Assembly (NCBI RefSeq): GCF_042100115.1 | Contig: NC_091274.1 | Coordinates: 310,001 to 374,000, forward strand | DNA from: Alternaria dauci | Lineage: Eukaryota; Ascomycota; Dothideomycetes; Pleosporales; Pleosporaceae | Direction of reading: 5' to 3' | DNA: 64,000 nucleotides | In this document: positions 1 through 64,000 of the stretch, in pieces | Position numbering within the stretch: position 1 is the stretch's first letter | How the letters are laid out: every line of letters starts with the position of its first letter | Position numbers and translations under genes: made by a program | Notes under the pieces: generated by a model | Seen by the model: only the letters and a program-made list of their open reading frames with translations | The model's database searches: none | Told to the model about the DNA's origin: nothing

Positions 1-1
1 C

Positions 2-1126
2 GAAGACCACATCCTCCGCAAGAGCCCCGCCGACAGCACGATTCTGTTCCTCTACGTGAACAGGCCGTGCGTCGTCATCGGGCGCAATCAGAACCCGTGG
101 ACGGAGGTCAATCTGGGCATCCTCGACGCCGCACGCGGGGCACACGACGCCAAAGACAGCGAGCCGCCGGGCATCGGCACCGTCGACCTCGTCCGCCGCC
201 GCTCAGGTGGCGGCACCGTCTTCCACGACCAGGGCAACCTCAATTGGAGCATCACATGTCCCCGCGCCGACTTCACGCGTGACAAGCATGCCGAGATGGT
301 TGTGCGCGCCCTGCGGAGGCTGGGCATCGACCGCGCCAGAGTCAACGAGCGCCACGACATTGTCCTCGACCAAGGGCACGCGAGACATGCCGCCGACCCC
401 CACGACACGCATCGCACGCCCTATACTACCGATGAGGGCGGGCCGAGACCGCTCAAGGTGTCTGGCTCAGCATATAAGCTCACTCGCCAGCGCGCCCTGC
501 ACCATGCCACGACGCTGCTGAGCTCGCCGAACCTGCACGTCATATCCGACTACTTGCGATCGCCAGCGAAAGACTTCATACAAGCCCAGGGCGTGGAAAG
601 CGTCAGCTCGCCCGTGTCCAACATTGGTCTGGAGGTAGAGCCATTCAAACAGCGCCTGCAAGAGGAGTTTGCCTCCATGTATACCGAGCTGGGAAGCCCA
701 AGCATCGTCGAAATTGTTGGCGAAGAGCACCTCAGCATTCCTGACATCCGGAAGGGATACGAAGAGTTACAGGTACGTCCATACTGCTCGCTCTATTCTC
801 ACTGTCGTTGCTAACCTTGGAAGACCGACGACTGGATGTGGTCGCAGACTCCGCGCTTCAATCTCACGCTCGACCCCAAGGACGACATCGGCATCCAGAT
901 GGAAGTACATCATGGTGTGATCAAGAGCTTGGAATTTGAGGGCTCCCATCTTCCGGACGACGCTCGAACGGCTCTCCAGACTGCGCTGGTCGGGATGAAG
1001 CTGCAGCATGTCTGGGACTCCAATACGTTTCGTCAAATCAGCGATCGATCACGGAACGACCAGCTTGCGACCGCAGCGAGGCGGCTCCAGGTGCTCCTAC
1101 CTGTTCCCAGGCTTTCCAACCGTTGA
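2..1126 (+). CDS. AIM22: Lipoate-protein ligase A family protein, 5' end outside window
   Basis: Transfers lipoate to lipoyl domains of mitochondrial dehydrogenases and the glycine cleavage H protein, by LplA family knowledge. Coding runs from base 2 (the start codon lies upstream of the window) to 772, then intron 773-823 (GTACGT donor, AG acceptor), then 824-1126; the phase is preserved. Visible motifs are VIGRNQNPWTEVN near the beginning, the lipoate-binding RRRSGGGTVFHDQGN block, and KVSGSAYK with the catalytic lysine. All are hallmarks of LplA/LIPT1. The C-terminal part after the intron (TDDWMWSQTPRFNL) is the usual accessory region. Family assignment is firm; the last about 30 residues are less conserved and could hide another splice. 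The symbol is by analogy with yeast. Confidence 0.88.
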
Positions 1127-1352
1127 AGCTTGCCATCAAAAAGTTTGGGTACAGGTTTGCTCATCCCTTGTCTGTCCAGAGTTGGGACGACCAGGAGATG
1201 TGGGCCCGAACATCGAATCAACAACCATGGACGTCTAGCCAAGTCCTTCCCAGCTCTTGAAAGAAGATATGTCCGTATGAAAGAGAAGATATCCACTCCA
1301 ATCCCTACTTTCTCCCATGCTTGTCCTCAGCAAGCATTCCATCGTCTGGCGA

Positions 1353-2354
1353 TCATGGACCCGGCAACACCGAGTCTTCGAGGGCCTTCATTATTTGCAT
1401 CGCCGTCCACGTCTCCATATTGAGCTGGACGGTGGTATTGTGTTTCTGCCATATGGTCGCCCCGTTGCTTGTGGACGCGGCTGTCCATCGTCGCAGCCCT
1501 GCCGTTGCTGGACTTTCTGCGAGTACAGTGTCGTGGACATCCTCCGAGGCAGAGTCTTCTCATTCCTTGAAGCCTTGTCATGTTGTTTGCAGCGCCGCCT
1601 GTCGTAGGATTCGCGATGGTTTCTGCAAGCTGCTTGACTCTACGCTGCGTCGCCCTTGATAGGTGAGTTATCTTCCTGCATCACCACGTTAGCATGTCCT
1701 TCATCAGAATAGTCGAGCCTGCGTAGTCTTACTCGTGGCAACTGCGTCGCTCGTGCGGAGGACTCGGTCAAGGCGCCCGGCTTGCAGTACCACCACCGTC
1801 AGGCGCGACGTGGTCTCGAGGGAGCAGCTGCGCGCGCCGCAGAGGCGGGGGATATTATATCCTTTGTGGTAAGATGTGCTCCCTTGTCAAAGCAAGGGCA
1901 GTGGCGAAGCTCCTTGTCCATGTCCGTCCTTTGTTCCTCTTCCGAGGGCTGTCCGCTTCTCGAGGCAGCCCCGCAACCCTATTGTCAGCGCGGTCTTGCG
2001 AAGCTCGAAGGCTCCCTCGACGTGATGGTAGGTATACAAGGCCGCTTCGCGCAGACTGTGAGCCTTTGATATCATTACCTGGATTGCGGGGTTCGCGACT
2101 CGGGGATTTGACACGAGGTTTCGACGATTGTAGGCATCTGGTTCTCCGCCGCGGGGTAATTCCAGAGATGCAGAGCTGGTCGACACAGAGCTTGGATCTG
2201 GACGTGGTTAACTTGCGTGAGGTGAACTTCTTCGTCAGCCCCCGAGTGCCTTACCGTGGGTCATAGCTGTCGCCGTTGGTGGCGGCGGAAGCGCCTCTGG
2301 AGCGGGCGCTGAGCCTCACCCCCCTCCGCTGGGGCCTTCAGGAGCAGACGACAT
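1353..2354 (-). CDS. Possible spliced or decayed gene of unknown function
   Basis: Not recognised. On the minus strand three open blocks have coding-like composition. Block one reads from an ATG at 2352-2354 (MSSAPEGPSGG), and a frame from about 2190 to 1890 contains ELPRGGEPDAYNRRN. The same frame continues to 1707 after a single TGA at 1887-1889. A third frame, 1559-1353, contains WTAASTSNGATIWQK and ends at a TGA. A canonical intron fits at 1676-1732 (GTAAGA donor, CTAAC branch, GCAG acceptor). I could not join all blocks into one clean model, so this may be a real multi-exon gene with an unresolved splice or a pseudogene. The plus-strand frames here are arginine/leucine-rich and look like shadows. 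Confidence 0.3.
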
Positions 2355-2871
2355 GGAGTTCAAGCCATGAGAAGCTAGAAGTCTCGTGAGTCCCAAGAGG
2401 TAGCTGATACTTGCCTCGACGCAGAGCGCCCCGCTTGAGGTCGCTGCGACGGTCTTCGTGAGCTTCCACGACGATGGAGGATGACAGTATAATATTCCCA
2501 GGGGACCTCACGACGTTGGTAGCCTACTTTCAGCTACTGCAGAACGGCTTGAGGATAATTAGAGCTGGCTGTGGCGATAATCTTCACGCGGTTGTGGTGT
2601 TAGTAAGTCGGAGCATTGTCTGCCACCCCCCCTTCGCCGCACTAGCGCCAAATCCCAAAAGCAGCACCAGCGATGAGGCATTTGAGACCAGAATGTTTGC
2701 CAGTCACTAGATCTGAAGCCCACATGGCTTCCCCAGTCACCTTGTGTTCGAACGGGTGAGGGAAGCCAGTGGTAAGATGGGTATATGAGCGCCAATTGGC
2801 AAACTCTCACCATTTAACAACACATCTCTTTCTACACACCATCACACTACCAAAACTACCAACACTACACG
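2355..2871. other. Intergenic, no gene recognised
   Basis: About 500 bases with only short frames on both strands that lack a convincing start context or domain. The last about 60 bases are C/A-rich and look like the 5' leader of the small gene starting at 2872. Confidence 0.5.
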
Positions 2872-3186
2872 ATGACCTTCTCTTGGACCAGTACCAAGAA
2901 GTGGATGAAGGAGAAGCTGTGGAAAGTCCCCAAGGGGCACCTCGAAAGGAGGTTCAAGAAGAAGAAGCAACCGGAGTTTACACCTCCACACTCGCCAGGG
3001 CGCGATAGCCCCCACTCTACGCAAATGACGTCGACGCCGACGAGTGCTGCGGGCTCAAGAAGCCCGTGGGGCGGGTTTGCAAGTCCCTTGATGGGGCCCG
3101 TTAATAGGGATCTCGTGCTCGATTACCAGCTCGACGAGAGCCTGCAGGAAGCAAACATCTGCCGAGAGTGGCAGAGAACTTATTAA
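2872..3186 (+). CDS. Small basic hypothetical protein
   Basis: A 104-residue frame that I do not recognise. The ATG sits after a long A/C-rich leader (CACTACCAAAACTACCAACACTACACG), a typical fungal start context, which is the main reason to keep it. The N-terminal half is strongly basic (KKWMKEKLWK, ERRFKKKKQ), followed by a Ser/Pro/Thr-rich stretch with PHSPGRDSPHS, which suggests a disordered protein. The stop at 3184-3186 falls inside one arm of an inverted repeat. Another open frame on the plus strand continues to about 3467 and a 126-codon frame opposes it, so a downstream exon or a different structure is possible. Confidence 0.4.
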   Translation: MTFSWTSTKKWMKEKLWKVPKGHLERRFKKKKQPEFTPPHSPGRDSPHSTQMTSTPTSAAGSRSPWGGFASPLMGPVNRDLVLDYQLDESLQEANICREWQRTY

Positions 3187-3993
3187 CGGGTCCCTATCAA
3201 GGGCAACGACTGTTGGGCTGTGGAAAACAGCTATAACGAACGTTTTTTGGGCTGACTCTGCGGAGAAACCCTCTGCAGTAACACTTTTTGGTGTGGCAGG
3301 GCGGACATATACTTCGGCGGATGATGACAATGACTGCGCCTCGGTGGCTTTGGAGACTACTGAGGCATCTTCAAGCCTAGTGCAAGATGGCAAACGTCTG
3401 CGTGGAGGTTGCCAACGGTGGGCGAACGCATGCAAACTTCACTTCGAGGGGGATGTCAGAGTCTGAATGGCTTCTGCAAAAATCCGAACACATGCACGTC
3501 AGCTTGGTATGCGGGAATGACTTATTAATACGTCGAACATTTTCGCTATCGTCGTCCTGGCTCTTGGCAAACCATCGCCCATTCGCCTGCCCCGGTTTCA
3601 GCCTTCCTAATCAACCACTCGCCCTCGCATCCCATTTCCTCATCGCAACCGGTCAACAACGTCATGCACACAAATCTGCACCTATCGGCAGTATGCGTCA
3701 TTTGCATCCAATCGTGTTGTTCCGTTATTCTGGCTGCCTGCTGTTTCGAAACACGGCACAGGCCATGAAACGGCTGCCATCAGCGTTCGCCGCGTTTCAG
3801 CTGGTGAACCGCGCCTCCTCCACGACGCTAACCTCTTTTTCGATAGCCATGCCTGAGGCTGAGAACATGGCTGGGTTTAAATGTCCAACGACGCGGGAGT
3901 CGATCGTGGGCTGATTACGACGAGCTTCTCCAGTCCTCCGCGCTGCGCGCATTCCCTTCTTGTTTATTTCCTACGATTCTCACCCCTTGCACC
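3187..3993. other. Upstream region of zinc-finger gene with overlapping open frames
   Basis: No gene can be fixed here. A plus-strand frame from about 3092 to 3467 (contains ADDDNDCASVALETTEASSS) and a minus-strand frame over the same bases both look moderately coding. A 175-codon plus-strand frame at 3387-3914 has no recognisable content and probably lies in the promoter or 5' leader of the gene at 3994. Confidence 0.35.
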
Positions 3994-5383
3994 ATGAGTG
4001 GTTACGAACATTACAGCGCTGGTTCGCATTACAGCTACGATCCAATGGAAGACTTTTGTTATGAGACGTTCGACGATACATTTCCGATATACGAGTACCC
4101 GCAGAAGCAGCTGAACAGTCCTATCGACTATGAGCAAAGTCCTGTCGGTATGCAAGGCCATGCCCATTTTCTCACAGATCATTAGACTGATTGTGACCAC
4201 AGAGAGCCTGGAACACAATCCTCGACAATGACCGACCACGAATGCCTTATACCAACGATCCGGTTCATCGCAACACCTTTCCGGTTCGAACTTTTCATCA
4301 GTACCTTCCAGCTATCGATCGTCAAATAACAGCACCTTCTCCTACACACCTCTAAGAGATTCGATGTCTTCGTCAATATCAGCATACTCGCACACCTCCG
4401 ATATGTCGAGACTCCAGCACTTCTCGATGGCCGAGCATCTGCTGTGTCATGGGCCTACCCAAGTTGTTCCGCAAGCCGCAAGTGCACCCGAAGAGCCTCG
4501 CCCGCGGCCTGCCAAGGGAAAAGAAAGCAAAAGACCAGCTGTGCCAGAGAGAGACTACTTCAAGACATGCGTCTCAGCGACCAAGCAATCCCGCGTCTGC
4601 AGCAAGAAACACAAGTTTTTCTGCACCAGCTGCGAACGACCCTTTGTCGAGAAGGCAGACTGGAAGCGCCACGAGGAAACGTACCAAGAGCGCCCCGAAA
4701 TGTTTAAATGCGACCTCTGCCCCGCCATCTACTTTCTGGAAAAGGATTTCACAAAACACCACAAAGAATCTCATCGATGTACCTCATGCGCCGACACTAC
4801 GACACGCAGCAAGAAAGCGCACGCCATCTCCGCGAAAAGAAAACGCATGACGCGGACGGGCTGGGGATGCGGTTTCTGTTGCCACTTTAGCACCGAGTGG
4901 ACCGAGCGATGCGATCATGTGGCGCGACACATGGAGAAACAGGGACTCACGGCTGCGGACTGGTATCACAGCAAAGTCATATATTCTCTCCTTCAGCGAC
5001 CGGCCTTGTATCACGCGTGGATGCGTATCCTGCGTACGCGACCGGGGCTTACGAATTGTGCGTGGAATCAGCATTCGACGGGTCGCGTCGAGGGGTACCC
5101 GGAGAGGAATAGGGTACCGCAGTTGCAGGATTATCTGGAGTTTTTTACCGAGGAGCAGGATGCGCAGGCGTTGGTACGATTGGCTTATGGGAAGATGGTC
5201 AAGGGTTCTGCTTCTTCTTCTTCAGCGCTGCCGCCGCCGGTTCCACCGAAGGATTATCGAGATACGTCGGTGAGGGGGTGGAGTGGTGAGGTGGATACTT
5301 GGGCGCAGATGAGTGCTTCGGTGGTGGAGGATGAGGTGCTGCCTACGGGGATGTGTCGACTTGAGGGGTGGTATGGGAGTTGA
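3994..5383 (+). CDS. C2H2 zinc-finger protein, probable transcription factor
   Basis: Two exons: 3994-4147 and 4302-5383, 411 residues. The donor GTATGC at 4148 and the pyrimidine-rich acceptor TTTTCATCAG at 4301 keep the phase; acceptors further upstream run into a TGA at 4229. The N-terminal third is Tyr/Ser-rich and disordered. Around residues 158-215 are two classical C2H2 units (C-x2-C ... H), one reading CDLCPAIYFLEKDFTKHH. A third cysteine-rich segment (GWGCGFCCHF ... ERCDHVARHME) at about 238-290 is followed by an ADW-H-S-K-V-I block, an arrangement seen in many uncharacterised fungal C2H2 proteins. It is probably nuclear and DNA-binding; its targets are unknown. Confidence 0.8.
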
Positions 5384-6205
5384 AAAGGCTTGTACTTGAC
5401 TCGTGGTTTGCGGGTTTAATGTTTAATGAGGATATGTCATGTACTAGTAACTTGCTCTCACTTCAGAAAGGACTTGTGGATTGAATCGAAATGCATACAA
5501 AGCCCATACCCTGGCTTGCCCCCAAAGCGCTTGACAAGAAAGGTCTTGTGAATGACGCGTCTTCGGCATTTGTGCAACTTGTACATACCGGATCGCCTTT
5601 GATGTATATGCTCCGCATTTTATGACGAACTTAGTCATTCTCTAAAACATACCTAGTGATAGTACCGTGCTATGGGAATCCAAGCACCATGTTTGCGCAT
5701 CACGCAGATAGTAAAGAACAGGGCGCGTTGCAGAAATAAAACTGACATGCAAGGATCTAGGCAAGCAATGTGATTGAGTCTGATGCGCCTGGTGTTGTGG
5801 GGGAGGAGACTGAGGAGCTGAGGAAGCATGTGCCGGATGTTAGGGAACACATTCAATGTTGCACTCTAGGTCTTGGGGTGTTTACCAGTCCAGGTCCTTT
5901 CGTGCCCGTGTTCAATGCATATTAAGGTCGGAGGGACACGAGGGCAGTAAAGGGGACCTCGCATATCACGTCGCCAACGCCAGTTCCACTTCCAGACTTG
6001 TTCGTCGATAGGATTACATATTATCTTGACGCAGCAACAAAAGAACATGCGTCTCTATTTTGAAAACTATGGTCCATAATGCATGTAGATGAAGATGTGT
6101 GCAAATTATTTATATTACGCAACTAATTCCGGATACGCCGTGCGCAAAAGAATTAAAAACAGATGGTGGTATGAGCTCCGAGTACTATGTTCCTTCGTTC
6201 ATACA
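5384..6205. other. Intergenic, nothing recognised
   Basis: About 820 bases between the 3' ends of two convergent loci. Only short frames without domain content or good start context. Mildly AT-richer than its neighbours towards 6050-6200. Confidence 0.5.
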
Positions 6206-9200
6206 CTAAAAGTATCCTAGCTGCGCCATAACAGTGTGTGCCAACAGTTCCAGCGCATCAGCTCCATTTGGTGCAATATCATATACAGCCTCCAATCCAT
6301 GACTCTGCATTTGCAACTTCATCATTCCCCGAGCCCCAAGCTGCGCCTTCAGCATTGATGCGGTGAAGGCATCATTCAGAATGCTATTTGGTCCGGGACC
6401 ATTGTACAGGTCTCTCACTAGTTTGCATGTCGTTTGACTCGCCTCGTTGAAAAGATTGTTGACTCCTACCACCGCATTCTCGTGCTCATTCGCCCCTTGG
6501 TCCTCAATCTCTGGCACCTAGTTAAGCAGCCGTTACGTGTCTACTCCAACTCGACGATCATACTCATCAAAAGGAGGCCAGCCAGTGCGATCATCCTCAT
6601 CATCCTCATCATAATGACTACAAGTCAGCACATCATACAAGTCATGATCATAGGCCGCCTTAATTTCCCCAAAAGCCGGATACCTATGTCCCAAAAACTT
6701 CCTCCTCTTGCATCCCGGACAATCCGTACAAGAATTATCCTGATCGCCAAGCGGTTCCAACCACCCATCCTCATCAAAACGCCAATGCCTGGGGCCACTC
6801 TCTGAATTCGACCTGGCACTTTCCTGAATCTGATTCCTTTTCAGTTCCTCGGTTCTGCGTTCCATGCTCTTGGACGCGTGCGTAGCGAGAACGTCGTTCT
6901 CCGCCCAACCACGATACAGATCTTGCAGAGTGTAATTCCTACCACTTAGGAGAGGATCAGCAGAATACTTGTTTTCCCTAGCTATACGTGCGAGGCAGAC
7001 ATCGCCACCAAAGGTCACGCAGTCTGCAGTCTCCGGGTGGGCGAGGCCGACTTCGGGGGCGACGGCTTGCTTCTCGAAGATGGTAGATTGGATCGCTTCG
7101 TGAGCCATGCGGAGGGGAACGGCGAATTCGGGGTCTTCGATAGCTATCTTTCCATATTTCATTTCGCATGCCCAAGCCTGCTCGAGGACCTCGTAGCTCA
7201 TCCGCAAATCTTTATTCTTCGAATTATCCCAATGAGGATAGGCGGTTAGAGCGCGCGCGAGTTTGGTCCATACTTTGTCGCATTGGTCTAGGAGGGCCTG
7301 CCAGCTGAAGTATAGACCCATGGCATCGCCCTCGAGCCATAGCGTAAGATCGCGTAGGAGAGTGGTGGGGTGGTCCGTGTTGTGTGTGCGTTTTCTGATC
7401 TAGGGACGCTCTCTGTTGCTTTCAAGAGTCGCCATGATTTGTTCAGGTGTCTGGTTCAGACTCTTGGCTAGACGCGCGAGCTCGGAAGGGGACCGGAGGG
7501 TGTATTTGAGCTTTTTAACCTGGTCTGAGATTGAATCTAGTCAGTTCCCATATCCAATGCTGCTCACAAATAGGCCGTACGTACCGTCAATAGCACCTTC
7601 AGTTGTGGCACTTGCAAGACTCCGCGTTTGAAAGGTTGGCGAAAGGATACTAACGTCTTGAAACCACCGGTAGTCTCTTCGCTTTACTGGCTCGCTGGTC
7701 TGCTTGAGGTCCTTCTTTGCACGAGCCGGCGTGCTTCGTCAGCATGAGAGCGTCCGATCGTCAGTGTGGCCTTCCGATAGCATTCATCGAGGGTCTTTGG
7801 CCAGCCACCAAAGAAAACTCTCGTTGGGCCCTGCTGATAGATGAAGTATTCCATATCTGGCCACACAGGGGATTCAGGGGCAATGAGGCGAGTCGCAGCG
7901 TACATATGGACCATCATGGCAATGTGGCCTAGCGCGCCCTCTAATCTGGAATTAGTGTTATTGACTTCCAGGTAAGTGCGGTACATCAAAAGCCCACACC
8001 GAATGGGGTCGAGCTTCAATCTTTTGCATCGCTCGTTCATGGCTCCTTTAACATAGGCAAGGTCTTGGGTCATTGACTTTCGTATGCTTTCTGCTGGGGG
8101 TTCAGGCATGAAGGGCGATGCCCAGCTACGCTCCAAAGCCTCCTTGGTGGCGATCTCGCGATCCACGCGCACACGTAATTCGTTCAATGGATCTTCTAGA
8201 TGATCCTTAGTGAGGATGTCTTGTACGTCGAGCAGTATCTGAATGCCAAACTTTCACCACGTTAGCCCGCATCACATGCGTACTTTCACATTGCGGGTGC
8301 TTACTGTGGTCCACACTGGGACTTTACGGTGTGTAAACATATGCGCCATGCCACGAGTGACTTCGTCGAGGGTTATTCCAATACGGGTTTTAAGCCAGTT
8401 TTGTCGATACAAGCTTGCCAGCTCAAGTGTACGGTATGTATCTTTGTGAGCACCACTCACTTCGGCAGAAGTTGTCTCTGACATGACGGGACAAGCCGTT
8501 TCGGGGTCTTTGGACCTCAAAATTCTGTCCAAACAGCACTTTAGTCCCGAATAAACGGGCCAAAGACACCAGTAAACATCTTGACAGCGATGAGATCCAG
8601 GCATCAAATAGCTACTGGGAAACAAAAAATCACGCTCGGATGATGGGTTCATGTTCATGCCTACATGTAGACGCATGAACAGAAGTGCTGGTAGTACTGC
8701 GAGAAGTCAATAAGAATATGCTGATGGCGTGAGGCTTAGCAGCTCACTTACCCCGGACAGGGAATGAATTTTGAGGGTATTTCTTTGGGCGTTCAAGCAG
8801 TAGATCGAATTGGGACTCAGCATGCCGCACCAGGTCGATAGCAGTGTTTGCGATAATGGAAGCGTGCATCAAGTCGCATTTGCCATCCTTGTAGGCAAAC
8901 CATGACTCCTGGACTATGTCGCGGAGCTCGTGAATGTCCTTCAAGAATGATTGGATGGCAAAGAAAAATTCAGATTCCTTCTCGGATTCGTCGTGTTGGA
9001 TCTCAACAGGGTTCATAGGAGGCAGTGACTCGAGGAGTTCATCTGGCTCAGTGGTGGGCTCATTTTTTGCGTCTTCGTCTTCGGGCACGTCGTTTGTGTC
9101 GACCGTTAGGACAGAGAAAGCACTCTTCATCTCGCGCAGCGACTCAAGCCCAAACTTTTGACGACGTTCAGATCAGGGAGCAACGATGTGGCTGTTCCTT

Positions 9201-9700
9201 GACGAGCGGCTTCAGGATTCCAGCAGCCTTTCTGAGGATGTCGACAAAGTGGGCATGGGTCTGGTTACTTTCATCTACGATGGTCTTGTTGTGCGATGAA
9301 CGAAACCAAACTGCAGCTTTCTGTCCAGCTTCGATGGCGCGATCGAACAACTTGCTGAGCGCTCCAGGAACCTCGATCTTCGGATCATTTTCCGCGATGG
9401 CTTTAGCTATAGACACAAACTCGCCAACATTGATGCGATAGGTGGCGGCGGCTGCGTCTTCGGCTTGATTCTGCGTTTTGCGTTTGCGTCATCGAGCTCG
9501 CTGCTTATGCTTTGTGGGTTGCTGAGGCTGCGAAGAGACTACATCGCTACTCAGGTCGTAACCTATCTTTTCCGCAGTTGCAGCCAGCCATGCCGCGATG
9601 TATTATGGGTGTGTGAGATTGGATGGTTCAGCATGACAACAAGGGACTAACCTGTATCTTTTTAATACTGTCTATAATTCGACGAGAAGAACGAAGCCAT
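6206..9700 (-). pseudogene. DUF6604 family gene, disrupted by stops and frameshifts
   Basis: The N-terminus matches the fungal DUF6604 family of unknown function: an ATG at 9700 starts a SNYRQY block, then AAWLAATAEKIGYDL, a Lys/Arg-rich linker, EVPGALSKLFDRAI, and THAHFVDILRKAAGILKP. Later pieces are AYKDGKCDLMHASI and RDYRWFQDVSILSPTFQ. Intact introns remain at 8697-8751, 8239-8304 and 7525-7584. The frame is broken by TAA at 9662-9664, TGA at 9489-9491, a frameshift near 9140, another near 7720, TAG at 7400-7402, and TAA/TAG at 6533-6535 and 6518-6520. The first intron (donor at 9651) has no AG where the next exon should begin near 9599. A sequencing-error origin of so many lesions is unlikely. 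A truncated product from 6533-7321 (262 codons) could still be translated. Confidence 0.75.
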
Positions 9701-10109
9701 ATTGGGACAAGACGCGTGCTGTTGTTAGTTGATGGGAGACGGACGCTGATGCGGACCGGAACGATCAGTCGCTCTGGAGGTCTTGTCCACTTTACCACCC
9801 AAGATCGCTGGCAAGAGCCAATGGGGTGGCTTGTGACCCGCTCCGGCCGAATACCCATGTGCAAAGGGTCGTGCATTGCACCACAGTTGGGCATAGCGGT
9901 GGTGGCATGTCTTGCTGATACAAACGATGGATGCAAGACGTAAGAGACATGCCTCGCCGCTGGGGTTGCATGGGCGGTGCGTCGTTGTTGGTGGAGGTGG
10001 TGGTGTTGGTGTGGGAGAGCAGGGCAGGGATGAGAAGCATGACGTGCCGAACGCGAGAAGAGCTGCCGCACTTTGGGCTCCTGGCTGAAGCTCCGCAACA
10101 CGCGACACA
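9701..10109. other. Divergent intergenic region
   Basis: About 400 bases between the start of the DUF6604 remnant and the start of the POF1-like gene. Frames here are shadows; no element recognised. Confidence 0.45.
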
Positions 10110-11039
10110 ATGGCTGACATGGCATCGCGCATAGCTTCACTGAAAGCAGTACTGCCTGACCTCGAGTCTGCCTTGCAATCCTTCACCTCGTCCCCCGCCA
10201 AGTTTCGTGTTGTGCGAACGGTAAACGACACGCCGACGCAGCCGAAGACGCTGTATATCCTCGACTCTTCCTTCAACCCGCCGTCAATTGCCCATCTTAC
10301 GCTCGCGACTTCGGCACTCAAGCAGTCTGCGCCCTTGGAGAATGGTCCTTGTCGATTGCTGCTGCTGTTCAGTACGCACAATGCAGACAAGGCACCGAGC
10401 CCAGCGAGCTTCGTGCAGCGCATCGCCCTCATGACGGCCTTTGCCGAGGACCTGTCGCGAAGCCTGAAAAGCGCGTCGCCTCCTGTGAAACATGACGTCG
10501 CCAACGTGTCGATAGACATTGGCCTGACCAAAGAGCCGTACTACAGTGACAAGTCGGCTGCCATAGCAGAGACCACGCCCCCGTTCTACGCGTCGAAACC
10601 CATTCACATCCACCTCGTAGGCTACGACACCTTGATCCGCTTCTGCAACCCAAAGTACTACCCCAAGCACGATCCGCCGCTATCGGCGCTGAAGCCCTTT
10701 TTCGACGCCGGCCACAAGCTGCGCGTGACGCAGCGCCCAACGGACCCGAGGGACGAATCGTCCAATGAGTTTGGTACAACTGAGGAGCAGGCAAAGTACC
10801 TGCAGAACCTCAAGGATGGCAATCAGGAGAAAGCTGGCTTTGAGGCTGCGTGGGGCAACAACATCGACATGGTGCAGGCCGAGGAAGGCGTGGGGATAAG
10901 CTCGACAAGAGTGAGAAAGGCAGCCAACGCAGGCAAATGGGACACGGTAGGTAGGCTGTGCACTGAAGGCGTGGCTGCTTGGATCAGGGACCAAGGTCTG
11001 TACGGCGAAGATGCCAGCGGCAAGAAGATGATGGCATGA
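10110..11039 (+). CDS. POF1: Nicotinamide mononucleotide adenylyltransferase, POF1-like
   Basis: Single-exon, 309 residues. The nucleotidyltransferase superfamily joins NMN and ATP to make NAD+. The diagnostic motifs are present: LDSSFNPPSIAH at residues 51-62 (the (H/T)xGH-type phosphate-binding segment, here with NPP-x-x-AH) and ISSTRVR near residue 265. HLVGYDTLIRFCNPKYY in the middle is typical of the POF1 branch rather than the canonical NMA1/2 branch. The start is the first of two close ATGs (10110 and 10119). Expected to be cytosolic or nuclear. Confidence 0.85.
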   Translation: MADMASRIASLKAVLPDLESALQSFTSSPAKFRVVRTVNDTPTQPKTLYILDSSFNPPSIAHLTLATSALKQSAPLENGPCRLLLLFSTHNADKAPSPASFVQRIALMTAFAEDLSRSLKSASPPVKHDVANVSIDIGLTKEPYYSDKSAAIAETTPPFYASKPIHIHLVGYDTLIRFCNPKYYPKHDPPLSALKPFFDAGHKLRVTQRPTDPRDESSNEFGTTEEQAKYLQNLKDGNQEKAGFEAAWGNNIDMVQAEEGVGISSTRVRKAANAGKWDTVGRLCTEGVAAWIRDQGLYGEDASGKKMMA

Positions 11040-11397
11040 GTCCGGGACTTCTCTCTCAGTGCAGCACAACGCGTGATACATTGATGATGTGCTCCTTCCT
11101 CAGCATACGAGGCTACAACAACTGCATGCAGTCGCGACTACCCAACCCACTCTGCACCTCACGCCACCATGCCTGGCACTCAGCACCAAGAAGATGTTCT
11201 CATACGACTTCATTTGTCTCGTAACCATTGGCTTTCTCGCACGCCCATGTGTCTTTCTGATAGCGGTGTCGTGCCCACTTCTCCTTCCTGAGACCCATCC
11301 CCAGGCAAGCACTCCACGTGGCGCACGCAAACATCAACAAAGCAGCAAACTTCCACCAACACCCACCCAGCTAACCTTCCCCCACCATCTCATCATC
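11040..11397. other. Intergenic / 5' leader
   Basis: About 360 bases between tandem plus-strand genes. The last about 100 bases are C/A-rich with CACCCACCCAGC and CCCCCACCATCTCATCATC, typical of a fungal 5' leader before the ATG at 11398. Confidence 0.5.
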
Positions 11398-14300
11398 ATG
11401 GCGGCCAAGCTGTGCTGTACAGCAGAGCAGGACGATCGGGCAGATTCGCCTGAGCTGCCTAATGCCCGCATCAGCCAGCCCACACCAGCGAACCGCCCAC
11501 TTCTCCCCAAAGCGACTGGCTCACCCAGCTCACGCTTCACAAGTGCTCGTTCTGAAGACCTCCACGAGCTGCGTGAGATCTTCTACAATGCGCGGGCCTC
11601 TGACGACGATCGAGCTATGCCGATGCGGGCACTTCGTGCACGATTCAGTCGCCCATCGATGCATAGCATCCGCAGCCTACACAAGATGGCGAGCATGCGC
11701 TCCCTTATTAGACAGAAGTTTTCCAAAGAGACTACAAAACAGGCCCCGGGTGTGTCATCAGTGCATACCCTGCCAAAGCAGAAGAGCATCGCGTCCGTTC
11801 CCGACACCGTGGTGAAGCAGTTGAAAGACCCAAATCAGCAGCTTCAGATCACCAAAGACGACCTACGCAAAGATCTGCTCAGTGACAAGAAGCCCGATGA
11901 GGGTGGATATGATTCAGACGCTGAAGTCCTGGACGATATTGCAAAGAACATCGGCAAGAAATCGCCTAGCAAGAGGCCAAGCATCCGCAGTGTCGACTGG
12001 ACAGCCACTACTGCAAGGTTAGTAGGCTCGATTGATATCCTCACACGATGCTGACGGATCGCAGTAAGAGCACGCCAGAGTCCTCCACCAAAGACCGTAT
12101 CAGTGCCGAGCTCAAGCGCCATCTCCACCCTTACAGTCTCGAGGATCCCCAGGCCCTTCCCCTCTCCGGCCGTGTGACTCAAGTGTTCAGTACGCCCGAT
12201 CTACGGTCGAGTACATCTGGTGAGCGAGATCGCAGACTGAGGAGGTCACATTCGGCTACATCTATGGGTTTGCCGAAGCCTTCGCCCATCTCCCCGTTAC
12301 GGCTACCAAGTCTTGGCAACCACGACTCGTTTGGAACGCCGTGGTCTGAGGTGATGCACAAGAGTCTCCGTCTTTCGCAGTTTCCTGTACCTCCGCGACA
12401 TGTTAGTCCCAGAGCCTCTTCAACCCCTGTGAACAAGAACGAACTTGCGAAAGACGAGCACGAACAACACCAAGATCAGAATAATGACGACCCAGCATCG
12501 TCGTCCCAAACAAGTGCGCCATTTACAACGCCTTCTGCTCGTATGGTCGAGATCCGTGTTCAGCAGCCTACATCCGTCGCAAGCCCTAGGCCATCTACAT
12601 CTGTTAGAGGTGGTCTTTGTGAAGACTCGCCTTCCAGCAAAGGCAAGAGGGCTGCAGAGGAAGAGGATGAGGATAACAACCCACGTCGCTCTGTCCATCT
12701 CTACAGCATGCGCATCTCGCACCATCTACGCTCAGGTTCTCTTCTTTCCTGGGACCAGCTTGCCGATGCACCAGACCTCCCAATCCCGCGTCCAATGTTT
12801 CGTGAACGCACCGTCTCAGACCAAAGCCGAACATCCTTGCGAAACCGACAACTTGCCCGCCATGACCGACAGACATCTAGCTCGGGCTTTGCAAGTACAA
12901 AGGTTCCGAGTAAATGGGGCAATGTCTTGCCCCATGATAGTGATGCACGTCCTGATGTCGCTTCATCCATATACTCAAGCCGACCACAAAGCCCACCTGA
13001 CAGTTTTGGTGGTTCGATGGTGACACTATCGCGTACCGGCACTGAGAATCAAGCCTTTAGTATCTCATCGTTGGACCTACGCCGGCCTCGACGCTCCGCT
13101 TCCTTTCCCACGGATAATGAGGAAACACCGAAACCAGCCAAACGACATGGAATTTCCGGACTTACAACGATGGTCGATCATTCGATTGAACCTTCACTGC
13201 TTGCCGTGCCGGTCCCTTTAGCACGCAAGAACAGTGTTGCTGGCACCAAAACCTCCAAGTTTCGAGAAGAGTTCAGCCCATCTCCGCCCAAGAAGAAGAC
13301 GTCACAGTCGGTATCCATCATTAAGTTCTTGAACCCAAAGCGCCTGAGTGGGTGCAGCCAGAGTGAGACAAACCTGCAGCCCGAAGCTTCAGTGCCCGCT
13401 ATGGATGGTCCGTCCGATACGCGGGCGATTCCTGCTGATCGGGAACGTGGTCATTCTCGATCACTAACGAGCTTTCAGACTGAGCAAGATGCGATGGGAA
13501 AGAACAAAGGTGCTAATCATGTATGGGATCGCGCTTTGCAAGCTCATCAAGAAGAGAAAGCATCGCTCTTCCTTCCAAAGAACAAAGATCTTGCTGTTCA
13601 TGCGAGTCCGTTCCGCGAACGCAGCGGGAGCGTTTCTGTTAGAAGAGTCAGCCTTGAAGGTCTCGATCCAACCAGTCGAGCTGACGACGGGTCTAGCACG
13701 CGGGTATCGACACTGTGCCCAACCCTTGCAACACCCAGTGAGGAACCATATGAGGGACTTTACCCCTTGGTATCTCGACGCAGCGCCTTGGCAGGGCGCG
13801 ACGACGTTAGTGTCGGACAAGAAGTAGCCACCGCATTTGAGCGACAGGGCGACAGCACGGATGTTGTGGGGGCATGGGGCCGTTATCCATCGCATACACG
13901 CCACGACCGTACCGCCTCTGCAGGCAAGGCCGACAACGTTCAGCCTCGCGACTTTGCACTTGAGGCGGCAATCAAGTTTGCTTTGGCAACAGACGAGGAA
14001 GATTTGATTGATCCAACGGAGCGAAGACCTTCCACTCCACTGCTGCCGGGCGAGAAGAAGAGACGGAAGAAGGTTGGAAGTGGCCGCGTAGCGAAGAGCA
14101 ACTCCATGACTTTTGGTAAGACTCTGATGAAGAACTATGCCAAGATGTTCCGGAGTCAGAGCACAGAATTTCAGAGACATGGTCGAGGACATCGTAGCTC
14201 CATCGCGTCAGGTGGTATTCTGGAGCATCCTGAGCTCGAGCTTCTGCCCCATGTGTGGACCGGTGAAGTTCACAAAGGTGATGCAGACACGCATACTCCA

Positions 14301-14888
14301 GAGCATGAGGGACTGGCGCTGAATGATGGTCGTTCGATGAGGGTCACTAGATCCAAGGGCAAACTGCGAGCGGACGACTCTATGGCCACACTCCGTCCGC
14401 GGCGCAACTCTTCAGCTCCCAATCTCAACGAGACAGCATTTCGCGACGGCGCTGCTGATCAAGGGCCTGTCGACGACCGTGCACGCGTCTGGTCGGTCTA
14501 TTACGAGAACTGTGTTGATAATTACCCACGACTAAGTATGGATACCACTCGAGTGCTCGAGGACTTCAGCCATCCAAAACGGTTCTCGTTCGACAGTAGG
14601 CGCGCATCCTTGAAATCACAAGCGAAGCCTATCCACATTCCGAAACACGCACGTAAATCGAGTCGAGCGAGCAGTGGGAGCCGCGCAAAGAGCTTCTCCG
14701 CACAGGATCACGACGACTGCGCATCTGAGGAACGCAGCTTGGTCAGTGTTAGGCGGAGCACCATGGATCTGATCTCCAAGTTCAAAGAACAGGAAGCTAC
14801 GGAACATGAGCGGATTTTATCGTTTAGCAGAATAGATAGTGAGACGGCGAGGGAGACGGCTGTGGCTTTGTGTGGTGCTCGCTTTTAG
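11398..14888 (+). CDS. Large Ser/Arg-rich disordered protein, function unknown
   Basis: Two exons, 11398-12017 and 12065-14888, giving 1147 residues. The intron (GTTAGT donor, GCTGAC branch, GCAG acceptor) keeps the phase. An ATG preceded by CATCATC is chosen as start; the open frame upstream of it has no better context. No catalytic domain is visible. The protein is rich in Ser, Arg and Pro, with many RRxS-type phosphorylation-like sites and a basic N-terminal segment (SRPSMHSIRSLHKMASMRSLIRQKF). The C-terminal region has DLISKFKEQEATEHERIL. It looks like a fungus-specific scaffold or cell-polarity-type protein, but that is a guess from composition alone. Confidence 0.75.
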
Positions 14889-15539
14889 TCGTATGAGGTA
14901 ATGTATAATACTGTATCTCCAGTAGAAGTCTTTCGGCACTGTTAATGCCTCATTCATCAGTAATAGCATGGTAAAAGGTCATGGTATTTACTGTGCATAC
15001 TCGGTTCGCTCACGCTTGGTGTTAGCACTTCCATGGTTTGGTTCGCCGGGGTATGTGAATCTCGATTTATGATTGGTTGTGGGTGGGCTCGCTTGAGTGA
15101 GACTGCGGTCACGTGCAGACCAGTCATCGTCCTGTGGACGGAGAGCCAATAAGACCTTTGTGCCATCCTGAGGTTGCTGTGGTTTGACAACGGCAGTATC
15201 GTGGATTTCTGTTTTCCTCTAGCCATAGTATCGTTTTTTGCATCCAACCAGCGTCGTTGAGAAGGTCCTGCGGACATGGTTGTCGTCGTAGGAAACCATG
15301 TTTACGACTTCAGCACTAGGAATTTTCACAATTGTTCTCGAGCGTGAAAATTCCTCGAGGTGTATATAAGTATTCCGGCTATCTTTCTCTTTCATCCATC
15401 TCCAAGCAAAGAGTTGTATACACTTGTCTAAGCTCAACTTACCAGGATCTGAGATTCCTTACCACACTTACCACCAACAAACTTCCACTACCCATCCAAA
15501 CATCACGACTTGGATATTTCCATCAAACCACCAGCAAAT
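14889..15539. other. Promoter region with TATA-like element
   Basis: About 650 bases upstream of the acidic-run protein. A 106-codon minus-strand frame here lacks recognisable content. The region ends with a T/C-rich then C/A-rich leader. Confidence 0.45.
15361..15370 (+). promoter_or_regulatory. TATA-box-like sequence
   Basis: TGTATATAAG lies about 170 bases before the chosen ATG at 15540 and just upstream of a T/C-rich tract (CTTTCTCTTTCATCC), a usual layout for a fungal transcription start. Assigned by appearance only. Confidence 0.4.
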
Positions 15540-15722
15540 ATGCCATCCAACTTGAGCCACACCGCTGGTGAACCGCAAACTGTCGTCTCTCCACTACCAG
15601 CAGAGATGTCACCCAACTCGAGTCCTACAGTTGGTGAATCGACAACTGTCTCCGCCGCACCACCAGCAAATGGGCCATCCAACCCGAGTCCCACTGCTGG
15701 TGAATCACAGACTGTCCCTCTC
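15525..15722 (+). repeat. Three tandem 66-base imperfect repeats
   Basis: Units 15525-15590, 15591-15656 and 15657-15722 each encode a 22-residue pattern of the form PPANxPSNxSxTAGExQTV. The first unit starts before the ATG at 15540, so part of it lies outside the predicted protein. Confidence 0.75.
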
Positions 15723-17045
15723 GCACCAGCGGCTGTCAAAGTGTTCAAGCCGTTACCCACAACGCCTTCCGTCGCGGCTATGAACAGAAACCTTCTTCGT
15801 CATCTTCGTCCCTATGTTGACAATCTGGTTCCACTACAGCAAGCAGCGACGCAAGCTGCAGCCGAAGAGGAGCAAGAAGAAGAAGAAGAAGAAGAAGAAG
15901 AAGAAGGAGAAAAAATGGAGACAGATGAAGAAACTGAAGAAGGTGAGGACTTGGACCGTAGAGATCCAACACCACCAGCACCAGGGCATGTGCCAAGCAA
16001 TGGTGAAGGAAGGGCGATGCTGCCAAAAGCTTCCTGGCCCCTTCCCCCTCCCCTTCCTCCTCGTCCTGCTGCTGCTTCTGCCCCCCCTGCTCCTACCCCC
16101 GAGCCCAAGAACAAGCTTCCCTCCTTCAAAATCAAGTTCCCAAAACAGATATGGAACGAAGTCACCATTGAGATGCAGCTCAAACGATTAGAGGAAGCTA
16201 AGGCTGCGGTCGCGGCAGCAGAAGCAACAGCAGCAGCCGCCGTCGCCACTACCACCACCCCCAAGAAGGGCACAAAACGCGCCCACTTCGAAACTGTCCT
16301 TCTCGTCCCCAACCCCAACCCGGTCGACCAAGCGGAGGAAAAAGAAAAAGAAGAAGAAGAAGAAGAAGACAGCAGACCCCGGCACCGACGCCGTATCGAC
16401 TCCTCGCCCGGAGCAGCGCAGAGCAGTCGCCCTGAGGAGGCGACATCGAGTCTGAACACCGGTGCTGCACCGAAACGAAGCAGTGTTCTCCCTCGCGCCG
16501 CTGCTTCGAGCAGGAAACCGGTACCAGCACGGAATCCGTATGCTCGACGGTACTCGGCTCGTACCACCCGGTCAGCGGGTCCCGTCGCACCCGCGGCACC
16601 TACCCCTGTCTCTGCTGCTGCACTCCCTTCCGCTCTCGCACTCGCGGATGCCGTAGCCGCCGCGGCTACCCGGCCTTCGACCGTCGAAGGCCCGCGCACG
16701 GCCTGGCGTCGTCTGTTCCCGCAGCTCGGCTGCGAGATGAGTGACTACAAGGGCGTACCGGACGCCTGGCATGAACTTATGCTCTGGGACGCGGAGACTC
16801 GTTGCTGGCGAGCTAGAAGGCCAGACGAGCTGTATGTCAAGAAAGTGCTGGGAGGGACTCAGGTCCTGAGGGCCTGGCATCAGAGGACGTGGGGGCTTGA
16901 AAGCCCGATGAGGAAGGAGTGGAATAGGAGGAGGGGGGAGATGCTGGAGCGAAGGGAAGCTGCTGCAGTGGATGGTGAGAATGTGGAGATGGAGGGGAGT
17001 GGGGAGTCGTCTCGCGCGAGAGAGAATGGGAGTGGGGATGCTTAG
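15540..17045 (+). CDS. Low-complexity protein with acidic runs, unknown function
   Basis: 501 residues from the first in-frame ATG; upstream in-frame codons contain only a TTG. The N-terminus carries the 22-residue repeats, followed by a long Glu run encoded by GAA repeats (about 15875-15908), Pro/Ala-rich segments, a second shorter Glu run near 16345, and basic patches (RPRHRRRIDSS, KRAHFE). The last about 110 residues are less simple and probably folded: RTAWRRLFPQLGCEMSDYKG, DAWHELMLWDAETRCWRAR and VLRAWHQRTWGLESPMRKEW. This is the most likely conserved part. No domain recognised; composition suggests a nuclear protein. Confidence 0.65.
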   Translation: MPSNLSHTAGEPQTVVSPLPAEMSPNSSPTVGESTTVSAAPPANGPSNPSPTAGESQTVPLAPAAVKVFKPLPTTPSVAAMNRNLLRHLRPYVDNLVPLQQAATQAAAEEEQEEEEEEEEEEGEKMETDEETEEGEDLDRRDPTPPAPGHVPSNGEGRAMLPKASWPLPPPLPPRPAAASAPPAPTPEPKNKLPSFKIKFPKQIWNEVTIEMQLKRLEEAKAAVAAAEATAAAAVATTTTPKKGTKRAHFETVLLVPNPNPVDQAEEKEKEEEEEEDSRPRHRRRIDSSPGAAQSSRPEEATSSLNTGAAPKRSSVLPRAAASSRKPVPARNPYARRYSARTTRSAGPVAPAAPTPVSAAALPSALALADAVAAAATRPSTVEGPRTAWRRLFPQLGCEMSDYKGVPDAWHELMLWDAETRCWRARRPDELYVKKVLGGTQVLRAWHQRTWGLESPMRKEWNRRRGEMLERREAAAVDGENVEMEGSGESSRARENGSGDA

Positions 17046-17221
17046 GGGGAGGAAAGGACTGTGTAGGGCTGTGGAGGGTTGTAGTGAAGGGTTGTGAGAA
17101 GTCTTCTCGTTGGCTTGTGGTTTTGTATACCCTTTGTTGGCTTGTGCCAGGTTGTTAATCAGCGGATATATGCTCGCTCTGTTCTATCTGGGTTGATGAA
17201 AATTCCATGAATTCTTCACAT

Positions 17222-18696
17222 CTATCTTCCACTATCACCGTCTTCGGCTGGCGGCGGCTGATCTTGGGTGGTCAATGTGGGTGGCGTCGACTTTTCCGGA
17301 TTCTGCTTCGACGTGGCTGCCGGAGATACCGGCACCGAGGAAGCAGAAGCAGAGGTTGTGGTGGGTGGTCTCGCCTGGTGGCCGTCATCATCCTCGTCAC
17401 GATCTATCGACTCTTCCCATGATACAAAGTCTTGTTCCGGACTGGAAACGCTCGCGCCTTCCGGCTTACGAGCATGATAGAAGAAACTGCAGAATTAGCA
17501 GCGCCACTCACTCGCATCAGCAACAACTTACACGTCCGCATAGTAGTGTCGGTCTTTTCTTTTAGCCTCCGCTCTGCACTCTGATAGAAAGACTTCCACT
17601 TCTTCCCTTGACCACTTCAGCACGCGAGTGAATAGCCCCAGTGAACTGCTCGGAAGCCAATCCATCAGATCCTCGTAAACGAAGCGTCCGAGAAGCTTGA
17701 ACCTTGCGCCCTTTGCCCACTTACCCACGGGCCATTTGTACGACTTGAGGTTGATATTCCTGAAGCCTGCGTTCCGGAGCTGCGGCGTAAAGTGTCTCGG
17801 TGCTGTACCGTTGAGACCGATGGCCTTGGCAGCTTCGAGAAAGTGCTCTGACCAGCGAATCAGAGGCGAATCTTCCGCGGTGACGCCAGGGTCCATGCAT
17901 CGTATAGGAAAGGCGATATCTTGGCACTCGAGGTAGCCTCCTGGCTTGAGGTTTGCGTATGCTTGCTCAAAGAAGCGATCCCAGTTCTTGATGGCTGCGA
18001 CCATGGCTCGGGTATGGATGAAGTCGAACTGATCACGGTAGATCCAGTCTGCCTCGCAGTCATCGATGAGGAATTCACAGTTGGGAGGTACTTGAGCGGG
18101 CTGGATGGGACTCAGATCAGTACCTAGAACATGAGCGGATGGATGCTCATCGGCGAACTCAATGGACCAGATACCAGTGCCGCATCCTACGTCGAGCACG
18201 TTCTGCACGTCTTTTGGTATGGGCGCTCGGTAGAGTTTCCCATCCAGTGTGAGTCTGAAGGCGTGGTGCTGTAGATCCAGGCGATCTGCTTCCACCTGGC
18301 GCTGGTGTCAGCAACTGTATTGCTACACCCACCAGCAGATTGCACACCTCATCATTAGGCACCGGGTACTTGCCCTCGGCATAGGCGTGGTACCGCCTGC
18401 CATTTTCATAGCGAAAGTTGAAGACTGACGAGGTAGCGGACATTGTGTAGGAAGATTGATTGTCACCGTAGGCAGAATCGCCAAATTCAGAGTCGCGTTC
18501 GTCGCTTTGGTCGCTTTGCTCCTCAGTGTCCTCACTCTATATGACAGCTGTCAGTCGGGCGGGCTAACGCGGCCAAGCAATGGAACAGGGAACGCACGTC
18601 GATTTCAAGCGACGGACCGGAGCTGCTAGCCTCTTCAGCGGTGGAGTAGTCCAGGGCGCTCCCGTTAGTGCCTGGGGAACGGTTTGATGCTGACAT
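17222..18696 (-). CDS. LaeA-like class I SAM-dependent methyltransferase
   Basis: Four exons on the minus strand: 18598-18696, 18348-18536, 17532-18295 and 17222-17486, giving 438 residues.
 Introns are 18537-18597 (GTGCGT), 18296-18347 (GTGTGC, CTGAC branch) and 17487-17531 (GTAAGT, CTAAT); all phases fit. The N-terminus is acidic, then RYENGRRYHAYAEGKYPVPNDE, a signature of the LaeA/TAM-type fungal methyltransferases. The SAM-binding motif VLDVGCGTG is at residues 129-137, followed by VLGTDLSP and LKPGGYLECQD. The last exon is a Ser/Pro-rich tail. Relatives include global regulators of secondary metabolism, but this large family is diverse, so LaeA function should not be assumed. Confidence 0.87.
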
Positions 18697-19705
18697 GTTC
18701 TTTTTGTTTTGGACAGAGAAAGGCACGGGGCAAAACGAAACAGTCAGACTGGAGGCCTCGGGCATCCTTCGTGCGTGCTTTAGATGAATCGCGCGGTATC
18801 CAGCTCAACGGTAACCCAAGCGTAGACGATCAGTGCTGCGTTGTTAGGTTCGCATTTTTCAGGCGCTCGGCCAATCATGTTGGGGCAGTAGGTCGACGGG
18901 CGGAGATTCCCAGGCATTTCCATATGCCGCGTGTTATTCATGGAGTGTCTGGCAGAAGCGGCACGTGGAGATGGCTCGCATTACCTCGCTCCGTCGGAGT
19001 TGGCGACGCCGTGGTAAGCGGTCTCTGGGCGTGTCGAGTCATCGGACATGAGCGCTGCGTGTGGTGCAGTGGTGCAGGGCAGAGCAGGGCAGAACAGGGT
19101 GGGCTGCCGGGCGTATTCGCCGTGCCTGCCTCCGGCTAGGGTCAGCCGAAGTCGTCAGTGGCTGCTGCAAGAAGCTGGCAAGCCGAAGCTAGCATGTGAT
19201 AATACCGTCTTGTAATGACATGGGGAGAGAGATACAAGAGAAGAGCCTCGACGGAGAAGCATGGAGAGCAGTCGTATGTAGTGGGAACAAAGTAGATTGT
19301 CCCCACGTGACGGCGCCAAGCATGCGCGTCCCGGTCCCCGCCCACCCGCAAGGGGTGCCGATCAACGGCTGACACGTTCACTTCGTTCTATACAGGAGCG
19401 CTGTGAATTTGCTGATACATGGACATACCATCTCTTGACGAATACAACTGCCGTAGAACTCATTTGCAACTTCCGGACACTGGTTATCTGCACTCTGCAC
19501 GTCATAGCCCGCTTTGGGTCTAACGCGACTTGCCCGGACGCGTCTACTCCCGCCATCACGCGGCAATCTGCACCATCTACCGCTGCCGCCCAACATCACT
19601 TGACCAGGCCGGCAGTCCTCATTTGTCTTTCGCTACCGAATCGGATCGCCAGTCGCCTGTTGTCAATCTGGGGTTGCGCCTGTCTTTTCGTCTCCATCAA
19701 TCGCC
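18697..19705. other. Divergent intergenic region, nothing recognised
   Basis: About 1 kb between divergently transcribed genes. Contains several short frames (one of 151 codons at 18684-19139 overlapping the methyltransferase start) with no plausible content. A short G/C/A-rich run of GGGCAGAGCAGGGCAG lies near 19077. Confidence 0.5.
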
Positions 19706-20323
19706 ATGTCGCACCACCGTCAAGACAACTCCCGTCCGCGGAAAGGTCCGCGCGTGAGCAAGTGGCAAGAGAAGGGGCAGAAGGACGACGACATGATAGC
19801 CCCGGATGGTGTTTCTAGATCCACTGACCATCTCGAGCGGTGGGCTCTGATGACGGCCGACATGCCGCAACAAACAACCAAGAGAGCCAAATCGCGTGTA
19901 ATCGAGGAGGAAATCCACGAGCGCATTCGGAAAAGATATTATTTCCCGAGACATCTCTGGCCAAAAACGACGCAAGACGACCCTGAACCTGCCGATGAGC
20001 GCATGGTCATCGATCTCACAGCCGACGACGACGCGCCAGAAGAAGCCCCGAGCCCCGCGACGACCAAGAAGCGCCGCCGCTCACCGTCTCCGGATTGGGA
20101 CAACTCACGCTCCCGTCACAGTACTGTAAGCTACGTTCAGACTATGAAGCGACGTCGATCAAGGTCACCATCGCCCAGGAGGTCTGCTTACTCTGCCTTC
20201 AGCACTCGAACGCACGGCACAAGAGCGCTCAGTACAGCAGGATCTGACGATGATTACGACTACTACCTGTCAAGTGAATGGAGCTTCCCGAGCAGCGACG
20301 AAGAAGACGAGGAGATGATATGA
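19706..20323 (+). CDS. Small charged protein with SUMO-interacting-like motif
   Basis: Single exon, 205 residues. Not recognised as a named family. Contains a well-structured segment IEEEIHERIRKRYYFPRHLW, then MVIDLTADDDAPEE, which matches the hydrophobic core plus acidic tail of SUMO-interacting motifs, and two basic clusters (TTKKRRRSPSPDWD, MKRRRSRSPSPRRS) that could be nuclear localisation signals. The C-terminus is acidic. Together this suggests a nuclear protein; the role is unknown. The ATG follows CATCGCC in a usual start context. Confidence 0.65.
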   Translation: MSHHRQDNSRPRKGPRVSKWQEKGQKDDDMIAPDGVSRSTDHLERWALMTADMPQQTTKRAKSRVIEEEIHERIRKRYYFPRHLWPKTTQDDPEPADERMVIDLTADDDAPEEAPSPATTKKRRRSPSPDWDNSRSRHSTVSYVQTMKRRRSRSPSPRRSAYSAFSTRTHGTRALSTAGSDDDYDYYLSSEWSFPSSDEEDEEMI

Positions 20324-20594
20324 GGGGTCATTGGCCCAAGCAGGCAGAACTGCAGCTAGTGGGACGCCTAGCTCACAATCGCAAGATGCAAGAACTCTCA
20401 CGTCAGTGCTAACCATCAGTGACACCACATGTAGAGCTGTTTGCACATGTACATTAGACATCAGGCTCGATCGAATTTCATGCTATACATCATGTATTGC
20501 AATACTTCAGGACTCGCTCCGCGAGAGTACTTCCACCATCGCCAACACATTAACAAATAGACATTATTCTGCTCGACGTCCCACGCCGACCCAA

Positions 20595-23526
20595 TCAGCC
20601 CTGGAAGCTGCGAGCAACCGTCGACATCGATCTTGGTACGGTGGCGTTCGCAATCGATTTGCTCGATATGCCCACAGGTCCCATACCTGGCAAGGGCTGG
20701 AAGGCAGCAGCGTCAGGCCAATCACCGAGCGCAGCCGGATCCCCGCCCAGACGAACCCATTTCGCATGCGACGGTGTTGGCCCATCCAGAACAAACATCC
20801 TATACCAGCCCACTGGGGCAACGTATGGGCCCTTGGGCGCCTTGACTGTACACGCTCCGCCTGCGCAGGACACGCTCGGGAACAGGATACGTGCACCCAT
20901 TGAGCTTCCATGAGTACTGGACTCGGAGCCGAGCAGCGACACCTTGATCGGGCCACCAGAAGACGAAGTGACGGTGAAAGAGTAGTCTTCCTCCCAGATC
21001 CAGTCTTTTTGAGGCAGCTCGAAGGTAGGCTGCGCTGCACCAGAGAGCAGATACGGTGGGAGGAAGACCTCGAGTCGGTGCTCCTGGGGGTGCTTACCCT
21101 GATCTTGGGGATCGGAGCCTGACACAAGGACTCGCCCATCGTCCATGACTACGGCTTCGGAGTGGTACATGCGCGCAATCGTCGTGTTGGCCATGACGCT
21201 CATACGCTGATGCCGTGGCTTCCGCGAATCGTACAGAACAGCATTCAGATTCGACTGGTCTGCAAGCCCGAAACCTGCTTCGCCAACCTCGGCGCCGTTC
21301 AGAATCACATATGTGCCGTCTGGTAGCGTTGCCATGCACGAGATGACACGTCGAGAGGGCATGCGCTCAAGGGTCCATTGAGGGTTGGTGGCATCAGGTT
21401 CGATGCTGACGCAGTTGTCGAGACCCCACTTGGGCTGTCTTGCCGCGCCACCACAGATGAGAACCTCCAGCGGCGCATCGTAAGGGTAGTACTGGGGCAT
21501 GAGAACTTGAGTGCCCTCATACGGGTAAGTTCGCCCTCCGGTAGGATCGTTGACGGCAGCTGGTGCCTTTGGCAGGATCTTGACCGTGTCCAGGCTGACT
21601 TCGTCAAGGATACGAGCCTCGTTGTAGTACTGGATGAAGATACCACCAGAGGGCAGTACGACTAGGAAGGGATAAAGGTTGTACGGATCAGTATCCCTGA
21701 GGTACTGCGCTTCGTACACAGGCCCGACGGTAGGTAGGATCTCCATGTTTGGCACAGGCGGGCCATTGGAGCCATCTTGCCCGCCGACAATCAACATCGA
21801 TCCGTTCGCCATGACCAGTCCTGTAGGATACCAACGGCCTCTCTGGAGCTTGACGGTGTTGACATCTTCCTGCCAGTCATTCGTGCCGTTAACGCCCGCA
21901 GAACCGTCCGGCCAGTAAATGCGAACGCCAAATAACGAATCTGTCGACCATCCACCAATATTGATCTGCCGACCAGCACGATCTGGCATAGTCAGACCCG
22001 CTGCGCAGAAAATATCCGTCTTGATGCCGCTCAGCTCACGGAAAGCATGGAAGATGTCGCCACCAATCGAAGGATCAAACTCATATGCGCCAGTGGTATT
22101 CGGCTCTCCAGTTCCGTGTTTCTCGAGTAGAGACACCTTGCCGTTGACACCAGGCTGCGCGATCAGAGGAATGATAGGTCCACCAACCAAGAACTCGTAG
22201 CGGCCGGCTGCAATGCCCTTGGGGTATTCCCATACGTATAGCGGATCGCCTTCCCACTTGTACCAGCTGAGTCGGTTGCCTTGGCCACAAATGGCTTCTG
22301 GATCGCCTGGACATGCGATATTGCACTCGGACTCTGCGACTGTCGTTGAACCACTCTTCTCGATACCGTCGAGGTCTCCGCAGTAACACTCTTCGCCGTA
22401 CTCCATGCCAGCTGCCTGGTAACCAAAGGCTTGGCATTGGCTCAGACACCATTGTGGGGAGTTGCCTGTCTGGTTCACGAGCTTCCATGGGAAAACTTGG
22501 TTGTTGGTGTCGGTGATACATCCTTGGTATTGCCAATCGCTCACATTCTGGACCGGAGTCGGAGCGTTGATGACCTTCAACGGATCCTGGCTTGAATAGA
22601 TGCTCATCCGGTTGGGGCCTCCGCAAGTCTCAGCCTGGTTACCAGCACATTTTGTGTTGCACTCTGATTCGGAAGAAGCAGGCTTGCCGCCCATTCTCAC
22701 CTGCAAGAGTTAGTTGTTGGTTCATCAACAGGATCTGACTGTACTTACGGTGTTGTCGCAGAAGCATTGGTAGCTGTACTCCATAGCGGCGATCTGGTAG
22801 CCAGCTTTCGCGCACGCGTTGGCGCACGAGGCGATGGTCATGCTTTGATCGTCAGGTTGTTGGTAGCTGACGATGCGGAAACCGGGTCCATCGACATAAC
22901 AGCCTTTGTACTCGAACCCTTCTGGAAGCCCGGTTGCAACGGGTACCTAAAAGTACGTGTACGAGGTCAGTCTATATCTCACATGCAGTTCGTTCAAGGA
23001 CATTTCTTACTGCACTGGAAGTCCCGGTCGCAGATACTGTCTGCGAAGCAGAGGGTGAAGCAGTGGACGAAGCCGTGGGTGAAGCAGTCACCGAAACGGA
23101 TGTCTCACTACCTGTGTAGAATCGGAAGAGCGTCAAGCGATCAGGGCCGCCGCAAATCTCAGTCTGGTTTCCATTGCAGGCCATGTTGCACTTCGCCTCG
23201 CCGTCAGGCGCAGGACCGCCATTGTTCCTGAGCTGGTTGTCACAGAAACATTCGCCAGCATACTCTGTACCAGCCAGAACAAAGCCGCCTGCTCGGCATG
23301 CGTCTCTGCACTTTGCATTCGTCATACCGCCGGCTACTCCCATTCCTACGGACAGCGTTCGACCGCCAACGCTGTCGGTGTAACATCCTTCGGCATTCCA
23401 TCCTCTCTTCGGTTCAGGGGTCGGAGTATTGCTGGGAAGGTCGCTCTGCCCGCTAACGCAGCATACTAGGGACAGTACCAGGAGCAGTAGGCTAAATGGC
23501 TGCCGCAGGGCATTTCGTTGCGCCAT
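20595..23526 (-). CDS. Secreted copper radical oxidase (glyoxal oxidase type) with three WSC domains
   Basis: Three exons: 23011-23526, 22749-22946 and 20595-22700; 939 residues. Introns 22947-23010 and 22701-22748 have GTAAG donors and AG acceptors. Residues 1-26 are a signal peptide. WSC domains lie at about 44-138, 178-273 and 290-385, each ending with an ICGG/TCGG/ICGQ-type cysteine motif; a Ser/Thr linker follows the first. The rest matches glyoxal/galactose-oxidase-like copper radical oxidases: FCAAGLTMPD carries the cysteine of the Tyr-Cys cofactor, FGVRIYWPDG its likely tyrosine, ARMYHSEAVV the Tyr-His copper pair, and SHAKWVRLG the final His region in the C-terminal DUF1929 domain. 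Expected to oxidise aldehydes or alcohols to acids with release of H2O2 outside the cell. The substrate cannot be told from sequence. Confidence 0.9.
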
Positions 23527-25688
23527 CTGTGGCGCAATGGGAAAGTCAAACGAACGATGGAGTGTATGCTATCGACAAAGTTCCGAGGGCAAGAAGGCGC
23601 GCCGGCTGTTTAACAGCGCCCGGGATGTCGTATAGCATCCCAGGCAGACGATGTATATATGCGTCTAGTATCTCTACACCTCGTCCACCGCTCAGTCCAT
23701 GCTCTGCCGCGCCCGATCAGATCGATGCCACATCACAGCCGTACAGGATGCCAACTTCGGTAGCTACATTAGTGACAGCCGGCCTGCATGGCGGCGGCGT
23801 GGTCTGCACATACCAACACGCGAGCTGCATCTTTTCGATAGCATACTTTCCTGATACTGCGGCTGACAAGGCAAGGAAAACAGGGACGACATGCGGACCG
23901 CTATCTTGTTAGTCCTCGCTTAGGCAGGTGTCCCGCTGCTTGGTATTACCGGATAAGTAAAGGGTCTTATCACAACCAATCAGCACCTAGACTACACACG
24001 CCAGCTTTAATCTATTTTCCGCGCAGTCATGTTAGCTCCCTGGAAACTCTCCTATTGATTTCGCTGCAGTCGAGCGCCTTGGGACGCCGCTCTCGTGGGC
24101 GATGTGTTCTGGCGATCTCAGGGTCTAGCAGCATGTTCGCTCGTTACACATTGCCGACATCAGGCAAATGTGTAGCTAGTGCGATGGCGCGCCTAACATT
24201 CGGTACGACTCGGACTCTTCTCCGTAGCCCTACGACGAGGTCCTGGGTTCACGATGTTGCGCTACGAAGTAGGAACGATGTAGCGCTAAGAATAGCTTCG
24301 TACTGATACCGGGTTTGTTATGCCGCTTTTATGCCGCAACCCTACGATATCGTATCAGTATTGAGTCGTTCTAACTACATCAGCTGCGCACAATGGCTTT
24401 GTTACCTAGGCACATTGCTAGGGATTGTACGTATCATCTCCCCAGATACGGCCAGTAGCAGGCATCCTGGCGATTGTGATGATGGCGGCGGGTTACCCGA
24501 TAGAGCATCCTATTCCGGAGACACTCCGAAGCACTCACCACCAGCTTGACATCTCGGCCTGACCAGCTTATCGTCATGCCTGCAATGTGTGAAGACACAA
24601 ATACCACGCGTAGCTCCTCCATGTCAGTTCCAAATTTGAAGGATGGAGCAAAATTAAGGTGGCGCACATGCAACCGCCAGTGGCTGATCGACCCGTGTGG
24701 GGAAAATCTGCGAACAAGATACGCTGCCGCCAGACACTAATCAAGTTGCATACACGTCTGGGCCAACCATTCTAGCCCAGCACAAGTGGAGATTGATCTG
24801 CATGGGAAATTTGACTATCTTGCGCATAGTCGCCATGCAGCCACCATGTACCTAGAGTCAAGTTGTCAGCCTCGCGCTGGCATGTGACAGCAAGCTGAGT
24901 CATTCGCACAGCGCCCACGGTATACTTCCGAGTAGGATGTATCTCAACAGTACCGAACTAGGCTGGGAAAGGGAGTTGATATGCACGTCAGACACGCACT
25001 TGGATGTATTGGCATCTCGTATTCAGGAACGTCTCGTGTGAGTATGATTGACCGGCAGTTGCATGCAGAGAAATCGATATATGCGATGTTCCGCACACAG
25101 TAGTCCCTTGATCGTGTAGGTCTGGAATAGGTCTATCCGCGGACTTTTGGAGTACGAATGAACTAGCACAGTTGGTGTTGCGATACTCCTTTGGCAGCCG
25201 AAAGCAGGTGACATCTGGTGATTTACATCGTCCTACAAGCTTTAGAGGAAATAGCTCCGTGACAGCTTGTCTCTTGACCAGGATCTCGATGCATCTGATC
25301 GCAGTTCCTTCGCGAGAGACTCACAGATGGTGTATTGAAGGACCGAGAAGTATGAGACCCGATGTATTAGGTTTGCTAGCCGTGCTCGGCGAGGTGAGTA
25401 ATCCAATGCATGAGAAGAGACGCCTTCATTCCACTCTCTCGAGCTGGAAGTCAGCTACCGTATGGTAAGAGTGGAGGTTGGTTGCAGTGACCGCTTCCAA
25501 GATGCTTCACATGCTGGGCGCGAACAAGCTAATCTGCATCTGGTTTAGTTCCCGCGGGGTAGACGGCGATCACATCGAACCATACACTCGAAGTAGAACG
25601 CACACAAAAAGTTGAAGCCCTAGAGCCAGATCACAAGGCCTCCAGACCACGCCCTAGTGGAGTTCGGCACGTCGTCGGAACAGTCGCT
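23527..25688. other. Gene-poor 2.2-kb stretch
   Basis: Only short frames on both strands; none has a domain, a good start context and consistent splice sites together. Base composition is near that of the neighbours, so it does not look RIP-mutated. The longest plus-strand frames are at 23496-23912 and 25172-25468. Confidence 0.5.
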
Positions 25689-26596
25689 ATGGCCTCGCTG
25701 CCGTCAGTACGCGCCTGCATCTTCGATGTAGACGGCACTCTGATCAACTCCGAGGGCATTTACACGGACATCTACAACAACATCCTCCGCGAGTATGGAA
25801 GACCAGACTATCCTTGGAGTATCAAAGCTACACAGCAAAGCAGAGGCACAAGTGTTCGTATCGCCCAGCCTCGAGAAATCCTCCATCCCGCTCATTCGTC
25901 ATAAAGGGTACAAAGCGCCTGCTAGACTGGGCCCAAGTACCCCTCACACCCGTACAATGGTCAGCCAAAGAGAGAGAGAGTACGCACCTTTTCAAGAACA
26001 GCAAGCTGCTCCCTGGCGTCGAAACACTTCTTGTTACCCTCAAAACAAAAGCGTCACCTCGCGTGCTCCTCGCACTAGCCAGTTCCGCCGGCCATCAAAA
26101 GTTTGCATTGAAGACATCGCACATACCAGCCATTAACGCAGCATTCGACAACCCAGCCTTCCAGGTCTTCGGTGACGACCCAGAAATGTCCGATAGTAAG
26201 AAGAAACCAGAACCTGACATCTTCCTCCTCGCTCTAAAGAGACTCAATGATGCAGAGAGAGCACGCGGAGAGCGAGGTCTGGAGCCAAGTGAGTGCTTAG
26301 TGTTCGAAGATTCGATTGCTGGGGTCGAGGCAGCGAGGAAGGCAGGTATGCGGGTTGTTTGGGTGCCGCATCCTGGGCTGGCGGAGGTTTGTAGAGGCAG
26401 AGAGATGGATGTGCTTATGGGTAGGACGGAGGAGGATGGGAATGTGCCGAGGTATGGAGAGCCTGTGGAAGGAGCTGTTAAGAGTCTTGTGGTTAACGAG
26501 GATGGACGAATGTTGTCTGAGGATGGAATGGCGGAGCTGAGGTCTAGTCTTGAAGACTTTCCGTACGCTGCGTATGGTATCAATATCACGCAATAA
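25689..26596 (+). CDS. HAD-superfamily phosphatase/hydrolase
   Basis: Two exons, 25689-25853 and 25907-26596, 284 residues. The intron 25854-25906 has an atypical GTTCGT donor and AAAG acceptor but gives exact phase and rejoins QQSRGTS to GTKRLLDWAQVPL, the order expected for this subfamily. Motif I FDVDGT is at residues 12-17, motif II is LALASSAG, motif III the lysine in KKKPEPDIF, and motif IV LVFEDSIAGVEAARKAGM. It most resembles the HDHD1/GS1-like group (pseudouridine-5'-phosphatase, glycerol-phosphatase and deoxyglucose-phosphatase relatives) acting on small phosphorylated metabolites. The substrate is not predictable here. Confidence 0.85.
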
Positions 26597-26829
26597 CTGG
26601 AAGACGGCGACGTATAGGCGTATTGTTAATATATGCAGTAGGCGACTGCAACATTTACGTGTCGAGAATCATCTGCCCCTCACCCGGGCTTATCCAAGGC
26701 CAAAAAATCTGCTCGTTCTCGTCGACATGATTGCACAAGTCCTTAGGTATACTGAACGGCCTCGGCATGTCACTCGGCCATACTTGAGCTACGTCTATGG
26801 TACGCCCCACTCGTGCTATCGACGACACG

Positions 26830-26838
26830 AAAAAAAAA
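26830..26838 (-). terminator. RNA polymerase III T-run terminator
   Basis: Nine consecutive T residues on the minus strand, nine bases after the 3' end of the tRNA-Arg gene, a normal Pol III terminator position. Confidence 0.75.
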
Positions 26839-26847
26839 GAAGATTTG

Positions 26848-26983
26848 TGACCTACGCAGGGATCGCTGTGAATGTTGTTAGAACGGCTGTTCGAATGGAG
26901 GTATCTTGGATGCTACTTACAACCTGCAATCTCTTGATATCGACGAATCGTAGTCAAGCGCCTTGCCATTGGGCCAGCAGGCC
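26848..26983 (-). tRNA. tRNA-Arg(ACG) with a 9-base anticodon-loop intron and a 55-base insert in the T-loop
   Basis: Reads from 26983 to 26848. Acceptor GGCCTGC pairs with GTAGGTC over seven positions (two G-U), then discriminator A. The A box TGGCCCAATGG fits the consensus TRGYNNARNNG. The anticodon stem CTTGA/TCAAG encloses CTACGA-A, anticodon ACG at 26951-26949. Intron one, 26947-26939, is nine bases between positions 37 and 38, the canonical eukaryotic site. Positions 49-55 read GCAGGTT; then a 55-base insert at 26920-26866 begins GTAAGT, contains TTCTAAC and ends CACAG; then CGATCCCTGC completes the T-arm. Removing both gives exactly 72 nt with all four stems intact. The layout of the D and variable regions is as in yeast tRNA-Arg(ACG). 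Confidence 0.82.
26866..26920 (-). other. Spliceosomal-type intron inside the tRNA T-loop
   Basis: Fifty-five bases, GTAAGT donor, CTAAC branch site twelve or so bases before the CACAG acceptor; length and signals equal those of the mRNA introns in this window. It lies between T55 and C56 of the tRNA and splits the Pol III B box into GGTT and CGATCCC. Confidence 0.7.
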
Positions 26984-28582
26984 AGTTGTTGGTGTTGATG
27001 ACGATAATTCCATTTCGCCCTTTATGAATGCCGCAACTGACATTTGCAGTCACTGCTGCCGGCTTAAAGTGTCACTCAACGACGACATCTGTGACTCAGT
27101 CGTGGTGTTCTCCTAGACAGTTAGCATAACATGGTGCCGTGGAAGTTTTCATTCGCCCCACTCCGTGGTAGCTGTTGATTGGCCATGTCTTCCTGATCAA
27201 GCAAGGCAGGCCAGTAGGGTCACATCCACTGGTTGCACCCATGGGGATACGATCGGAATTCGCAAGGGGTCACCCTGACAGTTCGTGATGAGCGTGGCAG
27301 CCTTCGGCGTTCAGATGTCGGATCAAGCGTGGCGGACTGACAGGGCTTCAAGACAGGGCGGGGCCGTGCTCAGTCGGCGCTAAAAGCTGGTAGTTCCACC
27401 GCGCGCCGCGACGCGCGTACCAACGCTTCATTGAGCCGTCATCCACTATCATCACTCCCATCAATCGCTCGACATCGTCGTCATATGACTGTTTCCCACA
27501 TTGTAGTCTCACTCGGCTATCTACTTGCCAAAGTTTCAGCGAGATTGAGGCGCGTAAGACACGTTAAGACTCCCGAGGTCCATCCAGAGCGACAATTCGT
27601 CTTCCTCTTTCTGCGCCTCAGCCTCTGTATGATCTTCGTTCTGAGCGATCATCTGACAGACCGTCTGCGAGCTCCTACCGGCAGCAGAATCTCTTCTGAA
27701 TCTAGCCATTACAACTTTTAGCTCGTCTGAGCCGAAGAGCTATCATAACGTATCCGTATCGTCAAATGCGGCCTGACGATGCTGTGAACTTGGGACATAA
27801 ATAATGTTACCGATACTGAATGTTAACAAACATAGTAGGTTTCGTGTGTCCCAGTCCTCCGCAAGCTCAGATCCTGGGGAAATCGCGCTTGTAGTGCCGG
27901 GTATGTGCGATTTTGCTCAACCGATGGCGCGAGTTTTCCGACCGGCAGTGTCGTACTTACTATGTCCGTGGAGGGAGTACACGTCGAACACGAAAGCCTA
28001 GCTTATCTTGGCGTCCATTACGGTATTTCAGTCCCAACAATCACCGTGGACAAGGCATGGTACCAGGACTCAACCTTCTGCATGAAGAGGCAACAGAAGA
28101 AATGGTACCACTTTCTGGAGTGTAAGATAGGAAACCACGCCGAGCTCTAGCCATTGACGCTTCGGCTTATTCAGCTTCATCGCATAGCCGCATGCTATTA
28201 GGCAGTGTACAAATATGGCTTTCAGCAACCTGGCGTAGGTGTTTTCGAAACATCGTCTACTGTGTCTTGTGATGCGTATCTTACAAGAATTAGGCGTCGA
28301 ATGCGACACTTCACGTGTTGGTGGGGCATGCTTACCTACATTAGGATGTCACGGGACTTCAGCTGTACGCCACTGCATCACAGAAGCAGACAGCGTGCTT
28401 CTGGACATCTCCGATGCCAGTCTCATGAGCAAATCTCATTCCAGCGAGCCTCTGAGAACACGGAACATAGTGTTGGCCACCTGGCCAGGCGACTCGCTGT
28501 TCACCCTGATCCAAGCGAACTCTTTTTGGTATACCTCAGCCTCGCGGCACTGTGACCGCTCACATCTCACAAGAGACCAAGT
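26984..28582. other. Intergenic, no gene recognised
   Basis: About 1.6 kb between the tRNA gene and the HET gene. A 78-codon frame from an ATG at 27485 has two hydrophobic segments but nothing recognisable. No repeats noticed. The interval 26597-26829 on the other side of the tRNA is also empty. Confidence 0.45.
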
Positions 28583-31264
28583 ATGGCCGCTGCAATTATC
28601 CCACGAGCCTTCCTGGCCCCTGGACGATCGGCGTTTGCTGTAATCGATCCTATCACCGAACAATATCATCGTTTGCTGGACCAAAGTGGTGCGCTCCAGC
28701 TGGGCACGACTGGAAAGTCGGGCAGCTACTTCGCTATTTCTTATGTATGGAGCGACTGGAAAGAGACCGCTGAGGATAAATTCCCCAGCTGGAAACTGTT
28801 GCGAGAGCGCCTACTCATGCTCGCGACAACAGATCTTGCGACAAACCTTCTCAAGGCCCCCACTGATATTGCTGAAAGAATTCCACTTAAGCTATTTCAA
28901 CCAGACCCGTTTCGATGTTGGCTCGACTCAAAATGCATCGACCAAAACTCACTGGCGGACAAGATACACTGGATCCCGCGCATGAATGAGATCTATTTCG
29001 ATGCACGGTGCACCATCCTTTTGCTCAGAGACGTCGATCTTACAGCCCTTTATGAGCTGTTGAGGCTTATGAAGTGTCTCATAGCCGAGACCTCGCCCGA
29101 ATGGGTTTCCGACTCACACCGATGCCTGTTCACACCGAGTTGCATCTCTCTGGTGGCGTCGATTCCTCCATCACTTGAGCAGGCTTGCCTAGACAGCCTA
29201 GATGCTCTCTGGAAAGGATCATGGCGAAAGCGCGCGTGGATCTTCCAAGAGATACTTCTCTCCGCCCGATACATGTTAAGCTGGGGAGACAAATCCACTG
29301 TCGCTTACATGGAGCTTGGGATGGTCGGGCGGATAGCAGCTTTCCTCCATCAACGCTATCCGGAGAAGGCCTGGCTGCACGACTTTTGGTCTTGGTGCAA
29401 ACAATGTCACTGCCTTCGAGAATTTTACGCGAATAAACTTGACATGGAAGCGACTGTGTTGCAACTGGCCGAACATTTGGAGGCCACAGTCGCTTGCGAC
29501 AAGTACTACGCGCTGTGTGGAATTTTGAACTTGAAGGATGTTCTTTATAATGCGAACCATAGTGCCGAGGAGGCTCTTGACCAAGTGCTTTCTGCTCTGA
29601 CGAGACAAGGCAGAATGGGCTGGATGTACGCAATACCTCCCTGTGTTTCTGGAGCCGGAATTACCTTGTCCGATCGTTGCATGGCTCCATTCTTCCTGAC
29701 TCGCAAGAAGAGACAAACATCGGTAGGCTTTTACCAGGAGAGCTTCGTATCTGAAGACTTCATGGGGTTCACGGCGGTCGAGATGGGGTTTGTCCAGGAG
29801 GTGACTAGTCTTGAAACAGTCATTCGGCACCTGGGCAGCGGCGTGGGCTCACTATACGCGCAAGGAATCAAGGAAGAGTCCTTTCGAGGGTTATACGGGT
29901 CTTCACCCATTGCGGAGCAACTCTTGCCGGCAATCCTTCATCGATTGGGCTACGACACCATCGGCCCATTCCGCGAGCATATTCTTTTCGACCGGCTACG
30001 AACAGCCTTCGGAATCGCAGGGTCATCAAGCCCTCTGACTGGCACAGACACTGATGCCATGACGTTTTGGGAGATTGTAGTACGACTCTGCTTCGTCGAG
30101 ACCAGTTCCTTCGAAGGCAGCGATCCTTTGGGCCAGCAGCTCGTGCAGATGTCTGCAGATCAAGTGCAAAACCTTTGCAAGACACTGGTAAGCCAGGGGT
30201 GGTGTGTCGTGCACTGGCACACCTACGAAAAAGAGCCCAGAGCTCAACTAGCAGTCGCATTGCTTGACAAGCCCAGCGACGCCTACAAATGGGCTGGCAG
30301 AACGATGTGGTGTATCCGGACACAACGAAGCCAAGACTCTTTGTTGCTGGTTGGCGGCAGCGAAAGATCAAACGAGCCGAGAGATGATGACGAAAGTGAA
30401 ATGAGTATGACAAGAAAGCCCTCCACAACAAGCACACAGCTCCGTGATTCCGGGACGAAGTTCTATGGCATGGCTCTACAGGTGCCGAGGCTCCACACTC
30501 TTTCCAACTTTGCCCATCCCGTGAGCCACGACAACGCAGCTGAGCTGTACAGAGAAACTCTGCATCATCCGATGGTCGACGACGTCATTGGCACATTTGA
30601 GAGCTTCTCTACGTCAGTCGCAGATAGTTGGAATCGAAAGATCAAGTTCTTTCTAGTCCAGAGGCGGAGAGGCGTTGCGAATCCGACACCAGTTGTACAC
30701 CACGCCGATGCACTTGTCGACCTCGTAGGCCAGTGTGCGCATCTGGATATCTCGTTGGACAATGTGCAATCACCGGTCGTGTCGAACAATAGGACAGAAC
30801 GCGGGCCAAACTCTCAAGTGGACTACCTTGGTTCCATGTTTGCATCCCTAGACCGGGAGCTAGTCCGTGATGTTTTCTACAACTCTAGGTACGTTGTGGC
30901 AGTATCTCAATTCCACTTTGATCAAACTCTAATGCAGCAGAATAGCGACCTAGACGCCGCAATCGACTCTTGCTTGCAGTTGACAGATGCCGGTGTGGAT
31001 CAAACACACGACACAACCGGAACTGAAGATCTCTATGATGATTCTTCTTACAACTCTTTCGGCACCAATGACGCGCAGACTGCAGCCCTCATCGATTTTT
31101 CGTCAGACTCCGAATCTGGGTCACGATCACTAGTCTTGATTGATCTTTCACCCGATCATACAGGTGTAAAAACTACTTTGACGCATAAGGATTCCACAAC
31201 CTCGGCGGAGAAAGTGCATCTTTTAGCTTACAGTAGTAGTAGTCAACAGGATTCCTTGATATAA
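28583..31264 (+). CDS. HET-domain (heterokaryon incompatibility) protein
   Basis: Single exon, 893 residues. HET domains mediate non-self recognition and programmed cell death after hyphal fusion in filamentous ascomycetes. The N-terminal region shows the usual blocks: FAISYVWSDWKE near residues 48-59, CWLDSKCIDQNS near 112-123, MNEIYFDARCTILLL shortly after, then WRKRAWIFQEILLSARY. CDKYYALCGILN, typical of the region after the HET domain, follows further on. The rest has no recognised domain (no WD40, NACHT or ankyrin repeats). The C-terminal tail is Asp/Ser-rich and repeats a short pattern (ALIDFSSDSES, LVLIDLSPDHT). Whether it acts as an incompatibility gene cannot be told. Confidence 0.85.
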   Translation: MAAAIIPRAFLAPGRSAFAVIDPITEQYHRLLDQSGALQLGTTGKSGSYFAISYVWSDWKETAEDKFPSWKLLRERLLMLATTDLATNLLKAPTDIAERIPLKLFQPDPFRCWLDSKCIDQNSLADKIHWIPRMNEIYFDARCTILLLRDVDLTALYELLRLMKCLIAETSPEWVSDSHRCLFTPSCISLVASIPPSLEQACLDSLDALWKGSWRKRAWIFQEILLSARYMLSWGDKSTVAYMELGMVGRIAAFLHQRYPEKAWLHDFWSWCKQCHCLREFYANKLDMEATVLQLAEHLEATVACDKYYALCGILNLKDVLYNANHSAEEALDQVLSALTRQGRMGWMYAIPPCVSGAGITLSDRCMAPFFLTRKKRQTSVGFYQESFVSEDFMGFTAVEMGFVQEVTSLETVIRHLGSGVGSLYAQGIKEESFRGLYGSSPIAEQLLPAILHRLGYDTIGPFREHILFDRLRTAFGIAGSSSPLTGTDTDAMTFWEIVVRLCFVETSSFEGSDPLGQQLVQMSADQVQNLCKTLVSQGWCVVHWHTYEKEPRAQLAVALLDKPSDAYKWAGRTMWCIRTQRSQDSLLLVGGSERSNEPRDDDESEMSMTRKPSTTSTQLRDSGTKFYGMALQVPRLHTLSNFAHPVSHDNAAELYRETLHHPMVDDVIGTFESFSTSVADSWNRKIKFFLVQRRRGVANPTPVVHHADALVDLVGQCAHLDISLDNVQSPVVSNNRTERGPNSQVDYLGSMFASLDRELVRDVFYNSRYVVAVSQFHFDQTLMQQNSDLDAAIDSCLQLTDAGVDQTHDTTGTEDLYDDSSYNSFGTNDAQTAALIDFSSDSESGSRSLVLIDLSPDHTGVKTTLTHKDSTTSAEKVHLLAYSSSSQQDSLI

Positions 31265-31547
31265 ATATAGTGCTTATCACTTCTCCGTTTTCTACATTGA
31301 GAGTCAACGTAAGCGGTAAATTGGCTGCATAGGACTCAGCTTTGAAAACATAGAAATTACCAGAAGATCGTCCTCAGTCTAGGCATTACAAAGCTGCAAA
31401 AGATAACCTCATGTCTCGACATAACAGAGTCATATATGAAGCCGGCAAACAGTTTCTACAAAGGCTATATTCCACGCAGTGGAAAGGCTTTGTTTCCTAC
31501 CAATATGCATACTCGTCCAGACAGCGGAGTCAAGTTCGAAAGTACCA

Positions 31548-32942
31548 TTACCACCCCTCCAACTCCTCTCCTCTTGTCTCCAAACTCGGCGGCTGAACAG
31601 GCATACCCTTCTTCAAAGCACCGACAAGCGGATCTTTACTCATCAACTCCTGCATTTTCTCCTCGGTACTGACATCAGCTTTGACCCGCTTATACGCCAT
31701 CCTGCTTGGCTTGTCAACAACGCCCAAGAATTTCTCCCTTCGCGCATCAGACCACGCATTCAACAGCTTCTCATCATTAGAAGCCTGGCCCATGAGAACG
31801 CGGATAAGGACTTCTGAAAGTGAAGAAGCATCTGCCATTCCAGATGCGAGACCAAGTCCTGCATATGGATTCGTCAAGTGCGCTGCATCGCCTACCACAC
31901 AGACGCGGGCGTCGTGGTGGTAAAGTGAGGGTACGACGCGTTGTTGGGCTTTGTACGGTGCTACACGGACGACCTCGTAACCTATATCGCCGTTTTCATT
32001 GCGTCCGTCGTTCGGCATCATGACGCGCAACTTCTCATCCAAGGCCCGGTTGATCTCTTCTTCGGAAACGCCAATGGGTACGCCGTAACTAACGCGCCAC
32101 AGCGCTGGCTTACCATCAGCTGCATGGTTGATGCGGCCGATGAGACCGTAGTTCAAGGGATCCATGATGAAGTTCGCATCGTAGAAGCCGTGGGCGTGGA
32201 AGTCGAAATAGAGATCCGTAGCTACGAGTTGAGCGTCGAGTGTCTCGCCTTCTAGATTGATACCAAGGTCTTTCCGTATGATGGAGTGAGCGCCTGATGC
32301 GTCGATCAGATAGGCTGCTTCGATGGGCTCGTCGCCTAGTTGTATTGAAGAGGCCTCGGGCATGATCTGGACGCTGACGCTGCTTGGTGTCGGCTTGAAC
32401 GAAGTGACGCTAGTTCCGATTCGCACTTCTGCTTTTCCATCCAGAGCAGCCAAGCGCTTCATAAGAACTTGTTGGAACTTGCCCTGGGGTAGTAGGAGTT
32501 GACCCTTCCCTTTCATTCCTTCGCCCGAGTTGTCAAAGGTCTTGCCTGCGATTATCTTGCTGCCGTTTTGGACGCTTGTTCGGAAACACAAGCCTGAACT
32601 CAAACTGCCTGTCTTGACTAGCTCGGGTAGCAGACCTGGTACCTTGGACAAGATAGGGTAAGTGGGCGGTTGATGGGCCATTGCGCGAGTTGACGTGGGG
32701 TCTGGCTGCTGTGGTTCGATGACAACCACTTTGTTGGGGATGTCAGATTGGGCGAGGAGAAGGGCTAAGAAGAGGCCGACACAACCGCCTCCTGCGATCA
32801 CGATTGGCAGAGGTTTTGCATGGGCGCCGTTGGTGCCGTTCGTATGGGAGAAGCCATAGGAGTAGTCGGCAGAACCGTTTGTTCCGTTTGTGCTGGAATT
32901 GTGAAGCCCGTATTCGCTTGTCGTAACATTCGTGGTCGCCAT
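31548..32942 (-). CDS. FAD-dependent monooxygenase
   Basis: Single exon, 464 residues. Belongs to the FAD-binding (phenol hydroxylase/salicylate hydroxylase-like) monooxygenases that insert one oxygen from O2 using NAD(P)H. The dinucleotide-binding motif IVIAGGGCVGLFLALLLAQ follows an about 40-residue Asn/Gly/Thr-rich N-terminus (NGTNGSADY, NGTNGAHAK). The FAD-ribityl motif VVGDAAHLTNPYAGLGLASG is near residue 350. No signal peptide or membrane anchor is evident. Isolated gene, not obviously in a metabolic cluster, convergent with the HET gene. The substrate is unknown. Confidence 0.88.
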   Translation of the reverse strand: MATTNVTTSEYGLHNSSTNGTNGSADYSYGFSHTNGTNGAHAKPLPIVIAGGGCVGLFLALLLAQSDIPNKVVVIEPQQPDPTSTRAMAHQPPTYPILSKVPGLLPELVKTGSLSSGLCFRTSVQNGSKIIAGKTFDNSGEGMKGKGQLLLPQGKFQQVLMKRLAALDGKAEVRIGTSVTSFKPTPSSVSVQIMPEASSIQLGDEPIEAAYLIDASGAHSIIRKDLGINLEGETLDAQLVATDLYFDFHAHGFYDANFIMDPLNYGLIGRINHAADGKPALWRVSYGVPIGVSEEEINRALDEKLRVMMPNDGRNENGDIGYEVVRVAPYKAQQRVVPSLYHHDARVCVVGDAAHLTNPYAGLGLASGMADASSLSEVLIRVLMGQASNDEKLLNAWSDARREKFLGVVDKPSRMAYKRVKADVSTEEKMQELMSKDPLVGALKKGMPVQPPSLETRGEELEGW

Positions 32943-33528
32943 CCTCAGCTTAGATAACTCCGGATCTCTGGTTTAGATTGGGCGGTCTATTCGTCAGTGG
33001 TAGGAGTGGGCGATGGCCGGATGATGTCGTTGAATGAAATCTATTTTCCAGAACAATGAATGCTAGTCTCGTACTCTCTCAGTGGGAATCATCCATCGGG
33101 ATACGCATGTGTATTAACGGCTTCGACCGGCTATGCGACGACGTTCTCATCGATGTGGTGTTGTCATTGTGGTACCTACCGTAGCGGCCCCGATGTGGGG
33201 AACCGGCGGCTTGAGCCTCAGGGTCCATTCAACGTCGAAGCTCTTTTGGGAACCTCTGCTGGAAACCCCAACGTCATTCAAACAAGCATGAAGTGCAACC
33301 TAAATGCTATTTTATCATTCCCTGTAGCTACCTATGAGGTTCTTGACATATAGAGTTGTATATCTGATAACATATGATGCTCGTCGAATCCATACCTTTG
33401 CCACCCGTATCTTGTCTGCCGAAAAAAACATCTTGACACCATGTAAACAGCTCGAACGTCCTTCGGTAGCCTAGGAATAGGTAATGGAACTATCATTAAG
33501 CAGTTCGCACTTGGCAAATTCTCAGCAA
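32943..33528. other. Intergenic, nothing recognised
   Basis: About 590 bases between two minus-strand genes; includes the promoter of the monooxygenase. A 97-codon plus-strand frame at 33060-33353 has no recognisable content. Confidence 0.45.
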
Positions 33529-34813
33529 TCAACCTTGCCACGGGTAAAGGAATTTGACGGCCTCCTTGTCTCCGTCGGATACCCCATTGAGATACGGGAT
33601 AATGGCTGCATTCGTATCGTCGACTGGTGAACCATCCTGGGGGCGCCCCCTCTTCCAGCGAACGAGAGGCAGACCCCGGACGCCACCGTTGCGATCTGCA
33701 GCGCACGTTCTAGATGGATACTGCATGATAGACTCGTGGTCGTAAGCGTCGCCCATGTACTGTCTGTTGTCTGCGCCCCCATTGAGCACAAATTCGGTGG
33801 GTTCCGGCCAATTGAGGCCATACTGCATTCCCAGCCGAGGCGTCTCACAAACGTCGTCGATCGTAAACCACCAATTGCCACTGGCGATTTGTGCCCTAGC
33901 ACTCTCGTAACCCCTGAGTTTGGAGCAGTCGAATTTGACATACTCATCCCCTAAGAATGTTAGCCTGGGCTGAAGGAATGGGTAGACAGCCACAGCTTAC
34001 GGTCGGGACGCTGATGCTCGTGTAACAAGCCGAGGGTGTGGCCCATCTCATGAGCAACCTCGAGCTCCCAATCGTCGGCTTCCTTATCATCCACCCCAAT
34101 GGTCATTTTATGGCGATCAGGTGGAGTAATCTCATATGCCCCAGCAGGATTGCTATAAGATAGCAAGGTGAAATCAGCAGACTTGTAGGAAACAATACGT
34201 TCAGCTCAGCCTGACTTACGTGGATATGGGATAGTAACCCATAATAGAGAAACTGCCGGGCTGACCCGAATACTGAATTACAAGCGTGCCTTCAGGAACC
34301 AATGGATTCCACCTTTGAACGTTATTCACAAAGGTGTAGCAACGAGGAAAGTAGCCGTGTTCGTGGTTGAAATAATGATAAAAACCTGCGAACTGATGTC
34401 CGTTCTGTAAGCCGCGGCCTAGTTTGTTTACCCACAATTTATCAGCTGCTGACACTAAAGCAGACAATCAGTGATCCCTATTGTACAGGTTGAGTGTGGT
34501 ATATTAGGTTCAAACACTTACCTACGTCGTAAAGCATGATGTAGTCCAAAAGTCTGCCATAACAGTATGGGACCGCAACCATGTTTGAGTTTTCGACATT
34601 AGGCCAAATGGCCACCCACGTCTCTACCTTTCCCATCCAGGTGATCCAACCATTACCTCCACCGTCTTGGAATTTGCCATCCTCGTCCTGATGCTTAGCA
34701 ATGTATTCAGCGACCAACGAGCTGTTGGTGAGACGAGCATTGTTGAAGGGGAACATGCATCCCGAGGCCAGTGTTGCAGATAGCCAGGCGAATAGGAGAG
34801 CAGCAATCCACAT
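33529..34813 (-). CDS. Secreted astacin-like zinc metalloprotease
   Basis: Four exons: 34522-34813, 34220-34454, 34001-34152 and 33529-33950; 366 residues. Introns 34455-34521, 34153-34219 and 33951-34000 all have GTAAG donors and AG acceptors and keep phase. Residues 1-17 are a signal peptide. The catalytic signature HEMGHTLGLLHEHQRPD begins at residue 210 and provides the three zinc histidines (210, 214, 220) plus the HExxRPD continuation of the astacin family. SIMQYPS in the last exon is the Met-turn. Expected to degrade extracellular proteins. Astacins are uncommon in fungi compared with deuterolysins and fungalysins, and secreted proteases of this kind are often studied as host-interaction candidates. 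Confidence 0.88.
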
Positions 34814-35202
34814 ATTGGTTGTGATGCACCTGGAACAGTTTTGGGAGGCAGGGGTGCAAGGTAGAGGAAAGATGTGAGAGCAAAGGAAATATAACGGCGG
34901 AGGTACACAAGTGAGAGAATCCCAACACTCACCGTCAGTGCGTTTGGTGCATGATCAAAGTAGTGTGATTGGTGCCTGGCAAGGAGTGACGACATAAGAG
35001 TAGGTGCCCTTGAGCTCGAGGGAAAGTATCTGCCAGGGGTGTTCGCTTCTGTCTGTTTGAGACTGTTCCTAATTTGTCACAGGTGATTGCACCAACCAAA
35101 CAGAGGAAAACTGCTTTTCGCTATCGAGGCTTAATAACAGCTCGTTGACAGTCTTATACAGCAAAATACCTCGACTCCAAGAGCATTTATGCACGCAGCA
35201 TC
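34814..35202. other. Intergenic / protease promoter
   Basis: About 390 bases upstream of the minus-strand protease and downstream of the small gene at 35203. No element recognised. Confidence 0.4.
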
Positions 35203-35605
35203 TTATGAATTAGTGTTGTCTGACAGCGTACTCGAGTGAGCGAATCGCTTCGCTGGACCTGCCGGCTCCGGTATTGATGTCGCTATCGCATCGAACGTGC
35301 GCGCAATAGTCGCCCATCGTCTTAACCCAACTCTAAGATGCAGATACGCCTCGTCTAACAAGCTCACGTTTGGCAAATCGACATGCTGTATAGGCTGCGC
35401 ATCCCCATTTCTCTCATATTTCTTGGATGCGATGGCGATCTCATCGATGAAGCCGGCGAATACGAAGTCGGTGATGGCTAGATCAAGAGGCTTGGACGCA
35501 AAGCTGAGGCTTCATGCGTCTATTGTGGAAGTTTTGACGGGCCGTAAGGGGTTCGACGTACTTGTTACCAGAGTTGGACAGTGATGTGGAGACCGAATTT
35601 GACAT
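35203..35605 (-). CDS. Small two-exon protein of unknown function
   Basis: Exons 35562-35605 and 35203-35503, 114 residues. The ATG at 35605 starts MSNSVSTSLSNSGNN; the intron 35504-35561 (GTACGT donor, CTCAG acceptor) is in exact phase. The second exon has no ATG-led frame of its own, so it is easily missed. Its translation is coding in character: LDLAITDFVFAGFIDEIAIA, then VSLLDEAYLHLRVGLRRWAT and a short polar tail. It may be mostly helical with amphipathic segments. No signal peptide, and no family recognised. Confidence 0.6.
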
Positions 35606-35875
35606 TTAGGTGTGAGGAGAACCATGTTGCTTGAAAACTGAATTTGGACGTTTCGTCGCTAAGAGGGGTCTTGCGTTTTTCCCAAAGATAAATTCGAGTA
35701 TTGGGGTTGTTTTTTCATAGATTGGAAGGGTATCTCATATAGTCGTTGGCTAAATAGTTCGAGCATGGAAATGGATGAAGTTGGGAACACGGAACGTCAG
35801 GAGATTAGGAGAAGTAAAGGCCGAAGACAAATTCACGATGGCGTTTGCGTGTTGAAGTGTTTCCGACTTCATCTC
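35606..35875. other. Short intergenic gap
   Basis: T/A-richer stretch between two small minus-strand genes; no element recognised. Confidence 0.4.
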
Positions 35876-36004
35876 TTATGTGGTCTTTGGTTCCCGCTTG
35901 CGGCTGATCATTCTCGGAAGGAGCCCGATTCTCAGGACCCGGAAAGCGAAGGAGGCATAGATGATGGTAATTGCCGAGTAAAACATGGGCTTATAATATC
36001 TCAT
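35876..36004 (-). CDS. Possible 42-residue single-pass membrane protein
   Basis: ATG at 36004, stop at 35876. Begins MRYYKPMFYSAITIIYASFA, giving a hydrophobic helix at about residues 7-28, followed by a strongly basic tail (RMISRKREPK). The size, a single helix and a basic end resemble small mitochondrial or ER membrane subunits, but I do not recognise it. The frame is open further upstream (to 36124) without a better start; a pyrimidine-rich AG at about 36027 could be an acceptor for an upstream exon. Confidence 0.4.
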   Translation of the reverse strand: MRYYKPMFYSAITIIYASFAFRVLRIGLLPRMISRKREPKTT

Positions 36005-36423
36005 CTCTTCAGGAGCAGCGACGAGCTGCGGAAAGGCTCTTGGGCTGTTTGCGTTGCAGTGTGGTTGATGTTTCGACAGCTCGTCTACCCCGCGCACGCG
36101 TGCGCGTCGTGGCCGATGGCACAAAGTGTAGAGGACAGATAGCGCAAGTCGTGTGACTTGTGACTGAAAACAAATTTGCGAATCTTATCACTGGCGTCGG
36201 TGATCGTGGAGAGATGTGCAATGGTCTGGACGTGGGAGGGTGTTTGATGAGATGTGGCTAGTGACGTACGCCACCCGTGGACCGCGTGGGCCGAAACATA
36301 GAACGGGACACGAATTGCCAAGTCAAGACTTGCACGAATGCTCACTTGGATTCCCGATTGCCTCTCTTCTCCTTAATTTCAGCCTTCTTGATGCGGTAGC
36401 GACTGCATTACGCGTCCTTCAAC
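36005..36423. other. Divergent promoter region
   Basis: About 420 bases between the minus-strand small membrane protein and the plus-strand golgin. Short frames only. A GC-rich CGCGCACGCGTGCGCG palindrome-like run lies at about 36091-36106. Confidence 0.45.
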
Positions 36424-38542
36424 ATGTCCGCGCCAGCCACATCAGACCCGATTCAGCAAAGTGGTAGGTGAGCTTGCAGCTCTCGGAGGTGCCTATAAAC
36501 TCCGCTTCGACGTCGCAGGCGGTGGTGGAGCGCGGGATAATGACGGGCTAACACGTGGCGACAGGTACTTTGTCCAAGTCGCAGAAGAAGAAACACAAGA
36601 AGAAGGCGGCGGCTGCGAACAAGGCCGACGAGACCGACAGCAGAGTAAATGGCGACCACTCGAAAAGCGACGCCGAGGACCACGACGAAGATGGCGAGGA
36701 CGAAGCTGGGCAGACTGTAGGAGAACCATGGGAGGCTCGCGCATATCCACAGCCACTAACGCTGCCAATGTAGAAGCCGGCCGCGCACGCCATAGACCCT
36801 GATGCCGACGACGTAGACGACGAACAGCCTCCGCTATCCCCTACTATACAGACAAATGGTACTCCACACCACAGCATCTCCTCTGCCATTGCTCTCGGAC
36901 TGGCACGCTCACGCTCGCAACAAGGCATCTCTGCATCTCCGCCGCCCCCGTCAGACACCAGCGCACGCCTCGACGCGATCGCCAAGGAGCGCGACGCGCT
37001 ACGGCAGGAAGTCACGGAGCTGAGAAAGAGTCTTGAGGATGTACAGAACAAGAAGAGCGCTGGAGCGTCTGAGGAGTCAAATTCAAATTATGAAGAAGAA
37101 ATACGGAGTCTACGCGAGGAATTGGACGAAGCCAACGAGGGCAAGGAGCACTTTGAGACACAGTACAAGAACCTGCTGGGCAGGGTCAATACAATCAAGA
37201 CTAGCCTGGGCGATCGGCTGAAAGCGGACGCGGTAGGTGTTGGTAGAGACATGCCCAAAACGGTGCTGACGATATGCAGGCCAGGATCGAGGAGTTCCAA
37301 TCGCAGATCGCCGACCTCGAGGAACAGACGCGCGAGTTGCAGGAAAACAACAACAGCCTGACCGAGGAGCTCGCAAAACTGAGGCAAGAAAAGGAAGCTC
37401 AAGCATCGGAAATCGAGACACTACGAAGCAGGTCGAATCTCTCGCAGCAAAACTGGATCAAGGAGCGCGACGAACTCATTTCGCGGGAAGCATACGCAAG
37501 AGAGGAGTTTGAAAATGCCAAACAGGCCATGCAGGACTGGGAAGTGCTGGCCATGAATGAGCGATCCCTGCGTGAAAACATCGCTGAGAAGGAGGCCGAA
37601 CTGCGAGATCAACTCGAGTCGATGAGAGAAGAGTACGAGAGGGCTGCTAGAGACAGGGACACTAACAACCAAGCCGTGGAAGGTTTGCAAAAAGCGCTAC
37701 AAGAGGTGCAAAACCGTGAGTCGCCATCCAACCATTCCAACAACATCTGCTAACCGTCCAACAGTGCGGAAAGCTGAGCTCAAAAAGTCTGTCGAAACCT
37801 ACGAGTCGCAGATCAACGACCTCAGAAAACAAGTCCAAGCCGCCGAATCTGCCTCTGCCGCTGCGAAAGCCACCCTGGAACAGACGCAAAAAGATCTCGA
37901 GCGCGCCCTACCGTTTGAGAAGGAGGTCAAGGAGAAAAACCTGCTCATTGGCAAACTCCGCCACGAAGCCGTAACACTAAACGAACATCTCACAAAGGCG
38001 CTGCGCATCCTGAAAAAGGGGCGGCCCGAGGACAACGTCGATCGGCAAATCATTACGAATTACTTTTTGCACTTTTTGAGCATAGATCGGAGTGATCCAA
38101 AGAAGTTTGAGGCGCTGCAGTTGATTAGTGCGCTGTTGGGGTGGACGGATGGTAAGATACTCCTCCCTCTATACCCTTCCATCATGTCACTTGCGAGTTG
38201 GATGTGCAGCTGACGGTCTTTGTAGAGCAAAAAGAGCAAGCAGGTCTTGCCCGCCCCGGCACGGCTACCTCGAGTAGCAGTCTCCGCCTTCCATTATCAC
38301 CGTTCAGGCGCACACCATCGACGCCGAGCTTGAGTGCGGCGGCGGCGGATCCTATGCTTATGGCTAGTAGCTCTAGCAACAAGGAGTCACTGGCGGAGCT
38401 ATGGCAAGACTTCTTGGAGCGAGAGGCTGCCGAGGGCAGAGTTGGCGCGGAGAGGAGGGGGAGCAATGTGTCTCGGGCGGGGAACACTGTGAGTCCACCG
38501 CCAAGGACGGAGAGCGGGCTGGGGCTTAGTGGGATGAAATGA
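36424..38542 (+). CDS. RUD3: RUD3-like golgin with GRAB domain
   Basis: Six exons: 36424-36463, 36565-36716, 36774-37232, 37280-37715, 37765-38151 and 38226-38542; 596 residues, all junctions in phase. Exon three has no internal long ATG frame and is easily overlooked. A Lys-rich start (KSQKKKHKKK), an acidic stretch, then long coiled coil (EEIRSLREELDEANEGK, IEEFQSQIADLEEQTRELQ). Near the C-terminus comes KNLLIGKLRHEAVTLNEHL and KKFEALQLISALLGWTDEQKEQAGL, which match the GRIP-related Arf-binding (GRAB) domain and the motif after it in yeast Rud3 and animal GMAP-210. These golgins tether vesicles at the cis-Golgi after binding Arf1-GTP. The tail is Ser/Pro-rich. Confidence 0.83.
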
Positions 38543-38846
38543 TGCGCTGAGAGGGGTGTAAGAATAGAGATCCAGGTCTCAAAAGGACTTGATGTAATAG
38601 ATCGATGGTGTAGATTACACGTCGAATTGCTTCAGCTGGTCTCCATGTACTTCTGTTGTGTGTTCTAGTCCTCCAAGTATCGTGTTGTTACATTTCTCAT
38701 GTACAAGTATTCCCAACGCCTGGAACGCGCTCATGTGTGCGTTTTACGTAGAGTAGCATGCAGTCCGCATGCCGCCGGGACCCTCTCAGCCCCCCTTCAA
38801 ACCATGCGCTCCATTGCCAACCCACCACTTTTATCCTTCAGTCGCA
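38543..38846. other. 3' intergenic between convergent genes
   Basis: About 300 bases between two converging stop codons; no element recognised. Confidence 0.45.
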
Positions 38847-39442
38847 TCATCTCTTCCAGCCGGTATGCTTCAGTATTTGCTCCTCCTTCTCTTTCCTTGG
38901 ATCGGGCATCATGGTTCGCGCTCTTTGGGCCTCTTCTCGCTTCTCTCGTCCCAGTTGCTTGGCCATCTTCTTGGTAGGTCCGCGGATGGACCAGTTGAGC
39001 TGGCCGAAGATGTTGGTCTTGATGGCTGTGGCATGTGTTAGCCAAGATTCCTCTCTCCGCATCCAGATATCTGAAGTCACTCACCATCCACGCAGTAAGG
39101 GCACAGGATGTGTAACCGCTTTACTCTTCCACACCCAGAGCATGTGTTCAGCGACGTAATGTCTTTTAGTCCCTTGCCCGCCATGAACCGTTGGCGCTTC
39201 TTGCGGTATGACGTCTTCTTCTTGGGCACCGCGTTGAGTATGCCATCCCAGATGTCGGCTAGTGACGGTATCGACGGGAGCGACAGTGAGGGTATCGCGA
39301 GTGCGCCAAAGGGTGTGCTGATTGGGCCAAAAGGTTGTGATAGGCGTTGGAGAAAAGGCGAATTGAGGACAGGGCGCATTGGGCCATTGAGGCCTGGCAG
39401 CAGCGTCTGCCACAGCGGGGGGAGCGGGCGGGCGAGTGCCAT
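38847..39442 (-). CDS. MRPL32: Mitochondrial large-subunit ribosomal protein bL32m
   Basis: Two exons, 39085-39442 and 38847-39025, 178 residues; intron 39026-39084 (GTGAGT donor, CTAAC branch, ACAG acceptor) in phase. After an about 70-residue Pro/Leu-rich presequence comes AVPKKKTSYRKKRQRFMAGK, the conserved bL32 start after precursor cleavage, then the zinc-ribbon cysteines in CSGCGRVKRLHILCPYCVD. The C-terminal exon (IKTNIFGQLNWSIRGPTKKM) is a fungal extension. In yeast the m-AAA protease matures this protein and so couples protein quality control to mitoribosome assembly. Confidence 0.9.
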
Positions 39443-39768
39443 GGCGGTGCAGGCGGATTGGCGGCGGGCGGGGGTACTATGGGCCGCGATATGGCGATGT
39501 TCGTGATGGAGTCGTAAAATGTCTCTGCACCACCCCGGTAGTCGCCCGGGCCCGAGCTCCCCTTACCGCCAGAACACTAGCGCGCTTTCGCTTCCTAGCT
39601 GCCCCCTTTCCCGCGCCTGCATCTCCACGAGAAAGTCGCCAGCGCAGCGACCCTGACTATTTACTCTATTACGACGACACCTCCTACCCTTTTCTCCCCC
39701 CAATCCTCTCCTTCACCCACACCCCTCCATCACCCAATTCTGCCGTCTCGAGGCCCGCATCTCTCACA
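39443..39768. promoter_or_regulatory. Bidirectional promoter of MRPL32 and CDC10
   Basis: About 325 bases separating two divergent start codons. C/T-rich tracts precede the septin ATG. No specific binding site is claimed. Confidence 0.5.
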
Positions 39769-40945
39769 ATGGCTGCCCCATACAACCAGACCCAGTCGCA
39801 GCCCATCTTCCCGGACAGCTATGTCGGTTTCGACAGCATCACCAAGCAGATTGAGAGGAAGTCGGTGAAGCGGGGTTTCCAGTTCAATGTCATCTGCGTT
39901 GGTACGATGCTCAACCAGCCACCTGTCACGACTTGCTTCTAACGCTACACAGGACAGACTGGTCTCGGCAAGTCGACGCTCATCAACACGCTCTTCGCCT
40001 CGCACCTCATGGACAGCAAGGGCCGCTTCCAGCCCGACGAGGAGGTGCGCAGCACCACCACCATCCACCCCGTCTCACACATCATCGAGGAAAACGGCGT
40101 CCGTCTGCGCCTCAACATCGTCGACACGCCCGGCTACGGTGACCTGATCAACAACGAGCGCTGCTGGGACCCCATTGTCAAGTACATCAAGGACCAGCAC
40201 AGCGCCTACCTCCGCAAGGAACTCACCGCCCAGCGTGAGAGGTACCTCCAGGACACGCGCATCCACTGCTGCCTCTTCTTCATCCAGCCCTCTGGCCACG
40301 CCCTCAAGCCCATTGACATTGTCGTCCTCAAGAAGCTGAGCGAGTTTGTCAACGTCGTGCCCGTCATTGCCAAGAGTGACAGCTTGACGCTCGAGGAGCG
40401 TGCCGAGTTCAAGCACAGGATAAAGGAGGAGTTCCAGTTCCACAACCTGCGCATGTACCCGTACGACAACGAGGAGGATGACAACGAGGAAGTCCAGGCA
40501 AAGCAGGCCATCAAGGTGAGATTGGGAGTTGTCGAATCGCCATAGGGCAGCAGCTAACGTGCAGCAGGAGCTTCTTCCCTTTGCCGTTGTCGGCTCTGAG
40601 AGGACCGTTGTCGTCAACGGCAAGAACGTTCGTGGCCGCCAGAACAAGTGGGGTATCATCAACGGTAAGGCAGCTACATTTGCTCCACACGAGCTCCACT
40701 AACGCGTCTCAGTCGAGGACGAGAACCACTGCGAATTCGTCTACCTCCGTAACTTCCTCACCCGCACCCACTTGCAAGACCTGATCGAGACGACCGCACA
40801 AATCCACTACGAGTCATTCCGCGCCAAGCAGCTGCTTGCCCTCAAGGAGAGCTCTCACCAGGGCCACTCCTCGCGTCCCATCTCACCCTCTGCCGACCGC
40901 GAACTCAGCAGGAGCAGCCAGCGCATGACCATGAACGGGTACTAG
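39769..40945 (+). CDS. CDC10: Septin, Cdc10 group
   Basis: Exons 39769-39901, 39953-40515, 40568-40664 and 40713-40945; 341 residues. GTP-binding protein of the septin ring that scaffolds septation and polar growth. SYVGFDSITKQIE is the Cdc10 group N-terminus; P-loop GQTGLGKST is at residues 45-53; DTPGYGD is G3 and AKSD is G4. The septin unique element follows (WGIINVEDENHCEFVYLRNF). The protein ends shortly after, without the C-terminal coiled coil of Cdc3/Cdc11/Cdc12, as expected for Cdc10/AspD. Intron two ends GCAGCAG, so the acceptor could be 40564 or 40567, adding or dropping one Gln. Confidence 0.93.
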
Positions 40946-41756
40946 GAGTTCCCAAACCATAACCGCGTCGATAGTAGCGGGGGCAAGCAGCCCACTATGC
41001 GCGGCAGTGGAGGACCCGAGTCCCGCATAGACCGACCTGTCCCCATGATCGATGCTATCTGAGTTTGTTGGAGGTTGCGTTAGACGGGGCCGTTTTGCGT
41101 TGCGGACATGTTTTGATACCAGTGCATCATCTAGCACGAAAAGGGAGGGACGAGCCAGTGCGCGGTGAGAGTGGGGAGACTTTGTGACACTTCAGATTTG
41201 ACAACCTTTCTCAAATATCCTTTTAGTTACGATGGAACCTTGATACTTTTCTTCTTCTTCTTCTCGTATGTCATAGCACGGGGTAGTAGTGGTTGGGCTA
41301 AGACGCTGGGTCGTGCCCGGTAGGATAGCAGAGTAATTTGAAGCCTAGTGCTTTTCCATTTTGCTTCTTCTTGCTGTCATGGGTGGAGGTGGTGTGATGA
41401 ACGTGTTTGCGTTGTGGGACAGCTTCCCCATGGTCAAGGTAGTGGTAGGTCTTGACGTTCAGAGTAGTATGAGCCCAGCCTGCGTTGTTGGGTGATGAAG
41501 GTAACAAACATTGGAACGCTTTCGAGTATTTGACTGCGGTTTTCGCTACTCGATCGGGCCAGAGAGTGGCACGTTTTCCGAGTGATGTTGGCCCGAACGC
41601 GCTTGAACAAGCAACCAGGTTCGAGACAACATTCAGCACAACGGTGTTGATCCTGAAAGATCATCCCTACCGCTAGCGACGACCCCATCAGCCGGCTGAT
41701 AAAGTTCCTCGACTGATCCGCTCTCAAAGCCCCGAAGCAGTCTCAATGGCATCGTC
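40946..41756. other. Intergenic, nothing recognised
   Basis: About 810 bases including the septin 3' UTR and a TTCTTCTTCTTCTT run near 41248. Minus-strand frames at 41298-41727 have no recognisable content. Confidence 0.5.
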
Positions 41757-42431
41757 TCAACGCAACAACTTCGACCCTACAAAGTCCTCCATACTGTCGT
41801 CCCCCTTTTTCGCGTTCCCACCCACAATCTTACTCTGCCCCGTGACACGGACAGGCCCAGTCTTGCTTTTCCCGCCAGCTGGTGCTGGAGAGCCTTCAGG
41901 GGATTTTAGAGCGACGGTACCATCCGTCTCCCCAACGATACGTTTGATGACTTTTGCCTTGGCGCCCGCGCGTTTAAATCTGTCGTCAAAGTCTGCGACT
42001 GCTTCTTCGGTGTTTGCTGTATCGAAAGTTTCGGGGTCGGTTAATGAGTGTAATAGTGTAGTGTTGTTTTTCAGTCTCTCATTCTTGTAGAGAAGAGGTA
42101 GTTTTTTAAGCTCGGGTGCTGTCTTCTCGGATTCATTGGCGGTGGTGGTGGAAACAAGACTCGGGAGGCGTGAACCCCATATGACACTGCGTCCGTGGAG
42201 GTGGCCGAGTTCAGCAAACTTTTCGAACCCTTTTTCTAGACCAAAGATTCGTCCCTGCGTGGACGGAAATATGGAGTTAGGGAAACGTATTATGATCCAA
42301 TTCTTGGGCTTGAGACTTACTTCGATGCGGCCAGCATGTGCGCCATCCGATGCGCCAAGGTCGTAGGCGGCTGTGTAGAGGGTGTCTTCTAGAGTCAGGA
42401 TGTCGTCGAAGGGGTCAGTCTCCGATGTCAT
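41757..42431 (-). CDS. LTO1: LTO1/ORAOV1 family protein
   Basis: Exons 42321-42431 and 41757-42254, 202 residues. With Yae1, Lto1 is an adaptor that recruits the cytosolic Fe-S targeting complex to the ABC protein Rli1, which is needed for ribosome biogenesis and recycling. FDDILTLEDTLYTAAYDLGASDG contains the conserved N-terminus with the GxxxG-rich (deca-GX3) pattern, continued across the junction as HAGRIE-GRIFGLEKGFEKF and then LGHLHGR. The intron 42255-42320 has GTAAGT, CCTAAC and ACGCAG; it is 66 bases long and stop-free in frame, so an unspliced reading gives an insertion that interrupts the motif. The start is the first ATG; the frame further upstream has no ATG. Confidence 0.85.
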   Translation of the reverse strand: MTSETDPFDDILTLEDTLYTAAYDLGASDGAHAGRIEVSLKPKNWIIIRFPNSIFPSTQGRIFGLEKGFEKFAELGHLHGRSVIWGSRLPSLVSTTTANESEKTAPELKKLPLLYKNERLKNNTTLLHSLTDPETFDTANTEEAVADFDDRFKRAGAKAKVIKRIVGETDGTVALKSPEGSPAPAGGKSKTGPVRVTGQSKIVGGNAKKGDDSMEDFVGSKLLR

Positions 42432-42980
42432 TGTGGTGGTGTTTGTACGGGCTGTTGCGACTTTGGTCTTTCTGATGCTCCACAAATCGACTTTGGATCT
42501 TTTTGTGAGAATCTGGTTTGACCTTGTGGCGGAAGAGGATGCTGTTTTATTCTTATTCGAAAAATGTGAAATTGAAATGCTGCGCGGGATCGCGATGTAG
42601 ACAGAGTCTTGCGGATCCTTCACTCCTTAGAAATGCGATTTCTATCGTTTCACTTGCCAGTCACGATGTTGCTTGAATCAATGGTGCAATCGCAGTCAGC
42701 CCTAAAGGGTCCAGCCGACTCTGTGGCGTCACTGTGGCTAGCGGGGTAAGTTTTGGCGGGGCAGCTGCACCACTCATCCACTGTGTGTGCAGCTGCTCGC
42801 GTTTGACTCAGAAACTCGACCAAAGAAACATAGAGCTGCGTATACCCTCCTTGCTCCCCCAGATCCCGCGCACTATCTCCCAAATCAACCACATAGTCCC
42901 GATTGTACCCGAGTAAGCTCCGCACATGCTCTCCTCTACTCATTTGCTCCAAACTAACTGACAGAAGCATACAACCTCTC
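42432..42980. other. Divergent promoter of LTO1 and MES1, with leader intron
   Basis: Contains a clear intron at 42913-42964 (GTAAGC donor, CTAACTGACAG end) just before the MES1 ATG. A second candidate intron lies at 42746-42792. An ATG at 42633 would read in phase through both; see the findings. Confidence 0.55.
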
Positions 42981-45013
42981 ATGACTGGAACAAAGAAGAT
43001 CCTCCCCGTCGAGGGCGAGCGCAATGTGCTCATTACCAGTGCGCTGCCCTACGTCAACAACGTGCCACATCTGGGCAACATCGTCGGCTCCGTACTCTCG
43101 GCCGATGTCTTTGCTCGTTTCTCTCGCGCTCGCGGATACAACACACTATACGTCTGCGGAACAGACGAGTACGGAACTGCGACTGAGACCAAAGCGATAG
43201 AAGAGAAGGTCAGCCCCAAGGAGCTTTGCGACAAATACTATGCGCTACACAGCGAGGTATACAAGTGGTTCAACATCAGCTTCGATCACTTTGGACGCAC
43301 ACCCACCCAACAACAGACCGACATCGCACAAGACATCTTCACCAAACTCTACAAAAACGGCTTTCTGGAGGAGCAAACTACAACGCAACCATACTGCGAG
43401 ACACACAAGAGCTTCCTTGCAGACCGCTTCGTCGAGGGCACATGTCCGCTGTGCGCATACGAAGACGCGCGCGGAGACCAGTGCGACAAGTGCGGACACC
43501 TGCTCGACCCCCTGGAATTGAAGAACCCACGCTGCAAGCTTGACGGCGCCACGCCGGTTCCGCGCGAGACCAAGCACGTTTATCTTTGCTTGGATAAGCT
43601 ACAGCCAATGGAAGAGGAGTGGTTCAAAAAGGCGAGCAAGGAGGGGAACTGGAGCTCCAATGGCGTTCAGATCACTTCATCGTGGCTGAAGGAAGGTCTC
43701 AGGCCGCGTGGTATCACTCGTGATCTAAAGTGGGGAACAGCGGTGCCACTCGAGGTACGACAGACGCATAAAAATGCACCAGGACGCAGCTGACCATTAA
43801 CAGGGCTACGAAGACAAGGTCATGTACGTGTGGTTCGACGCCTGCATAGGCTACGTCTCAATCACAGCAACCTATACCGAGGACTGGAAGCAATGGTGGC
43901 ACAACCCCGAGCATGTCAAGCTATACCAGTTCATGGGCAAGGACAACGTGCCGTTCCACACAGTCGTCTTCCCCTGCTCGCAGATTGGTACCAAGGACAA
44001 ATGGACTATGCTCAACACCATCTCAACAACAGAGTACTTGAACTACGAAAAGGGCAAGTTCTCCAAGTCAAGAAACATTGGTGTTTTCGGAAACAACGCA
44101 AAGGAAACCGGCATCCCATCCGACGTATGGCGCTACTACCTCCTTTCACATCGACCAGAAACTGGCGACACAGAGTTCGAGTGGGACGGCTTCATTGCGG
44201 CAAACAACAATGAGCTTCTCAAGAACTTGGGCAACTTTATTAACCGCGTCATCAAGTTCGTCAACAACGCCAAGATCTACGATTCAGTTGTGCCGGACTA
44301 CACCAAGTTCGACGACGACTACTTCACTCAGCACAAGAAGAAGGTCAACGACCTACTAAAGACATACATTGCCGAACTGGAAGATGTCAAGATCCGTGCG
44401 GCCCTTGCCACTGCGCTACACGTCTCAAGCTTGGGTAACTTGCTATTGCAAGACAATCGATTGGACAACAAGTTGGCAACTGAGCAGCCAGACCGCTGCG
44501 CCGCTGTTGTCGGACTTGCCTTGAGCCAGATTCATCTCCTCGCCAGTCTGATTCAACCATACATGTAAGTACTGTTTTTCTTCAATCCCGAAGACTGCGC
44601 ACTCCGGCTGTGCAACACGTTACTAACAGCATCGCAGGCCCGACACCACCAACGCCATCCTTTCCCAACTCAACGCTGAATTCCTCATCATTCCCGACAC
44701 CTGGGAGGCCCGCTCCCTTCCTGTTGGCCACAAGATCGGTACCGCCGGCTACCTCTTCAGCCAAATCAAGCCCGAGAAGGAGCAAGAATGGCGCGAACAA
44801 TTTGGTGGTGAAGAGGCCCGCAAAGCTAAAGAGGAGAAGGCGAAGAAGGCGGCTGCCAAGAAGGCAGAGAAGGAGCGAAAGAAGGCCAAGAAAGATGCTG
44901 AAAAGGCGAAGGGTGTCGAGGCTGCTGAGAAGGGACAGGATGGACCTGCGGCGAAGACTGCGGAAGAGGAAGTGAGCAGAGGTATTGAGCAAGTCAGTCT
45001 GCAGACTTCTTAA
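42981..45013 (+). CDS. MES1: Cytosolic methionyl-tRNA synthetase
   Basis: Exons 42981-43754, 43804-44564 and 44638-45013; 636 residues. Charges tRNA-Met in the cytosol. The class I signature is [11 protein letters not shown] (HIGH equivalent, HLGN) near residue 25, zinc-knuckle cysteines in [31 protein letters not shown], and the second signature KFSKSR near residue 343. The anticodon-binding helical domain follows. The C-terminal tail is a Lys/Ala/Glu-rich helix ([21 protein letters not shown]) rather than the EMAP-II-like domain of some relatives. The ATG chosen is close to the conserved core ([21 protein letters not shown]); an N-terminal extension of about 95 residues is possible. Confidence 0.92.
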
Positions 45014-46003
45014 TACCTTGATCTCATCAGGTGACCTGGGAGTTATGGCGTGGCAGGTAGTGGTAGCAGTGATTGGATATTTGGCAGCGTGAGGGCGGGG
45101 CGTTTAGATTCAACAAATTAGGGAAGCTGTCGACATGAGGAAGAGGATCAGAGATTTCACTAAACAGCAGATTGCTGTGGTTCCTCAAGATGTAGAAATA
45201 TGGTGTCACTCAACACGTAGCCACGCGTACGACATGAATTTATGTTACATGCCAGACTCGAATAGTATCTCACAAAGTTTCAATGCATGCAGATTCCCGT
45301 TCGAGACATCACCTGCTCTTGTGTATTGGCACATGGAGCCTTCCTGCGTTCCTAATCTTGCAGGCGTCGTGGTGTCGAGATAATAACTGCATTGCCCTAA
45401 TCGGGCCAAAGAGCCGCATATAGTCAGGGTCCAATGGACCTGATATCACGGCTTCGAGCGGCTGATATCGTCAAGCAGCTCACTTTGAGTTTTCGAGCAC
45501 CATGAAGCCAGCTCAATCCGACAGCCGTCCATGTCAACAATATCCTCATTTAGACTAGCAATTGGTTCTACTGCATGCCGGTGCTCGTATTCGACTATAT
45601 CCTTTCACTCTCTCCTGCGTCGTGCGTTCGTGTTTTCGGACTTGACCGCTATCGTGACTGCCTCAGGTCACGACGCTCTTTCCTCTTGTGGTTTCACGTT
45701 CACCATGACGGCACGATATGATGAGGAGTGACTTCTACCCCGCTTTCTGTTTGGTGTGCTGGACTGGGGATTATATATCAGTGCTGTTGTTCTCTTCTTC
45801 ACCTTCACAGTCCGTGCGCTTTTCTCGCGCCAGCTTCGTCTACTACCTTTTCAAGCCGTCACGACCGCAACCAAATTCAGTTCACGCCACTTCTTCTTCG
45901 CCGCAAATCAACCGCGACTGTTCCGCAACACGGTACAGTTCGCAATACAACATCACATTCCCTGAAGCTAAACGACCACAGTATCTACGACCACTTACTC
46001 ATC
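45014..46003. other. Intergenic and promoter of the siderophore transporter
   Basis: About 990 bases. GATTATATATCAG near 45769 is TATA-like. Two CTGATATC runs near 45440 and 45472 carry a GATA core but do not match the full fungal iron-regulator consensus. No gene recognised. Confidence 0.4.
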
Positions 46004-48089
46004 ATGGCGAGCGGATACGCGCCCCAGATGGAGAAGATCGCAGGCATGGGTCCCGCAGTGCAGCGCGAGTTTATCGACAGTCTTGAGCTCATCGACGCCA
46101 ACTCTGTCAAGAACCCGCCCAGCACCGCAGCCAAGTCTGACGGCAACACCACTGTGCCGATGAATCTGATGCCCGACACAACTGATGGTGACATTGAGCA
46201 AGCTAGAGGTCCTGCCGAGATGGAGGGCTTGACTATCATCTGGTCGAGGAACTGGCTCATTGCGGCCTACGGAGCGTAAGTATATTTTTTGATTTCCTTT
46301 TATGGCGAGCGTCACCTACACATTGTTTTGTCTTTTACTATCTGCTTTTTCTCTTTGCTGCTGTGGTACATGCAGCCATGCTAACAGTACAGGATCATGC
46401 TCATTTCGTTCATCAACTCTCTTCAGCAGCAAGCCAACTTCTCGTGGCGACCCTATGTCACATCGGCGTTCTTGATGCACGGTCTTACCGCCATGACGGA
46501 CATCGTCGCCAACATCGTCGGAGGCGTGTCGAAGCTCCCGCTAGCCATGTTCATCGATCTTGTTGGTCGACCCCAAGGCTTTTTCCTCTGCTTGATCTTT
46601 CTCGTTGCCGGTAAGTCCCTCCACTCCAATTGCCATGTAATTGTCCAGCTGACAGGTAGCTTCTAGCATTGGTCCTCATGACTGTTTGCCAGAACGTCCA
46701 GACATTTTGCGCTGCACAGGTCATCTATTGGACAGGCATGAACGGTGTCGACTACGTCTTCAACATCTTCATCGCCGACACTGCGCTCATGGAGAACCGT
46801 CTAATCTGGATGGCGTTCACCGGATTCCCCTACGTCATTAACACCTTTGCTGGTCCCAAGCTCGGTGAGACTTATATCACGTATAGTACCTGGCGTTGGG
46901 GCTATGGCTCCTTTGCCATCTTGACCCCAGTATTCTCCCTGTCGTTCTGTGCTGTCTTCTGGCTCATGAGCAGACGAGCACGGAGAACAGTTGCCGAACC
47001 ACGCGCACCGAGCGGCAGAACGGTCTTCCAGAGCATCAAGCACTGGTCTATCGACTTTGACTGTGAGTAACGCTCCCTGTCAAAGTGAGTCTGGTGCTAA
47101 CGTGTCCCAGTGGTTGGTCTCTTGCTCATAATCAGCGGATTTACCCTCCTCCTTCTTCCCTGGCCCCTCGCAGTTTATCAGCACAACAGTTTCGCGTCTC
47201 CAATGGTCATATGCATGATTGTCTTCGGACTCTTGCTCATCGTAGCCTTTGTTATCTGGGAGCGCTTCTACGCCGCCAAGACGTTCTTCCCATACTATCT
47301 CATGAAGGACCGCACAGTAGTTGCGTCGTGCCTGCTAGGCGCCAACGCCTGGATTGCTTTCTAGTAAGCTTTTTGACTGTTTGAAGAGAGCTGTGCTGAC
47401 ATGAAATTAGCTCCTACAGGATGATGTACTCGTCATACCTTCAAGTCGTATTCCAACTTCCCATTGCCAAGGCTGGATACATCACCAACATCTTCAACAT
47501 TGTGTCATGTACCTGGGCGATCATCATCAGTTTCGCGATGAAGTATACTGATACTTACAAGTGGGGCGCCATCGTGGCCGTTCCCATTCAGATTACATGC
47601 ACTGGTTTGTTGATCATGCTCCGCCATCCTGGCAGCCCCATGGCGGCGTTGGTCACAGTCGAGGTTATCGGTGCCATGGCAAGCGCCATGCTCTACAATG
47701 TTGAGCAAGTCGCCATCATGATGGCGGTGCCGCACGACCAGGTTGCAGTCGCCATCGCCCTCCTCAACGTCACCACTGCAGTCGGCGGCGCAATCGGCCA
47801 GTCTGTTAGCAGCACTCTCTGGGCCCAGATTGTACCCAAGAAACTTGCCGAGTACCTTCCTGAAGGCTCAAAGCATCTTGCTCCGTTGATCTACGGCGAC
47901 ATTCGGAAACAGACGGGACTGCCATGGGGTAGCCCGGAACGCGAGGCTGTGGTCCGCGCCTTTGGCGATGCGCAAAAGGTAATGGTCATGATAGGGACTA
48001 TCACCTTCGTGCCTTGCTTCATCTGGGTGGCCATGTTGAAGAACTCGCGCATGAGCGAGCGCAAGCCCCGCAAGGGTCTTCAGGCTTGA
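46004..48089 (+). CDS. MFS siderophore-iron transporter
   Basis: Exons 46004-46275, 46393-46610, 46667-47062, 47111-47363 and 47411-48089; 605 residues with phase kept at all four introns. The layout of an about 90-residue cytosolic N-terminus followed by 14 predicted membrane segments is that of fungal siderophore transporters (Mir/Sit/Arn group) that import ferric hydroxamates. Recognisable blocks are MTVCQNVQTFCAAQVIYWTG, GVDYVFNIFIADTALMENR and the long segment YSSYLQVVFQLPIAKAGYI. The C-terminus ends in a basic tail (SERKPRKG). Regulation by a GATA-type iron repressor is expected from the family, not shown by the sequence. Confidence 0.9.
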
Positions 48090-49005
48090 GCTGGCGTGCA
48101 ACGGATGTCCTGCAGGAGTAACTCGAGTGTTACAACAAGAGTCGTGTGGGAGACGGCTTGCCATTAGCTCCATGAGCTGGGGATATGGATGTCGGCGTTA
48201 TGCGCGCTGCATACGACTGGGTAATTTTGGAGAGGTATAGGCTGGATATTCGGACTGTCTTTGAGATGCTCAGTGGCTATTGATGGTGCATCTCCACTTA
48301 CCGTATACATCGTCTAAGAGTCTCGCCAAAGGAATCGTTCTAACAATCGTGTGTGCTGATACCTGGGTTGATTGGTGATGATGCGTGTGGTGTGAACGTT
48401 GTTGACCAACAGGCAATACACGCTTGCGCGTTCAACAACTGCGACCTTCGCGCAACAATAATCAGCAAATCGCGAAAGATTTATCTCCCAGCGGCAATGG
48501 AGACCGATGACAATAAAGCACCCAGATTCATCGTCTTGCGCGACACAGCGGATTGATGGCTGTGATGGACTAGCCATCGCGAACGTTGACATGTTGGGCA
48601 TAGGACAAGCACCCGCAGAAACACGACTTCGGAATCGGCGGAACACGCCGCCATGACGTTGGATGGATCCTTTCATCCTACCACTAACACACCTCGAGTC
48701 GTCTTAGCACGCGCTACTGGCAGATCTTTAGCCTCATCGTTGCAGCAACGCAACGGCGCGTTCTAGGATGCATGCTCCCTGCCGCTCCCTGCCGTTCCAG
48801 CGGTGCCCTGCCGGCGGTGAGCCGCCAACGCATACCAGCCTCGCCAATTACCTGAGTCGTCATCTCCGCCTGCGCTCCACCAGCCACTTGGGTCCCAACC
48901 ACGAGCAAGCAACCACATTTCTCGCGGAGCTTGTCATGCTTCTTCCTGCATCTGTACCGTACCGTGATAGCTGAAATATTTTCTGGTCCAAACTCCCTGA
49001 CCACA
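48090..49005. other. Intergenic, nothing recognised
   Basis: About 915 bases between tandem plus-strand genes; frames on both strands lack recognisable content. Confidence 0.5.
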
Positions 49006-50468
49006 ATGCATCTTCCACATCTACTCGCCCTCCCGCCCGCTATCATCGCTCTTTGCGCAACAACACCAGTACTCGCTGCAGAAGAATCGCAATGGCCGCA
49101 CAACGTACCCCGACACCTGAAATACTTCCCTGAGGACGAAGTTCACGCCAAGCGCGCGCTGAGCGTAAAGCAAAGACTGCAACATGAGAAGCCCATCGGA
49201 GTGAGGAAAATGAGCATGGACGAAGGCGAAATGTTCATGCTAGACAACTGGATATTCGCTTCCCAAGACACGCCATCTCAACCACAATCCGCGAGGGACT
49301 CAGACTACGACGTCTTTGGCAATGTAACGTCTCGGGCTCTCTCGCCATTACGCCCACTAGCTCAGTCTGACTGGCTGGCGCGCATGCACATCAGAGACAT
49401 ACTCATGAATCGCCAATTCAGATGCCCAGAAGGAACGGCGAGCTGCGAGAATATTGGTGCCCCGGACGTATGCTGCGGCACGGGCAGCACCTGTATCAGT
49501 GTGATTGGGAGCTCGGACGCAGGCGATGTGGGATGTTGTCCTAGTGGGCAGACTTGCGCGGGTAGTGTAAGTTGTGACGAGGCGAGTGGGTATACGAGTT
49601 GTCCTGGGACGGAGAACGGTGGGTGCTGTCTGCCTGGGTTCAGGTGTCAGGGTGTTGGATGTAAGTTGCACATCATTCCTGCTGAGAGGTTTACTGGATT
49701 CAAAGGCTAATGTAAATAGGCGTTGCGGAAGGTACATCGACGTCTTTTGTCCAGCCCTCCACCTCGTCATCCACTTCAACTGCGACTCCTACCTCCACAA
49801 CTACCGCCGCCGACCCAACCACATCATCTACGACCAGCACCACTGCTGAAGCAATAACCACCTCAACTTCGCGCTCCGCATACACTTGCTCAACAGGCTG
49901 GTTTTCCTGCCCCGCCTCCCTTGGTGGCGGTTGCTGCATGAACGGCCGCACCTGCGCAACGGGCGCCTCCTGCCTCGGCGACGATGACAATCCCTCTTCC
50001 ACACGCGCGCCAGACGCCCCCGTCCGCCCCACTAGCGCCGCCGTGACAACCGGCGCCTCTAGTGATAACATATGTCCGACGGGCTTCTATGTGTGCAGCG
50101 CATACTACCCATCTGGTTGCTGTCGCGTGGGCAGGGATTGCCAGACCACCGGCTCCTGTGCTTTGCCTCCGTCTGAGACTATTGTGAACACAAACGGCGT
50201 CGTCATTGTTGCACCGACGGGTACCGAGAGCGCGGGAAGCTGCCCTAGTGCGTGGTACAGCTGTCCGGCGGATGCTGGTGGTAATTGTTGCCCCAATGGG
50301 TATGCGTGTGGTGAGCAGTGTACGGCGACTGCGAGTGGCCAGAGTGGTGTAACGGATAAAGCGGAGCCCAGCAACATCAGCAGTCAGGCGAGTTTTGTCT
50401 CGGAGTCGAGTGTCTGGGGCATGGCGGTGGCGTTTGTTGGGTGTGGGATTGGTATGATTGTGCTGTGA
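49006..50468 (+). CDS. Secreted cysteine-rich, probably GPI-anchored surface protein
   Basis: Exons 49006-49660 and 49720-50468, 467 residues. The start is the ATG giving a clean signal peptide (LLALPPAIIALCATTPVLA); an upstream in-frame start would bury it. Cysteine modules follow, each with a CC pair: CPEGTASCENIGAPDVCCG, then PSGQTC and GGCCLPGFRC in the first half. After a Ser/Thr-rich linker come CPASLGGGCCMNGRTC, CPTGFYVCSAYYPSGCC and CPADAGGNCCPNGYAC. A Ser-rich stretch and a terminal hydrophobic helix (GMAVAFVGCGIGMIVL) suggest a GPI signal. Function is unknown; plausible as a cell-wall protein. The intron 49661-49719 (GTAAGT, GCTAAT, TAG) keeps phase. Confidence 0.8.
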
Positions 50469-50774
50469 TGTGAACTGCATTTTGATGGGACATGAATTTG
50501 ACCTTTCGAAGATGGTGTATATAGAGACGATTTATGCAGAGCCCGATGTATATAGAAATGACTTACATGACCAAAACTGCTTAATCTGTTTGCATAGGAT
50601 GAAATCTCATTGCAACTGAACAGTTGAGTCATACATACCCTTCGAAACTACACAAATCGCAGTAGAAGATGTTAAGAAGATGATTACACAGCTCGAACCA
50701 GCATCAAAGTCATCGAACGTGCTAAATGGTATTCCTAATGTCTGGAAGAAAGCCGACACTTACAATCAATCATC
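50469..50774. other. 3' intergenic between convergent genes
   Basis: About 305 bases between converging stops; nothing recognised. Confidence 0.45.
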
Positions 50775-52946
50775 TTACAACTTGAAGCTTCCCGCACCCC
50801 TCTTCGCAGCCTCCCTGACCTCCTTGCCCTCAACATCAGTAATCACACCCTTTCTACCTATAATCTGAACACCGCCCTTCTTGAGATCACTGACAAGCTG
50901 CTTCTTCTCGCCCCTCTTCTTCTCCTTGCCCTCAGTCTTCTTTTCCACCGGTTTGTTGAGACCTGCCTTCTTCGCCCTCTCCTTGGCGCGTCTCCGCCTG
51001 GACATTTTCTCCTCTCGCGACATCTCCTCGCGGGCCACTGGCATGCCGCTCTTTGTGACAATCTCTGTCTTGCTCTTCTCCTCGCCAGGCTTATAAATCT
51101 CCTGAGGCGCGAGCATGCTTGCACTGGCAACCTCGCCGCCAGCAGTGGGTCGTGCGTCTTCCATCTCGATAGCGGGAGCGTCGGTGCGGATCTCAAGGTT
51201 GGGAACTGCAGGCTTAGGCTTGAAGTGCGAGGAGCTGAGCGAGTCGAGTTTGGCAGATATGCTTTTCCAGAGGGCGGTGATTTCGTCGTGCTCCTTCTTC
51301 AGCTTCTCATCCTTGGCTTCGACGAAGTTGGGATCGGTGGCGCGGAGGTGCTCCTCTTCGTAGAGTTCGGCGAGACCTTTGCCGGATTTTGTGTCGTCGA
51401 GTTCGACACGACCACGGCGGGGACCGGTGGCTAGGTCGTCAGGTCGTCGGCGATGTATCTCGTCGAATTCTCCGGCTAGGATGCGGCGTTTGATCAGGGC
51501 TTCGATGTCTTCGGATGTTTCCTGTGTGACGATTGGAACGGGCTTGCCGGCTCGCTCAAACTCGAGGTTCTCTTCGAGAAGCGAGTTTAGTGGTCGGTCA
51601 GCTGCGCGAGCTTCACCAGATAGTTGCCATTGCCGTTTCGCGACGTTGGCTGCTTCCAGCTTCCGGATCTCTTCTGCGATCTTAGCCTGTCTTCGTTCGT
51701 GTGTTGATCGCCTCGACTTGGGATCTGCGGGGTCTACGTCGGATAGATCGCCCTCGCTTTCAGCATCGTCGTCGTCCTCGAAGAGATCTCGGTGTACCTT
51801 GGCTATGGTCCTTTCTACGTCCTCTTCAATTTCCTCTTCCGGTTGTGCCTGCTTGTCGGGAAAGTTGTGAGGGTTGGGCCGTCCGCGCTTCTTGCTGCTC
51901 TTGTTCTTGCTCGCCTTCTGCGCGGGAGGTGCGAAGAAGTCCTTGTACATGACGTTGTTTGCGTTCATACCGGTATCGAGACCATCGAGGTCGCCTTCCT
52001 CGAGGTCGTCCTCATCACCACTCTCGCCTTCCGGTGCATTCAGATCTGCGTTGCCAAAGGTTGGGCCGCCTTCGTCAGACTCATCGTCTGACGCATCTCC
52101 CCCAAGACCATTAGCCTTGATTTTGGATCCGCCATCTTCCATGGGGTCTGCCTCCCAGTTTATCTCGTCATCGTCACTATCCACACCCTCGCCTCGCTGG
52201 TCCTGTTGTTCTAGGAAGTCGGTCTGCTTGTTGAAGTCGTCTATAGAGAAGAAGCCGTCGTTGAGGCCGTTCGGGTCGGGTTGGTAGGTTTCAGCAGGCG
52301 CATCTTCGGACTCTGCATCGGAAAACATGCCCTTGACTCCGTCTTCCATGTCGATGTCGTCATCGTCTTGATCTGCTTCCGGCGCATCCGCATCCTCGCC
52401 ATCGTCTACTCCGTCGTATTCCCAGTCGACGCCCTCTTCGCCTATGTCCGAATCGGTATGGTATTCCTCCTCTGCTTCCTCAATGCTTTCCTCGTCGTCT
52501 TCGCCATCGCGCACAGCCACAACTCCGTCTTCTTGGTCGGGTAGCGAAAGCTCGATCTCATCAGTCGTCGCTTCCACAATCTTGCGCGTCTGTTCAAAGA
52601 CTTGATTTATGCCGAATCCGTCGAGATGCACCTTCTTCAGGTGTAGGACCGCGATATCGTCGTCGTAATCCCCGCCCCGCTTCCGCTTCTTGCGCAAATC
52701 TTGCTGGCGTTGGGATTGCGACGCGCTTACACCGGCAGCGACTGGATCCAGGTAGCGTTTGGCGGCGGCTAGGAAGGTGGCATTGAGCTGAGGGGTGGGC
52801 TGGAGAAAGGCCAGTGGTTTGGTGAGCAGACTTGCAGGTGAAGTCGCGGCCGATGGCTGGAGCTCCATGTGTGGCGGCTGGGCGGAGCCGATGGAGAGAG
52901 TGCGAGAAGAGATGGATGTATCGGGCGAAAACGAGGGCGGCGCCAT
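50775..52946 (-). CDS. MPP10: U3 snoRNP protein Mpp10
   Basis: Single exon, 723 residues. Component of the small-subunit processome that, with Imp3 and Imp4, acts in 18S pre-rRNA processing in the nucleolus. Matching blocks include GLNDGFFSIDDFNKQTDFLE, NVMYKDFFAPP, NSLLEENLEFERAGKPVPIV, IEALIKRRILAGEFDEI and KSGKGLAELYEEEHLRATDP. Between them lie long acidic stretches, as usual for this protein, and the C-terminus is basic (SRRRRAKERAKKAGLNKP). The ATG at 52946 is the first in frame; more upstream codons include only a GTG. The gene starts about 150 bases from the edge of the RIP-mutated block, yet is intact. Confidence 0.9.
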   Translation of the reverse strand: MAPPSFSPDTSISSRTLSIGSAQPPHMELQPSAATSPASLLTKPLAFLQPTPQLNATFLAAAKRYLDPVAAGVSASQSQRQQDLRKKRKRGGDYDDDIAVLHLKKVHLDGFGINQVFEQTRKIVEATTDEIELSLPDQEDGVVAVRDGEDDEESIEEAEEEYHTDSDIGEEGVDWEYDGVDDGEDADAPEADQDDDDIDMEDGVKGMFSDAESEDAPAETYQPDPNGLNDGFFSIDDFNKQTDFLEQQDQRGEGVDSDDDEINWEADPMEDGGSKIKANGLGGDASDDESDEGGPTFGNADLNAPEGESGDEDDLEEGDLDGLDTGMNANNVMYKDFFAPPAQKASKNKSSKKRGRPNPHNFPDKQAQPEEEIEEDVERTIAKVHRDLFEDDDDAESEGDLSDVDPADPKSRRSTHERRQAKIAEEIRKLEAANVAKRQWQLSGEARAADRPLNSLLEENLEFERAGKPVPIVTQETSEDIEALIKRRILAGEFDEIHRRRPDDLATGPRRGRVELDDTKSGKGLAELYEEEHLRATDPNFVEAKDEKLKKEHDEITALWKSISAKLDSLSSSHFKPKPAVPNLEIRTDAPAIEMEDARPTAGGEVASASMLAPQEIYKPGEEKSKTEIVTKSGMPVAREEMSREEKMSRRRRAKERAKKAGLNKPVEKKTEGKEKKRGEKKQLVSDLKKGGVQIIGRKGVITDVEGKEVREAAKRGAGSFKL

Positions 52947-53620
52947 GCTCTGAGTTTCTTTTGGGCGCTGGTGGTGGGTGAATGCGCTGCTGGCTGCAAT
53001 CAAGTTCGCGCCTGCCGCTGAACTTTTTTGGTGGAGCTCATGGTCAAAGCGTGAGTTACCGTGTCCGTGCACCAGATGAACACAGTTGCTAGATAAACAC
53101 CGCCACTAACTTAATAATACAACTTTAACGCGTTATAACTATACTAATGTAGACGTAATTTAGGAAGTAATTAGAGAAATTAATTTGTATAATTTAGGAG
53201 ATAAATTTATATACTTCTAAGTTACTAAAAAGTATAGTATTAAATATAATATACTTATTTAAAGACACTACAGTTAAACTAAGCTATATAGTATCTATAA
53301 CCTCTCCCTCTATTAATAATATAAGGTAGAGCTTATATAATATAGAAAATTATCTTTAGCTATTATAGACTTTTTTATTAATATAGTATATATAGGGACT
53401 TTTTTTAAGATAAAGTATTAACTAAGTAACTCTAAGCTTATATAAGTTTATATTAACCCCCCTAAGCCTTAGGGATAAGGCCTATAGTATTATCTTATAT
53501 TATATTACTAAGAAATTTTAAAACTAAGACTAAACTAGCCTAGAGTATTAAGAAGTTTCTTTTTACTTATAATACCTCTCTATCTATCCTTTATATTATA
53601 CCCTATACTACTATAACTTA

Positions 53621-54490
53621 GCTTTAGCGTTTATAAACTTTTTATATTATTATAGTATATTTAGAAACTTTCTTTAAAATAAAGTATTAACTAAGTAACT
53701 ATAGGCTTATACTTATATTTAGTACTATTAGTATATATATAGTATGTTATAAATACTAAATACTAAAGATATATAATAGTATTATATATAGACTAGAGAC
53801 TATAAGATATAACTTTCTAATTTATATACTATCTTTTACTATTTCTACTTTTTATATTTAACCTTATTATATCTCTTCTTTATAATATCTATATTATTAC
53901 TAACTATAACCTTTTTTTACTACCCTTATAGTTATAGTTATAGCCTTATTTAAATATAGCTATCTATAATACTATTACTACTAGATAATTAACTTTAGCT
54001 AGAGGAATACTAGTAGTATAGTTATCTATACCTTATTTTACTCTCTTTATAGTATACGTTTAAACTCTCTTTCTATAATACTTAAATCCCTCTCCTTAAC
54101 TACCTTATTAATATCTAGGATTTATTAGTATAGCTACTCCTTAGTCTCTTTACTAACGCCTAAGGCTATTATAGCTAAGGAGCTATACCTAATAAGCTTA
54201 ATAAAGTAATATATATTAGTATATATAATAAATATTAACTTAAACCCTTTCCTCTTTAGGATTATTATTATAGTCTCCTCTACTCTCTCCTCTATTATAA
54301 TATAGCTAACCCTAGTCTCTCTTATAAGGTCCTTATTAGGTTTAGTATAGTAAAAATACTAAAGGACCTTAGGTTTACGCTCCTCTAACTCTTAGAAGAC
54401 TTTTAGGGGTAGCTTACTAATATATATAATACTTAGATCTTTTATATTACTAAATAGTATAAGTAGGACCTCCCCTACTAGGGTATAATT
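53621..54490. repeat. 870-base repeat, copy 1
   Basis: Begins GCTTTAGCGTTTATAAAC and ends GGGTATAATT. It is highly similar along its whole length, in the same orientation, to 61246-62115. On the minus strand part of it reads as a decayed coding region (ILKRKGFKL, FIKLIRYSSLAIIALGVS) of unknown identity. The first about 90 bases also resemble 53355-53445. Confidence 0.8.
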
Positions 54491-54639
54491 ATTCTTATAG
54501 TATAATATATTAAGGATTGCTATAGTATTTATATATAGTGCGAAATAATTATATATAGTATTAAAGCTTATAAGTTAGTATTAGTATAAAGGTTAGAAGT
54601 AGCTAGGTTTTTATATAACCTCCTCTTAGTTATAGTAAA

Positions 54640-54727
54640 TATACTATGTCCTCTCCTCCCTCCCTTTATAATATATTATAATTATATTACTAGCTAATAG
54701 CTAGTAATCCCTATTAGGTCTACTAAA
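54640..54727 (-). mobile_element. Leader fragment of a Gypsy element next to LTR copy 1
   Basis: Matches in inverted orientation the bases that follow LTR copy 3 (about 62346-62440), with a shared TAGCTAGTAATATAATTATA core. So a second minus-strand copy of the same element starts here and is truncated on its inner side. Confidence 0.5.
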
Positions 54728-54963
54728 GTTTAATAGGTGTCTTTTTTTTATTACCTTTAGTAAATGTTTTTAACTTTAGTTTTTATATATAGACGTTAGA
54801 GCTTTTTTTATAAAACGCTAATTAGTCCTATATTTAAACTACGTTATTACTTTATCTTTTTTATTAACTTTTATAACTAATAAGTAGAGCTATAGCTACT
54901 TTTTATTTTTTTTAAAGTTATATTTTAATAATACCCCTATACTTATAGAAAATAAAAAACTAT
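54728..54963 (-). mobile_element. LTR copy 1 (minus orientation)
   Basis: About 235 bases running from TAATAGGTGTCTTTTTT to ACTTATAGAAAATAAAAAAC. Nearly the same sequence occurs at 55545-55783 in the same orientation and at about 62111-62345 inverted. It sits against the end of the decayed integrase reading frame, apparently inserted into it. Confidence 0.65.
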
Positions 54964-54964
54964 A

Positions 54965-56690
54965 ACTAGTAGTTATCTTATACTTAGCTTAGTAGTAGGT
55001 CTATACTAGTAAGGTAGAGTTAGTTAATATAAAAGATAAGATAGTAGCTTAGTAAGGTATTTAACTTAACTAAATAGCTATTAACTACTTTAATTACTAT
55101 ATACTTAGTATTTTTCTAGTTAAGCTTATATAACTTATAGCTAGTACTATATTACTTATTAAGCCTAAGTTAGACTTTATTACTAACCTTATAGTTCTTA
55201 GCTTCTTTATAATACCTATTTACTTATTTCTCTTATTTAACTTAGGCTTTAGCTATACTAGCTTAAACTAAGTTAAATATATCCCTAAACTTAGCTATAA
55301 TAATCTTAGCCTTCTTATATTCTAAATACTCTTTAGTATTATATTTCCTCTAGTTAGTACCTTAAGGAGTCTTAAGCTATAGTAGATTAATATAATAATT
55401 ATATTATAAGAAGAATAGGGATACTCTTATTAATATTATATCTCTCCTATTAATTACTATCTAAGCTATAAGGTAGAGAGGCGCTTAATTATCTTATACC
55501 TAGCTAATAAATACTTAGATATATACTTCTTATATACTATTTATTTAACTTTAATAGGTGTCTTTTTTAAGTTACCTTTAGTAAAAATATTTTAACTTTA
55601 GTTTTTATATATAGATATTAGAGCTTTACTATAAAACACTAATTAGTCCTATATTCGAACTGTATTATTACTTTATCTTTTTTATTAACGTTTACGACTA
55701 ATAAGTAGAGGGATAGCTATTTTTTATTTTTTTAAAGTTATATTTTAATTATACCCCTATACTTATAGAAAATAAAAAATTATACTATTTATCTACTCTA
55801 TTAACCTATTAGTTTATAGATAAAAGGCTATTAATAGTTACTAATTAATCTTTAGAATCTTATAGAGACGTTCCTATAGTAAGCTTATAAACTAGCTACC
55901 TTAGTTAGATATAATTATATCTAGTAGCTAGTAGTATATAACTACTTATTTAATAAACACTTAGACTACTATTTCTATTTTTATATTAAGTAGTAAGATA
56001 AAGATAAAACCTTTTCTTAGTTAGTTAGTTCCTACTATAAGGTACCTTATACCTTTACTAATTAGTAGTCCTTTAATAAAGTCTATTAAGATCTCTTTCT
56101 AGAGGTAATCTAAGATAAATAGTAGTTTTAATAATCCTTAGGTTCTTTCTCTCTAAAGCTTTATTCTTCTATATATATTATAGTTCTATATATAACGCCT
56201 AATACTATCTATTATACTTAGCTAGAAGAAGTCCTATATAAGTATCTAATAAGTAATCTCCCTACCTAGGTAGCTAGCTAAAAGAGAATTATATATCTTA
56301 CTAATAACTTAGGTATATAGGTTCTTATTATTAGGTACCTATTTTCTACTTTAGTATAATAACGCTCTTTAGTTATTTACTAAATACTCTAAGATTAAGT
56401 ACTTTACGCCTAAGCTAGGGGGGAACCTTTATTCCTAACTTAGTACTACTTATATAGCCTCTTTATACTACTAATTATCCTTTAGAGCTTCTACCTATAA
56501 CTTCTTAAGTTTACTAGTTTAGGCTAGCTCCTTTCCTTATATAGTTAAGTTCTCTAACCTTACTTATTCTTCTAATATTCTATAATCTTATTCTACTTAG
56601 TTTATACTACTCTTAGTAGTTATAGTATCTTATCCTTCTAATTACCCTTTAGTTAAGTTAGGGTAGACTCCTATCTATCTTATATATATC
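54965..56690 (-). mobile_element. Decayed Ty3/Gypsy retrotransposon, integrase region
   Basis: Read on the minus strand with stops ignored, the sequence follows the Ty3/Gypsy integrase order. About 56450-56130 gives the zinc-binding region (ALERKNLRIIKTTIY). About 56110-55793 gives the catalytic core: RDLNRLY then FIKGLLISKGIRYLIV, a shape of FIxGLPxSxGxxxIxVxVD, and later RLSTA-like text ending RLIE-INS. About 55535-54965 gives the C-terminal domain (NAPLYLIA, GTN-RKYNTKEYLEYKKAK). Dozens of TAA/TAG codons stand where CAA, CAG or TGG are expected, so it is dead. The frame is interrupted by a solo LTR at 55545-55783. Confidence 0.8.
55545..55783 (-). mobile_element. Solo LTR (copy 2) inserted in the integrase remnant
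   Basis: About 239 bases similar to LTR copies 1 and 3. ACTATTTAT occurs directly on both sides (55536-55544 and 55784-55792), and the integrase reading resumes in order across the insert, as expected for a solo LTR with target duplication. The leader sequence that follows copies 1 and 3 is missing here. Confidence 0.65.
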
Positions 56691-56700
56691 TTTACTATTA

Positions 56701-57110
56701 GCTTTAGCCTTTATAGACTTTTTTTTATTATTATAGTATATTTAAAAACTATTTTAGGATAAAGTATTAACTAAGTAATTATAGGCTTATATAAGCTTAT
56801 ATTTAGTACTACTAGTATATATATAGTATATTATAAATACTAGATACTAAAGATATATAATAGTATTATATATAAACTAGAGACTATAAGATATAACCTT
56901 CTAATATATATACTATCCTTTACTATCCTCTACTATTTCTACCCTTTATAACCTTTATAGCTAACCTTTATAACTACCCTTTATAACTACTACTACCCTT
57001 ACTACTACTACCTTTACTACCCCTTCTTAAGAATAACTAATTAGCTACCTATAGTATAGCTACTACTATTAAATAATTAGCTCTATTTAGAGGAATATTA
57101 GTACTAGTAC
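56701..57110. repeat. Partial copy of the 870-base repeat
   Basis: About 400 bases matching the first part of the repeats at 53621 and 61246 in the same orientation (GCTTTAGCCTTTATAGAC ... AGAGGAATATTAGTA); it contains extra short ACTACTACC-type simple sequence near 56985-57020. Confidence 0.65.
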
Positions 57111-59200
57111 TATTTATATCTTATTCTCTTATCCTTATTACGAAGTAAGCTTATAAGTAAAGTAATTTATATATAGTTTAAAAATTAAACCTATAAATAA
57201 GGGTCCTTTATTTTATCTAGTATAAATTTCCCCTTTTAGCGTCCTAATATTCTACTAAAAATTAATCTTTTTTTAGCTTATATACTAGGCTAATACTAAC
57301 TAATACCTACCTACCCCCTTTTTAGCCTAGTTACTACGTTACCTTCTTACTCTAAACTATAACTATTTATATACTTATTTTACCTATTATACCTCCTATA
57401 ATACTACTACTTAAGTACTATAAGTATAGTAAAGTACTAAGCGCTATAATAGACGCGTTTTAGTCTAGGAAATAAAAGTAAAACTATACTACTTACCTTC
57501 TACCTATATATATATACTAATGTAATAATATATATATAACTTTAAAGTGTTAGAGCCTTATAATATATACCTTAGCCTTTACTTTTATTCTACCCTTACC
57601 CCTAATAGTAAATCTAGAAATTATATTACTTATACCTATCTACTTAAACCCTTTATTATTATTACTTTATACCTAAACGCCTCTACCTATACCTCCTTTA
57701 CTTTTATTTACTATAACTATATCTATATCCTATCCTAATTTAATACTATAGCTTAATAGTATATTTAGAAATATAATATCTTTACTATTAGTTAACTCTA
57801 TAGTAACTAGTATAGGTAGTATAAGATATACGCCTATACTATCTACGCCTATAAGGTTTATACTTAGTAATATAAGCTTATCTTATAGTACTACTTCTAT
57901 CTTTATATCTTAGCTAGATTTAGAAATATAAGAGTATAATAATAAAAGTAGTATTAGTAAAGGTATTAGCTAAGGTATTAATCTTACTAAATTTAAATTA
58001 GTAGAGCGCCTTATATATAATATATCTTAAATACTACTACTTATAAACCTAGAAGACTTAGTATTCCTAGAAACTAATACTCTAATAAACTCTAAGAAGG
58101 TCTTAGTTATTAAGTTTTATTATAAGATTATAAAGATTTATCTTAAGATATATAATACTTATAACTATATATAATTTAGGATTAATATTTTTAACTATAA
58201 ATATTTAGCCTATTTAGAAGATTATATAAACTACTTTAGTATAGATAGATTTATACTACTTTTTAGTTAACTTAATAATATTAATCCTAGGCCTATACTA
58301 CCTAAGTTACCTACTCTAACTTATATTAAGGAGATACTTCTTATATATCTATATCTTTATAGAAGTCTACTAGTATTATAGTCTTTAATATAAGTACTAT
58401 AGCTATATATATAACTTTATAGTTAATACTATAAAGGTCTTTAATTAACTACCTCTTCTTTTATCTTATCTTAATATTATTATTCTAAAACCTCTACCTT
58501 TAGTAGAGGATAATCCTAATATAGTTAATTAGTAATTCTAGAAGGACTATAAAGTCTAAAGAGTAGTTATTATATAGTAGATATACTTTCTAAAGGATAA
58601 CTACTTTAGTTACTTTAATATTATTATTAATAAGTCTACGCTTAACGCTCTCCCTATTAATAATTATATTAATAACTAGCTTATAACTATTATCTAAGAT
58701 CCTACTACCTAAGTTAACTAAACTATATAATCTTCTTCTATATTACTAATAAGTAACTAATATAATATAATAGAAAGGTCTATATAAGAGTATAATTCTA
58801 GTCTTATAAGTAGCTATAGGGCCTCTATATAAGATAAGGTTAATAAGGATAGGGATCTTCTACCTAAGGTTATAGTAATTCCTAATATTATAGTTAATAT
58901 TAGTAAGTTTAAAGCGCTACAAGAGTAAATATAGTCTAATACTTAGGATATATTTTTATCTATAGGATTTATCTAATGTACACTAATATTAGAGTTTAAT
59001 ACTAGAGAAAAGTATTTATCTCTTACCTTCCTATCCTTATACCTAACTAGGTAGGTAGACTTTATATAGCCTTAATTATAGGAGATTAGCTATACCTTAT
59101 ATATTAAGCTTATAATCTACTATTAAGATAGAAGGTTTACTTACTACCTACGTTTCTAGTATACTATATTTAATACTTTAATACGCTACTAGTTAAGGGA
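57111..59200. other. RIP-mutated sequence of unclear origin
   Basis: AT-rich, near-devoid of CA/TG. Plus-strand readings such as LEDLVFLETNTLINSKKVLV at about 58050 suggest decayed coding sequence, perhaps the upstream part of the Helitron protein, but it is not recognisable. The 63-codon frame at 57547-57738 is not considered a gene. Confidence 0.4.
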
Positions 59201-61200
59201 TAAGATAGGCTTTTTTATAAAGTATTAAGCTAGTAGTAACTAAATATTATTAGAGGATATCTAGGTAGCCTTTAATAGTAATAATAGAGGCTAGCGCCTT
59301 ATAGACTTTATTATCTATTAGTTAGTAATAGTTTATAGGACTAGAGCCTTCTAGAATACTAAAGGAAATAAATTAGAAGTAATAGTAAGTAACTAATACT
59401 AACTAATACTATTACTAATACGTACTAATAGTATATAGGTCTACTAGTTAAAGGCTTTATATCTCTTTATTATACTCTTTACTATAGACTACTACTAGAA
59501 TAACCTATTACGCTTTATACCCTAATATAAGGAGTAGAAGATAGTAATATCTATAAGGTAAGCCTATCTAGCGTAGGACTATATATAAGATAATCCTTAT
59601 ATTATTACCTATTACTTTTATTAGTAGTTTAAGTTATTTAAGAAGTATATTATTATTCTTAAGTTTAAGGTTACTAACTCTTAGGATTACTATAAGTAGT
59701 AGGCCTATAGTAGTACTTATAGTTATAGCCTCTACTATTATAATAGTATTCCTAACCTAAATAAAGAACTTAGTCTTAATAGTTCTATATTTAGTATTAC
59801 CTATACTATAAGGTTCTAGGGGTACTATATTTTAGCTATATACCTAGACCCTAATCTATAGTCCTTACTTAATAAAGGGTTAGTCCTTATACTACTATTT
59901 AAGGAAATAAAGTAGATATTTAGAAAGTTATTATCTATCCTTACCTACTATAATAAGTACTTTTACCTTACGTTATACTATCTCTATAAAGATAAAACTA
60001 CTAGTATAGAGGTTTACTACTTTAATATACCTTAGTCTATCTACTTAGAGCCTACCTTTAAATAACTACTAACTAAATTATTTTTATTCTTCTATACTAT
60101 ATATAATTATCCTTACCTTAATACCTATATATAACTATTACCTTTAGCTTAGTAGGCTAATACTAACGTCTAAGTTTATATAAGTATAGCTAGGGTTATA
60201 TAGTATATAAGTATTTATACTATAAAAGGTAAGGTCTAGTCTTAATCCTTTAAAGATATTACCCTCTAAGTCTTACCTTATATTAAGCTAAATTATTCTC
60301 TACTTTCCTTTATATTATATATTATAAATAAGTTAATTAGTAAGTAGGATTATAGTACTTAGGAGGTTATATATACGCTATTTAGTTTACTATTAGTATA
60401 TTACTCTTATACTATTATTAATATTAACTACTACCTAGAAGACGCTTAGTTAACTTCGTATACTATCTATAGGGGTAATATAGAGAATCTAAACCTAAAC
60501 TTAGAGAATATACTAACTATTATATAAGGTATATCTCTCTATATAAAGTATAAAGGTTAGCTAAGCTATATAGAGGATATATATTATTTAGATTTCTTAC
60601 TATACTTTATATATATTAGTAAAGATTATAAGTGCTAACTAAGAGCTAAGCCTTATATACTAAACTATATACTATAGTATAGCGCTATTATAGAGCTAGA
60701 AGAGTTTACTTAAGTAAAGTTAATATTATATTATTTATTTTAATATATCTAGGATATCTAGATCTTATATAGCTAGGTATTTAACTCTTATATAGCTACC
60801 TACTAGGCTTACTAAGAAGAATATAAATATAAGGAAAAGGACTTATATACTAATCCTAATCTTAGGGTTAAGGAAGAGGACCTTAATTTAGAGCTTATAT
60901 AACCCCTAAATAAGACCTCTTTTAATAAGCTAGTAGGTAGGAGACTAGGCTTAGTAGGGGAATTAGTAGATAAGGATAAAATTAGTAAGTAACTTAGTAA
61001 TAGAGTAAAGGACTAGGGTACTACTAAATATATAGACTCTTTTAGGCTTAATATATAGACCTATTAACTAAATATAAAGAAGGACTACCCTATAGTAGGG
61101 CCTAATACTAAGCCTAATACTAAGCCTAATACCTTAGCTAGTACCCTATAAGAGAAGTAGCGTATACTATATAATTTAGTTATTAATTACTTCTAGGCTA
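59200..61200 (+). mobile_element. Decayed Helitron, helicase-like protein region
   Basis: One plus-strand frame, stops ignored, follows the Helitron/PIF1-helicase-like protein of fungi. Order of blocks: LLSILTYYNKYFYLTLYYLY and FNIP-SIYLEPTF (about 59930-60060), ANTNV-VYISIARVI-YIS (about 60150), SFKDITL-VLPYIKLN, LLSFILYIINKLIS, YSTQEVIYTLFS, IYRGNIENLN, then LRAKPYILNYILQYS (about 60640) and YQAYQEEYKYKEKDLYTNPN. These correspond to the conserved IDVQ..S....YI.KYA.K, LLSFI..IINKLI, SAQEV and RPRILNY.P.Y segments of Helitron proteins. The ATP-binding helicase motifs are not visible, and no end hairpin was identified. Confidence 0.65.
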
Positions 61201-61245
61201 CTCTTAATAGCCGCCTACTAGTATAGTTATTAGTCTAGTTAGTTA

Positions 61246-62115
61246 GCTTTAGCCTTTATAGACTTTTTTTATTATTATAGTATATTTAGAGACTTTTTTT
61301 AAGATAAAGCGCTAACTAGGTAACTATAAGCTTATATAGGCCTATATTTAGTACTACTAGTATATACGTAGTATATTATAAACGCTAGATACTAAAGATA
61401 TATAATAGTATTATAAATAGACTAGAGACTATAAGATATAACCTTTTAACTTATATACTATCCTTTACTATTTCTACCCTTTATAGCTACTCCTACTATA
61501 TCCCTTCTTTATAATATCTATATTACTACTAACTATAACCTCCTTTTACTATCCCTATAGTTATAGTTATAGCCTTATTTAAAAACTATCTATAATACTA
61601 TTACTACTAGATAATTAACTTTAGCTAGAGGAATACTAGTAGTATAGTTATCTATACCTTATTTTACTTACCCTATACTATATATTTAAACTCCCTCTCT
61701 ATAATACCTAGATCCCTCTTCTTAACTACCTTATTAATATCTAGGATTTATTAGTATAGCTACTTTTTAGTCTCTTTACTAACGCCTAAAGCTACTATAG
61801 CTAAGTAGCTATACCTAATAAGCTTAATAAGGTAACGCGTATTAGTATATATAATAAATATTAACTTAAACCCCTTCCTCCTTAGGATTATTATTATAGT
61901 CTCCTCTACCCTCTCCTCTATTATAATAAAGCTAACCCTAGTCTCTTTTATAAGGTCCTTATTAGGTTTAGTATAGTAAAAGTACTAAAGGACCTTAGGT
62001 TTACGCTCCTCTAACTCTTAGAAGACTTTTAGGGGTAGCTTACTAATATATATAATACTTAGATCTTTTATATTACTAAATAGTATAAGTAAGATATCTT
62101 CTACTAAGGTATAAT
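61246..62115. repeat. 870-base repeat, copy 2
   Basis: Same orientation and length as 53621-54490; starts GCTTTAGCCTTTATAGAC and ends at AAGGTATAATT where LTR copy 3 begins. In copy 1 the sequence continues differently after this point, so the LTR element marks the break. Confidence 0.8.
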
Positions 62116-62345
62116 TTTTTATTTTCTATAAGTAGGGGGGTTTTATTTAAATAAAACTTTTAATAAGTAAAAAGTAGCTATCCCTCCACTTATTAGTTAT
62201 AAAAGTTAATAAAAAAGGTAAAGTAATAATATAGTTTAGATATAGGACTAATTAGTATTTTATAAAGGTAAAGCTCTAATATCTATATATAAAAATAAAA
62301 TTTAAAAAAATTTACTATAGGTAACTAAAAAAGATAAATATTAGA
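62111..62345 (+). mobile_element. LTR copy 3 (plus orientation), 5' LTR of a Gypsy element
   Basis: Reverse complement of LTR copies 1 and 2, from TATAATTTTTTATTTTC to GGTAACTAAAAAAGATAAA. It is followed by a leader and then by gag on the same strand, as expected for a 5' LTR. Confidence 0.65.
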
Positions 62346-64000
62346 AACCTTAGTAGAGTTATAACAGGTATCACTAGTATTAGCTAGTAATATAATTATA
62401 ATATATTATAAAGTGAGGAGGATATAGTATCTTTACTATAATTAAGCTTAGTGTTATAAGGTAATAAGGAATTACTTCCCTTTTATATAGGTCGTATAAA
62501 GGAAGACTATTAGGCAGACATAATAGACAAAAGTAGATCTAGGGCGGGGCCTAGATTACGTAAAAGGAATAGTATCCTACTAAGACCTAGCCTCTAGGAG
62601 GCTAGTAAGGATTAGGAGGCTATAGCCCTCCTAGGCCTCCCTCTTAGAAGGGAAGGTAAGGAGGATAGGACCTATAGTAATAGGTATAAGAATATATTAG
62701 ATCTTATTATTATACTTATTATAGTTAACTTAAATAGTTTATCTCTTATATAGATTATTAACTAGTTATTCTATTATTTATAGAATTAGTATTATTATAC
62801 TCTTAGTTAATAACGATAACTCTTTTCTATCTAATTATTCTATACGCTACCTTATAGACTATCGCCTAAACCTATCTTACCTTAGAAAGGACTAAGCTTA
62901 GAGAAGTATAGTAAACCCCTATATAATACTTTAACTACCCTAGATATTAGTAGACGTTTAACTAATAGAATTACCTAATTAAGATTTAGTAATAGTATCC
63001 TATAGAACTACTTAGAATAATATAGCCTAGGGTCTAGGACCCTTAATATAGGTACTACGTAATAATAAGATACTTAATATATCTAACTCTAAGATAGAGG
63101 ATAGCCTAAGTATTAGAGAACTTAGGAATCTTAGGTAGCTAGCCTATATCTAGGCTTAGTAGATAGCTAGAATATAAGATATAATTAATTAGCTTATAAG
63201 TTAGCTAATAGCTACACCTAATAAAAGATTACCTACTATTAAGAAACCTAAGATAGCAGCGCCTAAGAAATATAATAGAGGATAAGAGGAGTTATATATA
63301 TTCCTTACTTAAGTTAATCTCTATTATAAATTTAATAAAGTACTAAGTAACTAGGATAAGATCCTTATAGTAAGTATATATATAAAGGGATAAGCCTTAA
63401 ACTAGATATAACCCTATATAGATAACTATCTACTAGACGTAGAACACTAGGGAACTAGAGAGGAAACTAAAGCTATATTTACTAGTTAGAGTAAATTTAA
63501 GTAAGAGATAGGATATATCTTTAGAGAAGTAGATGCTAAGAACTAAGTAGAGAAGAAAATTACTCTCCTAAGGTAAACTAAGTCTATATCTATATATATA
63601 GTAGAGTTTAAGTAACTATAGGTATAGATTAATTAGGATAATGTAGCACTTTAAATAGTATTTAAAGTAGGCCTAAAAGAAAATATTAAAGATAGCCTTA
63701 TATACTATAATAAGCCTAGAACGCTATAAGCTCTAATTAAGCTAGCTACACGTATAGATAACTATTTATAGGAATAATCTTAGTAGAAAGGATAATTTTA
63801 GCTAATAATAGCTAATACTAGGAAGTAGCGTAATAGGTATAATAAGGATAGTAATACTATTATAACTAGTAAGGTATAAGAAAAACCTAAGGATAAGAAG
63901 AATAAAAGTTAGAGATAAAACACTCTCTCTAAGGAAGAACACTAGAAGCGTTATAATAATAAAGTATATCTCTAATATAGTAAGATAGGATACTTTACCT
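62346..64000 (+). mobile_element. Decayed Ty3/Gypsy element, leader and gag, cut by window end
   Basis: After about 850 bases of leader, a plus-strand frame from about 63230 reads, stops ignored, as a Ty3/Gypsy gag: KKPKIAAPKKYNRG, EELYIFLT, DNYLLDVEH, KAIFTS-SKFK-EIGYIF, EVDAKN-VEKKI, TKSISIYIVEFK and LIKLATRIDNYL. It then passes into a Lys-rich segment. The last bases give NKVYLQYSKIGYFT, in the place of a C-x2-C-x4-H-x4-C zinc knuckle. The pol gene would lie beyond the window. Confidence 0.75.

Follow-up and report, generated by a model that had tools for sequence, protein, structure and literature searches.

Candidate spliceosomal introns in nuclear tRNA genes of Alternaria dauci

An interrupted tRNA-Arg(ACG) gene

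On its reverse strand, the window (the whole 64,000-nucleotide stretch of DNA that was analysed) carries a tRNA-Arg(ACG) gene in which three exons are separated by two inserts. One of these is a short intron of tRNA type, and the other, 55 bases long and situated within the T loop, has the appearance of an mRNA intron. The features of the gene, all on the reverse strand, are as follows.

26848..26983, reverse: tRNA-Arg(ACG) gene of 136 bases, with three exons and two introns (letters and coordinates confirmed)
26948..26983, reverse: exon 1, tRNA positions 1-37 (acceptor 5' strand, D arm, anticodon ACG)
26966..26976, reverse: TGGCCCAATGG, which from its consensus we take to be the A box; identical in all five gene copies
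26939..26947, reverse: tRNA-type intron at 37/38, 9 bases, TTCGTCGAT
26921..26938, reverse: exon 2, positions 38-55 (anticodon 3' strand, variable loop, T-stem 5' strand, T54 and T55)
26866..26920, reverse: candidate spliceosome-type intron by its sequence motifs, 55 bases, between T55 and C56
26915..26920, reverse: 5' splice site GTAAGT, invariant across the five copies
26890..26895, reverse: TTCGAA, B-box-like core within the 55-base intron, invariant across the five copies, with a weak matrix score in the window copy
26877..26881, reverse: branch-point motif CTAAC, its A 12 bases from the intron end
26866..26868, reverse: 3' splice site CAG
26848..26865, reverse: exon 3, positions 56-73 (T loop, T-stem 3' strand, acceptor 3' strand, A73)
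26830..26838, reverse: T9 run resembling a Pol III terminator, 10 bases past the gene

The first-pass annotation had described an intron of 9 bases at 37/38 together with an insert of 55 bases that separates T55 from C56, and letters and coordinates agree with that account. Removal of both gives, as it had also claimed, a 72-nt tRNA-Arg, in which all 20 counted stem pairs are formed (7 + 3 + 5 + 5), two of the acceptor pairs being G-U. The mRNA-type motifs GTAAGT, CTAAC and CAG are likewise present in the insert at the spacing given above. On direct reading, any slide of the insert boundaries alters the joined T loop, and the gene's own internal B box is broken by the insert. The first-pass annotation, which dealt with one gene, mentioned neither this break nor TTCGAA. 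Comparison with neighbouring mRNA introns held up in part: 55 bases falls in the range of 45 to 73 bases shown by nine mRNA-intron candidates of the window with frame support (retention of two of these leaves the frame unbroken), while the claim of identical length was slightly overstated. Elsewhere in the window, a long open frame on the forward strand (28583-31264) encodes a protein with a HET (heterokaryon incompatibility) domain, for which Alternaria sp. RS040 supplies the nearest named match (76%). An Mpp10 protein of the window matches one from Alternaria alternata with 94% identity over 95% of its own length.

In its uncut form, the gene escapes common tRNA finders. ARAGORN reported no gene in bacterial mode without introns and missed it also with introns of up to 200 bases allowed (loci L039 and L046), and there were no Rfam matches at the gathering score. 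Since both tools miss the gene, the number of tRNA genes may be underestimated in such fungi. To gauge chance, every stretch of the window with the form GT..CT[AG]A[CT]..AG was removed in turn; among these 95 candidates (48 on the plus and 47 on the minus strand) only the 55-base insert left a tRNA called by ARAGORN across the junction, and the same procedure on 20 shuffles of the window gave none in 1571 removals.

Five arginine copies and seven further genes

A homology search of the genome (34.9 Mb, 10 contigs) with the window gene returned five matches at E <= 0.001, three on contig C3 and one each on C5 and C9, and an exact search with the 14-mer of the anticodon arm led to the same five places. 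At 16 loci matching the 14-mer with one mismatch ARAGORN found no tRNA; nine loci with two mismatches were covered as well (266 matches in all). Each of the five nuclear tRNA-Arg(ACG) genes found carries the T55/C56 insert. An uninterrupted nuclear gene was absent among the homology-search and 14-mer loci examined, which form a partial tRNA census. The copy count proposed in the first-pass annotation thus yields five genes, all interrupted at the same place, and its concern that the window gene might be one decayed copy among many intact ones is not borne out. The sole uninterrupted ACG tRNA found (in locus L008) belongs to a dense cluster of mitochondrial-type tRNAs at C3:3344209-3399162 (L001, L002 and L008). 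This cluster lies within the 3.45 Mb contig C3, includes a TCA anticodon called SeC, and represents either a large copy in the nucleus or mitochondrial DNA that was fused to the contig during assembly.

Mature sequences of copies 2 to 5 are identical at 72 of 72 positions, while their T55/C56 introns are 62-81% identical as a whole and 54-77% in their cores (shuffled cores: mean 48%, sd 4%), and the 3' flanks of all five copies are 46-59% identical. The window copy (copy 1) differs from the others at six of the 72 mature positions. Because its changes are two-sided at pairs 7-66 and 49-65 and leave a G-U at 6-67, pairing is kept in all 100 counted stem cells of the five copies; a pair covariation statistic was reached by 22 of 500 shuffles, which with five related rows is weak by itself. 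Exon identity beside diverged introns, together with the paired stems of copy 1, points to selection on the exons. An ACG (inosine) tRNA is needed to read CGT, CGC and CGA codons. Within the five introns, invariance is confined to GTAAGTA and the following CA, to TTCGAA, to CAG and to one single column, and the branch motif is invariant except for one base. The 37/38 introns of copies 2 to 5 (L040 to L043) are 10 to 11 bases long and end in GTTCGAT, another B-box-like core, where the window copy has only TCGTCGAT. A run of at least four T within 80 bases follows four of the five copies, copy 3 being the one without. Copy 3 (L041 1383-1470, minus strand) lies 31 bases before a tRNA-Gly(GCC) gene (1502-1638, minus strand), and with no T4 run between them the two may form a dicistronic Pol III unit.

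Seven further tRNA genes with mRNA-type introns were read, bringing the totals to 12 genes and 14 introns, within a partial tRNA census and with one T54/T55 place beyond these.

Pro_TGG_1 (L064): GT-AG introns at 34/35 and at T55/C56
Pro_TGG_2: GT-AG introns at 34/35 and 54/55
Pro_CGG_1: GT-AG intron at 34/35
tRNA-Asp: GT-AG intron at 54/55
tRNA-Ile(AAT): GT-AG intron at 52/53
Lys-CTT_6: GT-AG intron at 57/58
tRNA-Arg(CCT): 51-base GT-AG insert at G53/T54

Over the whole set, inserts of 50 to 60 bases occupy 34/35, 52/53, 53/54, 54/55, 55/56 and 57/58. All 14 have GT..AG ends at exact exon boundaries, with GTAAG[CT] in 13 and GTTAGT in one, and all contain a CT[AG]A[CT] branch motif whose A stands 10 to 13 bases from the intron end. 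Twelve of them were met without selection for splice sites; the remaining two are the window intron, flagged by its motifs, and the T55/C56 intron of Pro_TGG_1, which came from a splice-site pattern. That T55/C56 pattern returned 20 rows in its GGTT form and 23 rows in a second form, six of the latter 23 being rows which are tRNA rows pairing 5/5 T-stem bases (at most four in the other 17); the sixth is tRNA-Pro(TGG), Pro_TGG_1. Rfam listed at least 58 tRNA matches (63 of 931 candidates scored), 41 of them outside the cluster on C3, and ARAGORN called 40 of these 41, the remaining one being tRNA-Arg(CCT). Two D-arm patterns matched 77 and 36 places, and 13 of 20 tRNA-like places chosen by eye proved to be tRNA genes, five with GT-AG introns and eight without; none of these 13 showed an insert of another type outside 37/38. 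Three more D-arm patterns matched 22, 37 and 1 places, mostly outside the read set. A pattern for T54/T55 introns found three places (none in a reversed control), two of them already known and the third at C1:299493-299554 (+).

With the GT-AG introns taken out, ARAGORN calls all 12 genes as tRNAs, 11 of them as expected: Arg(acg) five times, Pro(tgg), Pro(cgg), Asp, Ile, Lys and Arg(cct). The exception is spliced Pro_TGG_2, called Gln from a different placing of its 37/38 intron. Uncut, 11 of the 12 are missed and one is called Thr, so that none is correct, and removal of just one GT-AG intron, where two are present, turns the call into Glu for Pro_TGG_1 and into Tyr for Pro_TGG_2. A removal scan over 146 loci (295 distinct contexts), taking out one intron at a time, returned 12 rows, which correspond one to one to the 12 genes of this set.

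Uninterrupted genes of the same anticodon also exist for Ile(AAT), Lys(CTT) and Arg(CCT), and the interrupted copies of these three could therefore be silent. Removal of the insert from Lys-CTT_6 leaves a first part of 38 and a last part of 36 bases equal to those of the intact paralogue, indicating a clean insertion, and the interrupted tRNA-Ile is identical to its intact counterpart at 69 of 74 positions, with the differences in the T stem. In all three proline tRNA genes read (L064, L128 and L129), a GT-AG intron parts anticodon base 34 from base 35, and a separate intron at 37/38 follows three bases later. The proline anticodon of these genes would hence form only after spliceosomal splicing.

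Promoter elements and alternative readings

In nine of the 12 genes the B box is split, the splitting being due to introns between positions 54 and 58. A B-box matrix was built from 48 intact nuclear tRNAs (36 distinct), and intact genes score between 0.8 and 17.2 (median 15.3). The best matches inside the splitting introns, with shuffle P in brackets, are 11.8 for Pro_TGG_1 (0.004), 8.6 for Lys (0.024), 8.0 for both Pro_TGG_2 and Arg copy 5 (0.032 each) and 6.1 for Arg copy 4 (0.010), the best score among 25 intron-like stretches of the window being 4.9. Arg copies 2, 3 and 1 reach only 1.9, 1.9 and -1.8 (P 0.15, 0.22 and 0.62), and in copy 1 the best-scoring place is other than TTCGAA. For Arg copies 1 to 3 the matrix by itself thus gives no support, and the case is carried by conservation of TTCGAA, which, the 5' end aside, is the longest stretch kept unchanged across the Arg T-loop introns. 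The Asp intron lacks a TTCGA core, and its best score is -0.6 (P 0.24).

Counted by hand from the intron sequences, the core [AG]TTCGA occurs in eight of the nine B-box-splitting introns, or at four of five sites, compared with five of 139 intron-like control stretches and none of the five tRNA introns that leave the B box unsplit. Fisher's test on the four of five sites gives P 3.6e-5 against the 139-stretch background and 0.024 against the five non-splitting introns, to be read with the fact that this core was chosen after the Arg introns and the first Pro intron had been viewed; among those read later (Pro_TGG_2, Lys and Asp) two of three fit. A different arrangement is seen at Ile (52/53) and Arg-CCT (53/54), where the intron's own AG rebuilds an intact B box at the junction, GGTTCGACCCC scoring 16.7 in Ile and AGTTCGAGTCC 16.1 in Arg-CCT. 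Use of the in-intron TTCGA core as a promoter is suggested by these data rather than proven.

The bulge-helix-bulge motif has a core helix of four pairs, which would here join intron bases 2-5 to exon bases 2-5, and 0 of the 14 sites reaches four of four pairs (range 0 to 3). Excision at a bulge-helix-bulge is unlikely on this count and was rejected as a candidate. It is highly improbable that the T-arm inserts are cut by the tRNA splicing endonuclease at non-canonical sites with their mRNA-like motifs being incidental, although non-canonical tRNA introns do exist in Cyanidioschyzon merolae, nucleomorphs and archaea according to a review of tRNA introns (PMC4090602). The T55/C56 insert lies off the canonical endonuclease site 37/38, at which the separate 9-base intron does sit, and the conserved parts of the five Arg introns are mainly the splice motifs and TTCGAA. 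For the proline genes, another question is whether they instead encode tRNA-Thr(NGT) and contain a single long intron at 37/38, so that the 5' GT would be anticodon bases 35-36, as ARAGORN implies by calling uncut Pro_CGG_1 Thr(CGT) with an 87-base intron. This is unlikely. The three genes have what we take, from identity features, to be a proline-like body, and they carry C73, whereas the intact Thr(AGT) genes of the genome have a different body and A73; moreover, GTAAG[CT], CTAAC and AG occur at the right spacing, and removal of the intron yields NGG followed by G37.

Decay of the interrupted genes into pseudogenes, or their persistence as silent copies, would agree with the split B box in nine of 12 genes and with the uninterrupted genes for Ile(AAT), Lys(CTT) and Arg(CCT), but it is very unlikely as an account of the set. 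For Arg(ACG) it was rejected on copy number, exon identity and preserved pairing, given that no uninterrupted nuclear gene was found among the loci examined, that four copies combine identical exons with diverged introns and flanks, and that the stems stay paired across the intron. Somewhat more room, if still a doubtful option, is left for splicing as proposed with transcription relying on something other than a B box in the T-arm intron, for instance GTTCGAT in the 37/38 intron of Arg copies 2 to 5, a neighbouring tRNA gene (as with the tRNA-Gly gene that follows Arg copy 3), or the A box and upstream DNA alone. The missing TTCGA in the Asp intron and the weak scores of Arg copies 1 to 3 fit such an arrangement, while TCGTCGAT in the window copy and the invariance of TTCGAA speak against it.

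The preferred reading, very probably correct, takes the 55-base insert for a spliceosomal intron of the U2 type within a nuclear tRNA-Arg(ACG) gene that works, the intron being common to all five copies found and part of a wider set. It agrees with the first-pass view of a spliceosomal-looking intron, which is supported at sequence level by motifs, boundaries, restored cloverleaf and conservation. Pol III would transcribe the window gene by way of the A box and the B-box core inside the intron, the spliceosome would remove the T-loop intron in the nucleus, and the tRNA endonuclease would remove the 37/38 intron before or after that step. With mRNA-type introns in these genes, maturation would need both the spliceosome and the tRNA splicing enzyme.

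Related systems and biological meaning

The U6 snRNA gene of S. pombe is transcribed by Pol III and contains a short mRNA-type intron holding a B-box match, which would make it the nearest mechanism to the one proposed. In both cases, a Pol III small-RNA gene bears a short intron of spliceosomal type, known here from sequence. In contrast to S. pombe U6, the hosts are tRNAs, many genes are concerned, their own B box is split in nine of 12, and they often contain a tRNA-type intron as well. An intron in U6 of the same genome was considered and discarded on the basis of the two full-length matches, each of which covers the entire model in 100 uninterrupted bases; two weaker matches exist besides. 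At C1:5437718-5438105, about 230 bases from a full U6 gene and on the other strand, there is a short, weak U6 match of 61 bases (44.4 bits). Introner-like elements of Dothideomycetes are a case of recent spliceosomal intron gain in this class, and the introns described here would resemble them as spliceosomal intron gains in Dothideomycetes. As the source of the window intron an introner repeat was rejected, because the gene with its intron used as query matched only the five Arg(ACG) paralogues in the genome at E <= 0.001. Fungal nuclear rRNA genes also have mRNA-type introns in a non-coding RNA, as the title of a 1993 paper indicates, but there the transcript is made by Pol I and is not a tRNA.

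Canonical 37/38 introns are present in the same genes (9 to 11 bases in Arg-ACG), and the inserts differ from them in lying elsewhere in the tRNA, in their length of 50 to 60 bases and in their mRNA splice motifs. Position in the T arm and more than one intron per gene are shared with C. merolae, nucleomorph and archaeal tRNA introns, the archaeal ones including sites 53/54 and 56/57, according to the review cited above (PMC4090602). It attributes C. merolae and archaeal introns to the tRNA endonuclease and bulge-helix-bulge motifs, states that the cutting of nucleomorph tRNA introns is unknown, and says that eukaryotic tRNA genes with short insertions in the D or T arm are mostly supposed to be pseudogenes, C. 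merolae and nucleomorphs excepted (PMC4090602). Unlike in C. merolae and archaea, no bulge-helix-bulge motif fits the sites found here. The main text of the review contains no word beginning with "spliceosom" (PMC4090602). Outside this genome, the pattern GATTCCAGGTTGTAAGT occurred in one viral and five bacterial contigs, and the tRNA is absent from all six stretches read around these matches. No precedent for spliceosomal introns in nuclear tRNA genes appeared among the titles and abstract openings listed from open-licence papers. Spliceosomal introns and Pol III genes bearing them are already known; tRNA genes bearing them were not known to us.

Nuclear tRNA introns are described, in the same review, as being cut by a dedicated protein endonuclease and mostly at 37/38 (PMC4090602). 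Should the genes described here be live, tRNA precursors would be substrates of the spliceosome, the supply of tRNA would be coupled to pre-mRNA splicing, and one tRNA would need two unrelated splicing machines. With paralogues that have and lack the intron (Lys and Ile), and with introns that break or rebuild the internal promoter, the set also offers a natural experiment on intron gain. The B box could be open to such introns because they bring along a substitute promoter core or restore the box with their own 3' AG. In this lineage, spliceosomal introns have probably entered a substantial share of the nuclear tRNA genes, among them all copies of one essential tRNA as well as proline anticodons, and protein synthesis would then rely directly on the spliceosome to process transcripts of Pol III.
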